Virus record (IMG/VR): IMGVR_UViG_3300042301_001096
Location: 1-44,416 of that record
Origin: a virus
Strand: one strand, 5' to 3'
DNA: 44,416 bases
The notes under the pieces were generated by a model, which had not been told where the DNA came from, made no database searches, and saw only the letters and a program-made list of their open reading frames with translations. The position numbers and the translations under genes were made by a program. Below are positions 1 to 44,416 of the stretch, in pieces (within the stretch, counting starts at the first letter, position 1; every line of letters begins with the position of its first letter).

Positions 1-31
1 TATTGGGAATACAATATCGTAAATTAATCTA

Positions 32-550
32 ATGGACAATCAATCTTCGTCTCCAGCACTTACATTTCCAAATGTTCCAGATGACTTTTGTCCAACTGGT
101 AACTGGCAAAGTGTATTTCAGCAATTTATTGATGAAGTTCTTACTAACGGAACGATCAATGTGCCGGGGCTTGGCGATGTAACTCCAGCGCAAGTTGCTC
201 AAATCAACGAAGACCTTGCTGACCAGCAGAGTCAGATTTCGGCGAACACAACAAACATTGCCAATCTTACTACGCAGGTTAATGCTATTCCTGTCATTAA
301 AGCGCGTTATGGTAATATCGGCAGCGTTCCTGTTGGTGACTCTATTCAGACTGTATCGTTTGCTGCATTGCCTTCCGCGACCTACGGAATTTCTATTACA
401 CCTAATTGTAATGCAACAATTGGAACTTCTGCTACACCATTGTTTGCTTTGGTTGATGGCAGCAAGACAACTACAGGATTCTCTATCCGTGTAGAAAACA
501 ACCTTTCTCAAATAACAAGTGTGGATTGGATGGCGGTTCACACTTCGTAA
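32..550 (+). CDS. Tail fibre-type protein with coiled coil and beta-rich C-terminal head
   Basis: This 172-residue protein has three parts. Residues 1-50 are a mixed N-terminus. Residues about 52-86 form a Gln/Asn-rich heptad segment typical of trimeric fibre stalks. The C-terminal ~85 residues are Ser/Thr/Gly-rich and carry TTTGFSI followed by SVDWMAV, a pattern I associate with small C-terminal heads of phage fibres (gp53-like). It may be a receptor-binding or fibre-tip protein. It opens the plus-strand structural block, which presumably continues from the fibre genes at the other window edge. No Shine-Dalgarno motif precedes the ATG. The fibre-class call is inferred from composition and position; the receptor is unknown. 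Confidence 0.6.
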   Translation: MDNQSSSPALTFPNVPDDFCPTGNWQSVFQQFIDEVLTNGTINVPGLGDVTPAQVAQINEDLADQQSQISANTTNIANLTTQVNAIPVIKARYGNIGSVPVGDSIQTVSFAALPSATYGISITPNCNATIGTSATPLFALVDGSKTTTGFSIRVENNLSQITSVDWMAVHTS

Positions 551-577
551 TAAACAAGCCATAGAAAAACTAAACAT

Positions 578-742
578 ATGACACCACTAAAAGGAACAGA
601 CCCACGTCTAGTATCAGGCGGCTCACCAACTCGCGGAATGATCCGTGAAGGTATGGGCAATATGAACCCGCCTAACACTGGCAAGAATCCATACTCCAGC
701 GCACCGCTTCCAAAATCTGGCAAGCCCGTTGGCGGAAAATAA
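578..742 (+). CDS. Small Gly/Pro-rich structural-region protein, 54 aa
   Basis: A short ORF of 54 codons between the fibre protein and the HNH gene, starting MTPLKGTDPR and ending KSGKPVGGK. It is rich in Pro, Gly, Ser and Asn and looks unfolded. The leader ACTAAACAT before the ATG has the A-rich, G-free character of other starts here. Its stop lies immediately before the palindrome at 743. I do not recognise the family. It could be a small virion protein or a linker peptide. Confidence 0.5.
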   Translation: MTPLKGTDPRLVSGGSPTRGMIREGMGNMNPPNTGKNPYSSAPLPKSGKPVGGK

Positions 743-758
743 TTATCGTTACCGATAA
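743..758. repeat. 16-bp palindrome copy 1 (TTATCGTTACCGATAA)
   Basis: Both 6-bp arms are perfect. It lies between two stop/start signals: the stop of the 54-residue gene ends at 742 and the HNH start codon follows 2 nt downstream at 761. Confidence 0.9.
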
Positions 759-760
759 AA

Positions 761-1474
761 ATGGTATCCGTAGACGATAGCTATTGCACGTCCACTCTGG
801 ATCGCAAGCGGAAACGCGGCGATACCAGAGAGGATGGCTATCGTTTCTCTGGATATTCAAAAAAGAAAAAAGCTGATGGTTCAATAGCTGTGTATGAGCA
901 TTGGAGTTCTCCTGCTGCATTTGAAAAAAATAATGAACTAATGCGAAAGCTGGCAAGAGAAAGACAAGCGCGATTAAGGCAAAATCCAGAATATCTAAAA
1001 AAGCAATCTGAATATGAAATCCAAAGGAGAAAGAGAATTGGATATAAAGAAAAACATAATCAGTATTGCAGGAATAAACTATTAAATCCAGAATATAGAG
1101 AAAAAAGAAACGAGTATTTGCGTCAATATTACAAGGGAATAAATGATCCAGTTAAAAAATTAAAAAGGCATTTACACGCTGTGATGGGTCAAGTATTCAA
1201 AAATAAAGGAATAAAAAAAGATACCAAAACAGAAAAAATATTAGGATGTTCTTTTAGCTTTTTTAAATCATATATTGAAGCCAGATTCCAAGATGGTATG
1301 TCGTGGGAGAATAGATCAAGTTGGCATCTCGATCACATAATTCCATTGGCTACAGCAAAAACTAAAAAAGAACTTATCAAATTAAATTATTATACAAATT
1401 TTCGCCCACTTTGGGCAAAGGATAATTTGTTGAAATCAGATAATTTACTTGAGGAACAATTAAACTTAATCTAA
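761..1474 (+). CDS. HNH endonuclease, free-standing homing type
   Basis: A 237-residue nuclease of the HNH fold. The catalytic core WHLDHIIPLA is at residues 188-197 (His-Asp-His), and the second half FRPLWAKDNLLKSDN at about 214-228 supplies the Asn/Lys side. The N-terminal motif KRGDTREDG (18-26) is shared with the HNH protein at 33601. The middle (65-130) is a Lys/Arg/Tyr-rich helical stretch with NPEY repeats, likely a DNA-binding arm. It interrupts a structural gene block and is more A-rich than its neighbours, as expected of a mobile endonuclease gene. A palindrome abuts its start. No split target gene is visible, so homing is inferred. Confidence 0.85.
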   Translation: MVSVDDSYCTSTLDRKRKRGDTREDGYRFSGYSKKKKADGSIAVYEHWSSPAAFEKNNELMRKLARERQARLRQNPEYLKKQSEYEIQRRKRIGYKEKHNQYCRNKLLNPEYREKRNEYLRQYYKGINDPVKKLKRHLHAVMGQVFKNKGIKKDTKTEKILGCSFSFFKSYIEARFQDGMSWENRSSWHLDHIIPLATAKTKKELIKLNYYTNFRPLWAKDNLLKSDNLLEEQLNLI

Positions 1475-1476
1475 GT

Positions 1477-2439
1477 ATGGCTGACACATTAGAAGAAATG
1501 GTTGAGTTGATTAAGGGATTCGTGGGTGACAGTGGGACTTGTTCGTATGAACGTGGAGTTAAGGCTGTTAATCAAGCGCGTAGATTGTTGTGGAATAAAA
1601 AGGCTTGGACGAGCCAAGAGGAGTATGTTCAAATTTGTTGTGCTGATGGGTGTTTTACTCTTCCAAGTAGGTATGAACAAATAAAGTTGGCATGGATAGG
1701 AAACGATTCCGTTAGTTTGAATGAGGAATGGTTCAATGCGACGAACGCCTTTGCTCTGCAAGCAGGGAACTCATGCCATAGAGGAATTGTAGAAGTAGGA
1801 GGGCTTCATGTTCTATTCCGCGACTACACAACGCATCCATACCAAATCGGGGTAATGGCCGAGGAAGCTGAAGACATCGGCGTAGAGTTGATGTTTGAAG
1901 CACAAGACCAGTATGACACCTACCACAAGGTTAAGGTGACTACTGCCAATCCTCCAACGCTGGCGAAGTCCGATCTTCTTGTAAAAGGGATTCGGTCAGT
2001 AACCAAGCCAGTAACTAAAGGCAGGATTCGCGTGTATGCCTACGACACGGCATTGGAAGCAAAGACGCTGATAGCAATCTATCAACCGAACGATGCTAAC
2101 CCAACCTTCCGTCGATTCAAAGCACCAAGAACGTGCGAGTGTATTACTCTTTACGCATCGAAGAAATACTTTGATTTGACCGACCCAAAAGAGTTGGTTG
2201 AGTTCATTCCAGATGCGATGATCTATGCGGTTCTTGCATTGAACTCGCGTGAGAATCGTAAAGCGCAAGAGTTCTTGAGTAACTTGGCATTGGCTGTGCA
2301 GGAGCAAGAGAAAGAGATGGAAGGTTTAGAAATCCCAACTGCCGCTCCAATCCGCTTTGCTAACTATAGTCGAGCAGAGAACCTAATCGGTTCTGATTTA
2401 CTTTCACCATCACCCAACGATTACTTTCTTTACCGATGA
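1477..2439 (+). CDS. Head-tail connector / tail tube-like structural protein
   Basis: A 320-residue protein starting 2 nt after the HNH gene. The N-terminus MADTLEEMVELIKGF followed by a helical segment (to about residue 45) and then long beta-rich sequence resembles adaptor or tail-tube proteins of short-tailed phages, which sit under the portal. The C-terminal third is helical (ENRKAQEFLSNLALAVQEQEKEM). Cysteine content is unusually high for a virion protein (CSYERG, QICCADGC, CECITL). No catalytic motif is seen. The assignment rests on size, fold impression and position ahead of the internal virion proteins; a fibre-adaptor role is equally possible. Confidence 0.45.
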   Translation: MADTLEEMVELIKGFVGDSGTCSYERGVKAVNQARRLLWNKKAWTSQEEYVQICCADGCFTLPSRYEQIKLAWIGNDSVSLNEEWFNATNAFALQAGNSCHRGIVEVGGLHVLFRDYTTHPYQIGVMAEEAEDIGVELMFEAQDQYDTYHKVKVTTANPPTLAKSDLLVKGIRSVTKPVTKGRIRVYAYDTALEAKTLIAIYQPNDANPTFRRFKAPRTCECITLYASKKYFDLTDPKELVEFIPDAMIYAVLALNSRENRKAQEFLSNLALAVQEQEKEMEGLEIPTAAPIRFANYSRAENLIGSDLLSPSPNDYFLYR

Positions 2440-2924
2440 CTTTAACGATTCCAGACAAGATCGACGCAAAGAGCGTAATTGGGTATGGTGATCCAAACTA
2501 CGAGCTAAACTTGATGGACTTGGAGATTCTAAAACTACCTCCAAGGGAATGTCCGTTGATTCATAGGTTCACGCCGGGAATGTATATTCGGGAAATCTAT
2601 ATGCCGAAGGATACGATTCTCACAACTTTGCTTCATCTGACAACGCATCCTTTTTTTATTATGAAAGGTGATGTGACTGTCTGGTATCATGGTATCCCTG
2701 CCCACCGCTACAAAACAGGCTACAGCGGCATCACGGAAGCAGGAACAAGGCGTTTGCTGGCTACTCACAAGGATACAATCTGGACTACTTGTCACGTCAC
2801 AGACTTAACTGATCCAGACGAAATTATTGACAGCATCACTTCAAGAGACTTTAATCCCCACATCGCCAAGGAAGACCCAAGGGTGCAGAAGTGGCGGCAC
2901 AACCGAACCGACTTAATCAAATGA
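2436..2924 (+). CDS. Cupin-like phage protein, 162 aa
   Basis: The protein has the pattern CPLIHRFTPGMYIREIYMPKDT, then HLTTHPFFIMKGDVTVW, then TRRLLATHKDTIWTTCHVT. This matches a common phage family with a cupin-like beta barrel: strand order GxYIREI, HxT-HxFxIxKGxxxV and TxxVHxT. Histidines in the second strand pair could bind a metal, but the full cupin metal set is not obvious. The start overlaps the previous stop by ATGA and its own stop overlaps the next ATG. It lies among virion genes, so it may be a minor structural or host-modifying protein. Its biochemical role is unknown. Confidence 0.6.
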   Translation: MTLTIPDKIDAKSVIGYGDPNYELNLMDLEILKLPPRECPLIHRFTPGMYIREIYMPKDTILTTLLHLTTHPFFIMKGDVTVWYHGIPAHRYKTGYSGITEAGTRRLLATHKDTIWTTCHVTDLTDPDEIIDSITSRDFNPHIAKEDPRVQKWRHNRTDLIK

Positions 2925-3967
2925 GATTTCTTTTACCAGACCATTTAGGCAACGATAAACATTCGCAGATGTTTCATACCAGCGGATTCGCTATTGCGGC
3001 TGGTGTAGTTGCTGTAGGTGCAGCAGCAGGTTCAGCAGCTATCTCCATGTCAGCAGCAGATAGGGCAAAGAAAGCTCAAGGTGCAGCGGCAAAGCAATTC
3101 AAAAAGCAACAGAGAAAAGCTGTAAAGGGATTTGAACAAGGACAGCAACAAGTCCAAGGAATGATTAGTGAAGTCAAAGCTCCAGAGTATAACCTTGGGG
3201 CAATGATCGGTGATGCTGGTCAGATTTCAGATTACTATCGTCAACAACAAGAAAAGTTTTTGCCCGGAGCAGCACAGCAACGGCAGCAAGCTCAAGGGCA
3301 AATCGGACAAGCAATGGATGTTATTTCCAACTATCTTCGCGGAGAAATCCCACAGGATGTTAAGGATCAAGTTATGAGAAGCATTGCTGAGTTTGGCGGC
3401 GCAGGATTTAATGCAGCAACAGCAGGCCGAACAGGTGGGTTTCAAGCAGCGGAAGGATTAGTCCCAAGACAAATTTTAGAAACTTCTCTTGGCATCCAAA
3501 GACAAGGATTGGCAGCAATCCCATCTATCCAAGGCACAGCACAGAACTGGCAGCAATTGGCGCGAGCATTCACAGCAGAACCACTTGATGTAGGAAGACT
3601 ACAACTTGGTTATCAAACAGCGGGAGCAGAAGTCGGATTGCAGAAAGCTAAGATGACATCTGATATGTTCTCTAACATCTACAATGCTCAGTCTGGATTG
3701 GCTACGCAAATCTACGGAGCGAATAAAGAGAATGCTGCCGCAAGTTACGCAGCACAGCAAGCAGTCGGTCAAGGTGTCTCTGACATTGGACAGGCTACCT
3801 CTGGCGCGTTGAGTGGAATGAGCTACGCATCAGCGGCTAAACAAGGATTGGGCGGTGGATTGGCTAATTATGCCGCGATGGGTGGATATGGTAGTCCTCA
3901 ACAAGCAAAACAAACCGGAGCAGCGTATAATCCATACGGGAACTATGGAAGCACTATAATTTCTTAA
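2921..3967 (+). CDS. Internal virion (ejection) protein, gp14-like position
   Basis: A 348-residue protein, Ala/Gln/Gly-rich and almost entirely helical. Residues about 20-45 form a hydrophobic small-residue segment (GFAIAAGVVAVGAAAGSAA) suited to membrane insertion, followed by a Lys/Gln-rich coiled coil (AQGAAAKQFKKQQRKAVKGFEQGQQQ). The Gly/Tyr-rich tail ends YNPYGNYGS. First of three consecutive helical virion proteins of rising size, the arrangement of the T7 gp14-gp15-gp16 ejection proteins. I chose the ATG at 2921, which overlaps the preceding stop as ATGA, over an in-frame GTG at 2891. Homology to T7 is not demonstrated; the role is inferred from order and composition. Confidence 0.6.
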   Translation: MRFLLPDHLGNDKHSQMFHTSGFAIAAGVVAVGAAAGSAAISMSAADRAKKAQGAAAKQFKKQQRKAVKGFEQGQQQVQGMISEVKAPEYNLGAMIGDAGQISDYYRQQQEKFLPGAAQQRQQAQGQIGQAMDVISNYLRGEIPQDVKDQVMRSIAEFGGAGFNAATAGRTGGFQAAEGLVPRQILETSLGIQRQGLAAIPSIQGTAQNWQQLARAFTAEPLDVGRLQLGYQTAGAEVGLQKAKMTSDMFSNIYNAQSGLATQIYGANKENAAASYAAQQAVGQGVSDIGQATSGALSGMSYASAAKQGLGGGLANYAAMGGYGSPQQAKQTGAAYNPYGNYGSTIIS

Positions 3968-3968
3968 T

Positions 3969-5471
3969 ATGTCTATCGCAGAACTCATAATGCAGGGAAC
4001 CAATCGCGCATCGAACTCTACCGCATGGGTTGGAGATTCTTTGGCTAAACTTGGTCAGAATGTAGGGCAGGCATTGGCTCAACGCGAGCAGCAGAAGCAA
4101 GCGCAGGAGATGCTACCTATGTTTCAGCAGAGTATGCAGGAGTCAATGCAGCTTGCTGGACAAGGACAATCTGGTGAGGCGTATGCGAAGTTGATGCCAT
4201 TCTTGACTGATCCATCAATTGCTCAAAATCCGTTTATGATGCCAGCATTGGAAGCTGGAATAAAGATGAATCAAATTGCAGCGGATGACTTCTTGAGGAA
4301 GAGTCAGATTGATGCTTACAATACACGCACCACTGAAAAAGCCAGTCAAGGTTTGGATAATAGACAGGTTTACACTCCAGAAGAAAGAGCGAGAATGACA
4401 TTGTTGGGGCAAGCACCTCCAGACATGACGTATCCAGATCAGAATTTAATTTCTGATACAACAGCAGTATCGCAACCCATGGCACAAGGACAAACCGTAA
4501 TGCCTGCAAATCAATTGGGTTCAACGACAATTGTAGAGGCTCCACTTACACAAGAAACTACAATGCAAGAAGAGGGTGGCACTACTGAAATGACATATAA
4601 GGGGCCGCAAGTAAAAGCAGTTGAAAGCATGGCTGCATCTATTCAATCGCCGCAATACAAAAAAGCTCTTTTAAATTCTATCAAGAATCCAGCACCTCCA
4701 GAACAAGTTGCTTCATTTAAACAATTTTCAAATCAATACAATTCACTTCCAGAAGATGGCAAGATGGCAGTGATGCAAGATTTGTCTATTGTTTTTGATT
4801 CAGATAAAAACTTTGAAAAAAACAAACCACAATTAGGAAAGAATTTTTATCCGCTTAAACCAGAGCAAAGCAAGGTAATTGGAAATAATATTACTGGAAT
4901 AATTCTTGAACCTGTAACTGAAGCAAAGTCAATGACTGCTGGCGCAAAATCCGACTCAGTTACTTTTGGAACAAACAAAGAAGATATTGATAAATATCAA
5001 ACCATATTTACTTCGGCTGCGACTGAATTGGCAGAAGGTAAACTTGGAAAGTTTTTGAAAGAAAATGGTGGTGTGTTTAATACAACATACACAGAAACAC
5101 CATCAGAAGTAATTCCAACCATAGGAACACCATCTGGAAAAACAACAATACCAAGTAAAGTTATTCTTTATCAAAAAAATCTTGATCCTAATGACAAGAA
5201 AACTCCACTCATAGAACTTAGTGGAGGACAACTTGCTGCATATAAACAAATCAAAGACTCTCCAAGTAGGTTGCAGCAATTGAGAGCGGGAAATAGCAAC
5301 TCTTCATTTGTTCGTATCGCGCCAACTGGCCCAACAAGAGGAGCAGCTAAACCAGTGTCACAAATAGCAACGGTAAATACTTCATTTAATTCTGTAGAAG
5401 AAGCAGAGGCTTCTGGCTTGCCAAAAGGAACGATGATTACTATAAATGGTCGTAAAGCAAGGATCGACTAA
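3969..5471 (+). CDS. Internal virion protein, helical, 500 aa
   Basis: Starts one base after the upstream gene and overlaps the next by one base (TAATG). The first ~130 residues are strongly helical and rich in Gln, Met and Ala. A polar, low-complexity middle (130-200) has many Thr and Pro. The C-terminal half is mixed, with an acidic/Lys segment near 270-330, and ends with GLPKGTMITINGRKARID, a short motif-like tail. No enzyme motif is visible. Its place between a small and a giant internal protein suggests an ejection protein in the gp15 slot, but a structural peptide of another kind cannot be excluded. Confidence 0.5.
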   Translation: MSIAELIMQGTNRASNSTAWVGDSLAKLGQNVGQALAQREQQKQAQEMLPMFQQSMQESMQLAGQGQSGEAYAKLMPFLTDPSIAQNPFMMPALEAGIKMNQIAADDFLRKSQIDAYNTRTTEKASQGLDNRQVYTPEERARMTLLGQAPPDMTYPDQNLISDTTAVSQPMAQGQTVMPANQLGSTTIVEAPLTQETTMQEEGGTTEMTYKGPQVKAVESMAASIQSPQYKKALLNSIKNPAPPEQVASFKQFSNQYNSLPEDGKMAVMQDLSIVFDSDKNFEKNKPQLGKNFYPLKPEQSKVIGNNITGIILEPVTEAKSMTAGAKSDSVTFGTNKEDIDKYQTIFTSAATELAEGKLGKFLKENGGVFNTTYTETPSEVIPTIGTPSGKTTIPSKVILYQKNLDPNDKKTPLIELSGGQLAAYKQIKDSPSRLQQLRAGNSNSSFVRIAPTGPTRGAAKPVSQIATVNTSFNSVEEAEASGLPKGTMITINGRKARID

Positions 5472-8400
5472 TGGCTATTACATTTTTAGATGAAGAACCA
5501 ACGGGAAGAAAGATCACGTTTCTTGATGAAGAAACAAAAGAACCAGTAGGCACTTCTATTGGTCAAGAAATCTCTCAACTTCCAGCGGCACTCAAGCAAT
5601 CGTTTGGTCAACCGTTTGAGTCTATGGGAGAGACGGCACAAGTTGCTGGATTCCCCGCAGTAGCTACGGCATTGAAAGGTGCAATTCAAGAGCCAGAAGG
5701 CTATGTTTCTGCTGGTCAAAGGTTCATGGAGCCACAAGAAGGCGAGTTTCAAATTGCAGGGTTTGCTCCTCAGTATGCACCGAGAGCTATCGCTGAACAG
5801 ACTGGTCAGATTATTGGCAGTATTGGGACTCGTATTGCTGGTGCAGTTGCTGGCGGTGGACTTGGTGCATTGATAAGTCCCGCTACTGGCGTTGCAGGCG
5901 CAGCGGTAGGTTCATTCGCAGGCCCAGCATTGTTTGAAGCAGCACAGATCGTTGGGCCAGTTGCCTTGGAACGAGCAAAGAACAATGGTTATGCAGAACC
6001 TACCGATAAGGATATGGCTTATGCAGTGGCTACTGCCGCTGGTTCTGGTTTGCTAAATGCGTTTGGCGCAAAGTATCTTCCGGGTGGTGAGAAGGCAGTT
6101 GGTTCATTTGCTAAACGACTTGCGGCATCTTTCATTGGTGAAGGCATTCCAGAGGGATTGCAATCTTTTACTCAACAAGTTGGTGAGACTATAGAAACTG
6201 AAAAAGGAATACAGGTTAATCCTAAACAAGCTATCGGTGAAGCATTGATTGGTGGCGCGGCAGGCGCAGCAGCTACCACTATCGCTGCACCATTTACTCC
6301 AGAGCAAATCGCAGAAGCTAAGATTACCGAGAGTGCAAACAAAGAAGCTGAAAATCTTTTTATCGGAAACGATAATCCACAGGGTAAGGCAGTGCTGGCT
6401 AACAAGCAAAAGTTAGAACAAGAAATCGCGGATACCAAGCAAGTCCTACAAGCTATCGAATCAACTGATCCAATAGCACAGAAGCTGAAGCTGGAACTAA
6501 AAGAGAAAGAAGCCATCCTCGCGGCAGCACAAGGCCAAGTAGATAGTATCGTTGAATCTGCTGATCCAGTAGCAGAAGCAGAGAAGCAGCAGATTGAATT
6601 AGCGAAAGCGATTACCACGCCCGCCGAGCCAACTGTCAACCAACAGTTGACAGTTCAACCTCCTCAGGCCGCACCAGAGCTAATACAAGATGGGGTGATT
6701 AGAACTCCGCTAAAAGGAATTACTGGCTCGCAACAAGAGCTGGACGATAAGGCTCTATTCAAGAATCAAATTTTATCACTTCCAGATGGAACCATAATAG
6801 TAACCGATCCCGATGTTACTGGGCAAACGCAACAGGTTCGCGTATCAAAAGTCGGAGACAAGACATGGCTTGAGGACATAAATGGAGAAAGAACAATTTG
6901 GAAGCCGGGGCAAAACGAGGGGACGATTCTTGACATGAGGGGCGGGATAATAAAACAACCCGCCGCACCAGTAGAACAAGTAGTCACGCCGCCAGTAGAG
7001 GTTGCACCAGCACCAGCTATCGAAGAAGAACCAATGTCTGTCAGCGATGAAAAAGAATTCGCTGAACTTAACGACTTGATAGAAAGAAAAGGGCAAGCGG
7101 AGAACAAAGTTCGTGGAGTTAAGTTCACGAAACAAGATCAGTCTCGCTACCAAAATCTTGTAACAAAATTCAGAGATCGGTTAATTGAAACAACAGACCC
7201 TAAAAATGATCCTGTAGTTGGAACCGATATAAACGGAACTCCAATACAGCAATCAAACAAAGGAACATTTTACACATTTGAAAATGGAAGAGTAAGAACA
7301 GGCCCAGCTTTTTCAGAATCAACGCCATCACCAACCATTGCAGAGGCCGCGACAGTTGAGCCAATCACTCCCGCACCAGTCACCGAGCAAGCTGCACCAG
7401 CTCCCGCGCCAGAGGTTTCCGAAATAACAACTGAGTCACTTGGCCTTAAATACACTGAAACAGTAAGTCGTATGTTGGGATGGGAAAAAACCGCTCAAGA
7501 TTTTGTTGATATTTATGGCTCTGGTGGAGCGCAAATAGTGGAGAATGCAGCGGCGTATGTCATTTTGAGAAGTGCGGAACAAGTTGGATTTACTTCTCCA
7601 AGCATGGTTAAACGCGCTAAAGACATTAGAAAAATACTCCGCAAACAAGGATATAAAGTTACTGATCCAACCAAGCCCACCCCCGCAGTATCGGAAACGA
7701 TAACCAAACCAAAACTCGGAGAAAAAGGTGGCGTTCTAATCCCATCAAAAGAAGACTTCATCCAAGCAGGACAAAACATCTACGAGGCTGGCATGGAGTT
7801 TGGTGCTTGGGCTAAACAGATGATCCAGCAATTTGGCGATGCTGTGAGAGAATTTCTTGGGGAAGTATGGCAAGCAGTGAGTGGTGCGCCAGCAAAGTTC
7901 AATGAACTGATGGGGTATCTTCCGAAGAAGGGTGAAGCTGGTGCATTGACTGTTGGGAAGACTGGTAAGTTAGATCGCTACACAGACAGAGGAACGATTG
8001 TAAAACTTGCCATCACGCAAGAGAAGGATACTCCAAAAGGTATATTATCGGAAACGATAAAAATCATTAAGCAAAGAGTATTTGATGGTGACTCTACACC
8101 ATCCGAGTCCGCTACCAAGAAGGCATGGGGATTGATTGAGCGGTTGGAAGTAACCAATCCAGACTCCACGGGCAACGCTGAAGCTATCAACCAACTTACC
8201 CGCGAAACAATGCAAGAAGTGGGTGTTGCAGAAGATGCGACTGAGGGGGAACGCCAAGCATTTGAGGCTATCAAGCAAACAGTTGGAGCAACTAAACTCA
8301 ACAACGAGTTGTTCAAGTATGCTATCAAGTTAGCGGGACAGGGTGATAATTCCATGTTGAATTATCTTTTTAACAATGAACTTAATGTAGTTGGGACAAG

Positions 8401-11400
8401 CGTAAAATCCAGAGGGGATGTTGGAAGAACCCTTGGTGCGCTTGAGGGGTTGAAGAGTTATATCGTCCAAGCCAACGAAGCGGAGCAGGCAGGATTCATT
8501 CAATTGGCAGCACAAAGATTCTTCAACACAACTACACCAACTGAAGATCAGATTGCCAAAATCAAGAAGATTTTTACTGCTGTAAACGAAACAAAGGTAA
8601 ACGAGGAAGAAGCAATCCTTGATGAACTCACTCAAGTTGGAAAGAAGGTAGGGACTGAACTCGTAGAGAATATCAATACTCAAATTGATAAAGCATCTAA
8701 GCCAGAGGTGAAAGACCCAATGGTTGCCGCTATCACTGCGATGTTAAAACTTGGTGGAACCTTTGTTTACAAGAAGACCAAGAATAAAATCAAAGCGGCG
8801 GTAGAGAAAACAATCAAGGGTGGCATCACGAACTACAGAGACAAACTTGTAGAAGGTGCGGCTAATGGATTGGAGACTGGATTCTGGAAGACGCTTTCAT
8901 CTCAAGAAAACAAACCCGGCCCACTTGGAGAACTTGATAACGCACAGAACCGAGAGCTTGGCAACATAGTCAAAAGCACATTGGTTTCGATGAAGCTACA
9001 AGGAACGCCGCCTAATACCAAGATGTCTATCTACGAACAGGTAGCCAGCATCCTTGGTGAGAAGCCACTTTCTAAAGATAAAACTGAACTTGCTGACAAG
9101 AAGATTAGGGAAGAGATCAATAGCAAGCGCGAAAGTGAACTCAAGGAAACTGAGGATCAAGAAGCGCAAGATGCTATCAATCTCAAATACGATGAGATTG
9201 AGAAGGCTTGGGATATGGCAATGTCGCGGCAGTTGGATATGCCAGTAGGTGATGCGATGCTTCGCAGACTTATCTTCAATGAACTCAAAGAAGCCAAGAC
9301 GAGTATTAAAAAACTTGCTACCTTGATGAATGAAGACCCTACGATTGGAACAAGTAGGCAAGACAGAATCGTATCGGCTATCATCAACAAGATTGCTGGT
9401 GTTACATTTGAAGGGCAGAACCCCGCTGATTATGCGGCATTCAAGGAATATCTGAGCAATGAATTAGATTCATTGGTTCAAGGGGAGCAAATTAAGAATA
9501 AAACTGTTAAGACAAAAGAAAAGGTAAAAGCAAACCAAGCGTTGAGCGAACTCAATAAGCTGGCAAAAATTCAATCTGATACGCCTAACTTCCCAACCGC
9601 CGAGAAGATAGCTAATCCAGTTAGGGATGCAGTAAGGAATGCCCTTAAACTGAATCTGAATGTAATGTTTGACCCGAAAGCGGCAGCAGACATCATGCGG
9701 AATTGGAAGAAGGAATTTGCTGCTGAACTCCAGCAACTCGGAGTTGATGAGGCTACGGCACTGACGCTGACAGATGTTGTTGGCAGGCAGATTGAGTTGG
9801 ATTCTGTTAGCAGGAATCTTGATTCAATCGACAACGCTATCAATAAAGGTGCGCTTACAGGAGTAATCAATGCGATTAAGAACACTCCATTGGCTGACCA
9901 ACAGAAGCCTAACTGGAGATACGATGTCATGCGTGACTACCTCCGCAATGCTGGACTATCTGCAACACAAGCTGAACGGATAGCAAAGTTGATGGACATC
10001 TCGCTTCAGAAAAGATTTGCCAAGGCCCAAGAAGAGGCTGCTGCATCCATTACAAAGAAACTTTTGAAAGGTATCAAGCCAGAATCCAACCGAGGATTTA
10101 CAACATTGATCGAAGCAATCCGCGCTCAAGTCTTAAACCCCGGCAGCAATGTTGCTACTGAGTTTGGCCGCGCTATGGGATGGAAAGGATTCACAGCAGA
10201 GCAACTGAAAGCTCTGAATGAATTTGATTCTAAGATCAATGACGAAACTATTACCGAGGCAGAGCGAGCAGTAGCACTTGAAGGCATCAAGAAGATCATT
10301 GATAAAGTTGCTTTACCTACAAGGGTTAGGGATTCCCTTTCCGCTTTCTACATTGGACAAGCACTTGGAAGATTGCCAGTAGCGACAGTGCAGGTTGTTG
10401 ATCCTGCAATATTCGCTGGTTTGGATGCGGCAGTTGCTGGGTTAAAAAATATAACGAGTCCAGAATTGGCCATGCAAATATGGGGGAATTATATTTCATC
10501 TCTAATAAACGCTGGCAGAGAATTTGCCTTTTCATTCAAGAACGATGTGACCAGAAGCGGTAGGCTGGTTGACTATCTTGAGACTCAAGATAGAAAACTA
10601 AAACGACTTCGTAACGATGCTGATAACTTGTGGAAGAATGGTCAGTATATACAAGCTATTAAGAAATACCTTTTTAGTTATCCAGAAATAACATCAAGAG
10701 TATTGAAGGCTCTTGATGACGCTTCATTCTCTCTTCTCCAACAGAATGCTTTGAATCAATACATGATTTCAGCAATGAACATGGCAAAGATTCCTAAGAA
10801 AGATCAGCTTGGAGCCTTGAGGATGATTGCTCAAGCAAGGCAGATGGACATTGATAACATGATGGCAGATGGCATTAGCAAGAATGATGCTATTATCTAC
10901 GCTAACGAGCGGATGAAAGCTGAAATTTCAAGGGTTATGTCTGGGTTGAACTTAAATTCCTCCGAGATCATAGATGCAGCTATCAACGATTCATTATCTC
11001 GTATTGGTAAAAACAGATTTAAGGAACAATTTAGTGGAGAAGCTGAAATAAAGGATAAGGGAACCTTATCATATCCATTCCTTAAAATGTATGAGGGAAC
11101 ATCACGATTAGCAGCCGATGTAAAAGGGGTAGAGGGAGAAGTAATGCGTATCTTCCAAAGAATGTTATTTGGATTCCCATTGATTGTAGCAAAAGTGGGA
11201 AATGTTGCTTATGGTTATGTTCCGCTTACTCTTTATCGTCATATCCTCAAAGACAGGTATCCCCTTACATACGGAACAGTAATGCAAAGAAGGAAGCGTT
11301 TGGCAGAGCAATTAACTGGTTTTGCCGTCCTCGCTCCACTTTTATTCTTACGATCAATGTCATTTGATGATGATGAGGAAAAGCCAATTAGCATTGTAAT

Positions 11401-12322
11401 CACGGGATTCGGCCCAGTCAGATCAAAAGACCCAGAGGCATACAATCAATGGCATAAGAAGCACAATCCGGGTTCGCTTGAGATTTTTATAGGCGGCAAG
11501 CGGTATGCCCTTGATTCAAAATCAGCAGGGCCATTGAAACCAATGATTGAAATCTTGGGTGCTATTGATGATTGGCAAATCAGAAAGTTCCAAGACGGAG
11601 CGAAGATGACCAAGGAAGAAATGAAAAAAGCTCAAGAGAATGCTGGACTACTTGGAACTCTTGGAGAAATTGCTGGATCACTTTTCTTGACTGCTGCAAG
11701 GCGCGGCCCTGCTACTGGACTGATGCAAGGGTTGATTGATTTCCGTAGATACCCAGATGATCCTATCGCGGCGATAGCGCAAGAAGTGTCATTCTCTTTT
11801 ACTCCATTGATTCCAGTAGTTGGATTTGGTGCTACTAAAAATATCTCTGACGCATTATCGGAACCGATAGACACCAGAACTAAAGAGGGTGCGATTCTGA
11901 ATAACCTTCCAATCATCGGGCCTATGTTTGGCAAGCCAGCTATCAATGCTTTTGGTCAACCGATAGGTGATGTCCAGATTTCCGAAAAGATTAAGCAGGT
12001 TACTGGCATCCCAATTACTCTCGTTCCGGTTAGCTCTGGTGATGACCAGAAGCTCGCCAAGATCACTCTCAAGAATGCGAATGGCCCAGAACCGCTACAA
12101 AGAAGTTGGTTTGATAAGAAGTTTGAAACTCCATTGTCAGATCAAGAGTGGAGGACAGTGAACGAGGATTACGCAAGATCAAATCGGAAGTTGGTTTTAG
12201 AAAATTATGAGGAGTTGAATGGGTTTGATCCCGAAGTTTACAAGACCGCAATATCGAATGTTGGAACCCAATCAAAGTATCTCGCGCTCGACAATCTTGA
12301 CAAGTCTCGCAAAAAGCCTTGA
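5471..12322 (+). CDS. Giant internal virion / ejection protein, 2,283 aa
   Basis: The largest gene in the window. The N-terminus has the duplicated motif ITFLDEE (residues 3-9 and 16-22). Glycine/alanine hydrophobic segments at about 115-160 and 255-275 could insert in membranes. Long coiled coils follow (about 300-380), then a Pro/Ala-rich linker (460-720) and a helical block near 755-800 (DFIQAGQNIYEAGMEFGAWAKQM) of a type I associate with large polyvalent phage proteins. Two more hydrophobic stretches lie at about 1895-1955, just before an acidic DDDEEK. No lysozyme or protease motif is evident. Size and order suggest a DNA-ejection protein comparable to T7 gp16. Three internal and one near-C-terminal palindromes lie in the gene. 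Confidence 0.65.
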   Translation: MAITFLDEEPTGRKITFLDEETKEPVGTSIGQEISQLPAALKQSFGQPFESMGETAQVAGFPAVATALKGAIQEPEGYVSAGQRFMEPQEGEFQIAGFAPQYAPRAIAEQTGQIIGSIGTRIAGAVAGGGLGALISPATGVAGAAVGSFAGPALFEAAQIVGPVALERAKNNGYAEPTDKDMAYAVATAAGSGLLNAFGAKYLPGGEKAVGSFAKRLAASFIGEGIPEGLQSFTQQVGETIETEKGIQVNPKQAIGEALIGGAAGAAATTIAAPFTPEQIAEAKITESANKEAENLFIGNDNPQGKAVLANKQKLEQEIADTKQVLQAIESTDPIAQKLKLELKEKEAILAAAQGQVDSIVESADPVAEAEKQQIELAKAITTPAEPTVNQQLTVQPPQAAPELIQDGVIRTPLKGITGSQQELDDKALFKNQILSLPDGTIIVTDPDVTGQTQQVRVSKVGDKTWLEDINGERTIWKPGQNEGTILDMRGGIIKQPAAPVEQVVTPPVEVAPAPAIEEEPMSVSDEKEFAELNDLIERKGQAENKVRGVKFTKQDQSRYQNLVTKFRDRLIETTDPKNDPVVGTDINGTPIQQSNKGTFYTFENGRVRTGPAFSESTPSPTIAEAATVEPITPAPVTEQAAPAPAPEVSEITTESLGLKYTETVSRMLGWEKTAQDFVDIYGSGGAQIVENAAAYVILRSAEQVGFTSPSMVKRAKDIRKILRKQGYKVTDPTKPTPAVSETITKPKLGEKGGVLIPSKEDFIQAGQNIYEAGMEFGAWAKQMIQQFGDAVREFLGEVWQAVSGAPAKFNELMGYLPKKGEAGALTVGKTGKLDRYTDRGTIVKLAITQEKDTPKGILSETIKIIKQRVFDGDSTPSESATKKAWGLIERLEVTNPDSTGNAEAINQLTRETMQEVGVAEDATEGERQAFEAIKQTVGATKLNNELFKYAIKLAGQGDNSMLNYLFNNELNVVGTSVKSRGDVGRTLGALEGLKSYIVQANEAEQAGFIQLAAQRFFNTTTPTEDQIAKIKKIFTAVNETKVNEEEAILDELTQVGKKVGTELVENINTQIDKASKPEVKDPMVAAITAMLKLGGTFVYKKTKNKIKAAVEKTIKGGITNYRDKLVEGAANGLETGFWKTLSSQENKPGPLGELDNAQNRELGNIVKSTLVSMKLQGTPPNTKMSIYEQVASILGEKPLSKDKTELADKKIREEINSKRESELKETEDQEAQDAINLKYDEIEKAWDMAMSRQLDMPVGDAMLRRLIFNELKEAKTSIKKLATLMNEDPTIGTSRQDRIVSAIINKIAGVTFEGQNPADYAAFKEYLSNELDSLVQGEQIKNKTVKTKEKVKANQALSELNKLAKIQSDTPNFPTAEKIANPVRDAVRNALKLNLNVMFDPKAAADIMRNWKKEFAAELQQLGVDEATALTLTDVVGRQIELDSVSRNLDSIDNAINKGALTGVINAIKNTPLADQQKPNWRYDVMRDYLRNAGLSATQAERIAKLMDISLQKRFAKAQEEAAASITKKLLKGIKPESNRGFTTLIEAIRAQVLNPGSNVATEFGRAMGWKGFTAEQLKALNEFDSKINDETITEAERAVALEGIKKIIDKVALPTRVRDSLSAFYIGQALGRLPVATVQVVDPAIFAGLDAAVAGLKNITSPELAMQIWGNYISSLINAGREFAFSFKNDVTRSGRLVDYLETQDRKLKRLRNDADNLWKNGQYIQAIKKYLFSYPEITSRVLKALDDASFSLLQQNALNQYMISAMNMAKIPKKDQLGALRMIAQARQMDIDNMMADGISKNDAIIYANERMKAEISRVMSGLNLNSSEIIDAAINDSLSRIGKNRFKEQFSGEAEIKDKGTLSYPFLKMYEGTSRLAADVKGVEGEVMRIFQRMLFGFPLIVAKVGNVAYGYVPLTLYRHILKDRYPLTYGTVMQRRKRLAEQLTGFAVLAPLLFLRSMSFDDDEEKPISIVITGFGPVRSKDPEAYNQWHKKHNPGSLEIFIGGKRYALDSKSAGPLKPMIEILGAIDDWQIRKFQDGAKMTKEEMKKAQENAGLLGTLGEIAGSLFLTAARRGPATGLMQGLIDFRRYPDDPIAAIAQEVSFSFTPLIPVVGFGATKNISDALSEPIDTRTKEGAILNNLPIIGPMFGKPAINAFGQPIGDVQISEKIKQVTGIPITLVPVSSGDDQKLAKITLKNANGPEPLQRSWFDKKFETPLSDQEWRTVNEDYARSNRKLVLENYEELNGFDPEVYKTAISNVGTQSKYLALDNLDKSRKKP
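6360..6375. repeat. 16-bp palindrome copy 2 (TTATCGGAAACGATAA)
   Basis: Perfect arms with centre GAAA. It lies inside the giant virion gene and is translated as part of FIGNDNP. Confidence 0.9.
7688..7703. repeat. 16-bp palindrome copy 3 (GTATCGGAAACGATAA)
   Basis: First base differs from the consensus. It lies inside the giant gene and is read in another frame than copy 2, giving SETIT. Confidence 0.85.
8045..8060. repeat. 16-bp palindrome copy 4 (TTATCGGAAACGATAA)
   Basis: Perfect copy, identical to copy 2 and only 342 bp from copy 3. Translated as LSETIK. Confidence 0.9.
11855..11870. repeat. 16-bp palindrome copy 5 (TTATCGGAACCGATAG)
   Basis: Last base deviates; centre GAAC. It lies inside the giant gene and is translated LSEPID. 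Confidence 0.85.
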
Positions 12323-12392
12323 CATCCGCAGAGGCTGATGTAGATTGGTTCTGCAAACTGCATTGGGTTTGTTTCATGTTATTCATTAGGGG

Positions 12393-12425
12393 ACGCACCT
12401 CGGAGAAATTCGGGGTGCGTTTTCT
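12393..12425 (+). terminator. Rho-independent terminator after the virion block
   Basis: Stem ACGCACC (12393-12399) pairs with GGTGCGT (12414-12420) and is followed by TTTTC. It stands 70 bp after the giant gene and ahead of the next plus-strand promoter, so it probably separates late transcripts from the early right operon. Confidence 0.75.
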
Positions 12426-12426
12426 G

Positions 12427-12442
12427 TTATCGGAACCGATAA
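12427..12442. repeat. 16-bp palindrome copy 6 (TTATCGGAACCGATAA)
   Basis: Perfect arms with centre GAAC. Intergenic, between the terminator and the promoter; it ends 21 bp before the -35 box at 12464. Confidence 0.9.
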
Positions 12443-12463
12443 AAAATAAATTACAAAAATCTA

Positions 12464-12491
12464 TTGACACGATAATCGGAGGGTGTAGATT
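12464..12491 (+). promoter_or_regulatory. Sigma70-like promoter of the 12.5-16.4 kb operon
   Basis: TTGACA at 12464-12469, 16-bp spacer, TAGATT at 12486-12491. Expected transcript start is near 12498, where an in-frame GTG lies; the first ATG is at 12531. The preceding bases CTA extend the -35 as in the promoter at 18465. Confidence 0.65.
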
Positions 12492-12530
12492 CGCCTTGTG
12501 AACGGCACAACCTCCGTCCATAAAAACCTA

Positions 12531-12743
12531 ATGAAAGACACACCAACAGTAAAAAAAGAAGTAACAGAAAAACCCGTAGTGAACTCCGAACTCCAGCGCG
12601 AAATCTATCTCCGTTTGGTATCGGCAGCAGCATCAGATGGTAAATTTGAATTGGGTAAATTGCCCAACGCACAAGCTGTAGTTAAGCAGGGCGACCACCT
12701 CAAAGGTGTGGCTGAACTCCTCGCTAATTGTTTCGAGAAATGA
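12531..12743 (+). CDS. Small early protein of unknown function, 70 aa
   Basis: A charged helical protein beginning MKDTPTVKKEVTEKPV. An in-frame GTG at 12498 would add 11 residues, but that codon coincides with the predicted transcription start. I therefore prefer the ATG at 12531, which leaves a leader of about 30 nt. The stop overlaps the next start as ATGA. First gene of the early right operon. No recognised domain. Confidence 0.6.
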   Translation: MKDTPTVKKEVTEKPVVNSELQREIYLRLVSAAASDGKFELGKLPNAQAVVKQGDHLKGVAELLANCFEK

Positions 12744-12880
12744 GAGACGAAGACGATTGCGATCTTTCTTCGGAAATAGAAGAAGCGCGTCACGAAGCAT
12801 ACATCCATCGTTGTGCGATGCGCGACATGGATCAAGGCATCCGACCTACCTACTACGACGAACCAAATGACGATAACTAA
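12740..12880 (+). CDS. Small acidic protein, 46 aa
   Basis: Reads MRDEDDCDLSSEIEEARHEA and ends YYDEPNDDN. It overlaps the previous gene by ATGA and the nuclease gene by 14 bp. Very acidic with two cysteines. Translational coupling on both sides supports it as a real gene. Function unknown. Confidence 0.55.
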   Translation: MRDEDDCDLSSEIEEARHEAYIHRCAMRDMDQGIRPTYYDEPNDDN

Positions 12881-13736
12881 TCGACACGACCTTCCGGCCC
12901 CCATGTATCGGGCGTTGGCACACGATGGTTATATGGCTGGTCAAAGGAAGGCTGACATCTCAGTGACTACCTTGATCGGGCCACCTAAGATCAACCAACT
13001 CAAGAAAAGGCATTCTGACTTTATCGTAGAAGACGCATCCGATAGGGTGTGGGCACTCCTTGGTCAGTCGGTGCATAAAGTTCTTGAGCTAGCGGGTGGA
13101 GAAGATGAGATGACTGAGAAGCGTCTATACAAAGAGATCAATGGCTGGACGCTGACTGGTCAGACTGACCTCTACGAAGTTGAGAAAGGAATCCTTTCTG
13201 ATTTCAAAGTCACATCGGTATTCTCCTTCCTTCTTGGCGGCAAGTCTGAGTGGGAGCAACAAATTAATTTGAATTGCCTCCTTTGGAGAGAGTATGGCTA
13301 CGAAGTCAAGAAAGGTCAGATCGTCGCTATCCTTCGGGACTGGCAGTCGAGCAAGGCTGAGTTTGACAAGGAGTATCCCCAGTGTGCGGTTCACATCGTT
13401 GACATTCCCCTGTGGGATAACGACGAGGTAGTCCGCTATGCTGCTGAGAGAATCAAACTTCACCAAGCGGCGGCGGCTATGCCAGACGATACCATCCCTG
13501 CTTGCGATCCAAAGGAACGGTGGGCTAAATCAAATACATTTGCCATTAAAAAAGATGGCAACAAACGAGCAGCTAAAGTGTGCGAGACATTGGAGGAAGC
13601 ACAACAACTCCTTCCTGCCTATGGAGCGAAACACTCAATCGAAACAAGAGCAGGAGGAAACATCCGTTGCGAGCGTTATTGCTCAGTAGCACCCTTCTGC
13701 CACTACTACAAAACAACCTATAAATCAAATGAATAA
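12867..13736 (+). CDS. RecB/Cas4-like PD-(D/E)XK exonuclease
   Basis: A 289-residue nuclease. The active-site order is visible: His70 (GQSVHKVLE), Glu90, Asp101 in LTGQTDLYE, then DFK at 112-114 and the QQINLNCLLW helix (131-140), the usual RecB-type motif IV. The C-terminus has Cys268, Cys272 and Cys278 (CERYCSVAPFC), and with an upstream cysteine this resembles the iron-sulphur staple of Cas4/AddB nucleases. It should degrade or trim DNA ends in recombination or replication. I chose ATG 12867; a GTG-free upstream ATG at 12813 would overlap the 46-residue gene much more. It sits just upstream of the SSB-like gene, as in phage recombination cassettes. Confidence 0.8.
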   Translation: MTITNRHDLPAPMYRALAHDGYMAGQRKADISVTTLIGPPKINQLKKRHSDFIVEDASDRVWALLGQSVHKVLELAGGEDEMTEKRLYKEINGWTLTGQTDLYEVEKGILSDFKVTSVFSFLLGGKSEWEQQINLNCLLWREYGYEVKKGQIVAILRDWQSSKAEFDKEYPQCAVHIVDIPLWDNDEVVRYAAERIKLHQAAAAMPDDTIPACDPKERWAKSNTFAIKKDGNKRAAKVCETLEEAQQLLPAYGAKHSIETRAGGNIRCERYCSVAPFCHYYKTTYKSNE

Positions 13737-13962
13737 GAAACTACCACCTATCGAAAGACTGGCGATGCTGCCAGAAGAGAACAGACAAGAAGCATTAGAC
13801 TGGATGGCAAGTCAACCACCAGCAAGAATAGACGAAACTGTTGATCCGATCAGTCGATGGGAAATCCGAATCTCGCTCGGCGGGTTAGCGGACTTCTATT
13901 ATATCTACGACAAAGCAACCAAAGAAATCAAAGAACTGGAAGTAAACGAAGACAACTGGTAA
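13729..13962 (+). CDS. Hypothetical early protein, 77 aa
   Basis: Starts inside the last codons of the nuclease gene (8-bp overlap). The sequence has a helical N-terminus (LPPIERLAMLPEENRQEALDWM) and a beta-rich second half ending in an acidic tail ELEVNEDNW. No domain recognised. Its place between nuclease and SSB-like protein suggests a DNA-metabolism accessory role, which is inference only. Confidence 0.65.
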   Translation: MNKKLPPIERLAMLPEENRQEALDWMASQPPARIDETVDPISRWEIRISLGGLADFYYIYDKATKEIKELEVNEDNW

Positions 13963-13969
13963 ATAAATT

Positions 13970-14782
13970 ATGAGTAACCAATTAGAAGGAATCGAACAGA
14001 AAGACATCATCAAGAAAGTAACAGGCAAGATCACCAAACTTTTTCCAGAAAAGAAATTTGATGGTCAATACGGCCCAACTTCGGTGCAGAATGGCGAGAT
14101 CGAAGTGGATGGACAAACATACAAACTTGCATTTTGGAAATGCACTCAACCCGAATCAGCTAAAAACAGGACAGTCACATTGTCCTCGACTCGCGGCAAA
14201 CAAGGGATGAATGGAGTAACCTTTGAAGAAGAATCATATAAAAAAGAAGGTAAAGAAATTAAAAATCTTCTCATTAGAGTTACAGCTTCGGCTAAGATTG
14301 AATACGATGGTGAGAGTGAAGAGCCTGCCCGTGTCACCTCAACACCCAAGACTATCGTAACCGATAATCCAGAGAAGGCTTTGGATGAGATTGTTGAGAT
14401 GCACCAATACATTGATAGCCTCGTCCGCATGGCTTACCTTGGGAAGATCACAGACGAAGAGACTCTTCGCTCGTATGTCTCATCGGTCTTCATCGAAGCT
14501 AACCGCAAGGGCATCCACTATTCTTCAAAGGTTGAAGCACCTAAGAAGGAAGAACCCAAAGCTGAAGAACTTGATCCTGCTGACTGGGCATCAGTTATCG
14601 TCCCATCTGGATCACAGAAGGGCAAGAAGCTGGCAGAAATCGGCAAGCCTGCCCTCACTAAACTCTACGAATATTACTTGGAGAAAGGATTCACAACCCC
14701 CTTCGCTAAGTGCGTAGAGAAAGCAGCAGAAGACCTAAACCTCGATGCACCATCAGAAGATAGCGACGACATTCCATATTGA
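13970..14782 (+). CDS. Single-stranded DNA-binding-like protein with acidic C-terminal tip
   Basis: A 270-residue protein. The N-terminal ~120 residues have the alternating beta pattern of an OB fold (KFDGQYGPTSVQNGEIEVDGQTYKLAFW...). The extreme C-terminus SEDSDDIPY closely copies the SSB tip that recruits replication partners (DDDIPF in E. coli). Between them lies a helical domain and a Lys/Glu/Pro linker. By context, next to a RecB-like nuclease, it could coat ssDNA in replication and recombination. The tip is seen directly; the OB fold is inferred. A palindrome (14352) is inside the gene. No Shine-Dalgarno; leader AAATAAATT. Confidence 0.6.
   Translation: MSNQLEGIEQKDIIKKVTGKITKLFPEKKFDGQYGPTSVQNGEIEVDGQTYKLAFWKCTQPESAKNRTVTLSSTRGKQGMNGVTFEEESYKKEGKEIKNLLIRVTASAKIEYDGESEEPARVTSTPKTIVTDNPEKALDEIVEMHQYIDSLVRMAYLGKITDEETLRSYVSSVFIEANRKGIHYSSKVEAPKKEEPKAEELDPADWASVIVPSGSQKGKKLAEIGKPALTKLYEYYLEKGFTTPFAKCVEKAAEDLNLDAPSEDSDDIPY
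14352..14367. repeat. 16-bp palindrome copy 7 (CTATCGTAACCGATAA)
   Basis: First base deviates; centre TAAC. It lies inside the SSB-like gene and encodes TIVTDN. Confidence 0.85.
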
Positions 14783-14824
14783 TTCTGTTCTCCCCAGAAC
14801 ACCTAACCTAAACACAAACACAAC

Positions 14825-15811
14825 ATGAAAAAGAAACCAGAATTAGAATTGTTCAGCCCAACACAAGAAGGAATTATCGTTCCTCTTTCCAAATACCTAA
14901 CCCAAATGGCCGAGTATGTTAAGACTGAATGGCCGGGTATCAACATCACAGAAACCCACATCAAGAAGGCGTGGCAGAAGGTAGTGAAGAACGAATACCT
15001 TGAAGATGATGCACCAGATGAAATGCTGGAGATGTTTGAGAAGATGTCCGCTGATTTGGATATGGCCGAGGAAATGGCAGAAGAACGCTTGGCTAATCCA
15101 GTAGTGGAGGAAGCTGAAGAAGTTGAAGTTGAACTGACTGAGGATGAACCAGTTCAAAGCGAATCCCTCTCCCTCGTGGAGAGTGTGAAGAACGGATTGG
15201 AATTGTCATCATTTACTCAGAAGTTCGACATCGGCGCGGGAATGACTCAGTGCGTTCCTAAAGGTAAGGTAGAGATGAAGGATTGGGTGGCGGCATTTGC
15301 CTTCGGTCTGACTCTCGAAAGCGGCGCACAATGGATCATCGGTGATTCAGTGGTAGCTTTGGAGAACGCAGGGCATGAGGATGTAGTCAATCAACTCTGC
15401 TCTAACTTCAAAAAGTCTTATCCTACTGTCTCCGGTTACGCCCGTGCTTGCCGTGCATTCCCATCAGATAAGCGCGATCCAGCCCTTCCGTTCACAGTCT
15501 ATCGGGAGATTGGCAACGCTAATTTCGGAGATGAAAGCACCAAGAAACAGAATGAACTTCTTGAAGCAGCGAAGACGGAGAAACTATCCTCAACCGAGGT
15601 TCGCAACCGAGTGCGTAGCGAGCAAGGTAAAGATGACAAACCATCCGGTCATCGCTTCTTGCTTCTCAATGTCGGCAACTTCTCCAACTCGGAAGTTCTC
15701 CGTTCAATGCCCGAAGAAGTCCAAGAACACCAACTCTTGATCGACCTTGGAGACAAGTCATGGTTCGATCCAGCCGAAGGTGAATGGCTGAAATTCTTGA
15801 AAGAACAATGA
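14825..15811 (+). CDS. ParB-neighbour / DUF3102-type DNA-associated protein
   Basis: A 328-residue protein. The N-terminal region is acidic and helical (to about 130). The C-terminal half has the sequence order GAQWIIGDSVVALENAG, then SGYARACRAFPSDKRDPALPFTVYREI, then LLEAAKTEKLSSTEVRNRVR. I recognise this from phage and plasmid proteins whose core reads W-x-IGD, then R-x-FP, then LxFxxYxEV and a closing LSxxELRxxV helix, with helix-turn-helix-like character. A DNA-binding or regulatory role is plausible. The leader is CTAACCTAAACACAAACACAAC, without Shine-Dalgarno. Exact function unknown. Confidence 0.5.
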   Translation: MKKKPELELFSPTQEGIIVPLSKYLTQMAEYVKTEWPGINITETHIKKAWQKVVKNEYLEDDAPDEMLEMFEKMSADLDMAEEMAEERLANPVVEEAEEVEVELTEDEPVQSESLSLVESVKNGLELSSFTQKFDIGAGMTQCVPKGKVEMKDWVAAFAFGLTLESGAQWIIGDSVVALENAGHEDVVNQLCSNFKKSYPTVSGYARACRAFPSDKRDPALPFTVYREIGNANFGDESTKKQNELLEAAKTEKLSSTEVRNRVRSEQGKDDKPSGHRFLLLNVGNFSNSEVLRSMPEEVQEHQLLIDLGDKSWFDPAEGEWLKFLKEQ

Positions 15812-16095
15812 CAGACCAAGACATCAATGAAACAATTGCCTTCGCGCAAAATATCTGCTTCAATGGTTATTACAAAACGCCAAGTGGGTTTGTAGTAGGT
15901 TGTCCAGATTATGTGGATGATTTAAATGCTGTCCACATAGCAGAGGAAAATTTACTAACCGATCCATATGTGCGAAGAAAATACTATGAGACGCTGGATG
16001 AGATGACTGGCGACCAATGGAACACAATTGTAGCATCGGCTCGCGCAAGATCAGTTGCACTCTTGAAAACAATCGGAAAATGGGAGGAACAATAA
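15808..16095 (+). CDS. Hypothetical early protein, 95 aa
   Basis: Chosen start ATG 15808 overlaps the upstream stop as ATGA; an ATG 24 nt earlier in the same frame is less likely. The protein starts MTDQDINETIAFAQNICFNGY, is mostly helical and has an acidic middle. No known domain. Confidence 0.6.
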   Translation: MTDQDINETIAFAQNICFNGYYKTPSGFVVGCPDYVDDLNAVHIAEENLLTDPYVRRKYYETLDEMTGDQWNTIVASARARSVALLKTIGKWEEQ

Positions 16096-16098
16096 TTT

Positions 16099-16380
16099 AT
16101 GTCAGAACAAACACCACAAAACGAAACCTCGAAAGCTATCCTTGAAGCGTTTACCTTCATCAAGTCAGCCGACGAGACACTAAACGAACGAGTCCATGCA
16201 ATGGCAAGTCTGTTGCATACAGCAAGCATGATGGTTGTAAAATCAGAATCCCGCAAGGGTGAAGGGTTTGAGTGCATCAAGTATCTGGAATTGGCATTCA
16301 TGTATTATCAAAATGCTCAGTTCCGCAAACGATTCGATAAGGAAGAGGAGAAAGAAGAGCCTTCTCGCATCATCAGCTAA
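16099..16380 (+). CDS. Hypothetical early protein, 93 aa
   Basis: Last gene of this plus-strand operon, 3 nt after its neighbour. A helical protein (ILEAFTFIKSADETLNERVHAMASLLHTAS) with a strongly charged C-terminus (KRFDKEEEKEEPSR). It ends just before a bidirectional terminator. Function unknown. Confidence 0.6.
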   Translation: MSEQTPQNETSKAILEAFTFIKSADETLNERVHAMASLLHTASMMVVKSESRKGEGFECIKYLELAFMYYQNAQFRKRFDKEEEKEEPSRIIS

Positions 16381-16398
16381 CCATCAAGACAACAAAAA

Positions 16399-16440
16399 AG
16401 CCCACCTTGGATTTCTCCTTGGTGGGCTATTTGCTTTTTA
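16399..16440. terminator. Bidirectional terminator between convergent operons
   Basis: AGCCCACC (16399-16406) pairs with GGTGGGCT (16421-16428). T-rich tracts follow on the plus strand (CTTTTTAG) and, on the minus strand, TTTTTTGTTG. It serves the convergent genes ending at 16380 and 16444. Confidence 0.85.
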
Positions 16441-16443
16441 GAA

Positions 16444-18075
16444 TCAGATCAGATTCTCTTCTTCTTCTTTTGGAGCTAATGTAATAGTTGGATCGACCTC
16501 GCCATCTGCAAGGACATCAAGCCGCTTGAGTTTAGTGTCCAATTTCTCACAAATAGATTCCTCGATAGGAACACCCGCCGCGTATATGAGATACTGGATT
16601 GAACGAGATTTTCCTCCCGCTCTATGCACTCGACCCAATACCTGCTTGGTGTCGAAAATCGAAGGGCAAGGCATGATTAGCGCAACCCGCGCATGATTGC
16701 CGTTTAGATCGTGGAGGTTTAGACCTTCTCTGCACGCTTGTATAATTCCAATGATGACTCTCGACTTATCATTCTGGAACGAATCAATCTTGCCTCGTCG
16801 GTCAATGTCGTTTTGTCCTCCGTATATGGCGCAATCTGTCTTCAACTCTTCCATGAGCCACTCGCGGGTTTCAGTGTAGTTGACTGCGATGAAGATACTA
16901 TTGCCTTCTTCGATCAAGTCACGGGCCATTGCTGCCACTGCTGGAGCCTTCAACATTTCGATTCTTTGACGAGCGCGGGTCTGTTCGGCTAAAATGTTTG
17001 CGCTGGCATTTTCCTGCATCCTCAACTCCTCTATTCGATTACAAAGGTCATCATACTCACCAGCAATCTTTCGAGCGTTGTCCATATCGAAAGCCTTTGC
17101 TTTGATAAGCGTCTCAGGAAATGCGTCCCCAAGATCAGAATGCCTAAGCCGATTGCCTTTCTCTGGATAGATTCGGCTATGCAGTTTTTTAAGAACTGAA
17201 TGCCCACCTGTGAATTGCATCCCGAAGCGGGTCTTCCTGCATCCGTTCTGACTAAGGAACCGGAAGTAATCTTTGCCGCCTTGGTGAAGTCCTAAGAACT
17301 GCCCGATTGCCCACAACTTTGTAGGATCGTCGGCAATGGTAGCAGATAGAGCAATGGCAGGGATGTTCTGAACAACTGAATCCCGAACGAGGAAAGAGTT
17401 CTGAGAGCTTCCTTCAGCCTTTCCACGATGGACTTCATCTATTATAAGTATAACATCATCAGGTAAATAATAACGAAACTCTTTCTTTTTATCATCTGTC
17501 CAGCGTCCCATTTTAGATTTACCAGTTCTGACCCATTCCCAATTTGTGACTTCAAATGTTTCCACTTTCATCATTTTAGCGGCACGATGCCAATCAGTTA
17601 AGATTGCTTTTGGAGCCATGACCGCAATGCGCTTGCCAAGTTCACGGGCAATACCTAAGGCGCAGAATGTTTTTCCTACGCCTGTGGAATGACCGAGAAG
17701 CACCCGATTGTATTTGTTCATTGAGGCAACGCCCATCTGGACGCTCGTTTGCTGGTATTCAAACAAGCCTTCGGGATGGAGTAGCGGAATGAGATCAAGT
17801 TCTGGCACTGCCTCAACAGGATTATCGGAAACGATTATCTGTTTGAACTTGAGTTGATCGTCTGACCAATGGGTGAGTTGCCATTCTTCGCGGAACTTGC
17901 CAAGCTGAATACCAGCATCCGACATTTGCTTTTTGAATAGCTCTTTGTCCTCGCCATATACTTTCCAGAATTGTTGAGTAATCGGAGCTTTCTTGAGGAG
18001 TCGAACGCCTCGTTTAGTATTGAGTTGAATGGGATGCGACCACTCAACTGTTGCCATAAGGTCGTGGATGTTCAT
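16444..18075 (-). CDS. SF2 (SNF2/DEAD-like) helicase
   Basis: A 543-residue helicase. Motifs in order: YQQ (107-109, Q-type), Walker A STGVGKT (130-136), motif Ia VMAPKAILTDW (152-162), DEVH (213-216), SAT (244-246), and motif VI QVLGRVHRAGGKS at 478-490. The long lead-in (1-95) and the GRVHRAG motif fit phage SNF2-like helicases related to UvsW/RapA types. Likely acts on branched DNA or in replication restart. The start overlaps the upstream stop as ATGA, placing it third in a three-gene minus-strand operon. A slightly degenerate palindrome lies within its N-terminal region. Confidence 0.92.
   Translation of the reverse strand: MNIHDLMATVEWSHPIQLNTKRGVRLLKKAPITQQFWKVYGEDKELFKKQMSDAGIQLGKFREEWQLTHWSDDQLKFKQIIVSDNPVEAVPELDLIPLLHPEGLFEYQQTSVQMGVASMNKYNRVLLGHSTGVGKTFCALGIARELGKRIAVMAPKAILTDWHRAAKMMKVETFEVTNWEWVRTGKSKMGRWTDDKKKEFRYYLPDDVILIIDEVHRGKAEGSSQNSFLVRDSVVQNIPAIALSATIADDPTKLWAIGQFLGLHQGGKDYFRFLSQNGCRKTRFGMQFTGGHSVLKKLHSRIYPEKGNRLRHSDLGDAFPETLIKAKAFDMDNARKIAGEYDDLCNRIEELRMQENASANILAEQTRARQRIEMLKAPAVAAMARDLIEEGNSIFIAVNYTETREWLMEELKTDCAIYGGQNDIDRRGKIDSFQNDKSRVIIGIIQACREGLNLHDLNGNHARVALIMPCPSIFDTKQVLGRVHRAGGKSRSIQYLIYAAGVPIEESICEKLDTKLKRLDVLADGEVDPTITLAPKEEEENLI
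17822..17837. repeat. 16-bp palindrome copy 8 (TTATCGGAAACGATTA)
   Basis: One arm base deviates. It lies inside the SF2 helicase gene and is read on the minus strand as IIVSDN. Confidence 0.8.
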
Positions 18076-18260
18076 CGCGTTCTCCTCGCGTTATCCAAGG
18101 CGCGGCGGCACTGCATCATTAGCAGAGTGTCACCATCACCATAAGCATCAAGAACGGCTTCCAATGCTTCCATCATTTCCCGCTTCACTGACTCACCAGA
18201 GAGATGAGTATCTTTGAATCTGAAGAGGGGCTTTTGTTTGTGCATGGTGTAGGTTCTCAT
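18072..18260 (-). CDS. Small protein upstream of the helicase, 62 aa
   Basis: Overlaps both neighbours by ATGA. The sequence is basic at the N-terminus (MHKQKPLFRFKD) and helical after that (MMEALEAVLDAYGDGDTLLMMQCRRALDNARR). A start at the internal Met6 is possible. Function unknown; coupling suggests co-expression with the helicase. Confidence 0.6.
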   Translation of the reverse strand: MRTYTMHKQKPLFRFKDTHLSGESVKREMMEALEAVLDAYGDGDTLLMMQCRRALDNARRTR

Positions 18261-18409
18261 CGTTTGAATGGAATAGCTTTGATGTTTTTGTTAGGGTAGA
18301 CAGTAGACCGAAACTTAGGCATTTCGGTTTGTTTCTCAGCTTTCTGCCAGAGGCGAATATACGCTTCTGGTGGAAGGCAAGTTGACTCTGTTTTTTCTGT
18401 ATAACTCAT
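18257..18409 (-). CDS. Small protein heading the helicase operon, 50 aa
   Basis: Reads MSYTEKTESTCLPPEAYIRL and ends KNIKAIPFKR. It overlaps the next gene by ATGA. The leader to its right is A/C-rich with no Shine-Dalgarno. Too short for domain recognition. Confidence 0.55.
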   Translation of the reverse strand: MSYTEKTESTCLPPEAYIRLWQKAEKQTEMPKFRSTVYPNKNIKAIPFKR

Positions 18410-18464
18410 GTTATGTTATTGGTTTAGGTTTAGTTTATGTTGCGGTGTTGTGGAGGGAAAACTA

Positions 18465-18493
18465 TTGACAAGCGAAAGTGTATGGAATAGAAG
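18465..18493 (+). promoter_or_regulatory. Sigma70-like promoter of the small-terminase-like gene
   Basis: TTGACA at 18465-18470, 17-bp spacer, TAGAAG at 18488-18493. The predicted transcript start falls at or near the ATG at 18500, suggesting a leaderless or near-leaderless message, although AAGGAGG between the two could also serve as a ribosome site if transcription starts earlier. Confidence 0.65.
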
Positions 18494-18499
18494 GAGGGA

Positions 18500-19066
18500 A
18501 TGAAACAAGAATATAATGCGGAAACGCTAGGAACCCGTGGAAGGCGCAAATGGGATGTCGCAAAGATAGAGCAATTATATATGGCAGGGGCTGAATTAGG
18601 TGACATTCTCAAGACTCCTGAGTTTGAGAAGATGAGTAAGAACTATCTCAAAAATTTGATGGTTCAGGGAAAGTGGATAGCAAAGCGAATCAAACTGCGT
18701 GAAGAAGTGGCAAACACACTTGCGCCAAAGATGGAAGATGTGATGCGGAGGGAGACAGAGAATCATTACAATTTCATGCTCCAGCAAATTTCTGAGGAGA
18801 GAAAGCAAATTGAAATCAGGAACAAGTCGGGGAACATTAAAGACCAAGCAGGAAGGCTCGATGTCCTCGCACAATACGAGAAAATGGCCACGAGAGCATT
18901 GGGACTGGACGAGAATAATCTTCACGATAGGAAGGGTTTAAATATAAATGCAATGATCTCGCTCCACGTGGAAGGGCCAAAAAAAGCAGTCGATATTGAT
19001 ATTGTTCCCGTGGAATGTTCCAACCCTGTGGAGGGAGAGTTTGAACCCCTTGAAAGGCAACAATAG
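18500..19066 (+). CDS. Small-terminase-like DNA-binding protein
   Basis: A 188-residue protein. Residues about 15-60 (RKWDVAKIEQLYMAGAELGDILK ... SKNYLKNLMVQGKWIAKR) have the helix-turn-helix shape of phage TerS N-termini. A long charged helix follows (65-130), ending in the ATRALGLDE segment often seen before the TerS C-terminal region. The tail (140-188) is beta/Pro-rich. It would recognise phage DNA and hand it to the large terminase. The large subunit gene is 12 kb away on the other strand. Alternative: an unrelated HTH regulator. Confidence 0.5.
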   Translation: MKQEYNAETLGTRGRRKWDVAKIEQLYMAGAELGDILKTPEFEKMSKNYLKNLMVQGKWIAKRIKLREEVANTLAPKMEDVMRRETENHYNFMLQQISEERKQIEIRNKSGNIKDQAGRLDVLAQYEKMATRALGLDENNLHDRKGLNINAMISLHVEGPKKAVDIDIVPVECSNPVEGEFEPLERQQ

Positions 19067-19099
19067 GTAGGTGAAAAGTATGTCATAAAAAACTATGGA

Positions 19100-19137
19100 C
19101 AAAAGGCAGAATAGGATTGGACTATTTCCGCCTTTTG
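19100..19137. terminator. Hairpin between convergent genes
   Basis: CAAAAGGC (19100-19107) pairs with GCCTTTTG (19130-19137) and the inner bases GAATAG/CTATTTC extend the stem with a bulge. It lies between the plus gene ending at 19066 and the minus gene ending at 19146. There is no long U-run outside the stem, so termination efficiency is uncertain. Confidence 0.55.
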
Positions 19138-19145
19138 TGGAGTGA

Positions 19146-19331
19146 CTATTTCAGCTTTGGAACCTTGTATATATACTTCACGGAATGATCGATTCCAAGC
19201 CAAGGCGCCCATGTTCGAGGGGCAAGCCTGACATATTCGCCCGGAGGCATAGGACAATCAGGCACTGGATGCGTCCCCCATCGAAGCAGTGTCGCGGGAA
19301 GTGGAGTGAAGAAGGTGACAATGGTTTTCAT
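19146..19331 (-). CDS. Hypothetical protein, 61 aa
   Basis: The start overlaps the upstream stop as ATGA, the main support. Pro- and Trp-rich sequence (VPDCPMPPGEYVRLAPRTWAPW) ending in basic KYIYKVPKLK. Last gene of the minus-strand early cluster. No family recognised. Confidence 0.45.
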   Translation of the reverse strand: MKTIVTFFTPLPATLLRWGTHPVPDCPMPPGEYVRLAPRTWAPWLGIDHSVKYIYKVPKLK

Positions 19332-19624
19332 GCTTCCCCCTTTGCTTTGCGGAGGGCTTCACGGGCTTCATTTAATGGGAAATCCGACTCGGAAGGATTG
19401 CCGAAATCAGACAAACCAATAATCTGTTCAACGTTATCAACGAACGCTTCCAATGCGGAGAGCAAATCGGGAGCGGCGGCGATGAGGCGAGCGTTTGCTT
19501 CTTCTTCAGAAATACTTACATCTGAAGAGGTTCGAGCTATTTCTGTATTTCCATCGTTTGCCCATATTTTGAGAGAAACGAGGTCGCATTTCCAAGGGCT
19601 GGGTGTGTGGAGTGTATTATTCAT
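19328..19624 (-). CDS. Conserved phage protein with LIAAAPDLLSALE motif, 98 aa
   Basis: The sequence TPSPWKCD, then IARTSSD followed by EEEANARLIAAAPDLLSALEAFV and AREALRKAKGEA, matches a very widespread phage and prophage family of unknown function, in which a short beta hairpin precedes a helical hairpin. Found in early or accessory regions of many phages. The start sits directly behind a tandem ACACAACACA leader without Shine-Dalgarno. Confidence 0.75.
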   Translation of the reverse strand: MNNTLHTPSPWKCDLVSLKIWANDGNTEIARTSSDVSISEEEANARLIAAAPDLLSALEAFVDNVEQIIGLSDFGNPSESDFPLNEAREALRKAKGEA

Positions 19625-19665
19625 TGTGTTGTGTTGTGTTGTGTTTGGGTGTTGTGGAGGGAAAA
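19625..19665 (-). repeat. GTTGT tandem tract in a leader
   Basis: Repeated TGTTG units on the plus strand give an ACACAACACAACACAACACA leader immediately upstream of the 19624 start on the coding strand. It is G-free there and so unlikely to fold. Confidence 0.7.
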
Positions 19666-19677
19666 TCAGTGGAGGGA

Positions 19678-19693
19678 TTATCGGAAACGATCA
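19678..19693. repeat. 16-bp palindrome copy 9 (TTATCGGAAACGATCA)
   Basis: One arm base deviates. Intergenic, 54 bp upstream of the minus-strand start at 19624. Confidence 0.8.
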
Positions 19694-19821
19694 AAGCCGC
19701 AGGAATGCGCGAAAGAAAAAAGGAGTGTAGAGGGTGCGGAGAGAGAATAAAAACGAGAAAGCGGGGCGAATAGAGAGGAGCGGACAACGGATGGAACGAA
19801 GCCCGCATAGTGTGGAGGGGA

Positions 19822-20031
19822 TTAAAGGAGGGAACGCATCATTTTCCGGCCTGCTGCTAAAGTATCAGGGCATTCCCAAACATGAACACCGTCAAGAAAG
19901 CCGCGAATATGAAATGCTCCATGTTCCTTGGAGAGTGTTAGCCTGTTGTCATCGTCCTTTTCTTTTCTTTCGACATAGCCGCAAGCGAAGGCATAGCCCG
20001 TTAGTTTTTTGTTTTTAGTGTGTAGTTTCAT
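19822..20031 (-). CDS. Hypothetical early protein, 69 aa
   Basis: Basic N-terminus (MKLHTKNKKL), a beta-rich core including GAFHIRGFLDGVHVWEC, and a helical end. The start overlaps the upstream small membrane gene as ATGA. No known family. Confidence 0.6.
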   Translation of the reverse strand: MKLHTKNKKLTGYAFACGYVERKEKDDDNRLTLSKEHGAFHIRGFLDGVHVWECPDTLAAGRKMMRSLL

Positions 20032-20138
20032 AGAAGGATAAAAACTAAGATTGCGCCGATTGTGGAGAGTGTGAGCAAAAGACCGAAAAACCGATTCTTT
20101 GCTTTGTTGTATTGGAAAGAAGAGTTTAGTTTAGACAT
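20028..20138 (-). CDS. Small single-pass membrane protein, 36 aa
   Basis: Reads MSKLNSSFQYNKAKN then a 20-residue hydrophobic helix (FFGLLLTLSTIGAILVFILL) at the C-terminus. Positively charged before the helix, so the N-terminus is expected inside the cell. The stop overlaps the next start as ATGA. Role unknown; small early membrane proteins often modify host physiology. Confidence 0.55.
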   Translation of the reverse strand: MSKLNSSFQYNKAKNRFFGLLLTLSTIGAILVFILL

Positions 20139-20186
20139 AAGATGAGAGAGAAAAGCGGCAAGGATTGGACTTGCCGCATAGTTTAA

Positions 20187-20537
20187 TCAGAAGGAGGAGA
20201 CAATAACACCGCCTTCGAATTCGATTAATGTCCCATGGTCTTGAATATATTCGCGGATTTTCTCATCAACTTCGTCGTCGTCGTTTTCTTCCGTTTCATC
20301 AAATCCAAGCTCTTCGAGGGCATTTGAGAAATAATCATGTGCCCAGTCCAAAAGGCTGGAATACTCTGAGAAGTCACAGCGAACGGCGCAAGTATCGAGT
20401 TCAATTTCTTCCCCGGTTGACTCCTCATATTCCTCCAGATACTCAGCAAGGGCAAGCGAGCCGTTATAAGACCAGCGTGCGTTTGTATCGTTTTTTAGTG
20501 CGTCTGCAATTTGATAGGTGTTTAGTGTCATTTTCAT
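20187..20537 (-). CDS. Conserved acidic phage protein, 116 aa
   Basis: The pattern YQIADALKNDTNARWSYNGSLALAEYLEEYEESTGEEIELD, then AVRCDFSEYSS, then a long acidic stretch and GTLIEFEGGVIVSSF matches a family I know from phages and mobile elements, without a defined function. The net charge is strongly negative, as in some DNA mimics or inhibitors of host proteins, but that is speculation. Leader ACACTAACAAC lacks a Shine-Dalgarno. Confidence 0.7.
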   Translation of the reverse strand: MKMTLNTYQIADALKNDTNARWSYNGSLALAEYLEEYEESTGEEIELDTCAVRCDFSEYSSLLDWAHDYFSNALEELGFDETEENDDDEVDEKIREYIQDHGTLIEFEGGVIVSSF

Positions 20538-20583
20538 GTTGTTAGTGTATTCTATTAGGTTTTTAGTTTGGCAATCTCATCAG

Positions 20584-20622
20584 TTCACACTTGCCAAGGT
20601 GTGAAGACGGGGAAACCCCCGT
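20584..20622. other. Two adjacent intercistronic hairpins
   Basis: TTCACAC (20584-20590) pairs with GTGTGAA (20599-20605); ACGGGG (20607-20612) pairs with CCCCGT (20617-20622). They lie between two minus-strand genes and may act as an mRNA processing or weak termination element. Confidence 0.5.
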
Positions 20623-20629
20623 TTCGATT

Positions 20630-20899
20630 CTAACCACAATAAGCCGATTCGATACGTTTGCCGGAATGATCACAAGTAAGCTCGCCGTCCTCCCAATTCG
20701 CATCACAGCCGACAACGCGCCATCCATCATTTACCTTGTTTTTAATAGACCAAAGGACAGAACGAAAGTTAGCCTTTACGCTATCAAAAGAAAGCGCGGC
20801 CCCGTCTGAAGTGATAAAGAAAAGAGGATAGCAACCGGGAAAAGTATAAGCTCCGGAGCGAATCGCATTTTTCAAGTCTGTTGTATTGGTGACATTCAT
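20630..20899 (-). CDS. Conserved phage protein with FITSDGAALSF motif, 89 aa
   Basis: The sequence runs GAYTFPGCYPLFFITSDGAALSF, then SVLWSIKN, then DGWRVVGCDANWEDGELTCDHSGKRIESAY. This is a familiar small phage family of unknown function. The CDHSG ending resembles a metal-binding knuckle. It lies in an early cluster next to two other conserved unknowns, often seen together in phages. Confidence 0.75.
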   Translation of the reverse strand: MNVTNTTDLKNAIRSGAYTFPGCYPLFFITSDGAALSFDSVKANFRSVLWSIKNKVNDGWRVVGCDANWEDGELTCDHSGKRIESAYCG

Positions 20900-20938
20900 A
20901 TTATATATAGAGGTTAGGTTTATGTTATGGGGGAAAAA

Positions 20939-21247
20939 TCAGATTGCGCGGATTTCCAAGAATGGCACGCAATCAACTTCAAGGTTGATATTGTCATCAA
21001 AGCCAATGTCTGAGATGTCACCAACGCGGGCCTTTGGAAGATAGTTTTCCTTGAATATCTCCCAACGTGCGCGGGCGGCTTCAAGAACCTGTTCAATATC
21101 GGCATTGGTTGCAATGAACCAAGAGGAGTTAGTTTCAAAGCCCTCCTGTGAGTTTCCCCAGAGTTCAAAGGCGACGACATCAAAGCGGGTTTCGCTGGTT
21201 GCATTGGTTTCACTGATGAGATTGCGGATTTTTGTTTCAAGTTTCAT
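20939..21247 (-). CDS. Conserved early phage protein, 102 aa
   Basis: Helical start (MKLETKIRNLISETNATSET) then FDVVAFELWGNSQEGFETNSSW, a motif found in small phage proteins with a beta-sheet core, and a helical second half. No known function. Leader AACCTATATA carries no Shine-Dalgarno. Confidence 0.65.
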   Translation of the reverse strand: MKLETKIRNLISETNATSETRFDVVAFELWGNSQEGFETNSSWFIATNADIEQVLEAARARWEIFKENYLPKARVGDISDIGFDDNINLEVDCVPFLEIRAI

Positions 21248-21270
21248 TATATAGGTTTTTCTATTTGGGT

Positions 21271-21417
21271 TTAGTTCTGGGTTGAGATTAACTTTGCAAG
21301 AGCATCAAAAGCCGATTGCAATTTTTCTGTTGGTTGGTTGGTTCTTTTCGCGTCAATGAGTTTAATGTTCAGAGACGCGAGTTTCATCTTCAATGCGTGA
21401 GTTTGATTTTTGTTCAT
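21271..21417 (-). CDS. Small basic helical protein, 48 aa
   Basis: Reads MNKNQTHALKMKLASLNIKL, then a Lys/Thr stretch and a second helix ending ISTQN. First gene after the promoter at 21542. Two amphipathic helices could form a hairpin. Function unknown. Confidence 0.5.
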   Translation of the reverse strand: MNKNQTHALKMKLASLNIKLIDAKRTNQPTEKLQSAFDALAKLISTQN

Positions 21418-21504
21418 GTTCAATATGGGTTGATTTCACACTGACTTCAGCCGGTGCGAAAAGTTTTTTTGTTTCAAATATCATTTGCGCATTTACTCGC
21501 AGAC

Positions 21505-21529
21505 CCTGAATTCATCAGGCTTCGCAAGC
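21505..21529 (-). ncRNA. Abutting hairpins near the 5' end of the early minus transcript
   Basis: On the minus strand GCTT-GCG-AAGC is followed directly by CCTGA-TGAAT-TCAGG (plus-strand positions 21529-21519 and 21519-21505). The predicted transcript start is at about 21534, so the hairpins occupy the first 30 nt. Confidence 0.45.
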
Positions 21530-21541
21530 AGCGCGGATGAA

Positions 21542-21569
21542 AGAATACAACATTGAGTGAATATGTCAA
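21542..21569 (-). promoter_or_regulatory. Sigma70-like early promoter, minus strand
   Basis: On the minus strand TTGACA (21569-21564), 16-bp spacer, TATTCT (21547-21542). It faces the gene cluster 21417 to 19146 and is the best promoter match upstream of it. Confidence 0.75.
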
Positions 21570-22202
21570 CACCTGATTATTGATTTTTTTTAGAATGAGT
21601 GCAAGCAAATGCCATGCCAAGGTAATTTTCATTATTTAATGAAATGAATGAACAAAGTGAATGACATTTCAAAAATAAATGAAAACTTGGTAAGCTTATT
21701 TTATGCCAAGTTTGAAAATACGTTTCACGCTGCCGATTCTCGCATGATGAAATCACTCTTTCACCCGATCACCGAAAATGCGATTCACCCCAAAAATCAC
21801 CCATACCACTATTCCGCTTCGTCAATCAAACGCAATCTAACGCCATCCTCGCGCCAAGATTATTGCAAGTCAGTTGCATTATGTCATCTTCTTATTGCGA
21901 CTGATAACATCCGATAAAACTAGTAGGAGATACCCGCGAGTTTCCAGTCTCAACAACGCCCGACATCATTGGCAATCAATCCGGCTCGATCATGCTCATC
22001 ATATACTATACTCAACGCTGTGACGCTGGCAATGTGTGAGACTATACTAAGCATGGCACAAGGCAGGGCATGGCTGGCTGGCTGGCTAAGCAATCTCTTT
22101 TTCTATGGAGGATGGACGCCCCTACCCCTCTACCCCATGCACCCATGCGCGCCAGCTCCCAATGCGGAAAACCCCTCTCCCCATAAAAACTGCCTTTTTG
22201 TA

Positions 22203-22223
22203 TGTCAATATAGTCTATTGACA
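22203..22223. promoter_or_regulatory. Inverted repeat of two divergent TTGACA elements
   Basis: TGTCAATA-TAGTC-TATTGACA is a perfect inverted repeat with 8-bp arms. Each arm contains a -35-like TTGACA facing outward, but matching -10 boxes are weak (TATGGG on the minus strand). It could be an operator rather than a promoter pair. Confidence 0.45.
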
Positions 22224-22273
22224 AGTCTTATGTCTTATGCTTCTCCCTATGTCTTATGCTAATGTCGTATGTA

Positions 22274-22289
22274 TTATCGTTTCCGATAA
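22274..22289. repeat. 16-bp palindrome copy 10 (TTATCGTTTCCGATAA)
   Basis: Perfect arms with centre TTTC. It lies just beyond the stop codon of the last gene (22297) of the long minus operon. Confidence 0.9.
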
Positions 22290-22296
22290 CCATCCT

Positions 22297-22845
22297 TTAG
22301 TTTTCGCAGGAGTAGATAGTCTCTTGGAGTTTGAGTTTCGGGAGGGTAGTGGGGAGGGTGTATGATTTGTCTATGAAGGCTACTTTGTTTGTGGGTTGGA
22401 TGGTTAGTCTTCCGTTGGTGAGTTCTATGAAGATGAATTCTTTGTCTTGGTCTGGGCTATCTGACCAGCCATCGTTTAGGTGGGCGGTGGAGAATATGTA
22501 GGTTCCCTTTAGTATGTTTGGGCCTATCTTGGTTGTTACTGGCATTCCTATTAGGATTGGGTTCTGTAGTATGGTAAAGTTGTATGAGTAGCAGTCCCAG
22601 AGTTGACTTTCTTCTATACGCCAGTTTTCGAGTGCTTGTTCTTGGAACCTAACTGCGTTTGGTGGGATGTTTCTGTAGAGTGCGCCGCCTTCGCGCAGGA
22701 TGACATTGATTCCCCATGCTCTGGATGGGATGCTGGTTAGTCCTACCCACATAGCTTCTACTGGGCCTACGGGTTTTTCGTGGGTGTATTCGCTATCTAT
22801 CCAGATGTATCTATGAGTTGGCAGTGCGCCGATTTTTGTATTCAT
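22297..22845 (-). CDS. Hypothetical protein, 182 aa
   Basis: Start chosen at 22845 because it overlaps the upstream stop as ATGA; a longer reading to 22944 is unlikely. Sequence MNTKIGALPTHRYIWIDSEYTH, then VEAMWVGLTSIPSRAWGINVILREGGALYRNIPPNAV, is beta-rich with many aromatic residues. A family of this kind occurs in aquatic phages, but I know no function. Last gene of the long minus-strand operon. Confidence 0.65.
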   Translation of the reverse strand: MNTKIGALPTHRYIWIDSEYTHEKPVGPVEAMWVGLTSIPSRAWGINVILREGGALYRNIPPNAVRFQEQALENWRIEESQLWDCYSYNFTILQNPILIGMPVTTKIGPNILKGTYIFSTAHLNDGWSDSPDQDKEFIFIELTNGRLTIQPTNKVAFIDKSYTLPTTLPKLKLQETIYSCEN

Positions 22846-23078
22846 TTTCTCTGAAGATATTTTTCGCAGAGCAAATTGTATTTGCTGCGCCATGCCGTCA
22901 TAAGGCGAATGTATTTGAACATCTTGATATGGCGGGTGCGCCACGATTCATATACTTGTTCTGGTGTTTCTCCTATTAGTTTTAGGGATTCTTTCCAGTG
23001 ATTCAGTTCTTCAAGCGCGACTTCAAGTGATTGCCTTGCGTTTTCCAGTTCGTATTTAAGTTGTAGTTTTGTATTCAT
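22842..23078 (-). CDS. Coiled-coil hypothetical protein, 78 aa
   Basis: Begins MNTKLQLKYELENARQSLEV and is almost wholly helical, with Trp and Arg in the second half (YESWRTRHIKMFKYIRLMTAWRSKY). Palindrome copy 11 lies 1 nt upstream of its start codon. Function unknown. Confidence 0.65.
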   Translation of the reverse strand: MNTKLQLKYELENARQSLEVALEELNHWKESLKLIGETPEQVYESWRTRHIKMFKYIRLMTAWRSKYNLLCEKYLQRK

Positions 23079-23079
23079 G

Positions 23080-23095
23080 TTATCGGTTACGATAA
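23080..23095. repeat. 16-bp palindrome copy 11 (TTATCGGTTACGATAA)
   Basis: Perfect arms with centre GTTA. On the minus strand it supplies the stop codon of the 57-residue gene (RLS-stop) and ends 1 nt before the next ATG at 23078. Confidence 0.9.
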
Positions 23096-23260
23096 TCGTT
23101 TGATTCCGTTTAATTCATTTCTGTGATTATTGGATGCCGCCCAGCCTTGTCGGAAGGCTACGCAGATTAGTTCTTGGGAGAATAGCCATATATTAAAGTC
23201 TTCGTATTGGTCTGTTAACCACGGATAGTAGTTTAAGAATGCTTGGTGACAGGCTTTCAT
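23087..23260 (-). CDS. Small aromatic protein, 57 aa
   Basis: Reads MKACHQAFLNYYPWLTDQYE and ends NGIKRLS; the last codons and stop are inside palindrome copy 11. The start overlaps the upstream stop as ATGA. Rich in Trp, Tyr and Phe and likely a compact helical domain. No family recognised. Confidence 0.55.
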   Translation of the reverse strand: MKACHQAFLNYYPWLTDQYEDFNIWLFSQELICVAFRQGWAASNNHRNELNGIKRLS

Positions 23261-23466
23261 ATTACTTTGATTGTTTCGTCTTCACACTTTAGCCAGAAGA
23301 ACTCTTCTTGCCAATACATCTCGTTTGGATCAACTCTTCCTACTCCTTTATAGTCTGGGTAGTTATCTTTTACCCATTTGCGAAGTTGTTTCTTTGTGCG
23401 GAATGCGGCGATTGGAAGTCCGTTGCTGTTGTTTCTGTATCCTTGGAATAGTATGTATACTTTCAT
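23257..23466 (-). CDS. Hypothetical protein, 69 aa
   Basis: Starts MKVYILFQGYRNNSNGLPI, with a beta strand-turn-helix layout and RKWVKDNYPDYKG in the middle. It is joined to both neighbours by ATGA overlaps. Small-domain composition; no function known. Confidence 0.6.
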   Translation of the reverse strand: MKVYILFQGYRNNSNGLPIAAFRTKKQLRKWVKDNYPDYKGVGRVDPNEMYWQEEFFWLKCEDETIKVI

Positions 23467-23546
23467 TTTCTAGTTGTTGTTTCTATGATGAAGCAGGCTA
23501 CTACTATGCTCCATGCTAGGATCATTGCCATTACTTGGTCATTCAT
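23463..23546 (-). CDS. Tiny membrane protein, 27 aa
   Basis: Reads MNDQVMAMILAWSIVVACFI and ends ETTTRK: one hydrophobic helix with a basic C-terminus. ATGA overlaps with both neighbours argue that it is translated. Confidence 0.5.
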   Translation of the reverse strand: MNDQVMAMILAWSIVVACFIIETTTRK

Positions 23547-23731
23547 GGGTATAGTGCTTTCCGTAGGTTCTTATACTCTTCTTCTAAAAGCGAGAATGAT
23601 CCTATGGGTAGTTTTTTGTTTATCGTGGATAACAGCGCGTGAGCAGCGGCGGCGAGGCTATCATATTCCTCTGCGTTTACATACCAGTCGTCAGTTTCAT
23701 TCGCTTGTTCTTTTGTGAATTTCTCTATCAT
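23543..23731 (-). CDS. Small helical protein, 62 aa
   Basis: Starts MIEKFTKEQANETDDWYVNA, then AAAAHALLSTINKKL and a Lys/Glu helix. The gene overlaps the dCMP deaminase stop. No recognised domain. Confidence 0.6.
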   Translation of the reverse strand: MIEKFTKEQANETDDWYVNAEEYDSLAAAAHALLSTINKKLPIGSFSLLEEEYKNLRKALYP

Positions 23732-24240
23732 ATATCGAGTAGTTTTGCTCCATTTTGGTAGCCTCCGCAGTGGATAATTGTATCCCCTCGCTTTACTACG
23801 AATACAGATGGTTTTCCGCTGTGATCCCAGTAGGAGGTTAGTTTCTCTTGCTTAAATTGGACTACTGTGACTCCCATTTTTTCTGCTATCTCTAAGGCTA
23901 TTGGGTCGGATTTGTATACTTCCTTGTAGATAACTTTTTTTATCTTATATGCGGCTATGGTCTTTAAACATTCTCTACAAGGTAGTAGGGTGGATACCAG
24001 TGTCTTTCCTTCGCCGGGGTTGGTATATCTCAAGGCATTCTGCTCTGCATGGATTACGAACTTTGATCTCTCTTCTCTTGATGACCAGTCTTCTTCTACA
24101 CCTTGAGGGAATCCGTTATACCCTACTGAGGCTATGGAGTTGTCTTCTCTGAGGATTACCGCGCCAACTTTATGCCACGGGTCTTTACTTTTCTTAGCCA
24201 CTACCTCGGCTATACTCATTGCGTATTCGTCCCAGTTCAT
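23728..24240 (-). CDS. Deoxycytidylate (dCMP) deaminase family
   Basis: A 170-residue zinc-dependent deaminase. The motif HAE (64-66) provides the Zn-binding His and catalytic Glu; PCREC (87-91) provides the two Zn-binding Cys. The N-terminal MNWDEYAMSIAEVVAKKSKD plus GAVILREDNSIASVGYNGFP is typical. It would convert dCMP to dUMP, feeding dTMP synthesis during replication. The C-terminal ~50 residues (YWDHSGKPSVFVVKRGDTIIHCGG) are an extension beyond the compact domain and may bind an effector or be a separate small fold. It stands in the operon with a Zn-ribbon protein and a lipoprotein. Confidence 0.92.
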   Translation of the reverse strand: MNWDEYAMSIAEVVAKKSKDPWHKVGAVILREDNSIASVGYNGFPQGVEEDWSSREERSKFVIHAEQNALRYTNPGEGKTLVSTLLPCRECLKTIAAYKIKKVIYKEVYKSDPIALEIAEKMGVTVVQFKQEKLTSYWDHSGKPSVFVVKRGDTIIHCGGYQNGAKLLDI

Positions 24241-24557
24241 TGCATTTGCTTTAGAATCTTGTTTGCTCGTAGGGCGCAGAGAAGATCGTTTTCTTCCCTT
24301 ACTTGAGCCAGTGTCCTTGTTGGTTGTTCTGGCAGTTCAGCAATGTAATTGAAGTCTTCTGGATGAGTATTTACTTCTTGGTGAATTACTGGCTGTTGGA
24401 TTACTGGTTCAGTCGGTGGTTTGTGCATATACATTTCCTTTATATGCGGGGTAGTTCCTTTAGGGTAATGGAAGTGGCGAGTTTCCGTGTAGGTTTCTCT
24501 GGTCATCGAAGTGCAAGCGCACAATGACATGGTTAGTAATATTAGTGTTTTTTTCAT
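24237..24557 (-). CDS. Putative lipoprotein, possibly lysis-related
   Basis: The N-terminus MKKTLILLTMSLCACTS is a typical lipoprotein signal with the lipobox ending at Cys13 or Cys15, so the mature protein should be anchored at the outer membrane or periplasmic face. The rest is Pro/Gln/His-rich (HKPPTEPVIQQPVIHQE) with a helical end. Rz1-like outer-membrane spanins have this shape, but no spanin partner or endolysin is visible nearby, so lysis is only a guess. A lipoprotein also implies a diderm host, weakly. Confidence 0.55.
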   Translation of the reverse strand: MKKTLILLTMSLCACTSMTRETYTETRHFHYPKGTTPHIKEMYMHKPPTEPVIQQPVIHQEVNTHPEDFNYIAELPEQPTRTLAQVREENDLLCALRANKILKQMQ

Positions 24558-24572
24558 GTTATAGTAGGATAT

Positions 24573-24588
24573 TTATCGTTTACGATAG
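24573..24588. repeat. 16-bp palindrome copy 12 (TTATCGTTTACGATAG)
   Basis: Last base deviates; centre TTTA. It spans the 3' end of a minus-strand gene and provides its last codons and stop (KLS-stop). Confidence 0.85.
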
Positions 24589-24783
24589 TTTGGAGATTTC
24601 ATCTAACATATCTGATGGGTCTTGATCGCCATTTGCCATAGCTTCAATCCATCTCGCGGCGTTAATGGTAGCGGTGTGTGTCCATCCTTCACTCGTTAAT
24701 TTTTCCCTATGCGCTTCATCTATTGTTAAGCATTTTATCTTACCTTCTTTGGCATAGATAAAAAGGAATTGTGGAATACTCAT
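24580..24783 (-). CDS. Hypothetical protein, 67 aa
   Basis: Start chosen at ATG 24783 for its ATGA overlap with the upstream Zn-ribbon gene; nine codons of open frame upstream are ignored. Reads MSIPQFLFIYAKEGKIKCLT and ends DEISKLS, the end lying in palindrome copy 12. Mixed alpha/beta; unknown function. Confidence 0.6.
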   Translation of the reverse strand: MSIPQFLFIYAKEGKIKCLTIDEAHREKLTSEGWTHTATINAARWIEAMANGDQDPSDMLDEISKLS

Positions 24784-25034
24784 AGGTTGATTAGCATCTT
24801 CTTTGCCCAATCTGGAGTATTCTCATCTAATTTTACTGTCCACTCTCCAGTAACCGCTTTGGTCATGGATAGGGCTTTAACTACTTTCTTAAAGGTAACT
24901 TTCCTTGAAGTAGTAATTACTTCTTTAGTTGAAAACCTTTCTCCGCAAGAACAAAGCCTCCTCCTTACTACTGTGCCATCTTTTTTTCTGCTATTGATGA
25001 CTTCAGTAGGTGATTCACATTTAGGACACGTCAT
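24780..25034 (-). CDS. NrdR-like zinc-ribbon protein without ATP-cone
   Basis: The first 40 residues have the NrdR N-terminal ribbon layout: CPKC (3-6), then VINSRKKDGTVVRRRLCSCGERFSTKE, with Cys28 and Cys30 as the second ligand pair (C-x-C instead of the usual C-x2-C). NrdR has an ATP-cone after the ribbon; here there is only a short helical tail of 44 residues, so the protein would bind DNA or another partner but not sense nucleotides the same way. It could alter host nrd regulation or act as a late activator, as the P2 Ogr zinc-finger does. It sits in the same operon as the dCMP deaminase. Confidence 0.6.
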   Translation of the reverse strand: MTCPKCESPTEVINSRKKDGTVVRRRLCSCGERFSTKEVITTSRKVTFKKVVKALSMTKAVTGEWTVKLDENTPDWAKKMLINL

Positions 25035-25195
25035 TTCTTTTCTTTACCAGTAAGCGTATATTGTTTGATTCCGCGCTTCTTAAAGAAGTCATCACAGGCT
25101 TTGCTAATCTGCTTGGAGTTGATTGGATACTTCCATCCTACTCTGGCATCATCTTGGTCAACATTACCCTCTGTATCTTTGCCGTTGATTTTCAT
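25031..25195 (-). CDS. Small basic protein, 54 aa
   Basis: Start at ATG 25195 is coupled as ATGA to the upstream gene. Acidic N-terminus (MKINGKDTEGNVDQDDARVG), basic C-terminus (KKRGIKQYTLTGKEKK). No function known. Confidence 0.55.
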   Translation of the reverse strand: MKINGKDTEGNVDQDDARVGWKYPINSKQISKACDDFFKKRGIKQYTLTGKEKK

Positions 25196-25434
25196 TTCAT
25201 TGATTTGCTTCCTCGGCACTTCCAGCGTTTCCGACTCAAGTTGTTTGGACTATTCGGGTCACTCTTCCAGTCGCCCTTAATCTTAGCTGACCTCGCGCAA
25301 TATGAATCGCCCCGCTTGCTGCCCGGATCAACATTTGCTCCTTTTTGGCCGTAAGAAACCTTACGGGTTCTTCCAGTCTTTGCATTTTTTACTATTTTAA
25401 CTGACGCTTTGCCAGTTGCGGGTTTTGATTTCAT
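25192..25434 (-). CDS. Small basic phage protein with GDSYCARSAKIKG motif, 80 aa
   Basis: The motif YGQKGANVDPGSKRGDSYCARSAKIKGDW, then NNLSRKRWKCRG, is one I know from small basic phage proteins (I believe classed as DUF6321). Both Cys and the many Lys/Arg are conserved features. Likely to bind DNA or RNA, possibly within the virion. It lies in a run of three small, highly basic proteins in this operon. Confidence 0.6.
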   Translation of the reverse strand: MKSKPATGKASVKIVKNAKTGRTRKVSYGQKGANVDPGSKRGDSYCARSAKIKGDWKSDPNSPNNLSRKRWKCRGSKSMK

Positions 25435-25577
25435 TTCTTCTTTGCAGTTTTAGCTGATTGCTTGAACGCCTTCGCAGTTGGTGCGCCTTTGCTTCCAACA
25501 TTCCGCATCTTCTCGCCACTACCAGCGGCGATGCGTTTCCGTTTAGCGTTAATGTTTGCGTATAATCCAGTTTTCAT
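25431..25577 (-). CDS. Small very basic protein (MKTGLYANINAKRKRIAAGS type), 48 aa
   Basis: Reads MKTGLYANINAKRKRIAAGS, then GEKMRNVGSKGAPTAKAFKQ, ending AKTAKKK. This short type recurs in many aquatic phages next to similar basic proteins. The gene is coupled by ATGA overlaps. Net charge is strongly positive, which suggests nucleic-acid binding or virion DNA packing. Function unproven. Confidence 0.6.
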   Translation of the reverse strand: MKTGLYANINAKRKRIAAGSGEKMRNVGSKGAPTAKAFKQSAKTAKKK

Positions 25578-25768
25578 AATTCTTCGTTTGGTTTGTGATA
25601 AAATCCTCTCATATTTTTACCTTCACTGATATAAATATATCCCAATAAAAGTTCATCTATCCATCCTTTTATTTCTTCGTTTACACAATGTTTGTGAATT
25701 TTAAACTTTGCTCCGTCTTGCTCGAAAGGTTCGTTTCCTAATTCTTTTTCGCAAACTACACAGTTCAT
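25574..25768 (-). CDS. Small protein with CxxC knuckle, 64 aa
   Basis: Begins MNCVVCEKELGNEPFEQDG, then KIHKHCVNEEIKGWID. Cys3, Cys6, His25 and Cys28 could form a zinc knuckle. The rest is a helix and an aromatic tail. Function unknown. Confidence 0.6.
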   Translation of the reverse strand: MNCVVCEKELGNEPFEQDGAKFKIHKHCVNEEIKGWIDELLLGYIYISEGKNMRGFYHKPNEEL

Positions 25769-26094
25769 TTCTTTTTTTTCATTCCTGCTTGGCTCATTGC
25801 GATAGCTACTGCTTGTTTGCGGCTCTTGGCCATAGGTGCTTTCTTCGGGCCTTTTGGGTCAATACCAGCTTTCAGTTTGCCAGCCTTGTATTCACGCATT
25901 GTTTTTGCCACTTTCGCGGCCTTACCTGCTTTTGTTGTTGGTTTTTTCATAAATTTTCCTTCTGGTGTTTCGATGTTCAATCTATCGCAAACTATGTCAA
26001 TAATATCGTAAATTGCAATATGATCTGGAAGATTCAAAACATATTGATATTCACAATATGTGTCGTCAATTGTTATTGTAAATTCGCTTTTCAT
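25765..26094 (-). CDS. Two-part protein with basic DUF6496-like C-terminus, 109 aa
   Basis: The first 48 residues are an acidic, beta-rich module (KSEFTITIDDTYCEYQYVL). The remainder (from Met49) is MKKPTTKAGKAAKVAKTMRE, then YKAGKLKAGI and SRKQAVAIAMSQAGMKKKK, a small basic family I believe to be DUF6496. The basic part often exists alone, so this may be a fusion, or an internal start at Met49 may give a separate product. Likely binds nucleic acid. Confidence 0.6.
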   Translation of the reverse strand: MKSEFTITIDDTYCEYQYVLNLPDHIAIYDIIDIVCDRLNIETPEGKFMKKPTTKAGKAAKVAKTMREYKAGKLKAGIDPKGPKKAPMAKSRKQAVAIAMSQAGMKKKK

Positions 26095-26420
26095 AGTCCG
26101 TCACTTCCATCTCGGAGAAGTTTAAAAAATGTATCTGATGACATCGTGACTTTCCAAGGTTTATTATTTTTCTTTGAAGCCACGGCCCACGCAATGCCAT
26201 TAGCATCTCGCTCGGCCTGCTCACAAGCCTTATCTAAATTCAAGTTCTGAACGTGCTTAACCTCAAAGTGGAGTTTACCTTTCAGTTCCTCGCAGATGAC
26301 ATCTGGCGAGTCTTGACCACCCGCGAATTGCTGTCCTCGTTTAGCGTTGAACCCTTGGGCGCGGAGTTCGTCCCTCCACTGGCGTTCTGCTCTAGCTCCT
26401 TTGGCTCTTGAGTTTATCAT
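26091..26420 (-). CDS. PD-(D/E)XK endonuclease, Hjc/resolvase-like
   Basis: A 109-residue nuclease. SRAKGARAERQWRDELRAQGF at the start is the helix with a conserved Glu seen in Hjc/RecB-type resolvases. SPD at 38-40 and FEVKH at 52-56 give the PD...ExK active site; AVASKKNNKPWKVTM resembles the strand-helix end of the fold. It could resolve branched DNA or cut host DNA. The gene lies between a coiled-coil gene and basic-protein genes. Family is firm; substrate is not. Confidence 0.8.
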   Translation of the reverse strand: MINSRAKGARAERQWRDELRAQGFNAKRGQQFAGGQDSPDVICEELKGKLHFEVKHVQNLNLDKACEQAERDANGIAWAVASKKNNKPWKVTMSSDTFFKLLRDGSDGL

Positions 26421-26932
26421 TTCGCGCCCTCCTTGAGTCGCTCCATACCATTCCGAAGCTCAGAGACGACTCCAAACTTGTCGTTCTCAAAATCTATTTC
26501 AGCCAACGCAATAGCGCGTTCTGCGATATAGATCAGCTCTTTGACTTGATCCAAAGCCTCGTTGCGCTCTTTCGCTATTCTTGCAACATCGCTATTTGCT
26601 GCCATGCAAAGCTCAAGTTTATGTCGCGCCTCGTCGCGCTCGCGTTTATAGTCTTCCGTTTTGTTAAGAAAATCAACAAATTGCTTTCGTGTTTCATCGC
26701 GTTCTTTTTCAGCCATGAGTAATTTTTCTCGCGCAACATCTTTGCACAAAGTTATCTGTCTTATCTGTTTTAAAAAATCTGCGGCAGATGTATTTTTAGA
26801 AAAAATCGCCTCGTCGCGCTCGCGCTCAAGTCTTTGCGCTAAAATGCGTAAATCTCCTGCCCCATAAGTGTAGGGGTGGCTTATGTATTTATCCCAAGCC
26901 GCATCCGTTTCTGGTGTGTCACTTGTAATCAC
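26417..26932 (-). CDS. Coiled-coil protein with TPETDAA start, 171 aa
   Basis: Opens MITSDTPETDAAWDKYISHP, a motif common at the start of phage coiled-coil proteins. Residues about 28-160 are heptad-rich with repeated RERDEA units, which are visible in the DNA as repeated GCCTCGTCGCGCTC blocks. No catalytic motif. Possibly structural or a partner-binding scaffold. Confidence 0.7.
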   Translation of the reverse strand: MITSDTPETDAAWDKYISHPYTYGAGDLRILAQRLERERDEAIFSKNTSAADFLKQIRQITLCKDVAREKLLMAEKERDETRKQFVDFLNKTEDYKRERDEARHKLELCMAANSDVARIAKERNEALDQVKELIYIAERAIALAEIDFENDKFGVVSELRNGMERLKEGAK

Positions 26933-27149
26933 GGCACTCCTTTATCATTTTATCGATTGCTGCTCGTAGGGTAGGCCACTCATATGGATCAATGAGGATT
27001 TTCCCATCGTTGGTATCGTTGCATTGGGATACTTCAAGAAACTCACCAGATGCCTCGTCTATGATTTCTATGTTTGTTACTCCATTGTGGAATAACTGTT
27101 CTCCTTTCGGGGCAACTGATACTTTGACTGTTCGTGTTTCGTAAGTCAT
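26919..27149 (-). CDS. Hypothetical protein, 76 aa
   Basis: Beta-rich N-terminal half (TYETRTVKVSVAPKGEQLF, then TNIEIIDEASGEFLEVSQC) and a short helical end. Overlaps neighbours by 14 bp and 4 bp. No recognised family. Confidence 0.6.
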   Translation of the reverse strand: MTYETRTVKVSVAPKGEQLFHNGVTNIEIIDEASGEFLEVSQCNDTNDGKILIDPYEWPTLRAAIDKMIKECRDYK

Positions 27150-27340
27150 GGGAGCATTGAATCAATATCTTGTATCTGTGTCAATACTTTTGTTTCAGAA
27201 AAGTATTGGTTCATTATCTTAAGTCCTTCGTTGTGGTAGTTCTCTGCTATGCAATACCTTTCCTTGTCTTGAGCTTCCCAGATTGAGTTTGCCACCTCCA
27301 GATACCTCAACGCTTTTATAAATGCTACGTCAGTTGTCAT
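27146..27340 (-). CDS. Hypothetical helical protein, 64 aa
   Basis: Reads MTTDVAFIKALRYLEVANSI, all helical, acidic overall. It follows the DnaB-type gene with a one-base overlap (TAATG), so coupled to the helicase. Its function is unknown, though a helicase accessory is conceivable. Confidence 0.6.
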   Translation of the reverse strand: MTTDVAFIKALRYLEVANSIWEAQDKERYCIAENYHNEGLKIMNQYFSETKVLTQIQDIDSMLP

Positions 27341-28572
27341 TAGTATACCTCCTCAAGTTTTGAGATGTCTCCGCGCATGATGATGTCGAACGAGTAGTTT
27401 TTCTGCCCGCGGCGATTCTTTTTCACGACTATCCTACTCTTCTCTTTTATGTGTTCAATATACACAACTTGGTTAGAATTCATTCCAATCGCCCGTGATT
27501 CGCGTAGTCTTCCATCGTCGTTCAACTGAGAAGCTGTCATTACAACCACTTTATTCTTCTGCGCTAATAACTTCAACTGTCTTGTGATCTCAGATATTTG
27601 ACCTTCCCTGCTTTCAATTTTATCGAAGGAGACAATCTGAATATAATCAATAACGATCACATCTGCTTTCTTTTCTCCGATAAACCGTCTTGAAATAGAC
27701 AAGATGTTTTGAAGATCATCAACATCATCCACGATTTCTAGCGGTAACTTGCTCAACTGAAGAAGCGCGGAATTGATTTTCATAAGCTCATGTTGGTTTG
27801 CGTTCTTATAGTCTTCTGGTTCACGAATCTCATATCCTGACATATTACAAGCCATTCGTGTTAAGATGTCTTGGGCTGACATTTCCAATGAGAAAAATAC
27901 AACCGACTTTCCTTCTAGTAGGTTTGCTACTGACGCTTGGACAAGTTCGATTGATTTTCCGCCCCCAGTTTCCGACGCAAAGGTAATCAGTTCTCCCTTG
28001 TGAACCCCTCCTTTTAATGCGCGATCCAGCTTGAGTAATCCAGTTGTCAAGGAATCCTTGACAACTCGACCTTCCATTTCGTCCACCACTTGAAGGACGA
28101 TCTCTTTTACCGGAGTGATTTTGATTGTCTTATCTTCCGTCAAACTCATTATCGTTTCCGATAATTGTTTTAGGTCGGTCAACCCTTTTCGTAGATTTGG
28201 CTCTTCATTCTCCATGAGGGTAATGACATCGCGGTATGCTTTCGTTCGTTGTAGATGCTTCCGGTAGTCATCCGCCATGTCTTGGCAAACCTTACCCGAA
28301 GCTACCTTCATCGTGGCGAGAATTTCGTGAATCGCATCCTCTCCACCCGCCGCTTCAAGTTGTCCGGTTGCTTCTAGTTCTGCAATGGCAGAAAACGGGC
28401 AGCAAACCCCTGTCCGCTGGTGAACCCCTTGGAGTGCATTAAAAACGATCCTGTGGGCTGGTATGGCGAAATAATCGCTATCCCATGTTTGTTGGGAAAG
28501 GATGTTTCTGTCGATTGCGATGAGCGACAAGACTGCCGCTTCACTCTTTCGTGCTATTGGGACTTTTTTCAT
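27340..28572 (-). CDS. dnaB: Replicative DNA helicase, DnaB family
   Basis: A 410-residue hexameric-type helicase. An N-terminal helical domain (1-110) resembles DnaB-N (EAAVLSLIAIDRNIL). The RecA-like core has Walker A ETGGGKS (201-207), VVFFSLEM (224-231), Walker B DVIVIDYIQIV (304-314) and the ASQLN...RESRAI loop (347-362). It unwinds DNA ahead of a host or phage polymerase. Its gene starts at the last base of the initiator gene, as lambda P follows O, though P is a loader rather than a helicase. A palindrome lies inside the gene. Confidence 0.95.
   Translation of the reverse strand: MKKVPIARKSEAAVLSLIAIDRNILSQQTWDSDYFAIPAHRIVFNALQGVHQRTGVCCPFSAIAELEATGQLEAAGGEDAIHEILATMKVASGKVCQDMADDYRKHLQRTKAYRDVITLMENEEPNLRKGLTDLKQLSETIMSLTEDKTIKITPVKEIVLQVVDEMEGRVVKDSLTTGLLKLDRALKGGVHKGELITFASETGGGKSIELVQASVANLLEGKSVVFFSLEMSAQDILTRMACNMSGYEIREPEDYKNANQHELMKINSALLQLSKLPLEIVDDVDDLQNILSISRRFIGEKKADVIVIDYIQIVSFDKIESREGQISEITRQLKLLAQKNKVVVMTASQLNDDGRLRESRAIGMNSNQVVYIEHIKEKSRIVVKKNRRGQKNYSFDIIMRGDISKLEEVY
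28149..28164. repeat. 16-bp palindrome copy 13 (TTATCGTTTCCGATAA)
   Basis: Perfect arms with centre TTTC. It lies inside the helicase gene and is read on the minus strand as LSETIM. Confidence 0.9.
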
Positions 28573-29300
28573 TAGAATGAATTGTTGTTAAAGAAACCCA
28601 TTTGACTCTCGCTTTCTTTGTGGGCACGAGCTTTGTCTATCTCGCCTGCCCAGTTGTTAAGGAGGGTTTCCATTGAGCGGCGAGTGTAAACGTCTTTTTC
28701 GTTTCGTTTGGAATAGAAGTTTTCGAGTAACTTCCAATCTTCTTCACAGGTATCAAGATTTGGTTTAGCCGCCCTTATTTCTTTTGGTGTCCAGTTTGTA
28801 GTATCGCGTCTTCCGAGAAGTCGGTTTGCTCGTTGCTGAAAAGTTAAGAGATTAAGAGATAATTCTCCTTTAGTATCTCTACTATTTTCTCCCTTAGTAT
28901 CTATGTTCACCTGTGGGTTGAGTCTGAGTTCACCAGCAGGTTGACTCTGATTGCACCTGTGGGTTGAATCAGACTTCACCTGTGGGTGAACTCTGACTTC
29001 ACTTGTAGATGAAGTCCCGCTTGGCAAAACAGCAAGAATTTTCCTACTTCTGCCATCGTAAGAAATTTGTTTAATCATCTTCAATGACCTCAATTTTGAA
29101 ATCATGTTTGAGATGCTTGACTCTGTGCTGTGAAACATTTTTGCAAGATAGCCATTGCTTGCAAAACATGGTTTCTCTTCAGTTCCAAGCGAACTGATTT
29201 CTGCCCACAAGCATTTTTCCATCCACGATAGCGATTGAGATTCCCATATCTCTACTGGAACCCAAACACCGCGAAAAACCCGTTCGTTCTTTTCGCTCAT
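28572..29300 (-). CDS. Replication initiator, lambda O-like, containing the origin
   Basis: A 242-residue protein. Residues about 20-95 form a winged-helix domain (SLSWMEKCLWAEISSLGTEE, then NGYLAKMFHSTESSISNMIS and an LxxLKMI segment) typical of phage O-type initiators. Residues 94-131 are translated from five 23-bp repeats and so have low-complexity sequence; the AT-rich DNA follows at residues 132-154. The C-terminus (TPKEIRAAKPNLDTCEEDWKLL...) may bind the helicase. The winged domain should bind the iterons within its own gene. Start overlaps the upstream stop as ATGA. Domain call is firm; DNA target is inferred from the repeats. Confidence 0.8.
   Translation of the reverse strand: MSEKNERVFRGVWVPVEIWESQSLSWMEKCLWAEISSLGTEEKPCFASNGYLAKMFHSTESSISNMISKLRSLKMIKQISYDGRSRKILAVLPSGTSSTSEVRVHPQVKSDSTHRCNQSQPAGELRLNPQVNIDTKGENSRDTKGELSLNLLTFQQRANRLLGRRDTTNWTPKEIRAAKPNLDTCEEDWKLLENFYSKRNEKDVYTRRSMETLLNNWAGEIDKARAHKESESQMGFFNNNSF
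28838..28905. other. AT-rich segment beside the iterons, candidate unwinding element
   Basis: Contains tandem TAAGAGAT (28845-28860) and two TTAGTATCT copies 24 bp apart (28870-28878 and 28894-28902). Together with the adjacent iterons it reproduces the lambda arrangement of iterons plus AT-rich DNA. Confidence 0.65.
28908..29019. repeat. Five 23-bp iterons inside the initiator gene
   Basis: Copies start at 28908, 28931, 28954, 28977 and 29000, an exact 23-bp period. The core is CACCTGTGGGTTGA followed by TCTGA; the fifth copy is weakest. The period is not a multiple of three, so the copies are read in different frames and selection must act on DNA. Likely binding sites of the initiator. Confidence 0.85.
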
Positions 29301-29611
29301 AATTCAATCCCCTCCCCATAAACATCATTGATGTAATTTACATTACAGAATATTTTTACTTCATCGCAATTCTTTTCACAGTAAATAAGTCCAAGCGATG
29401 CTAAAAAATCCAATGCACACTCTATACGATATTTTGATACATCAAAAACAAAAGCCAAATATTCTTTGTCATTCACACACCCTCTATCCCAATTTTCGAT
29501 GTATGCTAATAATGTTCGTTGCAAAGGATTCAATCCTTTAATGCGAATTATTTTGCGTTTAATCATTATCCCATTTTTTGTCCGTATTGGACAATCGTCA
29601 TATTTTTTCAT
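29297..29611 (-). CDS. Winged-helix-like protein ahead of the initiator, 104 aa
   Basis: Start chosen at ATG 29611; the frame is open to 29683, but that extension lies in the structured leader. Residues about 30-90 (LNPLQRTLLAYIENWDRGC, then VFDVSKYRIECALDFLASLGLI) have a winged-helix pattern of the replication-protein kind, with a beta end. It is coupled by ATGA to the initiator gene. It may be a regulator or a second initiator module. Confidence 0.6.
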   Translation of the reverse strand: MKKYDDCPIRTKNGIMIKRKIIRIKGLNPLQRTLLAYIENWDRGCVNDKEYLAFVFDVSKYRIECALDFLASLGLIYCEKNCDEVKIFCNVNYINDVYGEGIEL

Positions 29612-29761
29612 TTTAGAAAAAGGCGACCCCTTGTGACACTGGAAAAGTGCGGCAACAGACGCGAAGGAGTTGCAATGCCACAAGGGATCATATATTGTTT
29701 TGTTAATTTACTGACTTTTCATTCACTTCGGCTCCTACCCCGAAGGTGCGATTTCTCGCAC
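29612..29761 (-). ncRNA. Structured leader of the replication operon
   Basis: Read on the minus strand from the predicted start at 29761: GTGCGA-GAAA-TCGCAC (29761-29746) is followed without a gap by CTTCGG-loop-CCGAAG (29745-29726). Further on, CCCTTGTG (29686-29679) pairs with CACAAGGG (29635-29628), enclosing a GCAAC/GTTGC hairpin; TTTTT follows 6 nt after the last arm. The pattern could be a tandem-hairpin start plus an attenuator before the first gene. Confidence 0.6.
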
Positions 29762-29767
29762 GACTGA

Positions 29768-29796
29768 AAACTACTATAGGTTGTGTTCGATGTCAA
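29768..29796 (-). promoter_or_regulatory. Promoter of the replication operon
   Basis: On the minus strand TTGACA (29796-29791), 17-bp spacer, TAGTTT (29773-29768). The predicted start, 29761, is the first base of a GAAA-capped hairpin. Palindrome copy 14 lies 11 bp upstream of the -35. Confidence 0.75.
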
Positions 29797-29806
29797 GCAT
29801 CTTTTT

Positions 29807-29822
29807 TTATCGGTTACGATAA
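29807..29822. repeat. 16-bp palindrome copy 14 (TTATCGGTTACGATAA)
   Basis: Perfect arms with centre GTTA. It supplies the end of the minus-strand gene at 29814 (WLS-stop) and lies just upstream of the replication promoter. Confidence 0.9.
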
Positions 29823-30191
29823 CCAGTCCATTTCAACCTGCTCAACTTCACCTTTCGACCACTCATACATTTTGTCGTTGAGTAAGTCCCAAATTTGACT
29901 GGCATCTTCTTCTGTCTCACATTGGAAGATCGAGCGGCGTTCTCCAATACCTTCTTTAGCGATTACAATATCTGACTTGATTACAGTATTACTATCGTTG
30001 GCAGTTGCCGCCATGATCGCGGTGTTGTTAGCTCTGAGTGCCATAACCAGAATGCCTTCATCACTTTCGTAGGTAGTCATGAACGGAGTCTCCAGCGCGG
30101 CGGCTAAAGATAGGTTTGTTACCATGACAGTTTGCCTTACTCCCATCAGCAATTTTTCTGCGTTGTTGTTCATTTCGTTAGTGTTATCCAT
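29814..30191 (-). CDS. Hypothetical protein, 125 aa, divergent from the XRE gene
   Basis: Start chosen at ATG 30191 (MDNTNEMNNNAEKLLMGVRQ); the frame extends to a TTG at 30209 inside the -10 region. Largely beta with a helical end; no motif recognised. Transcribed from a promoter overlapping that of the XRE gene, so the two should be regulated together. Confidence 0.6.
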   Translation of the reverse strand: MDNTNEMNNNAEKLLMGVRQTVMVTNLSLAAALETPFMTTYESDEGILVMALRANNTAIMAATANDSNTVIKSDIVIAKEGIGERRSIFQCETEEDASQIWDLLNDKMYEWSKGEVEQVEMDWLS

Positions 30192-30199
30192 AAGCAACC

Positions 30200-30245
30200 A
30201 AAGTATCAAAAAAGTATTGACTTGTCAATAGTCTTGGTTTATTTT
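30200..30245. promoter_or_regulatory. Divergent overlapping promoters with shared palindrome
   Basis: Plus strand: TTGACT (30217-30222), 17 bp, TATTTT (30240-30245). Minus strand: TTGACA (30228-30223), 17 bp, TACTTT (30205-30200). The two -35 boxes form one palindrome, TATTGACTTGTCAATA at 30215-30230, a natural operator for the adjacent HTH protein. The plus start would fall at or near the first codons of the XRE gene, suggesting a leaderless message. Confidence 0.65.
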
Positions 30246-30247
30246 TC

Positions 30248-30586
30248 ATGGAAATGAAACATCCATTAGAAACTGCTTATGAATCTTGCATGAGTGCCTA
30301 CGAGCAATCACGCACGATCCGTTCTCTTGGACGAAAGACTTTCGCCAGCCAGCTTCGTGAAACAAGGAGATTGCTAAAATTGACTGTCCGTGAACTTGGA
30401 GATAAGATCGGCGTGACAGGATCACTGGTCAACCAGATTGAAGTAAACTCCAAGAGTATCCTAAAAAAAGAACAAGTCGAAAAAGTAATCGCCCTATGCT
30501 ACAAAGAAAAACGCCCATACAGGCAAAAACAGGATTCAAAAAGCGAGGCGGAAAGCTCAGAGCAGTCTCCAGCTCCCGAAGAATAA
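30248..30586 (+). CDS. XRE-family transcription regulator
   Basis: A 112-residue protein with one helix-turn-helix: LRETRRLLKLTVRELGDKIGVTGSLVNQIEV (36-66), the classical XRE/Cro-CI layout. The C-terminal ~25 residues are Lys/Glu/Ser-rich and unstructured. The start at 30248 would be only about 3 nt past the -10 box; ATG at 30254 is an alternative. It lies behind overlapping divergent promoters, as a Cro- or repressor-like early switch. The HNH gene starts 91 bp before its end in another frame. Confidence 0.8.
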   Translation: MEMKHPLETAYESCMSAYEQSRTIRSLGRKTFASQLRETRRLLKLTVRELGDKIGVTGSLVNQIEVNSKSILKKEQVEKVIALCYKEKRPYRQKQDSKSEAESSEQSPAPEE

Positions 30587-30813
30587 AAAATGCCGACTAC
30601 GAAAAAGCCAAAGCAGAATACTTTGAAGAGAAAAACTACCAGTGTGAAATATGCAACCAAGCCGCAAGCGACCTGCATCACAAAAAAGGGAGGGGTAAGT
30701 TCCTGTGTGATAAGTCCTCTTTCATGGCTCTTTGCCGCCCGTGCCACACTTATCTGCACAACAATGTAGCATGGGCAAGAGAGAATGGATATATAATTTA
30801 TGACTACAAATAA
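30496..30813 (+). CDS. HNH nuclease, zinc-knuckle type, next to terminase
   Basis: A 105-residue HNH protein. The N-terminus MLQRKTPIQAKTGFKKRGGK is a typical basic start of phage HNH proteins, which supports the long overlap with the XRE gene. Cys50 and Cys53, His61-His62, Cys80, Cys83, His84 and His88 give a zinc-stabilised ββα-metal site (LHHKKGRG ... LCRPCHTYLHNN). Similar proteins beside terminase genes assist cos/pac cleavage in other phages, but here the terminase faces the other way. Could also serve in recombination. Confidence 0.8.
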   Translation: MLQRKTPIQAKTGFKKRGGKLRAVSSSRRIKNADYEKAKAEYFEEKNYQCEICNQAASDLHHKKGRGKFLCDKSSFMALCRPCHTYLHNNVAWARENGYIIYDYK

Positions 30814-31027
30814 TACGTTTGAATCCCGCATCATCTGCGAGGGAACTGAAGTAAGCAATACACCAGAGAAGATTCTTTTTCGTCAAAAGTTCAATCAATG
30901 TTGGGTGAAGAAGAGTGACATCCGACTAAATGAAACTCTTGGACATCTTGACGGAGAGAAAATAATTCGTATTGTAGTTCCAGAAGAAGTAGCGAATACT
31001 TTGGAACTTGAAGGAATCTTAGATTGA
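30800..31027 (+). CDS. Hypothetical protein, 75 aa
   Basis: Starts within the HNH 3' end. Sequence MTTNNTFESRIICEGTEVSN, then CWVKKSDIRLNETLGHLDGEKIIRIVVPEEV, ends FxLEGILD-like acidic. Beta-rich, unknown family. The structured RNA candidate starts 4 nt after its stop. Confidence 0.55.
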   Translation: MTTNNTFESRIICEGTEVSNTPEKILFRQKFNQCWVKKSDIRLNETLGHLDGEKIIRIVVPEEVANTLELEGILD

Positions 31028-31031
31028 TCTT

Positions 31032-31167
31032 TACTGGGAAGCATGGAGTCATGCGGTGAGCGTAACTTCCTCAATAAATTACGCGCCTTATATGGCAAAA
31101 AGAGCCAAACGGCAATACATGGGGCCGTCACTGAAACCATGACCAAGAGTAACGCCTTGGCCCAGTA
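31032..31167 (+). ncRNA. Candidate structured RNA with H-type pseudoknot
   Basis: A closing stem TACTGGG (31032-31038) pairs with CCCAGTA (31161-31167). Inside, in order: GCATG/CATGC (41-45 with 50-54), GGT+GCGTAA with TTACGC+GCC (55-65 with 79-87), TGGC/GCCA (93-96 with 104-107), pseudoknot stems ACGGC/GCCGT (109-113 with 124-128) and CATGG/CCATG (118-122 with 137-141), and CCAAG/CTTGG (143-147 with 156-160); numbers are +31000. Helices abut with almost no linkers. The T57-G85 wobble fits the plus strand only. Not a class I recognise. Confidence 0.65.
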
Positions 31168-31180
31168 TTAAATTTTATAT

Positions 31181-31325
31181 GGTCGGCGGCTGAGAGGATA
31201 ACTATGCTGGAAATATTCGGGGTAGTTTCAATAATGCCGAGTTAACTCGGCCTCCCTTTGTTCTCTGCCAGAGGCAGGAAACCTACAGAGGCTTGACCAC
31301 TGAGCCAGCAATGCGAATCAGTGGT
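31181..31325. other. Hairpin-rich region before the terminase 3' end
   Basis: Contains the perfect palindrome GCCGAGTTAACTCGGC (31236-31251), CTGCC/GGCAG (31265-31277), AACTA/TAGTT (31200-31204 with 31223-31227) and ACCACTGA/TCAGTGGT (31296-31325). No ORF. It may be a second RNA domain or a terminator region for the minus-strand terminase gene. Confidence 0.45.
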
Positions 31326-31327
31326 AT

Positions 31328-33202
31328 TTACCAATCTCCGTTATCGTCTGACCCGTAATCATCGTCTTGAGTGGTATTAATTGATACCTCGTCACGCGCC
31401 CAGAATCGGTTAGTTGGAACTGGTTTATCGTTTCCGATAAAAACAAGTCCATTACGCCGCGCCATTTCGAGAGCGTAGATTAAACTATCGCTTAAGTCGG
31501 GCGAGTAACCTGTTCTGCCTTTAAGCTCATCTTTAGTCTCGATAGCAATCTTCTTGGACTTGATCGTGTATCGGCGCAAGCAAAGTTCCCGCGCCAAATC
31601 TGAAGCAGGGTCAATCCCAAAGATAACACGACTCTTGAAAGCATGATAAGCTGAGTAGTAGTATTCAGATACCAACCTATCGTAAACATCCTTACACGGG
31701 CGTTTATCAACCTCTGCCGCGATTCGGTCAGTAGGTTTACCCATAGATGAGATAAGAGCGATAGCAGCTCCAGAAGCGTCAAAGCGTAGCCACTCACGAA
31801 TGATAGCTTGTCCAACTCGACCACCATCACCAGACACGTCCATACCAAACTTAGAAGGCTGAACGCCAGCCGCACGGCACAACTGAACAACTTCAGTAGC
31901 AAGTTGGATTTCAAACTCAGCAGCGGCATTAGCGGATAGTTGAATTACCTTCTGACTTTCCAGCCACATAACACGATTGCGAGTGCCGCGAACGAATCCA
32001 AGTTTGGCTATGGTAAGAACACACCTATCTCCACCGATTGTAAATGCGGTATCAAATCCAGCTACCTTGGTAAATCCCTCGGAATCCCATAGCGGTTCTT
32101 CGTTGGTATCAGCATTACGGATCAAGTCAGCGGTAAGAATAGTCTGAGCAAATCCAGTCTTCGGCCACCAACCAATAGCGTTACGAACATAGTCAATGGC
32201 ATTCTCATCTCCATAACAAAGTTTGAGCATCATCTCCTGCTTCTTACGATCCATGAGAAATGGAAACGGAGAAGGTTCATTAGCAGGTGCGGCGAAGTTT
32301 GGGCTACGCATACCATTGTAAAACAAGCAAACTCCGGTCTCAGTCTCCCACTTATCCATGTCTGGGTTTACTGAATCAAAGTTAGAACAACCTTTTGGCA
32401 TAGCCCAACGAGTGTGAGGATTATCACCAGCAGATGGGTTTCCGATACCGATAAAGGTAACATCATCGTTTGCACCCAAGTTAACTTTTGAGGTGATCGC
32501 GCCCATTTCCATTTCTGGCAACTCATCAAGTGCAAGACGGATTCGATCATTCTTACGACCACGGGTGGTATCAACTGCTTTTTGACCTTCATTACCAGAT
32601 GGGAAGGCGAGGGCTTTGATAGCATTATCGTATTCCTTTTCCTCATCGTTTGTTGCTCCACCCCAAACAATCATATGACGATAGTCGATTAGTTTACCTA
32701 TTTGAACGCGAGCGCATTTATAAAGTTTGGAGATGATACCCCAGATACGATCTTCGGATGCACCCAAAGTGGTAGTGGCTACCCAAGATGAAGTGCAATG
32801 CGGGGCAGCGCACCAATCAAGGTAAATCCAAAGACCCACTGGAAAACTTTTTCCCATTGAAGCGGCTCCAGCTAAACAAATATCAACATTACTGCAAAGT
32901 TCATCTAATGTTCTAATTAACTGAGTGTTGGCATATCCTCGGTTGTAAATAGAAACCTCAGTCGGCCATTGAAGTTTAACTGCATTAAGAAAATGTTCAG
33001 ACGGAGAAAGTAGTTTAAAATCTGAAATATTTATATTTTGTCTAATACAATAAGTTCTACCATATTGTCCTCGACTTATAGCGTAGCAGTATAACTCAAT
33101 GCCAAGATCATCCATGTTTTCTGGAAATTGAATTCCGTAACGACGAATACCTTTGTTTGAAGAAAAAACTCTTGACATATCAATAGGAAAATATATTTTC
33201 AT
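31328..33202 (-). CDS. Terminase large subunit
   Basis: A 624-residue packaging motor. ATPase: Walker A GAASMGKS (112-119) and Walker B LALDELPE (223-230). Nuclease: Asp384 in VAGFDTAF, Asp455 in FGMDVSGDG and Asp569/Asp572 in YSPDLSDSL form the RNase H-like metal site. It would cut and translocate DNA into the prohead through the portal. Unusually it faces away from the portal block, and a palindrome lies near its C-terminus (VFIGNDK). A plus-strand promoter overlaps its start region. No lysine/arginine-rich tail; ends acidic (DDDYGSDDNGDW). Confidence 0.93.
   Translation of the reverse strand: MKIYFPIDMSRVFSSNKGIRRYGIQFPENMDDLGIELYCYAISRGQYGRTYCIRQNINISDFKLLSPSEHFLNAVKLQWPTEVSIYNRGYANTQLIRTLDELCSNVDICLAGAASMGKSFPVGLWIYLDWCAAPHCTSSWVATTTLGASEDRIWGIISKLYKCARVQIGKLIDYRHMIVWGGATNDEEKEYDNAIKALAFPSGNEGQKAVDTTRGRKNDRIRLALDELPEMEMGAITSKVNLGANDDVTFIGIGNPSAGDNPHTRWAMPKGCSNFDSVNPDMDKWETETGVCLFYNGMRSPNFAAPANEPSPFPFLMDRKKQEMMLKLCYGDENAIDYVRNAIGWWPKTGFAQTILTADLIRNADTNEEPLWDSEGFTKVAGFDTAFTIGGDRCVLTIAKLGFVRGTRNRVMWLESQKVIQLSANAAAEFEIQLATEVVQLCRAAGVQPSKFGMDVSGDGGRVGQAIIREWLRFDASGAAIALISSMGKPTDRIAAEVDKRPCKDVYDRLVSEYYYSAYHAFKSRVIFGIDPASDLARELCLRRYTIKSKKIAIETKDELKGRTGYSPDLSDSLIYALEMARRNGLVFIGNDKPVPTNRFWARDEVSINTTQDDDYGSDDNGDW
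31425..31440. repeat. 16-bp palindrome copy 15 (TTATCGTTTCCGATAA)
   Basis: Perfect arms with centre TTTC. It lies within the terminase gene and is read on the minus strand as FIGNDK. Confidence 0.9.
33172..33199 (+). promoter_or_regulatory. Promoter of the portal-side block
   Basis: TTGACA (33172-33177), 16-bp spacer, TATTTT (33194-33199). It lies in the 5' end of the divergent terminase gene. The flank AAAAAACTCTTGACATA is shared with 38369-38385 upstream of the coat gene, supporting a common late-promoter type. Confidence 0.65.
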
Positions 33203-33214
33203 TTCAAAAGCAAG

Positions 33215-33592
33215 ATGAAACTAAAAAACAAAAACCTCGCTCCAATCGGCGGCTGGTATTTCAAGTTTGAAATCAAGCGCGATAAACTCACGTTTCCTGC
33301 AATCGTTCATGGTAGCACATGGAATTCTTTGATCAAGAATATCGAGAAAGACTATCGCTCAAACAACATCGAACTTCCTGCTAACATCGAAGCGATGGTA
33401 GAAGATCAAATCTGCCAGCGGCAACCAAGTGATCGTTGCTGGTATGTTGATGGACTTGGAGACAAGATCGCTCAAGCCATCCATACAGTTGCAGCGGTAA
33501 CTGACAAAGTTTTGAAAACTAAACTTGAGCAGAAAGCTAAAATATGTCCTTCATGCAATAAGCGTAGGACTATTTTGAACAAATTATCGTAA
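33215..33592 (+). CDS. Zinc-ribbon-tailed protein, 125 aa
   Basis: The body begins MKLKNKNLAPIGGWYFKFEI, then TWNSLIKNIEKDYRSNN, mostly beta then helical. The C-terminus has ICPSCNKRRTILNKLS, one CxxC and a basic tail, half of a zinc ribbon. The last codons and stop (KLS-stop) are within palindrome copy 16. It heads the plus-strand late block, near the terminase; TerS-like roles are conceivable but no HTH is evident. Confidence 0.55.
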   Translation: MKLKNKNLAPIGGWYFKFEIKRDKLTFPAIVHGSTWNSLIKNIEKDYRSNNIELPANIEAMVEDQICQRQPSDRCWYVDGLGDKIAQAIHTVAAVTDKVLKTKLEQKAKICPSCNKRRTILNKLS

Positions 33593-33599
33593 ACGATAA
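33584..33599. repeat. 16-bp palindrome copy 16 (TTATCGTAAACGATAA)
   Basis: Perfect arms with centre TAAA. It provides the end of the 125-residue gene and leaves 1 nt before the HNH start codon at 33601. Confidence 0.9.
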
Positions 33600-33600
33600 A

Positions 33601-34272
33601 ATGGAAACCATCACAAAACACAAACGAGGTGATGTCCGCGAGGACGGCATGGTGTTTTGGGCTTATCATTCAAACTACGTTGGCGGAATGAAGTGGTATA
33701 GTAAAAAGGTTTTTGATGAAAAACAAAAATACTCGATAGAGAAATCTAAAGAATGGCGAAGTGGAAATAAAGAAAAGTCTAGGCTGCAAGCCGCCAAGTG
33801 GAGAACAAACAATCCAGAAAAATATAAAGAAATAAAAGCAAAGTGTTACTCAAAGCACAGGGAATCTCATATAGAAAGAACAAAAGCGTGGAGAACAAGC
33901 AATCCAGACAAGCAAAGTCTTTCATCAAAAAATTGGCGCAAGAATAATCACGAAAAATTTATTTCTATTCTAAAAGAATGGAGAAAAAATAATCCAAGCA
34001 AGCAAAGAACTTATGATGCCGCAAGAAGGGCGGAAAAGAAAAAAGGAAACAAAGAACTGAACCAAAATCAGAAACTAATAATTCTTTGCTTTTATGAGCA
34101 ATCTCAAAGATTAGAGAAAAAACTTGGAATAAAGTTTCACGTTGACCATATAATTCCACTTGCTCGTGGAGGAAAACATGAACCTACAAACTTACAAGTT
34201 ATGCCAGCAACGCTTAATGTTCAAAAACATGCTCGCTCAATTTACAGGTGGGCAGAACTTCAACTTATTTAA
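33601..34272 (+). CDS. HNH endonuclease with 15-residue helical repeats
   Basis: A 223-residue free-standing HNH protein. The N-terminus has KRGDVREDG (8-16), shared with the HNH at 761. Residues 50-139 hold about six 15-residue units of the type KxWRxxNPxK, a probable DNA-binding arm. The catalytic core is HVDHIIPLARGG (180-191), with NLQVMPATLNVQK (197-209) closing the site. It lies between the 125-residue gene and the portal, another typical site for a mobile endonuclease. More A-rich than flanking structural genes. Confidence 0.87.
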   Translation: METITKHKRGDVREDGMVFWAYHSNYVGGMKWYSKKVFDEKQKYSIEKSKEWRSGNKEKSRLQAAKWRTNNPEKYKEIKAKCYSKHRESHIERTKAWRTSNPDKQSLSSKNWRKNNHEKFISILKEWRKNNPSKQRTYDAARRAEKKKGNKELNQNQKLIILCFYEQSQRLEKKLGIKFHVDHIIPLARGGKHEPTNLQVMPATLNVQKHARSIYRWAELQLI

Positions 34273-34275
34273 TAT

Positions 34276-36765
34276 ATGTCTTTAAGCATCGGGAATGATA
34301 ATTTCAGTTTGGCTGCACTTGACCAAGATGGTAATCCGCCAGCCACAAGGATCAGCAACGCTTCGCATTGCTGGAATATAGCTAATAATTTAAGGCTGGC
34401 AAATATCGGAAGGGAGTCGAAACGTATCCGTATCTATAAGGCATACAAGATGTTTCCTCCCACCGGATACAGCAAGCTTGCCGAAAAACGCTTACCTTGG
34501 CAATCTGACGTTAACTACGGACAACTTGGATTTATCGTTGATAACCAGAAGTCCAGTTACTACGATGTAATTACGGAACGGCAGGCTTGCTGCACGATCA
34601 AAAGTAAATTTGGCAATGAAAAAGAACGACTCGTTAACTCAGAGAACATTTCCATTGCATTTGACCAAGCAATCCGCGAATGGCCCGGATACCTCTACAA
34701 CACAGAGCAAGACCTTGAGGAAATGTTGCTGTATGGAAAAGGAATCGGAATGTGGGATAGCCCACTCGGATGGATGCCAGAACATGTTTACCTCTCCGAC
34801 CTTCTCTTTCCAGATGACATTAGGATCGACTTTTGCAACCTTGAAGAGTTTGTCCGCCGTGTCCGTTTGACACCATACGAACTCTACAAGAAGATCGAGA
34901 ATCGTGCAGCGGCAGAAGCAATGGGATGGAATGTTGACGCAGCAATTGATGCTATCCGTTTTCATCGCGCATTTAGCAACAATCGCAAGACCCGCGAAGA
35001 TTTCTTCCGCACGATCAGCGAGGCAGGATTCAACTGGTCACTCTCCGTAAACCAAAAGATCGACCTCTACGAAGTTTACTGGAGGGAGTTCGACGGAAAG
35101 ATCAGCAAGGCGATTATCCTTCAAGACTATCAACCAATCTCGGATTACATCAACTCCAACATTAAGGGAGCAGGCAAGATCAGCGAAGATGATGTCAGAA
35201 GCCAACATGGGTTTATGATGCTGAAGATTGGACTCTTCAACTCATGGGATGAGATCATGTATATGCTGACTGACTCGGTTGGAAGCGGACTCTTCCAAGA
35301 CATTAAGAGCCAAGCGGAATCAGCATTCGTCGCTTGTCGTCAGTATGACTTCACCATGAACTCATTGGTTGATGCCGTGCGCTTAAACTCCATGTTGATG
35401 ATCGAAGGTCAAGGGCCAGACGCAACCAAAATGTTGAAGCAAATGGAATGGTTGCCAATTAGCGTAATGCCAGATGGCGCAAAGTTCATCCAGAACCGCT
35501 TCCAACTTCCAGTAGCAGAAAGCATGAGCTTCATGCAGTTCTTCATGGGAGATATGTATCGCGGCATGGGGCAGTATCGCATCAACGCACCTACCGCTGG
35601 AGGCAAGCAACGCACCAAAGGCGAAGCAGAATTGGATGCCGCTGAGTCTGCAAAACTATCTGGAACTCAGATTCGCCGATTCAACGAGTGCCAAACTCTC
35701 TACTTCAAACAACTCTACAAACGCTTCGTAAACGCTAAATCCAGCGATGATGGATACGAATATGTTAAGAAGTTCTATGAAGTTTTGGAAGAACTCGGAA
35801 CTCCAAAAGAAGCCGCCGCTTGGAAAAACATCACAAGCATCCGCTCTAACCTAATCAACGGGGCTGGTAGCCCGTCATTCAAACTCATCACGGCAGAGAA
35901 GCTATTGCAGATTACAGCAATTACTCCAGCCAACGAAGGACAAGAGAACGCAGTTAAAGATGCAATCGCGGCACTCTCTGGCAGAGACAACGTAGCTCGC
36001 TACCGGAACACCAAACCAACTAAGATTACTGATACTGCTCGCGTAATCGGATTTGAGAATGCTGGCATGACGGATGCGTTCGTTAACCCGCAAAACTTCC
36101 CTGTGCTGCCAACTGATCCACATATCGAACACGCAGTTGGTCACTTGCAGGATATGATGATGCAATTGCAGATGAACCTGCAATCTGTGCAGCAAGGTCA
36201 ACCAGAGCTTGCAGAGCTTTCCAAGGCAGTTCGCTCAGTCAAATTCAAAGGTGGTCACATCATGGCGCACGTTGAATATATCAGTAAAGACCAATCCAAG
36301 CAGGACTTCTTGAAGCAATTCATGCAGGGAATGAATGAAGCACAAGCAATGGCCGACGAACTTCAACAAGTTTACGTCCAAATGGCTGAAGCTGAAGCTC
36401 AGAAATCTGGTCAACCAAACTCCGAGGAAGACATCAAACTTCAATACCTCGCTGCCAAGTCTGGTATCGAAATCGACACCAAGAAGAAACTCGCTGACAT
36501 CTCAATTGGTAAAGCTTCTATCAGTCATGCTCAACGCACCGAGCAGCGTAAGGAGCAAGGCATCACTCAACTCGCGCTTCAGAAGGCTAAAGCTCGCGCC
36601 GAGATTCAGAAGGAGAAATCCAAGCAAGCAGCAATGCAGGGCGAAGCTCCAGAGATGGAAGAAGAGGAGCCAGAGGAAATGGAGATGGAAACCGAAGAGG
36701 TTGAGACTCCAGAAGGAACTGAAGAAGTTGAGATGGAAGAAATGCAAACACCAACACAAACATGA
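34276..36765 (+). CDS. Portal protein
   Basis: An 829-residue protein in the portal slot, between terminase/HNH and scaffold. The N-terminal ~550 residues have the helical/beta mix and WxPxxVYxSDLL-like motif of podovirus portals. The C-terminal ~180 residues are Gln/Ala/Lys-rich coiled coil ending in a Glu-rich tail (MEEEEPEEMEMETEEVETPE). It would form the dodecameric DNA gate. The size is nearer P22/N4 portals than T7. The start MSLSIGNDN may include a decayed palindrome (34284-34297). Function by position and architecture. Confidence 0.8.
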   Translation: MSLSIGNDNFSLAALDQDGNPPATRISNASHCWNIANNLRLANIGRESKRIRIYKAYKMFPPTGYSKLAEKRLPWQSDVNYGQLGFIVDNQKSSYYDVITERQACCTIKSKFGNEKERLVNSENISIAFDQAIREWPGYLYNTEQDLEEMLLYGKGIGMWDSPLGWMPEHVYLSDLLFPDDIRIDFCNLEEFVRRVRLTPYELYKKIENRAAAEAMGWNVDAAIDAIRFHRAFSNNRKTREDFFRTISEAGFNWSLSVNQKIDLYEVYWREFDGKISKAIILQDYQPISDYINSNIKGAGKISEDDVRSQHGFMMLKIGLFNSWDEIMYMLTDSVGSGLFQDIKSQAESAFVACRQYDFTMNSLVDAVRLNSMLMIEGQGPDATKMLKQMEWLPISVMPDGAKFIQNRFQLPVAESMSFMQFFMGDMYRGMGQYRINAPTAGGKQRTKGEAELDAAESAKLSGTQIRRFNECQTLYFKQLYKRFVNAKSSDDGYEYVKKFYEVLEELGTPKEAAAWKNITSIRSNLINGAGSPSFKLITAEKLLQITAITPANEGQENAVKDAIAALSGRDNVARYRNTKPTKITDTARVIGFENAGMTDAFVNPQNFPVLPTDPHIEHAVGHLQDMMMQLQMNLQSVQQGQPELAELSKAVRSVKFKGGHIMAHVEYISKDQSKQDFLKQFMQGMNEAQAMADELQQVYVQMAEAEAQKSGQPNSEEDIKLQYLAAKSGIEIDTKKKLADISIGKASISHAQRTEQRKEQGITQLALQKAKARAEIQKEKSKQAAMQGEAPEMEEEEPEEMEMETEEVETPEGTEEVEMEEMQTPTQT

Positions 36766-37007
36766 CAACAGACAAAGTAAAATCCCTATGTGCAGCAATA
36801 ACCTCACACGAAGACTGGAACAAACTACAGGCGTATTTACTACTTAATGTAAACCCACCAGAAGGAGTAACCACGCTTATCCATGCAATCAAAACTATTG
36901 AAGCTATTGGAACAGAAGAGCAAGGAGCATTTAAAAAAACAAAAGCTGCTGGAAAGTATAAAGAACCAGCGGACATCACGATTGATCCCGACCTTGACGA
37001 AATCTAA
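36762..37007 (+). CDS. Hypothetical protein between portal and scaffold, 81 aa
   Basis: Overlaps the portal stop as ATGA. Helical MTTDKVKSLCAAITSHEDWN, then a Thr/Ile-rich stretch and Lys/Pro/Asp end. Its size and place fit a small scaffold-associated or connector protein. No known family. Confidence 0.55.
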   Translation: MTTDKVKSLCAAITSHEDWNKLQAYLLLNVNPPEGVTTLIHAIKTIEAIGTEEQGAFKKTKAAGKYKEPADITIDPDLDEI

Positions 37008-37010
37008 TTT

Positions 37011-38294
37011 ATGGCAGACCCAAACGACACAGCAGAAGTAATCAAGGAACTGAAGGCTAAACCTCAAGTCCCGATTAAAGGTAATACATCTGACTTCCTA
37101 AAGAAGTTCAGCAAACAACAATCCGACGAAGGCAAGCCAAGTGCTACCAATGTTGGTGATCCTAACCTTGGAATAGCAAAATACAATGAAGAAGAACAAT
37201 CAGAAGAATCAATGGGAGTTAGTGAGTCAGAAATCACATCTGACCGAACAGGAAAAAAGAAAGGCTTTGTTGAGCGACAAATCGAAGAAAACCGCAAGCT
37301 CAAAGAAGAGTTGGAAAAATACAAGAAAGACGAAATTCCCAAGTTTGAAACCAAAATCCAAGAACTTGAGCGAATGGTCTCCGAGTCAAAATCGACGGCA
37401 GAAACCAATCATTACCAAGATCAACTCAACAAAGCCAACCAAGAAAAGCTGGAAGTTGAGCAACAACTATCAGAACAAATCAAAGAGTTGCGTAGTAAGC
37501 TCGATTTCCACGACATCACAAGCAATCCAGATTTCAAAAAGAATTACCTCGATCCTATCAAAAGCACATACGATACTGCGAGGCAGTTGCTATCGAATGA
37601 TCCAACGCTTCTTTCAACTTTCTCCCGTGCTGTTAATGCAAACGCCTCCATCTTCAATTCGGCCTCCGAAGAAGACCGTAGAGCGGCAGAAGCTGACCGC
37701 GATCAAGCGTTCGAAGAAATCACGAACTCGCTCTCGCAGTTCAAGCAATATCAGTTCGCAGAGCAAGTCAACAGCTTCATCAAAGCAACTCAAAGCCACC
37801 ATTCAGCTCTTGTCAACTTTGAAGAAACCAAGCAGAATATCCTTCAAACCGCTAAACAAAAAGAGCAAGAAGGCAGGAACAAGTATCTGAACCAGTGGCG
37901 TGAAGGCTACAAGAATACTCAGCAAGAGATTGATCGGGCGACTGAAATCCCAGACACGATTGCTGACTACATGAAGGAGAAGGGAATCAAGTATGACATC
38001 TCCCGCGACGAGGCTATTGCTCTGGCAGCTACACAGCAGACCAATGAGCAGGCATCAGTTGAAGATATGAACCGACTGATCCACCAAGGCCGCGCCTATC
38101 AGAAGATTCAAGCACAACTCAAGGCATACCAAGAGATGGTAAAAGAGAAAGACGATTACATCGCACAACTGAAAGGTTCGTCGCGCATCTCGTCATCATC
38201 AAGTGCATCGGATTCCCAGAAACCAAGAATGAGCATCACGGAAGGACTGGCTGCTAAACTTGCGAAGTTCTCACCGCAAGGTCGAACAGCATAA
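37011..38294 (+). CDS. Scaffolding protein
   Basis: A 427-residue protein located between portal and coat genes. Residues about 80-160 form a long coiled coil (VERQIEENRKLKEELEKYK ... ELERMVSESKS), and 215-395 are helical and Gln/Lys/Glu-rich. Strong helical content and overall charge fit scaffolds that shape the prohead and then leave. It ends at a strong terminator. Function inferred from order and composition. Confidence 0.72.
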   Translation: MADPNDTAEVIKELKAKPQVPIKGNTSDFLKKFSKQQSDEGKPSATNVGDPNLGIAKYNEEEQSEESMGVSESEITSDRTGKKKGFVERQIEENRKLKEELEKYKKDEIPKFETKIQELERMVSESKSTAETNHYQDQLNKANQEKLEVEQQLSEQIKELRSKLDFHDITSNPDFKKNYLDPIKSTYDTARQLLSNDPTLLSTFSRAVNANASIFNSASEEDRRAAEADRDQAFEEITNSLSQFKQYQFAEQVNSFIKATQSHHSALVNFEETKQNILQTAKQKEQEGRNKYLNQWREGYKNTQQEIDRATEIPDTIADYMKEKGIKYDISRDEAIALAATQQTNEQASVEDMNRLIHQGRAYQKIQAQLKAYQEMVKEKDDYIAQLKGSSRISSSSSASDSQKPRMSITEGLAAKLAKFSPQGRTA

Positions 38295-38321
38295 GCCTTA
38301 CATTCTAAAGTCTGGCATAGA

Positions 38322-38366
38322 TGGGGGAGGTAGTTTGTCGCTGTTCTACCTCCCCCAATTTTTTTT
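38322..38366 (+). terminator. Strong terminator before the coat gene
   Basis: A 12-bp perfect stem TGGGGGAGGTAG (38322-38333) with CTACCTCCCCCA (38346-38357), loop of 12 nt, then ATTTTTTTT. It separates portal/scaffold from coat transcripts, allowing coat to be expressed from its own promoter. Confidence 0.9.
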
Positions 38367-38377
38367 AAAAAAAACTC

Positions 38378-38406
38378 TTGACATAGTAAATAGGTGATTG
38401 CAATGT
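38378..38406 (+). promoter_or_regulatory. Possible coat promoter
   Basis: TTGACA (38378-38383) in the same AAAAAACTCTTGACATA context as the 33172 promoter. The -10 at 38401-38406 (CAATGT) is weak. Transcripts would start near 38413, leaving a ~230-nt leader. Confidence 0.45.
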
Positions 38407-38428
38407 CCAGCGCAAGAGATATACGAAA

Positions 38429-38444
38429 TTATCGTTTACGATAA
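38429..38444. repeat. 16-bp palindrome copy 17 (TTATCGTTTACGATAA)
   Basis: Perfect arms with centre TTTA. It lies just downstream of the predicted coat transcript start, an operator-like place. Confidence 0.9.
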
Positions 38445-38455
38445 AATTAGTGATT

Positions 38456-38569
38456 CAGTCGCACTCTGACTGGCGAGTATCAGCACTCGCATCAAAAGCT
38501 GTTTCCGGACTGGTCTCGCGAGAGACACCGAGGGTTGAACTCCGGCTCGAAAACAACAAGCATTCGCTT
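38456..38569 (+). ncRNA. Structured 5' leader of the coat gene
   Basis: CAGTC-loop-GACTG (38456-38472) abuts GCGAGT-loop-ACTCGC (38473-38490) without gap. CCGGA (38505-38509) pairs with TCCGG (38541-38545), enclosing GTCTC-GCGA-GAGAC (38513-38526) with a GNRA loop. A small AAGC/GCTT hairpin follows (38558-38569). The rest of the leader, to the ATG at 38647, is A/C-rich and unfolded. Confidence 0.6.
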
Positions 38570-38646
38570 GGGGCTTTCGGGCCTTTTGCGTTTGTAAACC
38601 AAACTAAAACCAAAACCAAAAATCAAACTCAAACAAAATAAATATT

Positions 38647-40059
38647 ATGGCATCAGATCAGCTATATTTCAACAGTTGTGCCGAGATTGACAGTTTCTTC
38701 CGCGAGGGCCGCGAATATTTCAACGACCTCTACGTTAAGAAGCTCGTCACCAACTCTGCATATTTCACCCGTTTCGAGGAGCAAGCATGGCCTCTTAACC
38801 ACACAACCGAGCAGAAAGCATTCCGCTTTGGCCGTGGATTCCACGATCCTTGCGCTCCTTTCCGCACGATCACCGACACCTACTGCGAGACTGATTCTTG
38901 CGATAGCAAACCCGAAGTCATTCAGCGTCCCGGCACTGAGAGCTACACTTTCGAGCTTCTCCGTAAAGAGATGACCACTGACTGGATTTGCGTTGAGAGC
39001 CTTCTCTATCGCCTCTTCCCCGCTGAAGAGATTCTCCAGTTCGAGGAGTCGAATGCCCGTATCACCAAGAACGTCCACGAAGAGTTCCTTCGCAGCAACT
39101 ACATCGGTGGTTCTGGACACAAATGGATGGGCATCACCACTGATGACGGAACCTACTGCGGTTTGGTCGATGACCAAGCATGGTTCGTTCCAGAGCATAC
39201 GCTCAACAACGAAGCTGGCTACGACCTCTGCGCTCTTCGCGTTAAGATGGCTCCCGCTGACCTCAATAAGATCGCTTATCTCTCGCTTGATATGCTCGAT
39301 GACGCTCTCGTTGACCTCCAAGATGAAGATGACGCTTTCCGCCTTGATCTCCAAGACGCGACTGGTCAGCCTCTGCTCGACATCGTTATTCCCGATCCTC
39401 AAGTTGGCCGTGCGCTTTACTTCCAAGCCAAGCGCAACAATGGTTACTGGGATGCTAACACGGACTTCGATGAACGCCTTACCCGTCTGAAACTCGGCAT
39501 CAATCGTATCATCGGCGACTACGCCTTCGGTTACGACATCAACGCCGCTCGTTTCAACGCTGACACTGCCTTCAACGCAAGCCTCGCTCCGTTCAACGAA
39601 GCTGATCCTGCGACATGGGCGCGTCTCGTTCGCGTTCCTCGTTACATCAAGATCGTCCAAGAAAACGGATGCTCCTATGTTCCTAACCGCGCTTACCGTA
39701 ATGCCGACTTCGGTATCTCGGTTGCTATGGTGAATAAAGCAATGTGCAAATGGACAATGCCATCCTCTACTGGATACGGCCAAGCCCAACAAATGACCCA
39801 GAACTACGCTGGTGATTGGGAATGGAAGAACCCAGATTGGGAGTGCAACCGCTGGCGCAAAACGGGCTTCTATCAAGCTCAGTTCCGTCTCGCTGCACAG
39901 GTCAAAGATCCAACCATCATGCACTCGTTCCTGCATCGCCTGCCTAAGAGCAAGAACCTCTACGGTTCCTGCTGCCCAGTTCAGAGCTATTTGGTTCCTG
40001 AGAACAATCAGGACTGTTATAGTTGCGCTGGTGTGGGTGACATCGTTGTGCCTTCCTAA
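38647..40059 (+). CDS. Major coat protein
   Basis: A 470-residue protein directly downstream of scaffold, with its own terminator, promoter and leader. Codon use (AAC, ATC, CTC, CGC, GAG) is much more C-ending than neighbouring genes, as in very highly expressed genes. The sequence begins MASDQLYFNSCAEIDSFFRE and has several Cys (CETDSCDSK; CPVQSYLVPENNQDCYSC) that may be structural. No fold can be read by eye; the coat assignment rests on position, size and codon bias. Confidence 0.75.
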   Translation: MASDQLYFNSCAEIDSFFREGREYFNDLYVKKLVTNSAYFTRFEEQAWPLNHTTEQKAFRFGRGFHDPCAPFRTITDTYCETDSCDSKPEVIQRPGTESYTFELLRKEMTTDWICVESLLYRLFPAEEILQFEESNARITKNVHEEFLRSNYIGGSGHKWMGITTDDGTYCGLVDDQAWFVPEHTLNNEAGYDLCALRVKMAPADLNKIAYLSLDMLDDALVDLQDEDDAFRLDLQDATGQPLLDIVIPDPQVGRALYFQAKRNNGYWDANTDFDERLTRLKLGINRIIGDYAFGYDINAARFNADTAFNASLAPFNEADPATWARLVRVPRYIKIVQENGCSYVPNRAYRNADFGISVAMVNKAMCKWTMPSSTGYGQAQQMTQNYAGDWEWKNPDWECNRWRKTGFYQAQFRLAAQVKDPTIMHSFLHRLPKSKNLYGSCCPVQSYLVPENNQDCYSCAGVGDIVVPS

Positions 40060-40067
40060 GTTAAATA

Positions 40068-40095
40068 GGGGAGGGGCTTATTCAAGCCTCTCCCC
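40068..40095 (+). other. Intercistronic hairpin after coat
   Basis: GGGGAGGGGCTT (40068-40079) pairs with AAGCCTCTCCCC (40084-40095), loop ATTC; one G-T wobble, which points to the plus strand. No U-run follows, so RNA protection or processing is likelier than termination. Confidence 0.75.
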
Positions 40096-40119
40096 ACAAC
40101 CTTAAATAAAATACAAAAT

Positions 40120-44416: not shown

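Follow-up and report, generated by a model that had tools for sequence, protein, structure and literature searches.

Phage-borne RNAs and the terminase-side locus

Since T4, phage tRNA clusters have been known to contain small RNAs that lack an assigned function. T4 encodes two of them within its tRNA cluster, rnaC (species 1, 139 nt) and rnaD (species 2, 119 nt), with a 6-nt spacer. Other phage RNAs include ROOL and GOLLD, whose function is undescribed and which often lie near tRNA islands (PMC12286853), and pseudo-ToxI of phage TE, a phage-borne RNA antitoxin mimic that defeats the abortive-infection toxin ToxIN (PMC3475682). For the toxin AbiF, which has structural links to Cas13 ancestors, the antitoxin is abiF RNA; it neutralizes the toxin in trans by binding the protein (PMC12373285). 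Phage T6 evades Septu, a defence that cleaves tRNA, through amplification of a segment that contains its tRNA-Tyr gene (PMC13096335), and the manA and wcaG RNAs have been described as possible cis-regulators (PMC2864571). Our literature search, incomplete in its coverage, found no description of the RNA families reported below or of exchangeable arrays of noncoding RNAs.

We analyzed a viral DNA stretch of 44,416 nt (IMG/VR record IMGVR_UViG_3300042301_001096, positions 1 to 44,416; hereafter the window), in which an earlier note had placed a compact structured RNA between two convergent genes. The placement was exact: this RNA, denoted module A, starts after four free bases 3' of the gene for a 75-aa protein (Table 1). 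A 300-nt gap (31028-31327) separates the stops of this gene (+) and the terminase gene (-), and three structured modules, A-B-C, fill it; the two beyond A (31176-31326) had been missed. No terminator-like site was found in the gap, and neither ARAGORN nor Rfam called a tRNA or tmRNA in the window. Searches of cultured phages with the window region and with the terminase protein gave no match. Beside the array, the search for defence genes returned just a weak HNH/Zorya ZorE match and HTH matches. We considered the nearby HNH gene as a homing driver of the array and set this idea aside: the three genes of the XRE-HNH-75aa group also occur in array-free phages with an empty site, so homing by HNH is not shown to be the driver.

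Table 1. Features of the terminase-side locus in the window
Feature	Coordinates	Strand	Details
XRE-HNH-75aa gene group	30248-31027	+	upstream of the gap
XRE gene	30248-30586	+	Pfam HTH_3 match
HNH gene	30496-30813	+	PHROG HNH match
75-aa protein gene	30800-31027	+	last gene before the gap
Module A, structured RNA, 136 nt	31032-31167	+	A1 covariation, R1
P1 closing stem, 5' strand, 7 bp, TACTGGG/CCCAGTA	31032-31038 (partner 31161-31167)	+	
P2 hairpin, GCATG-GAGT-CATGC	31041-31054	+	paired in 33/33
P3 hairpin, GCGTAA/TTACGC	31060-31084	+	variable arm, subtype 2
P4 hairpin, TGG/CCA	31093-31107	+	99.0% of cells paired, nearly invariant
P5, stem 1 of H-type pseudoknot, CGGC/GCCG	31110-31127	+	all paired, one G-U variant
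PK, pseudoknot stem 2, CATGG (31118-31122) with CCATG (31137-31141)	31118-31141	+	
P6 hairpin, CCAAG/CTTGG	31143-31160	+	abuts the 3' strand of P1
Module B, structured RNA, ~76 nt, variable center	31180-31255	+	33 homologs, 5 covarying pairs
Module C, structured RNA, 65 nt	31262-31326	+	10 distinct homologs, 2 covarying pairs
Terminase large subunit gene, convergent neighbor	31328-33202	-	PHROG phrog_2, E 4.3e-07

The modules resemble T4 rnaC and rnaD in that they are small RNAs found in tandem with tRNA genes. However, rnaC has the T-arm and acceptor stem of a tRNA, features that module A lacks, and T4 has a fixed pair, whereas at least 10 families are exchanged among the phages studied here. 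Module A was also tried as a relative of the T4 RNAs and rejected; the covariance model R1 matched neither, its best match in the T4 region (E 2.9) lying elsewhere. Compared by setting, the modules are like pseudo-ToxI in being phage-borne noncoding RNAs, but ToxI repeats are tandem ~36-nt copies of one family, whereas array units are 65-180 nt long and belong to different families. ToxI gave no match to the array modules, and the pattern of type III antitoxins (ToxI, CptI, TenpI), near-identical repeats in tandem ahead of a ToxN-like gene, was not found at the locus, where the modules differ in family and their neighbors are the genes for the 75-aa protein and the terminase. ROOL and GOLLD are many times larger than module A and had no Rfam match in the window or the array loci; manA and wcaG did not match A, B, or C.

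Fold and covariation of module A

Relatives of the locus were collected through a terminase search (80 from viral contigs), with further ones from pattern scans, and yielded an alignment of 33 distinct module A homologs (A1) covering 29 pairs, including the pseudoknot CATGG/CCATG. The fold of helices P1-P6 and an H-type pseudoknot was kept throughout, with 99.9% of cells paired, which bears out the compact pseudoknotted RNA that the earlier note had drawn. Changes on both sides of a pair were found in nine pairs (shuffle mean 4.5) and 40 cells (shuffle mean 5.7), a level reached by 0 of 500 shuffles. When partners were slid by 1-3 columns, at most 35% of cells could pair. RNAalifold, unprompted, recovered the nested helices with 11 covarying pairs; the minimum-energy fold includes P1, P2, P3, and P6, and R1 scored module A at 143 bits.

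Folding energy was favorable on both strands (z of -2.3 for plus and -3.0 for minus), and energy alone therefore settles neither the reality of the fold nor its strand. Covariation settled both; as to the strand, seven G-U cells against zero A-C cells show that the folded molecule is the plus-strand RNA, as had been claimed from a single wobble pair. Module A also stands outside known RNA families: no Rfam family matched it, and a search of its region that allowed hits up to E 5 gave only four unrelated chance hits. We conclude that module A is a real, conserved, folded plus-strand RNA.

Individual helices differ in how they vary. One divergent group comprises five sequences (L149, L152, L165, L168, and L171), where three P1 pairs are altered on both sides (TACTGGG/CCCAGTA to TACGGG/CCCGTA) and all five P6 pairs are compensated (CCAAG/CTTGG to TTGGG/CCCAA). 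Since these five are related, a small number of events in evolution may account for the two-sided changes in P1 and P6; independent events beyond this group are the compensatory changes in P3 and the pseudoknot. The window carries the second subtype of module A, whose P3 arm differs from that of subtype 1; in the latter, P3 is paired in all columns (26/26 sequences) with three compensated pairs (CG/TA, TA/CG, and AT/GC exchanges). In L070 and L087 the pseudoknot stem reads CACGG/CCGTG, its middle pair having moved from T-A to C-G. The sole change in P2 is G-C to G-U, in three sequences. The P3 loop CTTCC could pair with GGAAG at 31037-31041 in a possible second pseudoknot, which is invariant among the homologs. 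Together, P6 (5 bp) and P1 (7 bp) make a 12-bp helix that resembles a tRNA acceptor/T-arm.

Arrays of exchangeable modules

Modules B and C have covarying folds of their own (Table 1), and families D and G likewise show covariation; in the strand test, module B had 87 G-U cells versus 13 A-C cells. To describe the site across phages, we took a census of 76 nonidentical terminase-side loci with duplicates removed, counting family I with G. The same gap held zero to five modules of at least eight families (A to H) in 31 arrangements, a count to which empty sites contribute four kinds (5, 6, 8, and 47 nt). Orientation was uniform (135/135 modules), tandem modules were separated by AU-rich linkers, and tRNA genes were absent. 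Gap length in the relatives ranged from 2 to 393 nt, reaching about 1.7 kb in L078. At empty sites the stop codons adjoin (TAA directly followed by TTA) or overlap, and close module-free relatives have 0-8 nt between the two genes.

Turnover was evident even between phages with near-identical terminases. The window and eight relatives (L004, L005, L006, L007, L009, L011, L012, and L014; terminase 97%-100%) carry, in this order, A-B-C, E-A, G/I-B-A, B, A-B, E-A-B, A-B, D-A-B, and an empty site, that is, eight arrangements among nine phages. In the last of these, L014, the 75-aa protein is identical and the module count is zero. Array content thus changes much faster than the flanking genes. Family D (e.g., L069:3153-3279 and L053:7775-7906) has one conserved outer shell, GCAGGCAGRTG...CCGTTCCTGC, around two unrelated interiors, so exchange happens within modules too.

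Several terminase-side loci had further peculiarities. L100 has, in addition to a full A-B-C upstream, a 31-nt remnant of the 3' part of module A (1402-1432), located behind an insert at the terminase end. The terminase gene is interrupted by inserts of 0.8-1.0 kb in four loci (L083:7166-8151, L087:4739-5700, L091:6052-6941, and L100:1515-2326). That of L100 seems to encode an HNH-like protein; the inserts are possibly introns or homing elements, and no Rfam intron matched them.

Modules were also found far from the terminase. In ~68-kb phages they follow the DnaB helicase gene, which module A adjoins, as C-A-I-D in L149 and as C-F-J-A-I-D, behind a further element K, in L152; in L153, another of these phages, tRNA-Ala takes an array slot. 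L168 has the order A, tRNA-Met, G, D, and in L176 modules C, G, and J lie between tRNA-Gln and tRNA-Thr within a nine-tRNA array. Small RNAs thus stand in tandem with tRNA genes on the same strand, module A in L168 and other modules in L153 and L176. Family J extends to large phages (contigs of 203 and 143 kb) with a G-J-N-O-P series in their tRNA regions. These occurrences away from the terminase and among tRNA genes identify the modules as cassettes that share RNA-gene arrays with tRNA genes and are interchangeable with them. The spread crosses phage lineages: module B is 99% identical in L141, an unrelated GC-rich phage, and is also present in the unrelated L174, while family G, alone or with B, and family C occur in unrelated GC-rich phages as well. 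In L149, L152, L153, and L141 the modules lie between co-directional genes.

The array of L152 had no match in cultured phages or plasmids, and that of L188 had none in cultured phages. Pattern scans for B and G over 84,980 bacterial and archaeal genomes found nothing and thus revealed no host toxin partner. GC-rich phages (L147, L148, L150, L154, and L172-L185) have G or C followed by CTCCGTGTCCTCCGTGGT-type repeats, a possible host clue; that some carriers have Verrucomicrobiota-like flanks is, as a host hint, only a hunch. Unusual genes were also noted: a phage-borne tmRNA gene close to the RNA array (L188:6497-6957), a tRNA-like gene in which about 50 nt replace or expand the anticodon arm (L176:13346-13467), a tRNA-Leu-like gene that seems to contain a group I intron (L190:10563-10800), and an intron-like remnant (L187, near 5000-5080).

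One family resembles a described antitoxin RNA. The G slot of L187 matched abiF (RF03085) at 49.6 bits against the Rfam threshold of 37. The matches of L189 (28.1 bits) and of L141 (13.4 bits), whose G is of the terminase-side type, are below this threshold but aligned with compensated stems, and for L141 abiF was the only match among 4227 Rfam families; the L168 form of G had no abiF match. The G core is like abiF in its order of outer stem, A, NGC, CUCU, loop, GCN, CA..., and outer strand, with compensation in the inner stem (TGC/GCA, CGC/GCG) and the outer stem (CCCGCC/GGCGGG, CCCACT/GGTGGG). Terminase-side G differs from abiF by two extra hairpins. An Abi_2 toxin gene was found in 0 of 22 array-bearing records, which are mostly fragments, and the abiF motif had no match around module A (30900-31400).

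A comparable gene order was seen in the cultured cyanophage S-CREM1, which has tRNA-Arg, wcaG, tRNA-Met, tRNA-Leu, manA, tRNA-Asn, abiF, and tRNA-Gly, with small ORFs between tRNA-Arg and wcaG. Within 10213-10567 (L191:1714-2068), manA sits exactly between tRNA-Leu and tRNA-Asn, and abiF lies 4 nt before tRNA-Gly. The S-CREM1 RNAs are reported in PMC9964418, apparently without this order in the tRNA array. In view of the position of manA between two tRNA genes, manA and wcaG of cyanophages, now treated as riboswitch candidates, may instead belong to the array RNAs.

What the array RNAs may do

The sequence comparisons establish a covarying pseudoknotted fold, same-strand tandem arrays drawn from many unrelated structured RNA families, rapid gain, loss, and reordering of modules, exchange across unrelated phages, and the company of tRNA genes. 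On these grounds module A is very probably an array-borne RNA gene, and the array itself, as part of our explanation, is nearly certain. We propose that the array is transcribed by read-through from the XRE-HNH-75aa genes and that its AU-rich linkers are cut, the closed stem shielding each mature RNA as with phage tRNAs. Release of module A from the 3' end of the XRE-HNH message, as the earlier note had suggested, is plausible in such a scheme, and RNase P could use the adjoining helices P6 and P1 to process the 5' end. Less certain is the next step, in which the mature RNAs would work in trans against host targets that vary, most likely as antitoxins to, or decoys of, abortive-infection toxins under RNA control.

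The antitoxin or decoy reading comes from family G, which has an abiF-like motif in records where no toxin gene was found. The trans action of abiF RNA and the ToxIN-defeating mimic of phage TE are precedents for it. Host systems that differ between hosts would also explain the fast turnover of cassettes. The pointers concern one family of at least 10, and in terminase-side arrays they are sub-threshold; module A itself matched no known antitoxin. We give roughly even chances to the reading as a whole, in which the modules are exchangeable cassettes and the RNAs of the arrays act in trans, probably as decoys or antitoxins. That module A itself is an antitoxin or decoy falls somewhat short of that, and a more specific version is more tentative still: the arrays might be collections of orphan RNA antitoxins or decoys, each family directed against a different host toxin or defence nuclease, with module A the antidote to an undescribed RNA-guarded toxin.

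Alternatively, array RNAs might aid translation or host take-over in general, in the manner of the T4 stable RNAs, and be traded together with tRNAs for late protein synthesis. The arrays shared with tRNA genes, the nearby tmRNA, the place of rnaC and rnaD in the T4 cluster, and the acceptor/T-arm-like geometry of P1 and P6 all fit such a role. We nevertheless consider it unlikely given that terminase-side arrays are free of tRNA genes, that their content changes more rapidly than the genes on either side, and that family G has an abiF-like motif. The direct succession of module A on a stop codon, the convergent genes, and the single orientation would suit cis-acting 3' UTR elements, terminators or stabilizers of the XRE-HNH-75aa message that insulate the terminase gene. 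Yet the gap lacks a terminator-like site, close relatives manage with 0-8 nt and no module, and modules recur between co-directional genes and among tRNAs, making this explanation improbable.

We hold a similarly low opinion of selfish noncoding mobile units that insert at gene 3' ends and fold for transposition or splicing. Their precise presence or absence, reordering, and spread among unrelated phages would be expected of such units, but no linked integrase or transposase was found, the families tested are under an RNA-type (G-U) constraint, tRNA genes take the same slots, and the orientation is always single. Least credible is a packaging RNA similar to phi29 pRNA, or a pac-site element, beside the terminase, a link that the earlier note had raised. 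Module A does adjoin the terminase gene in the window family, but its distribution contradicts the role: it is missing from phages with 94%-97% identical terminase, including close relatives, it lies beside DnaB in ~68-kb phages and with tRNA-Met in L168, and Rfam gave no pRNA match. Of the earlier reading, then, the RNA itself stands and the packaging link falls; the main correction is that module A is one cassette of an exchangeable array.

Returning to the antitoxin or decoy reading, we note that phage array RNAs as such were already known; new here are the many additional array RNA families, their shuffling, and the likeness of one to an antitoxin. Ten or more families, the majority of which are absent from Rfam, are exchanged as cassettes while selection on their fold is strong, and the arrays may constitute an RNA toolkit against bacterial defences. 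If the remaining families are antitoxin-like, phages own a whole class of RNA counter-defence tools. Each family would then indicate an undescribed bacterial system, and the arrays would serve as a catalog for finding such toxins.
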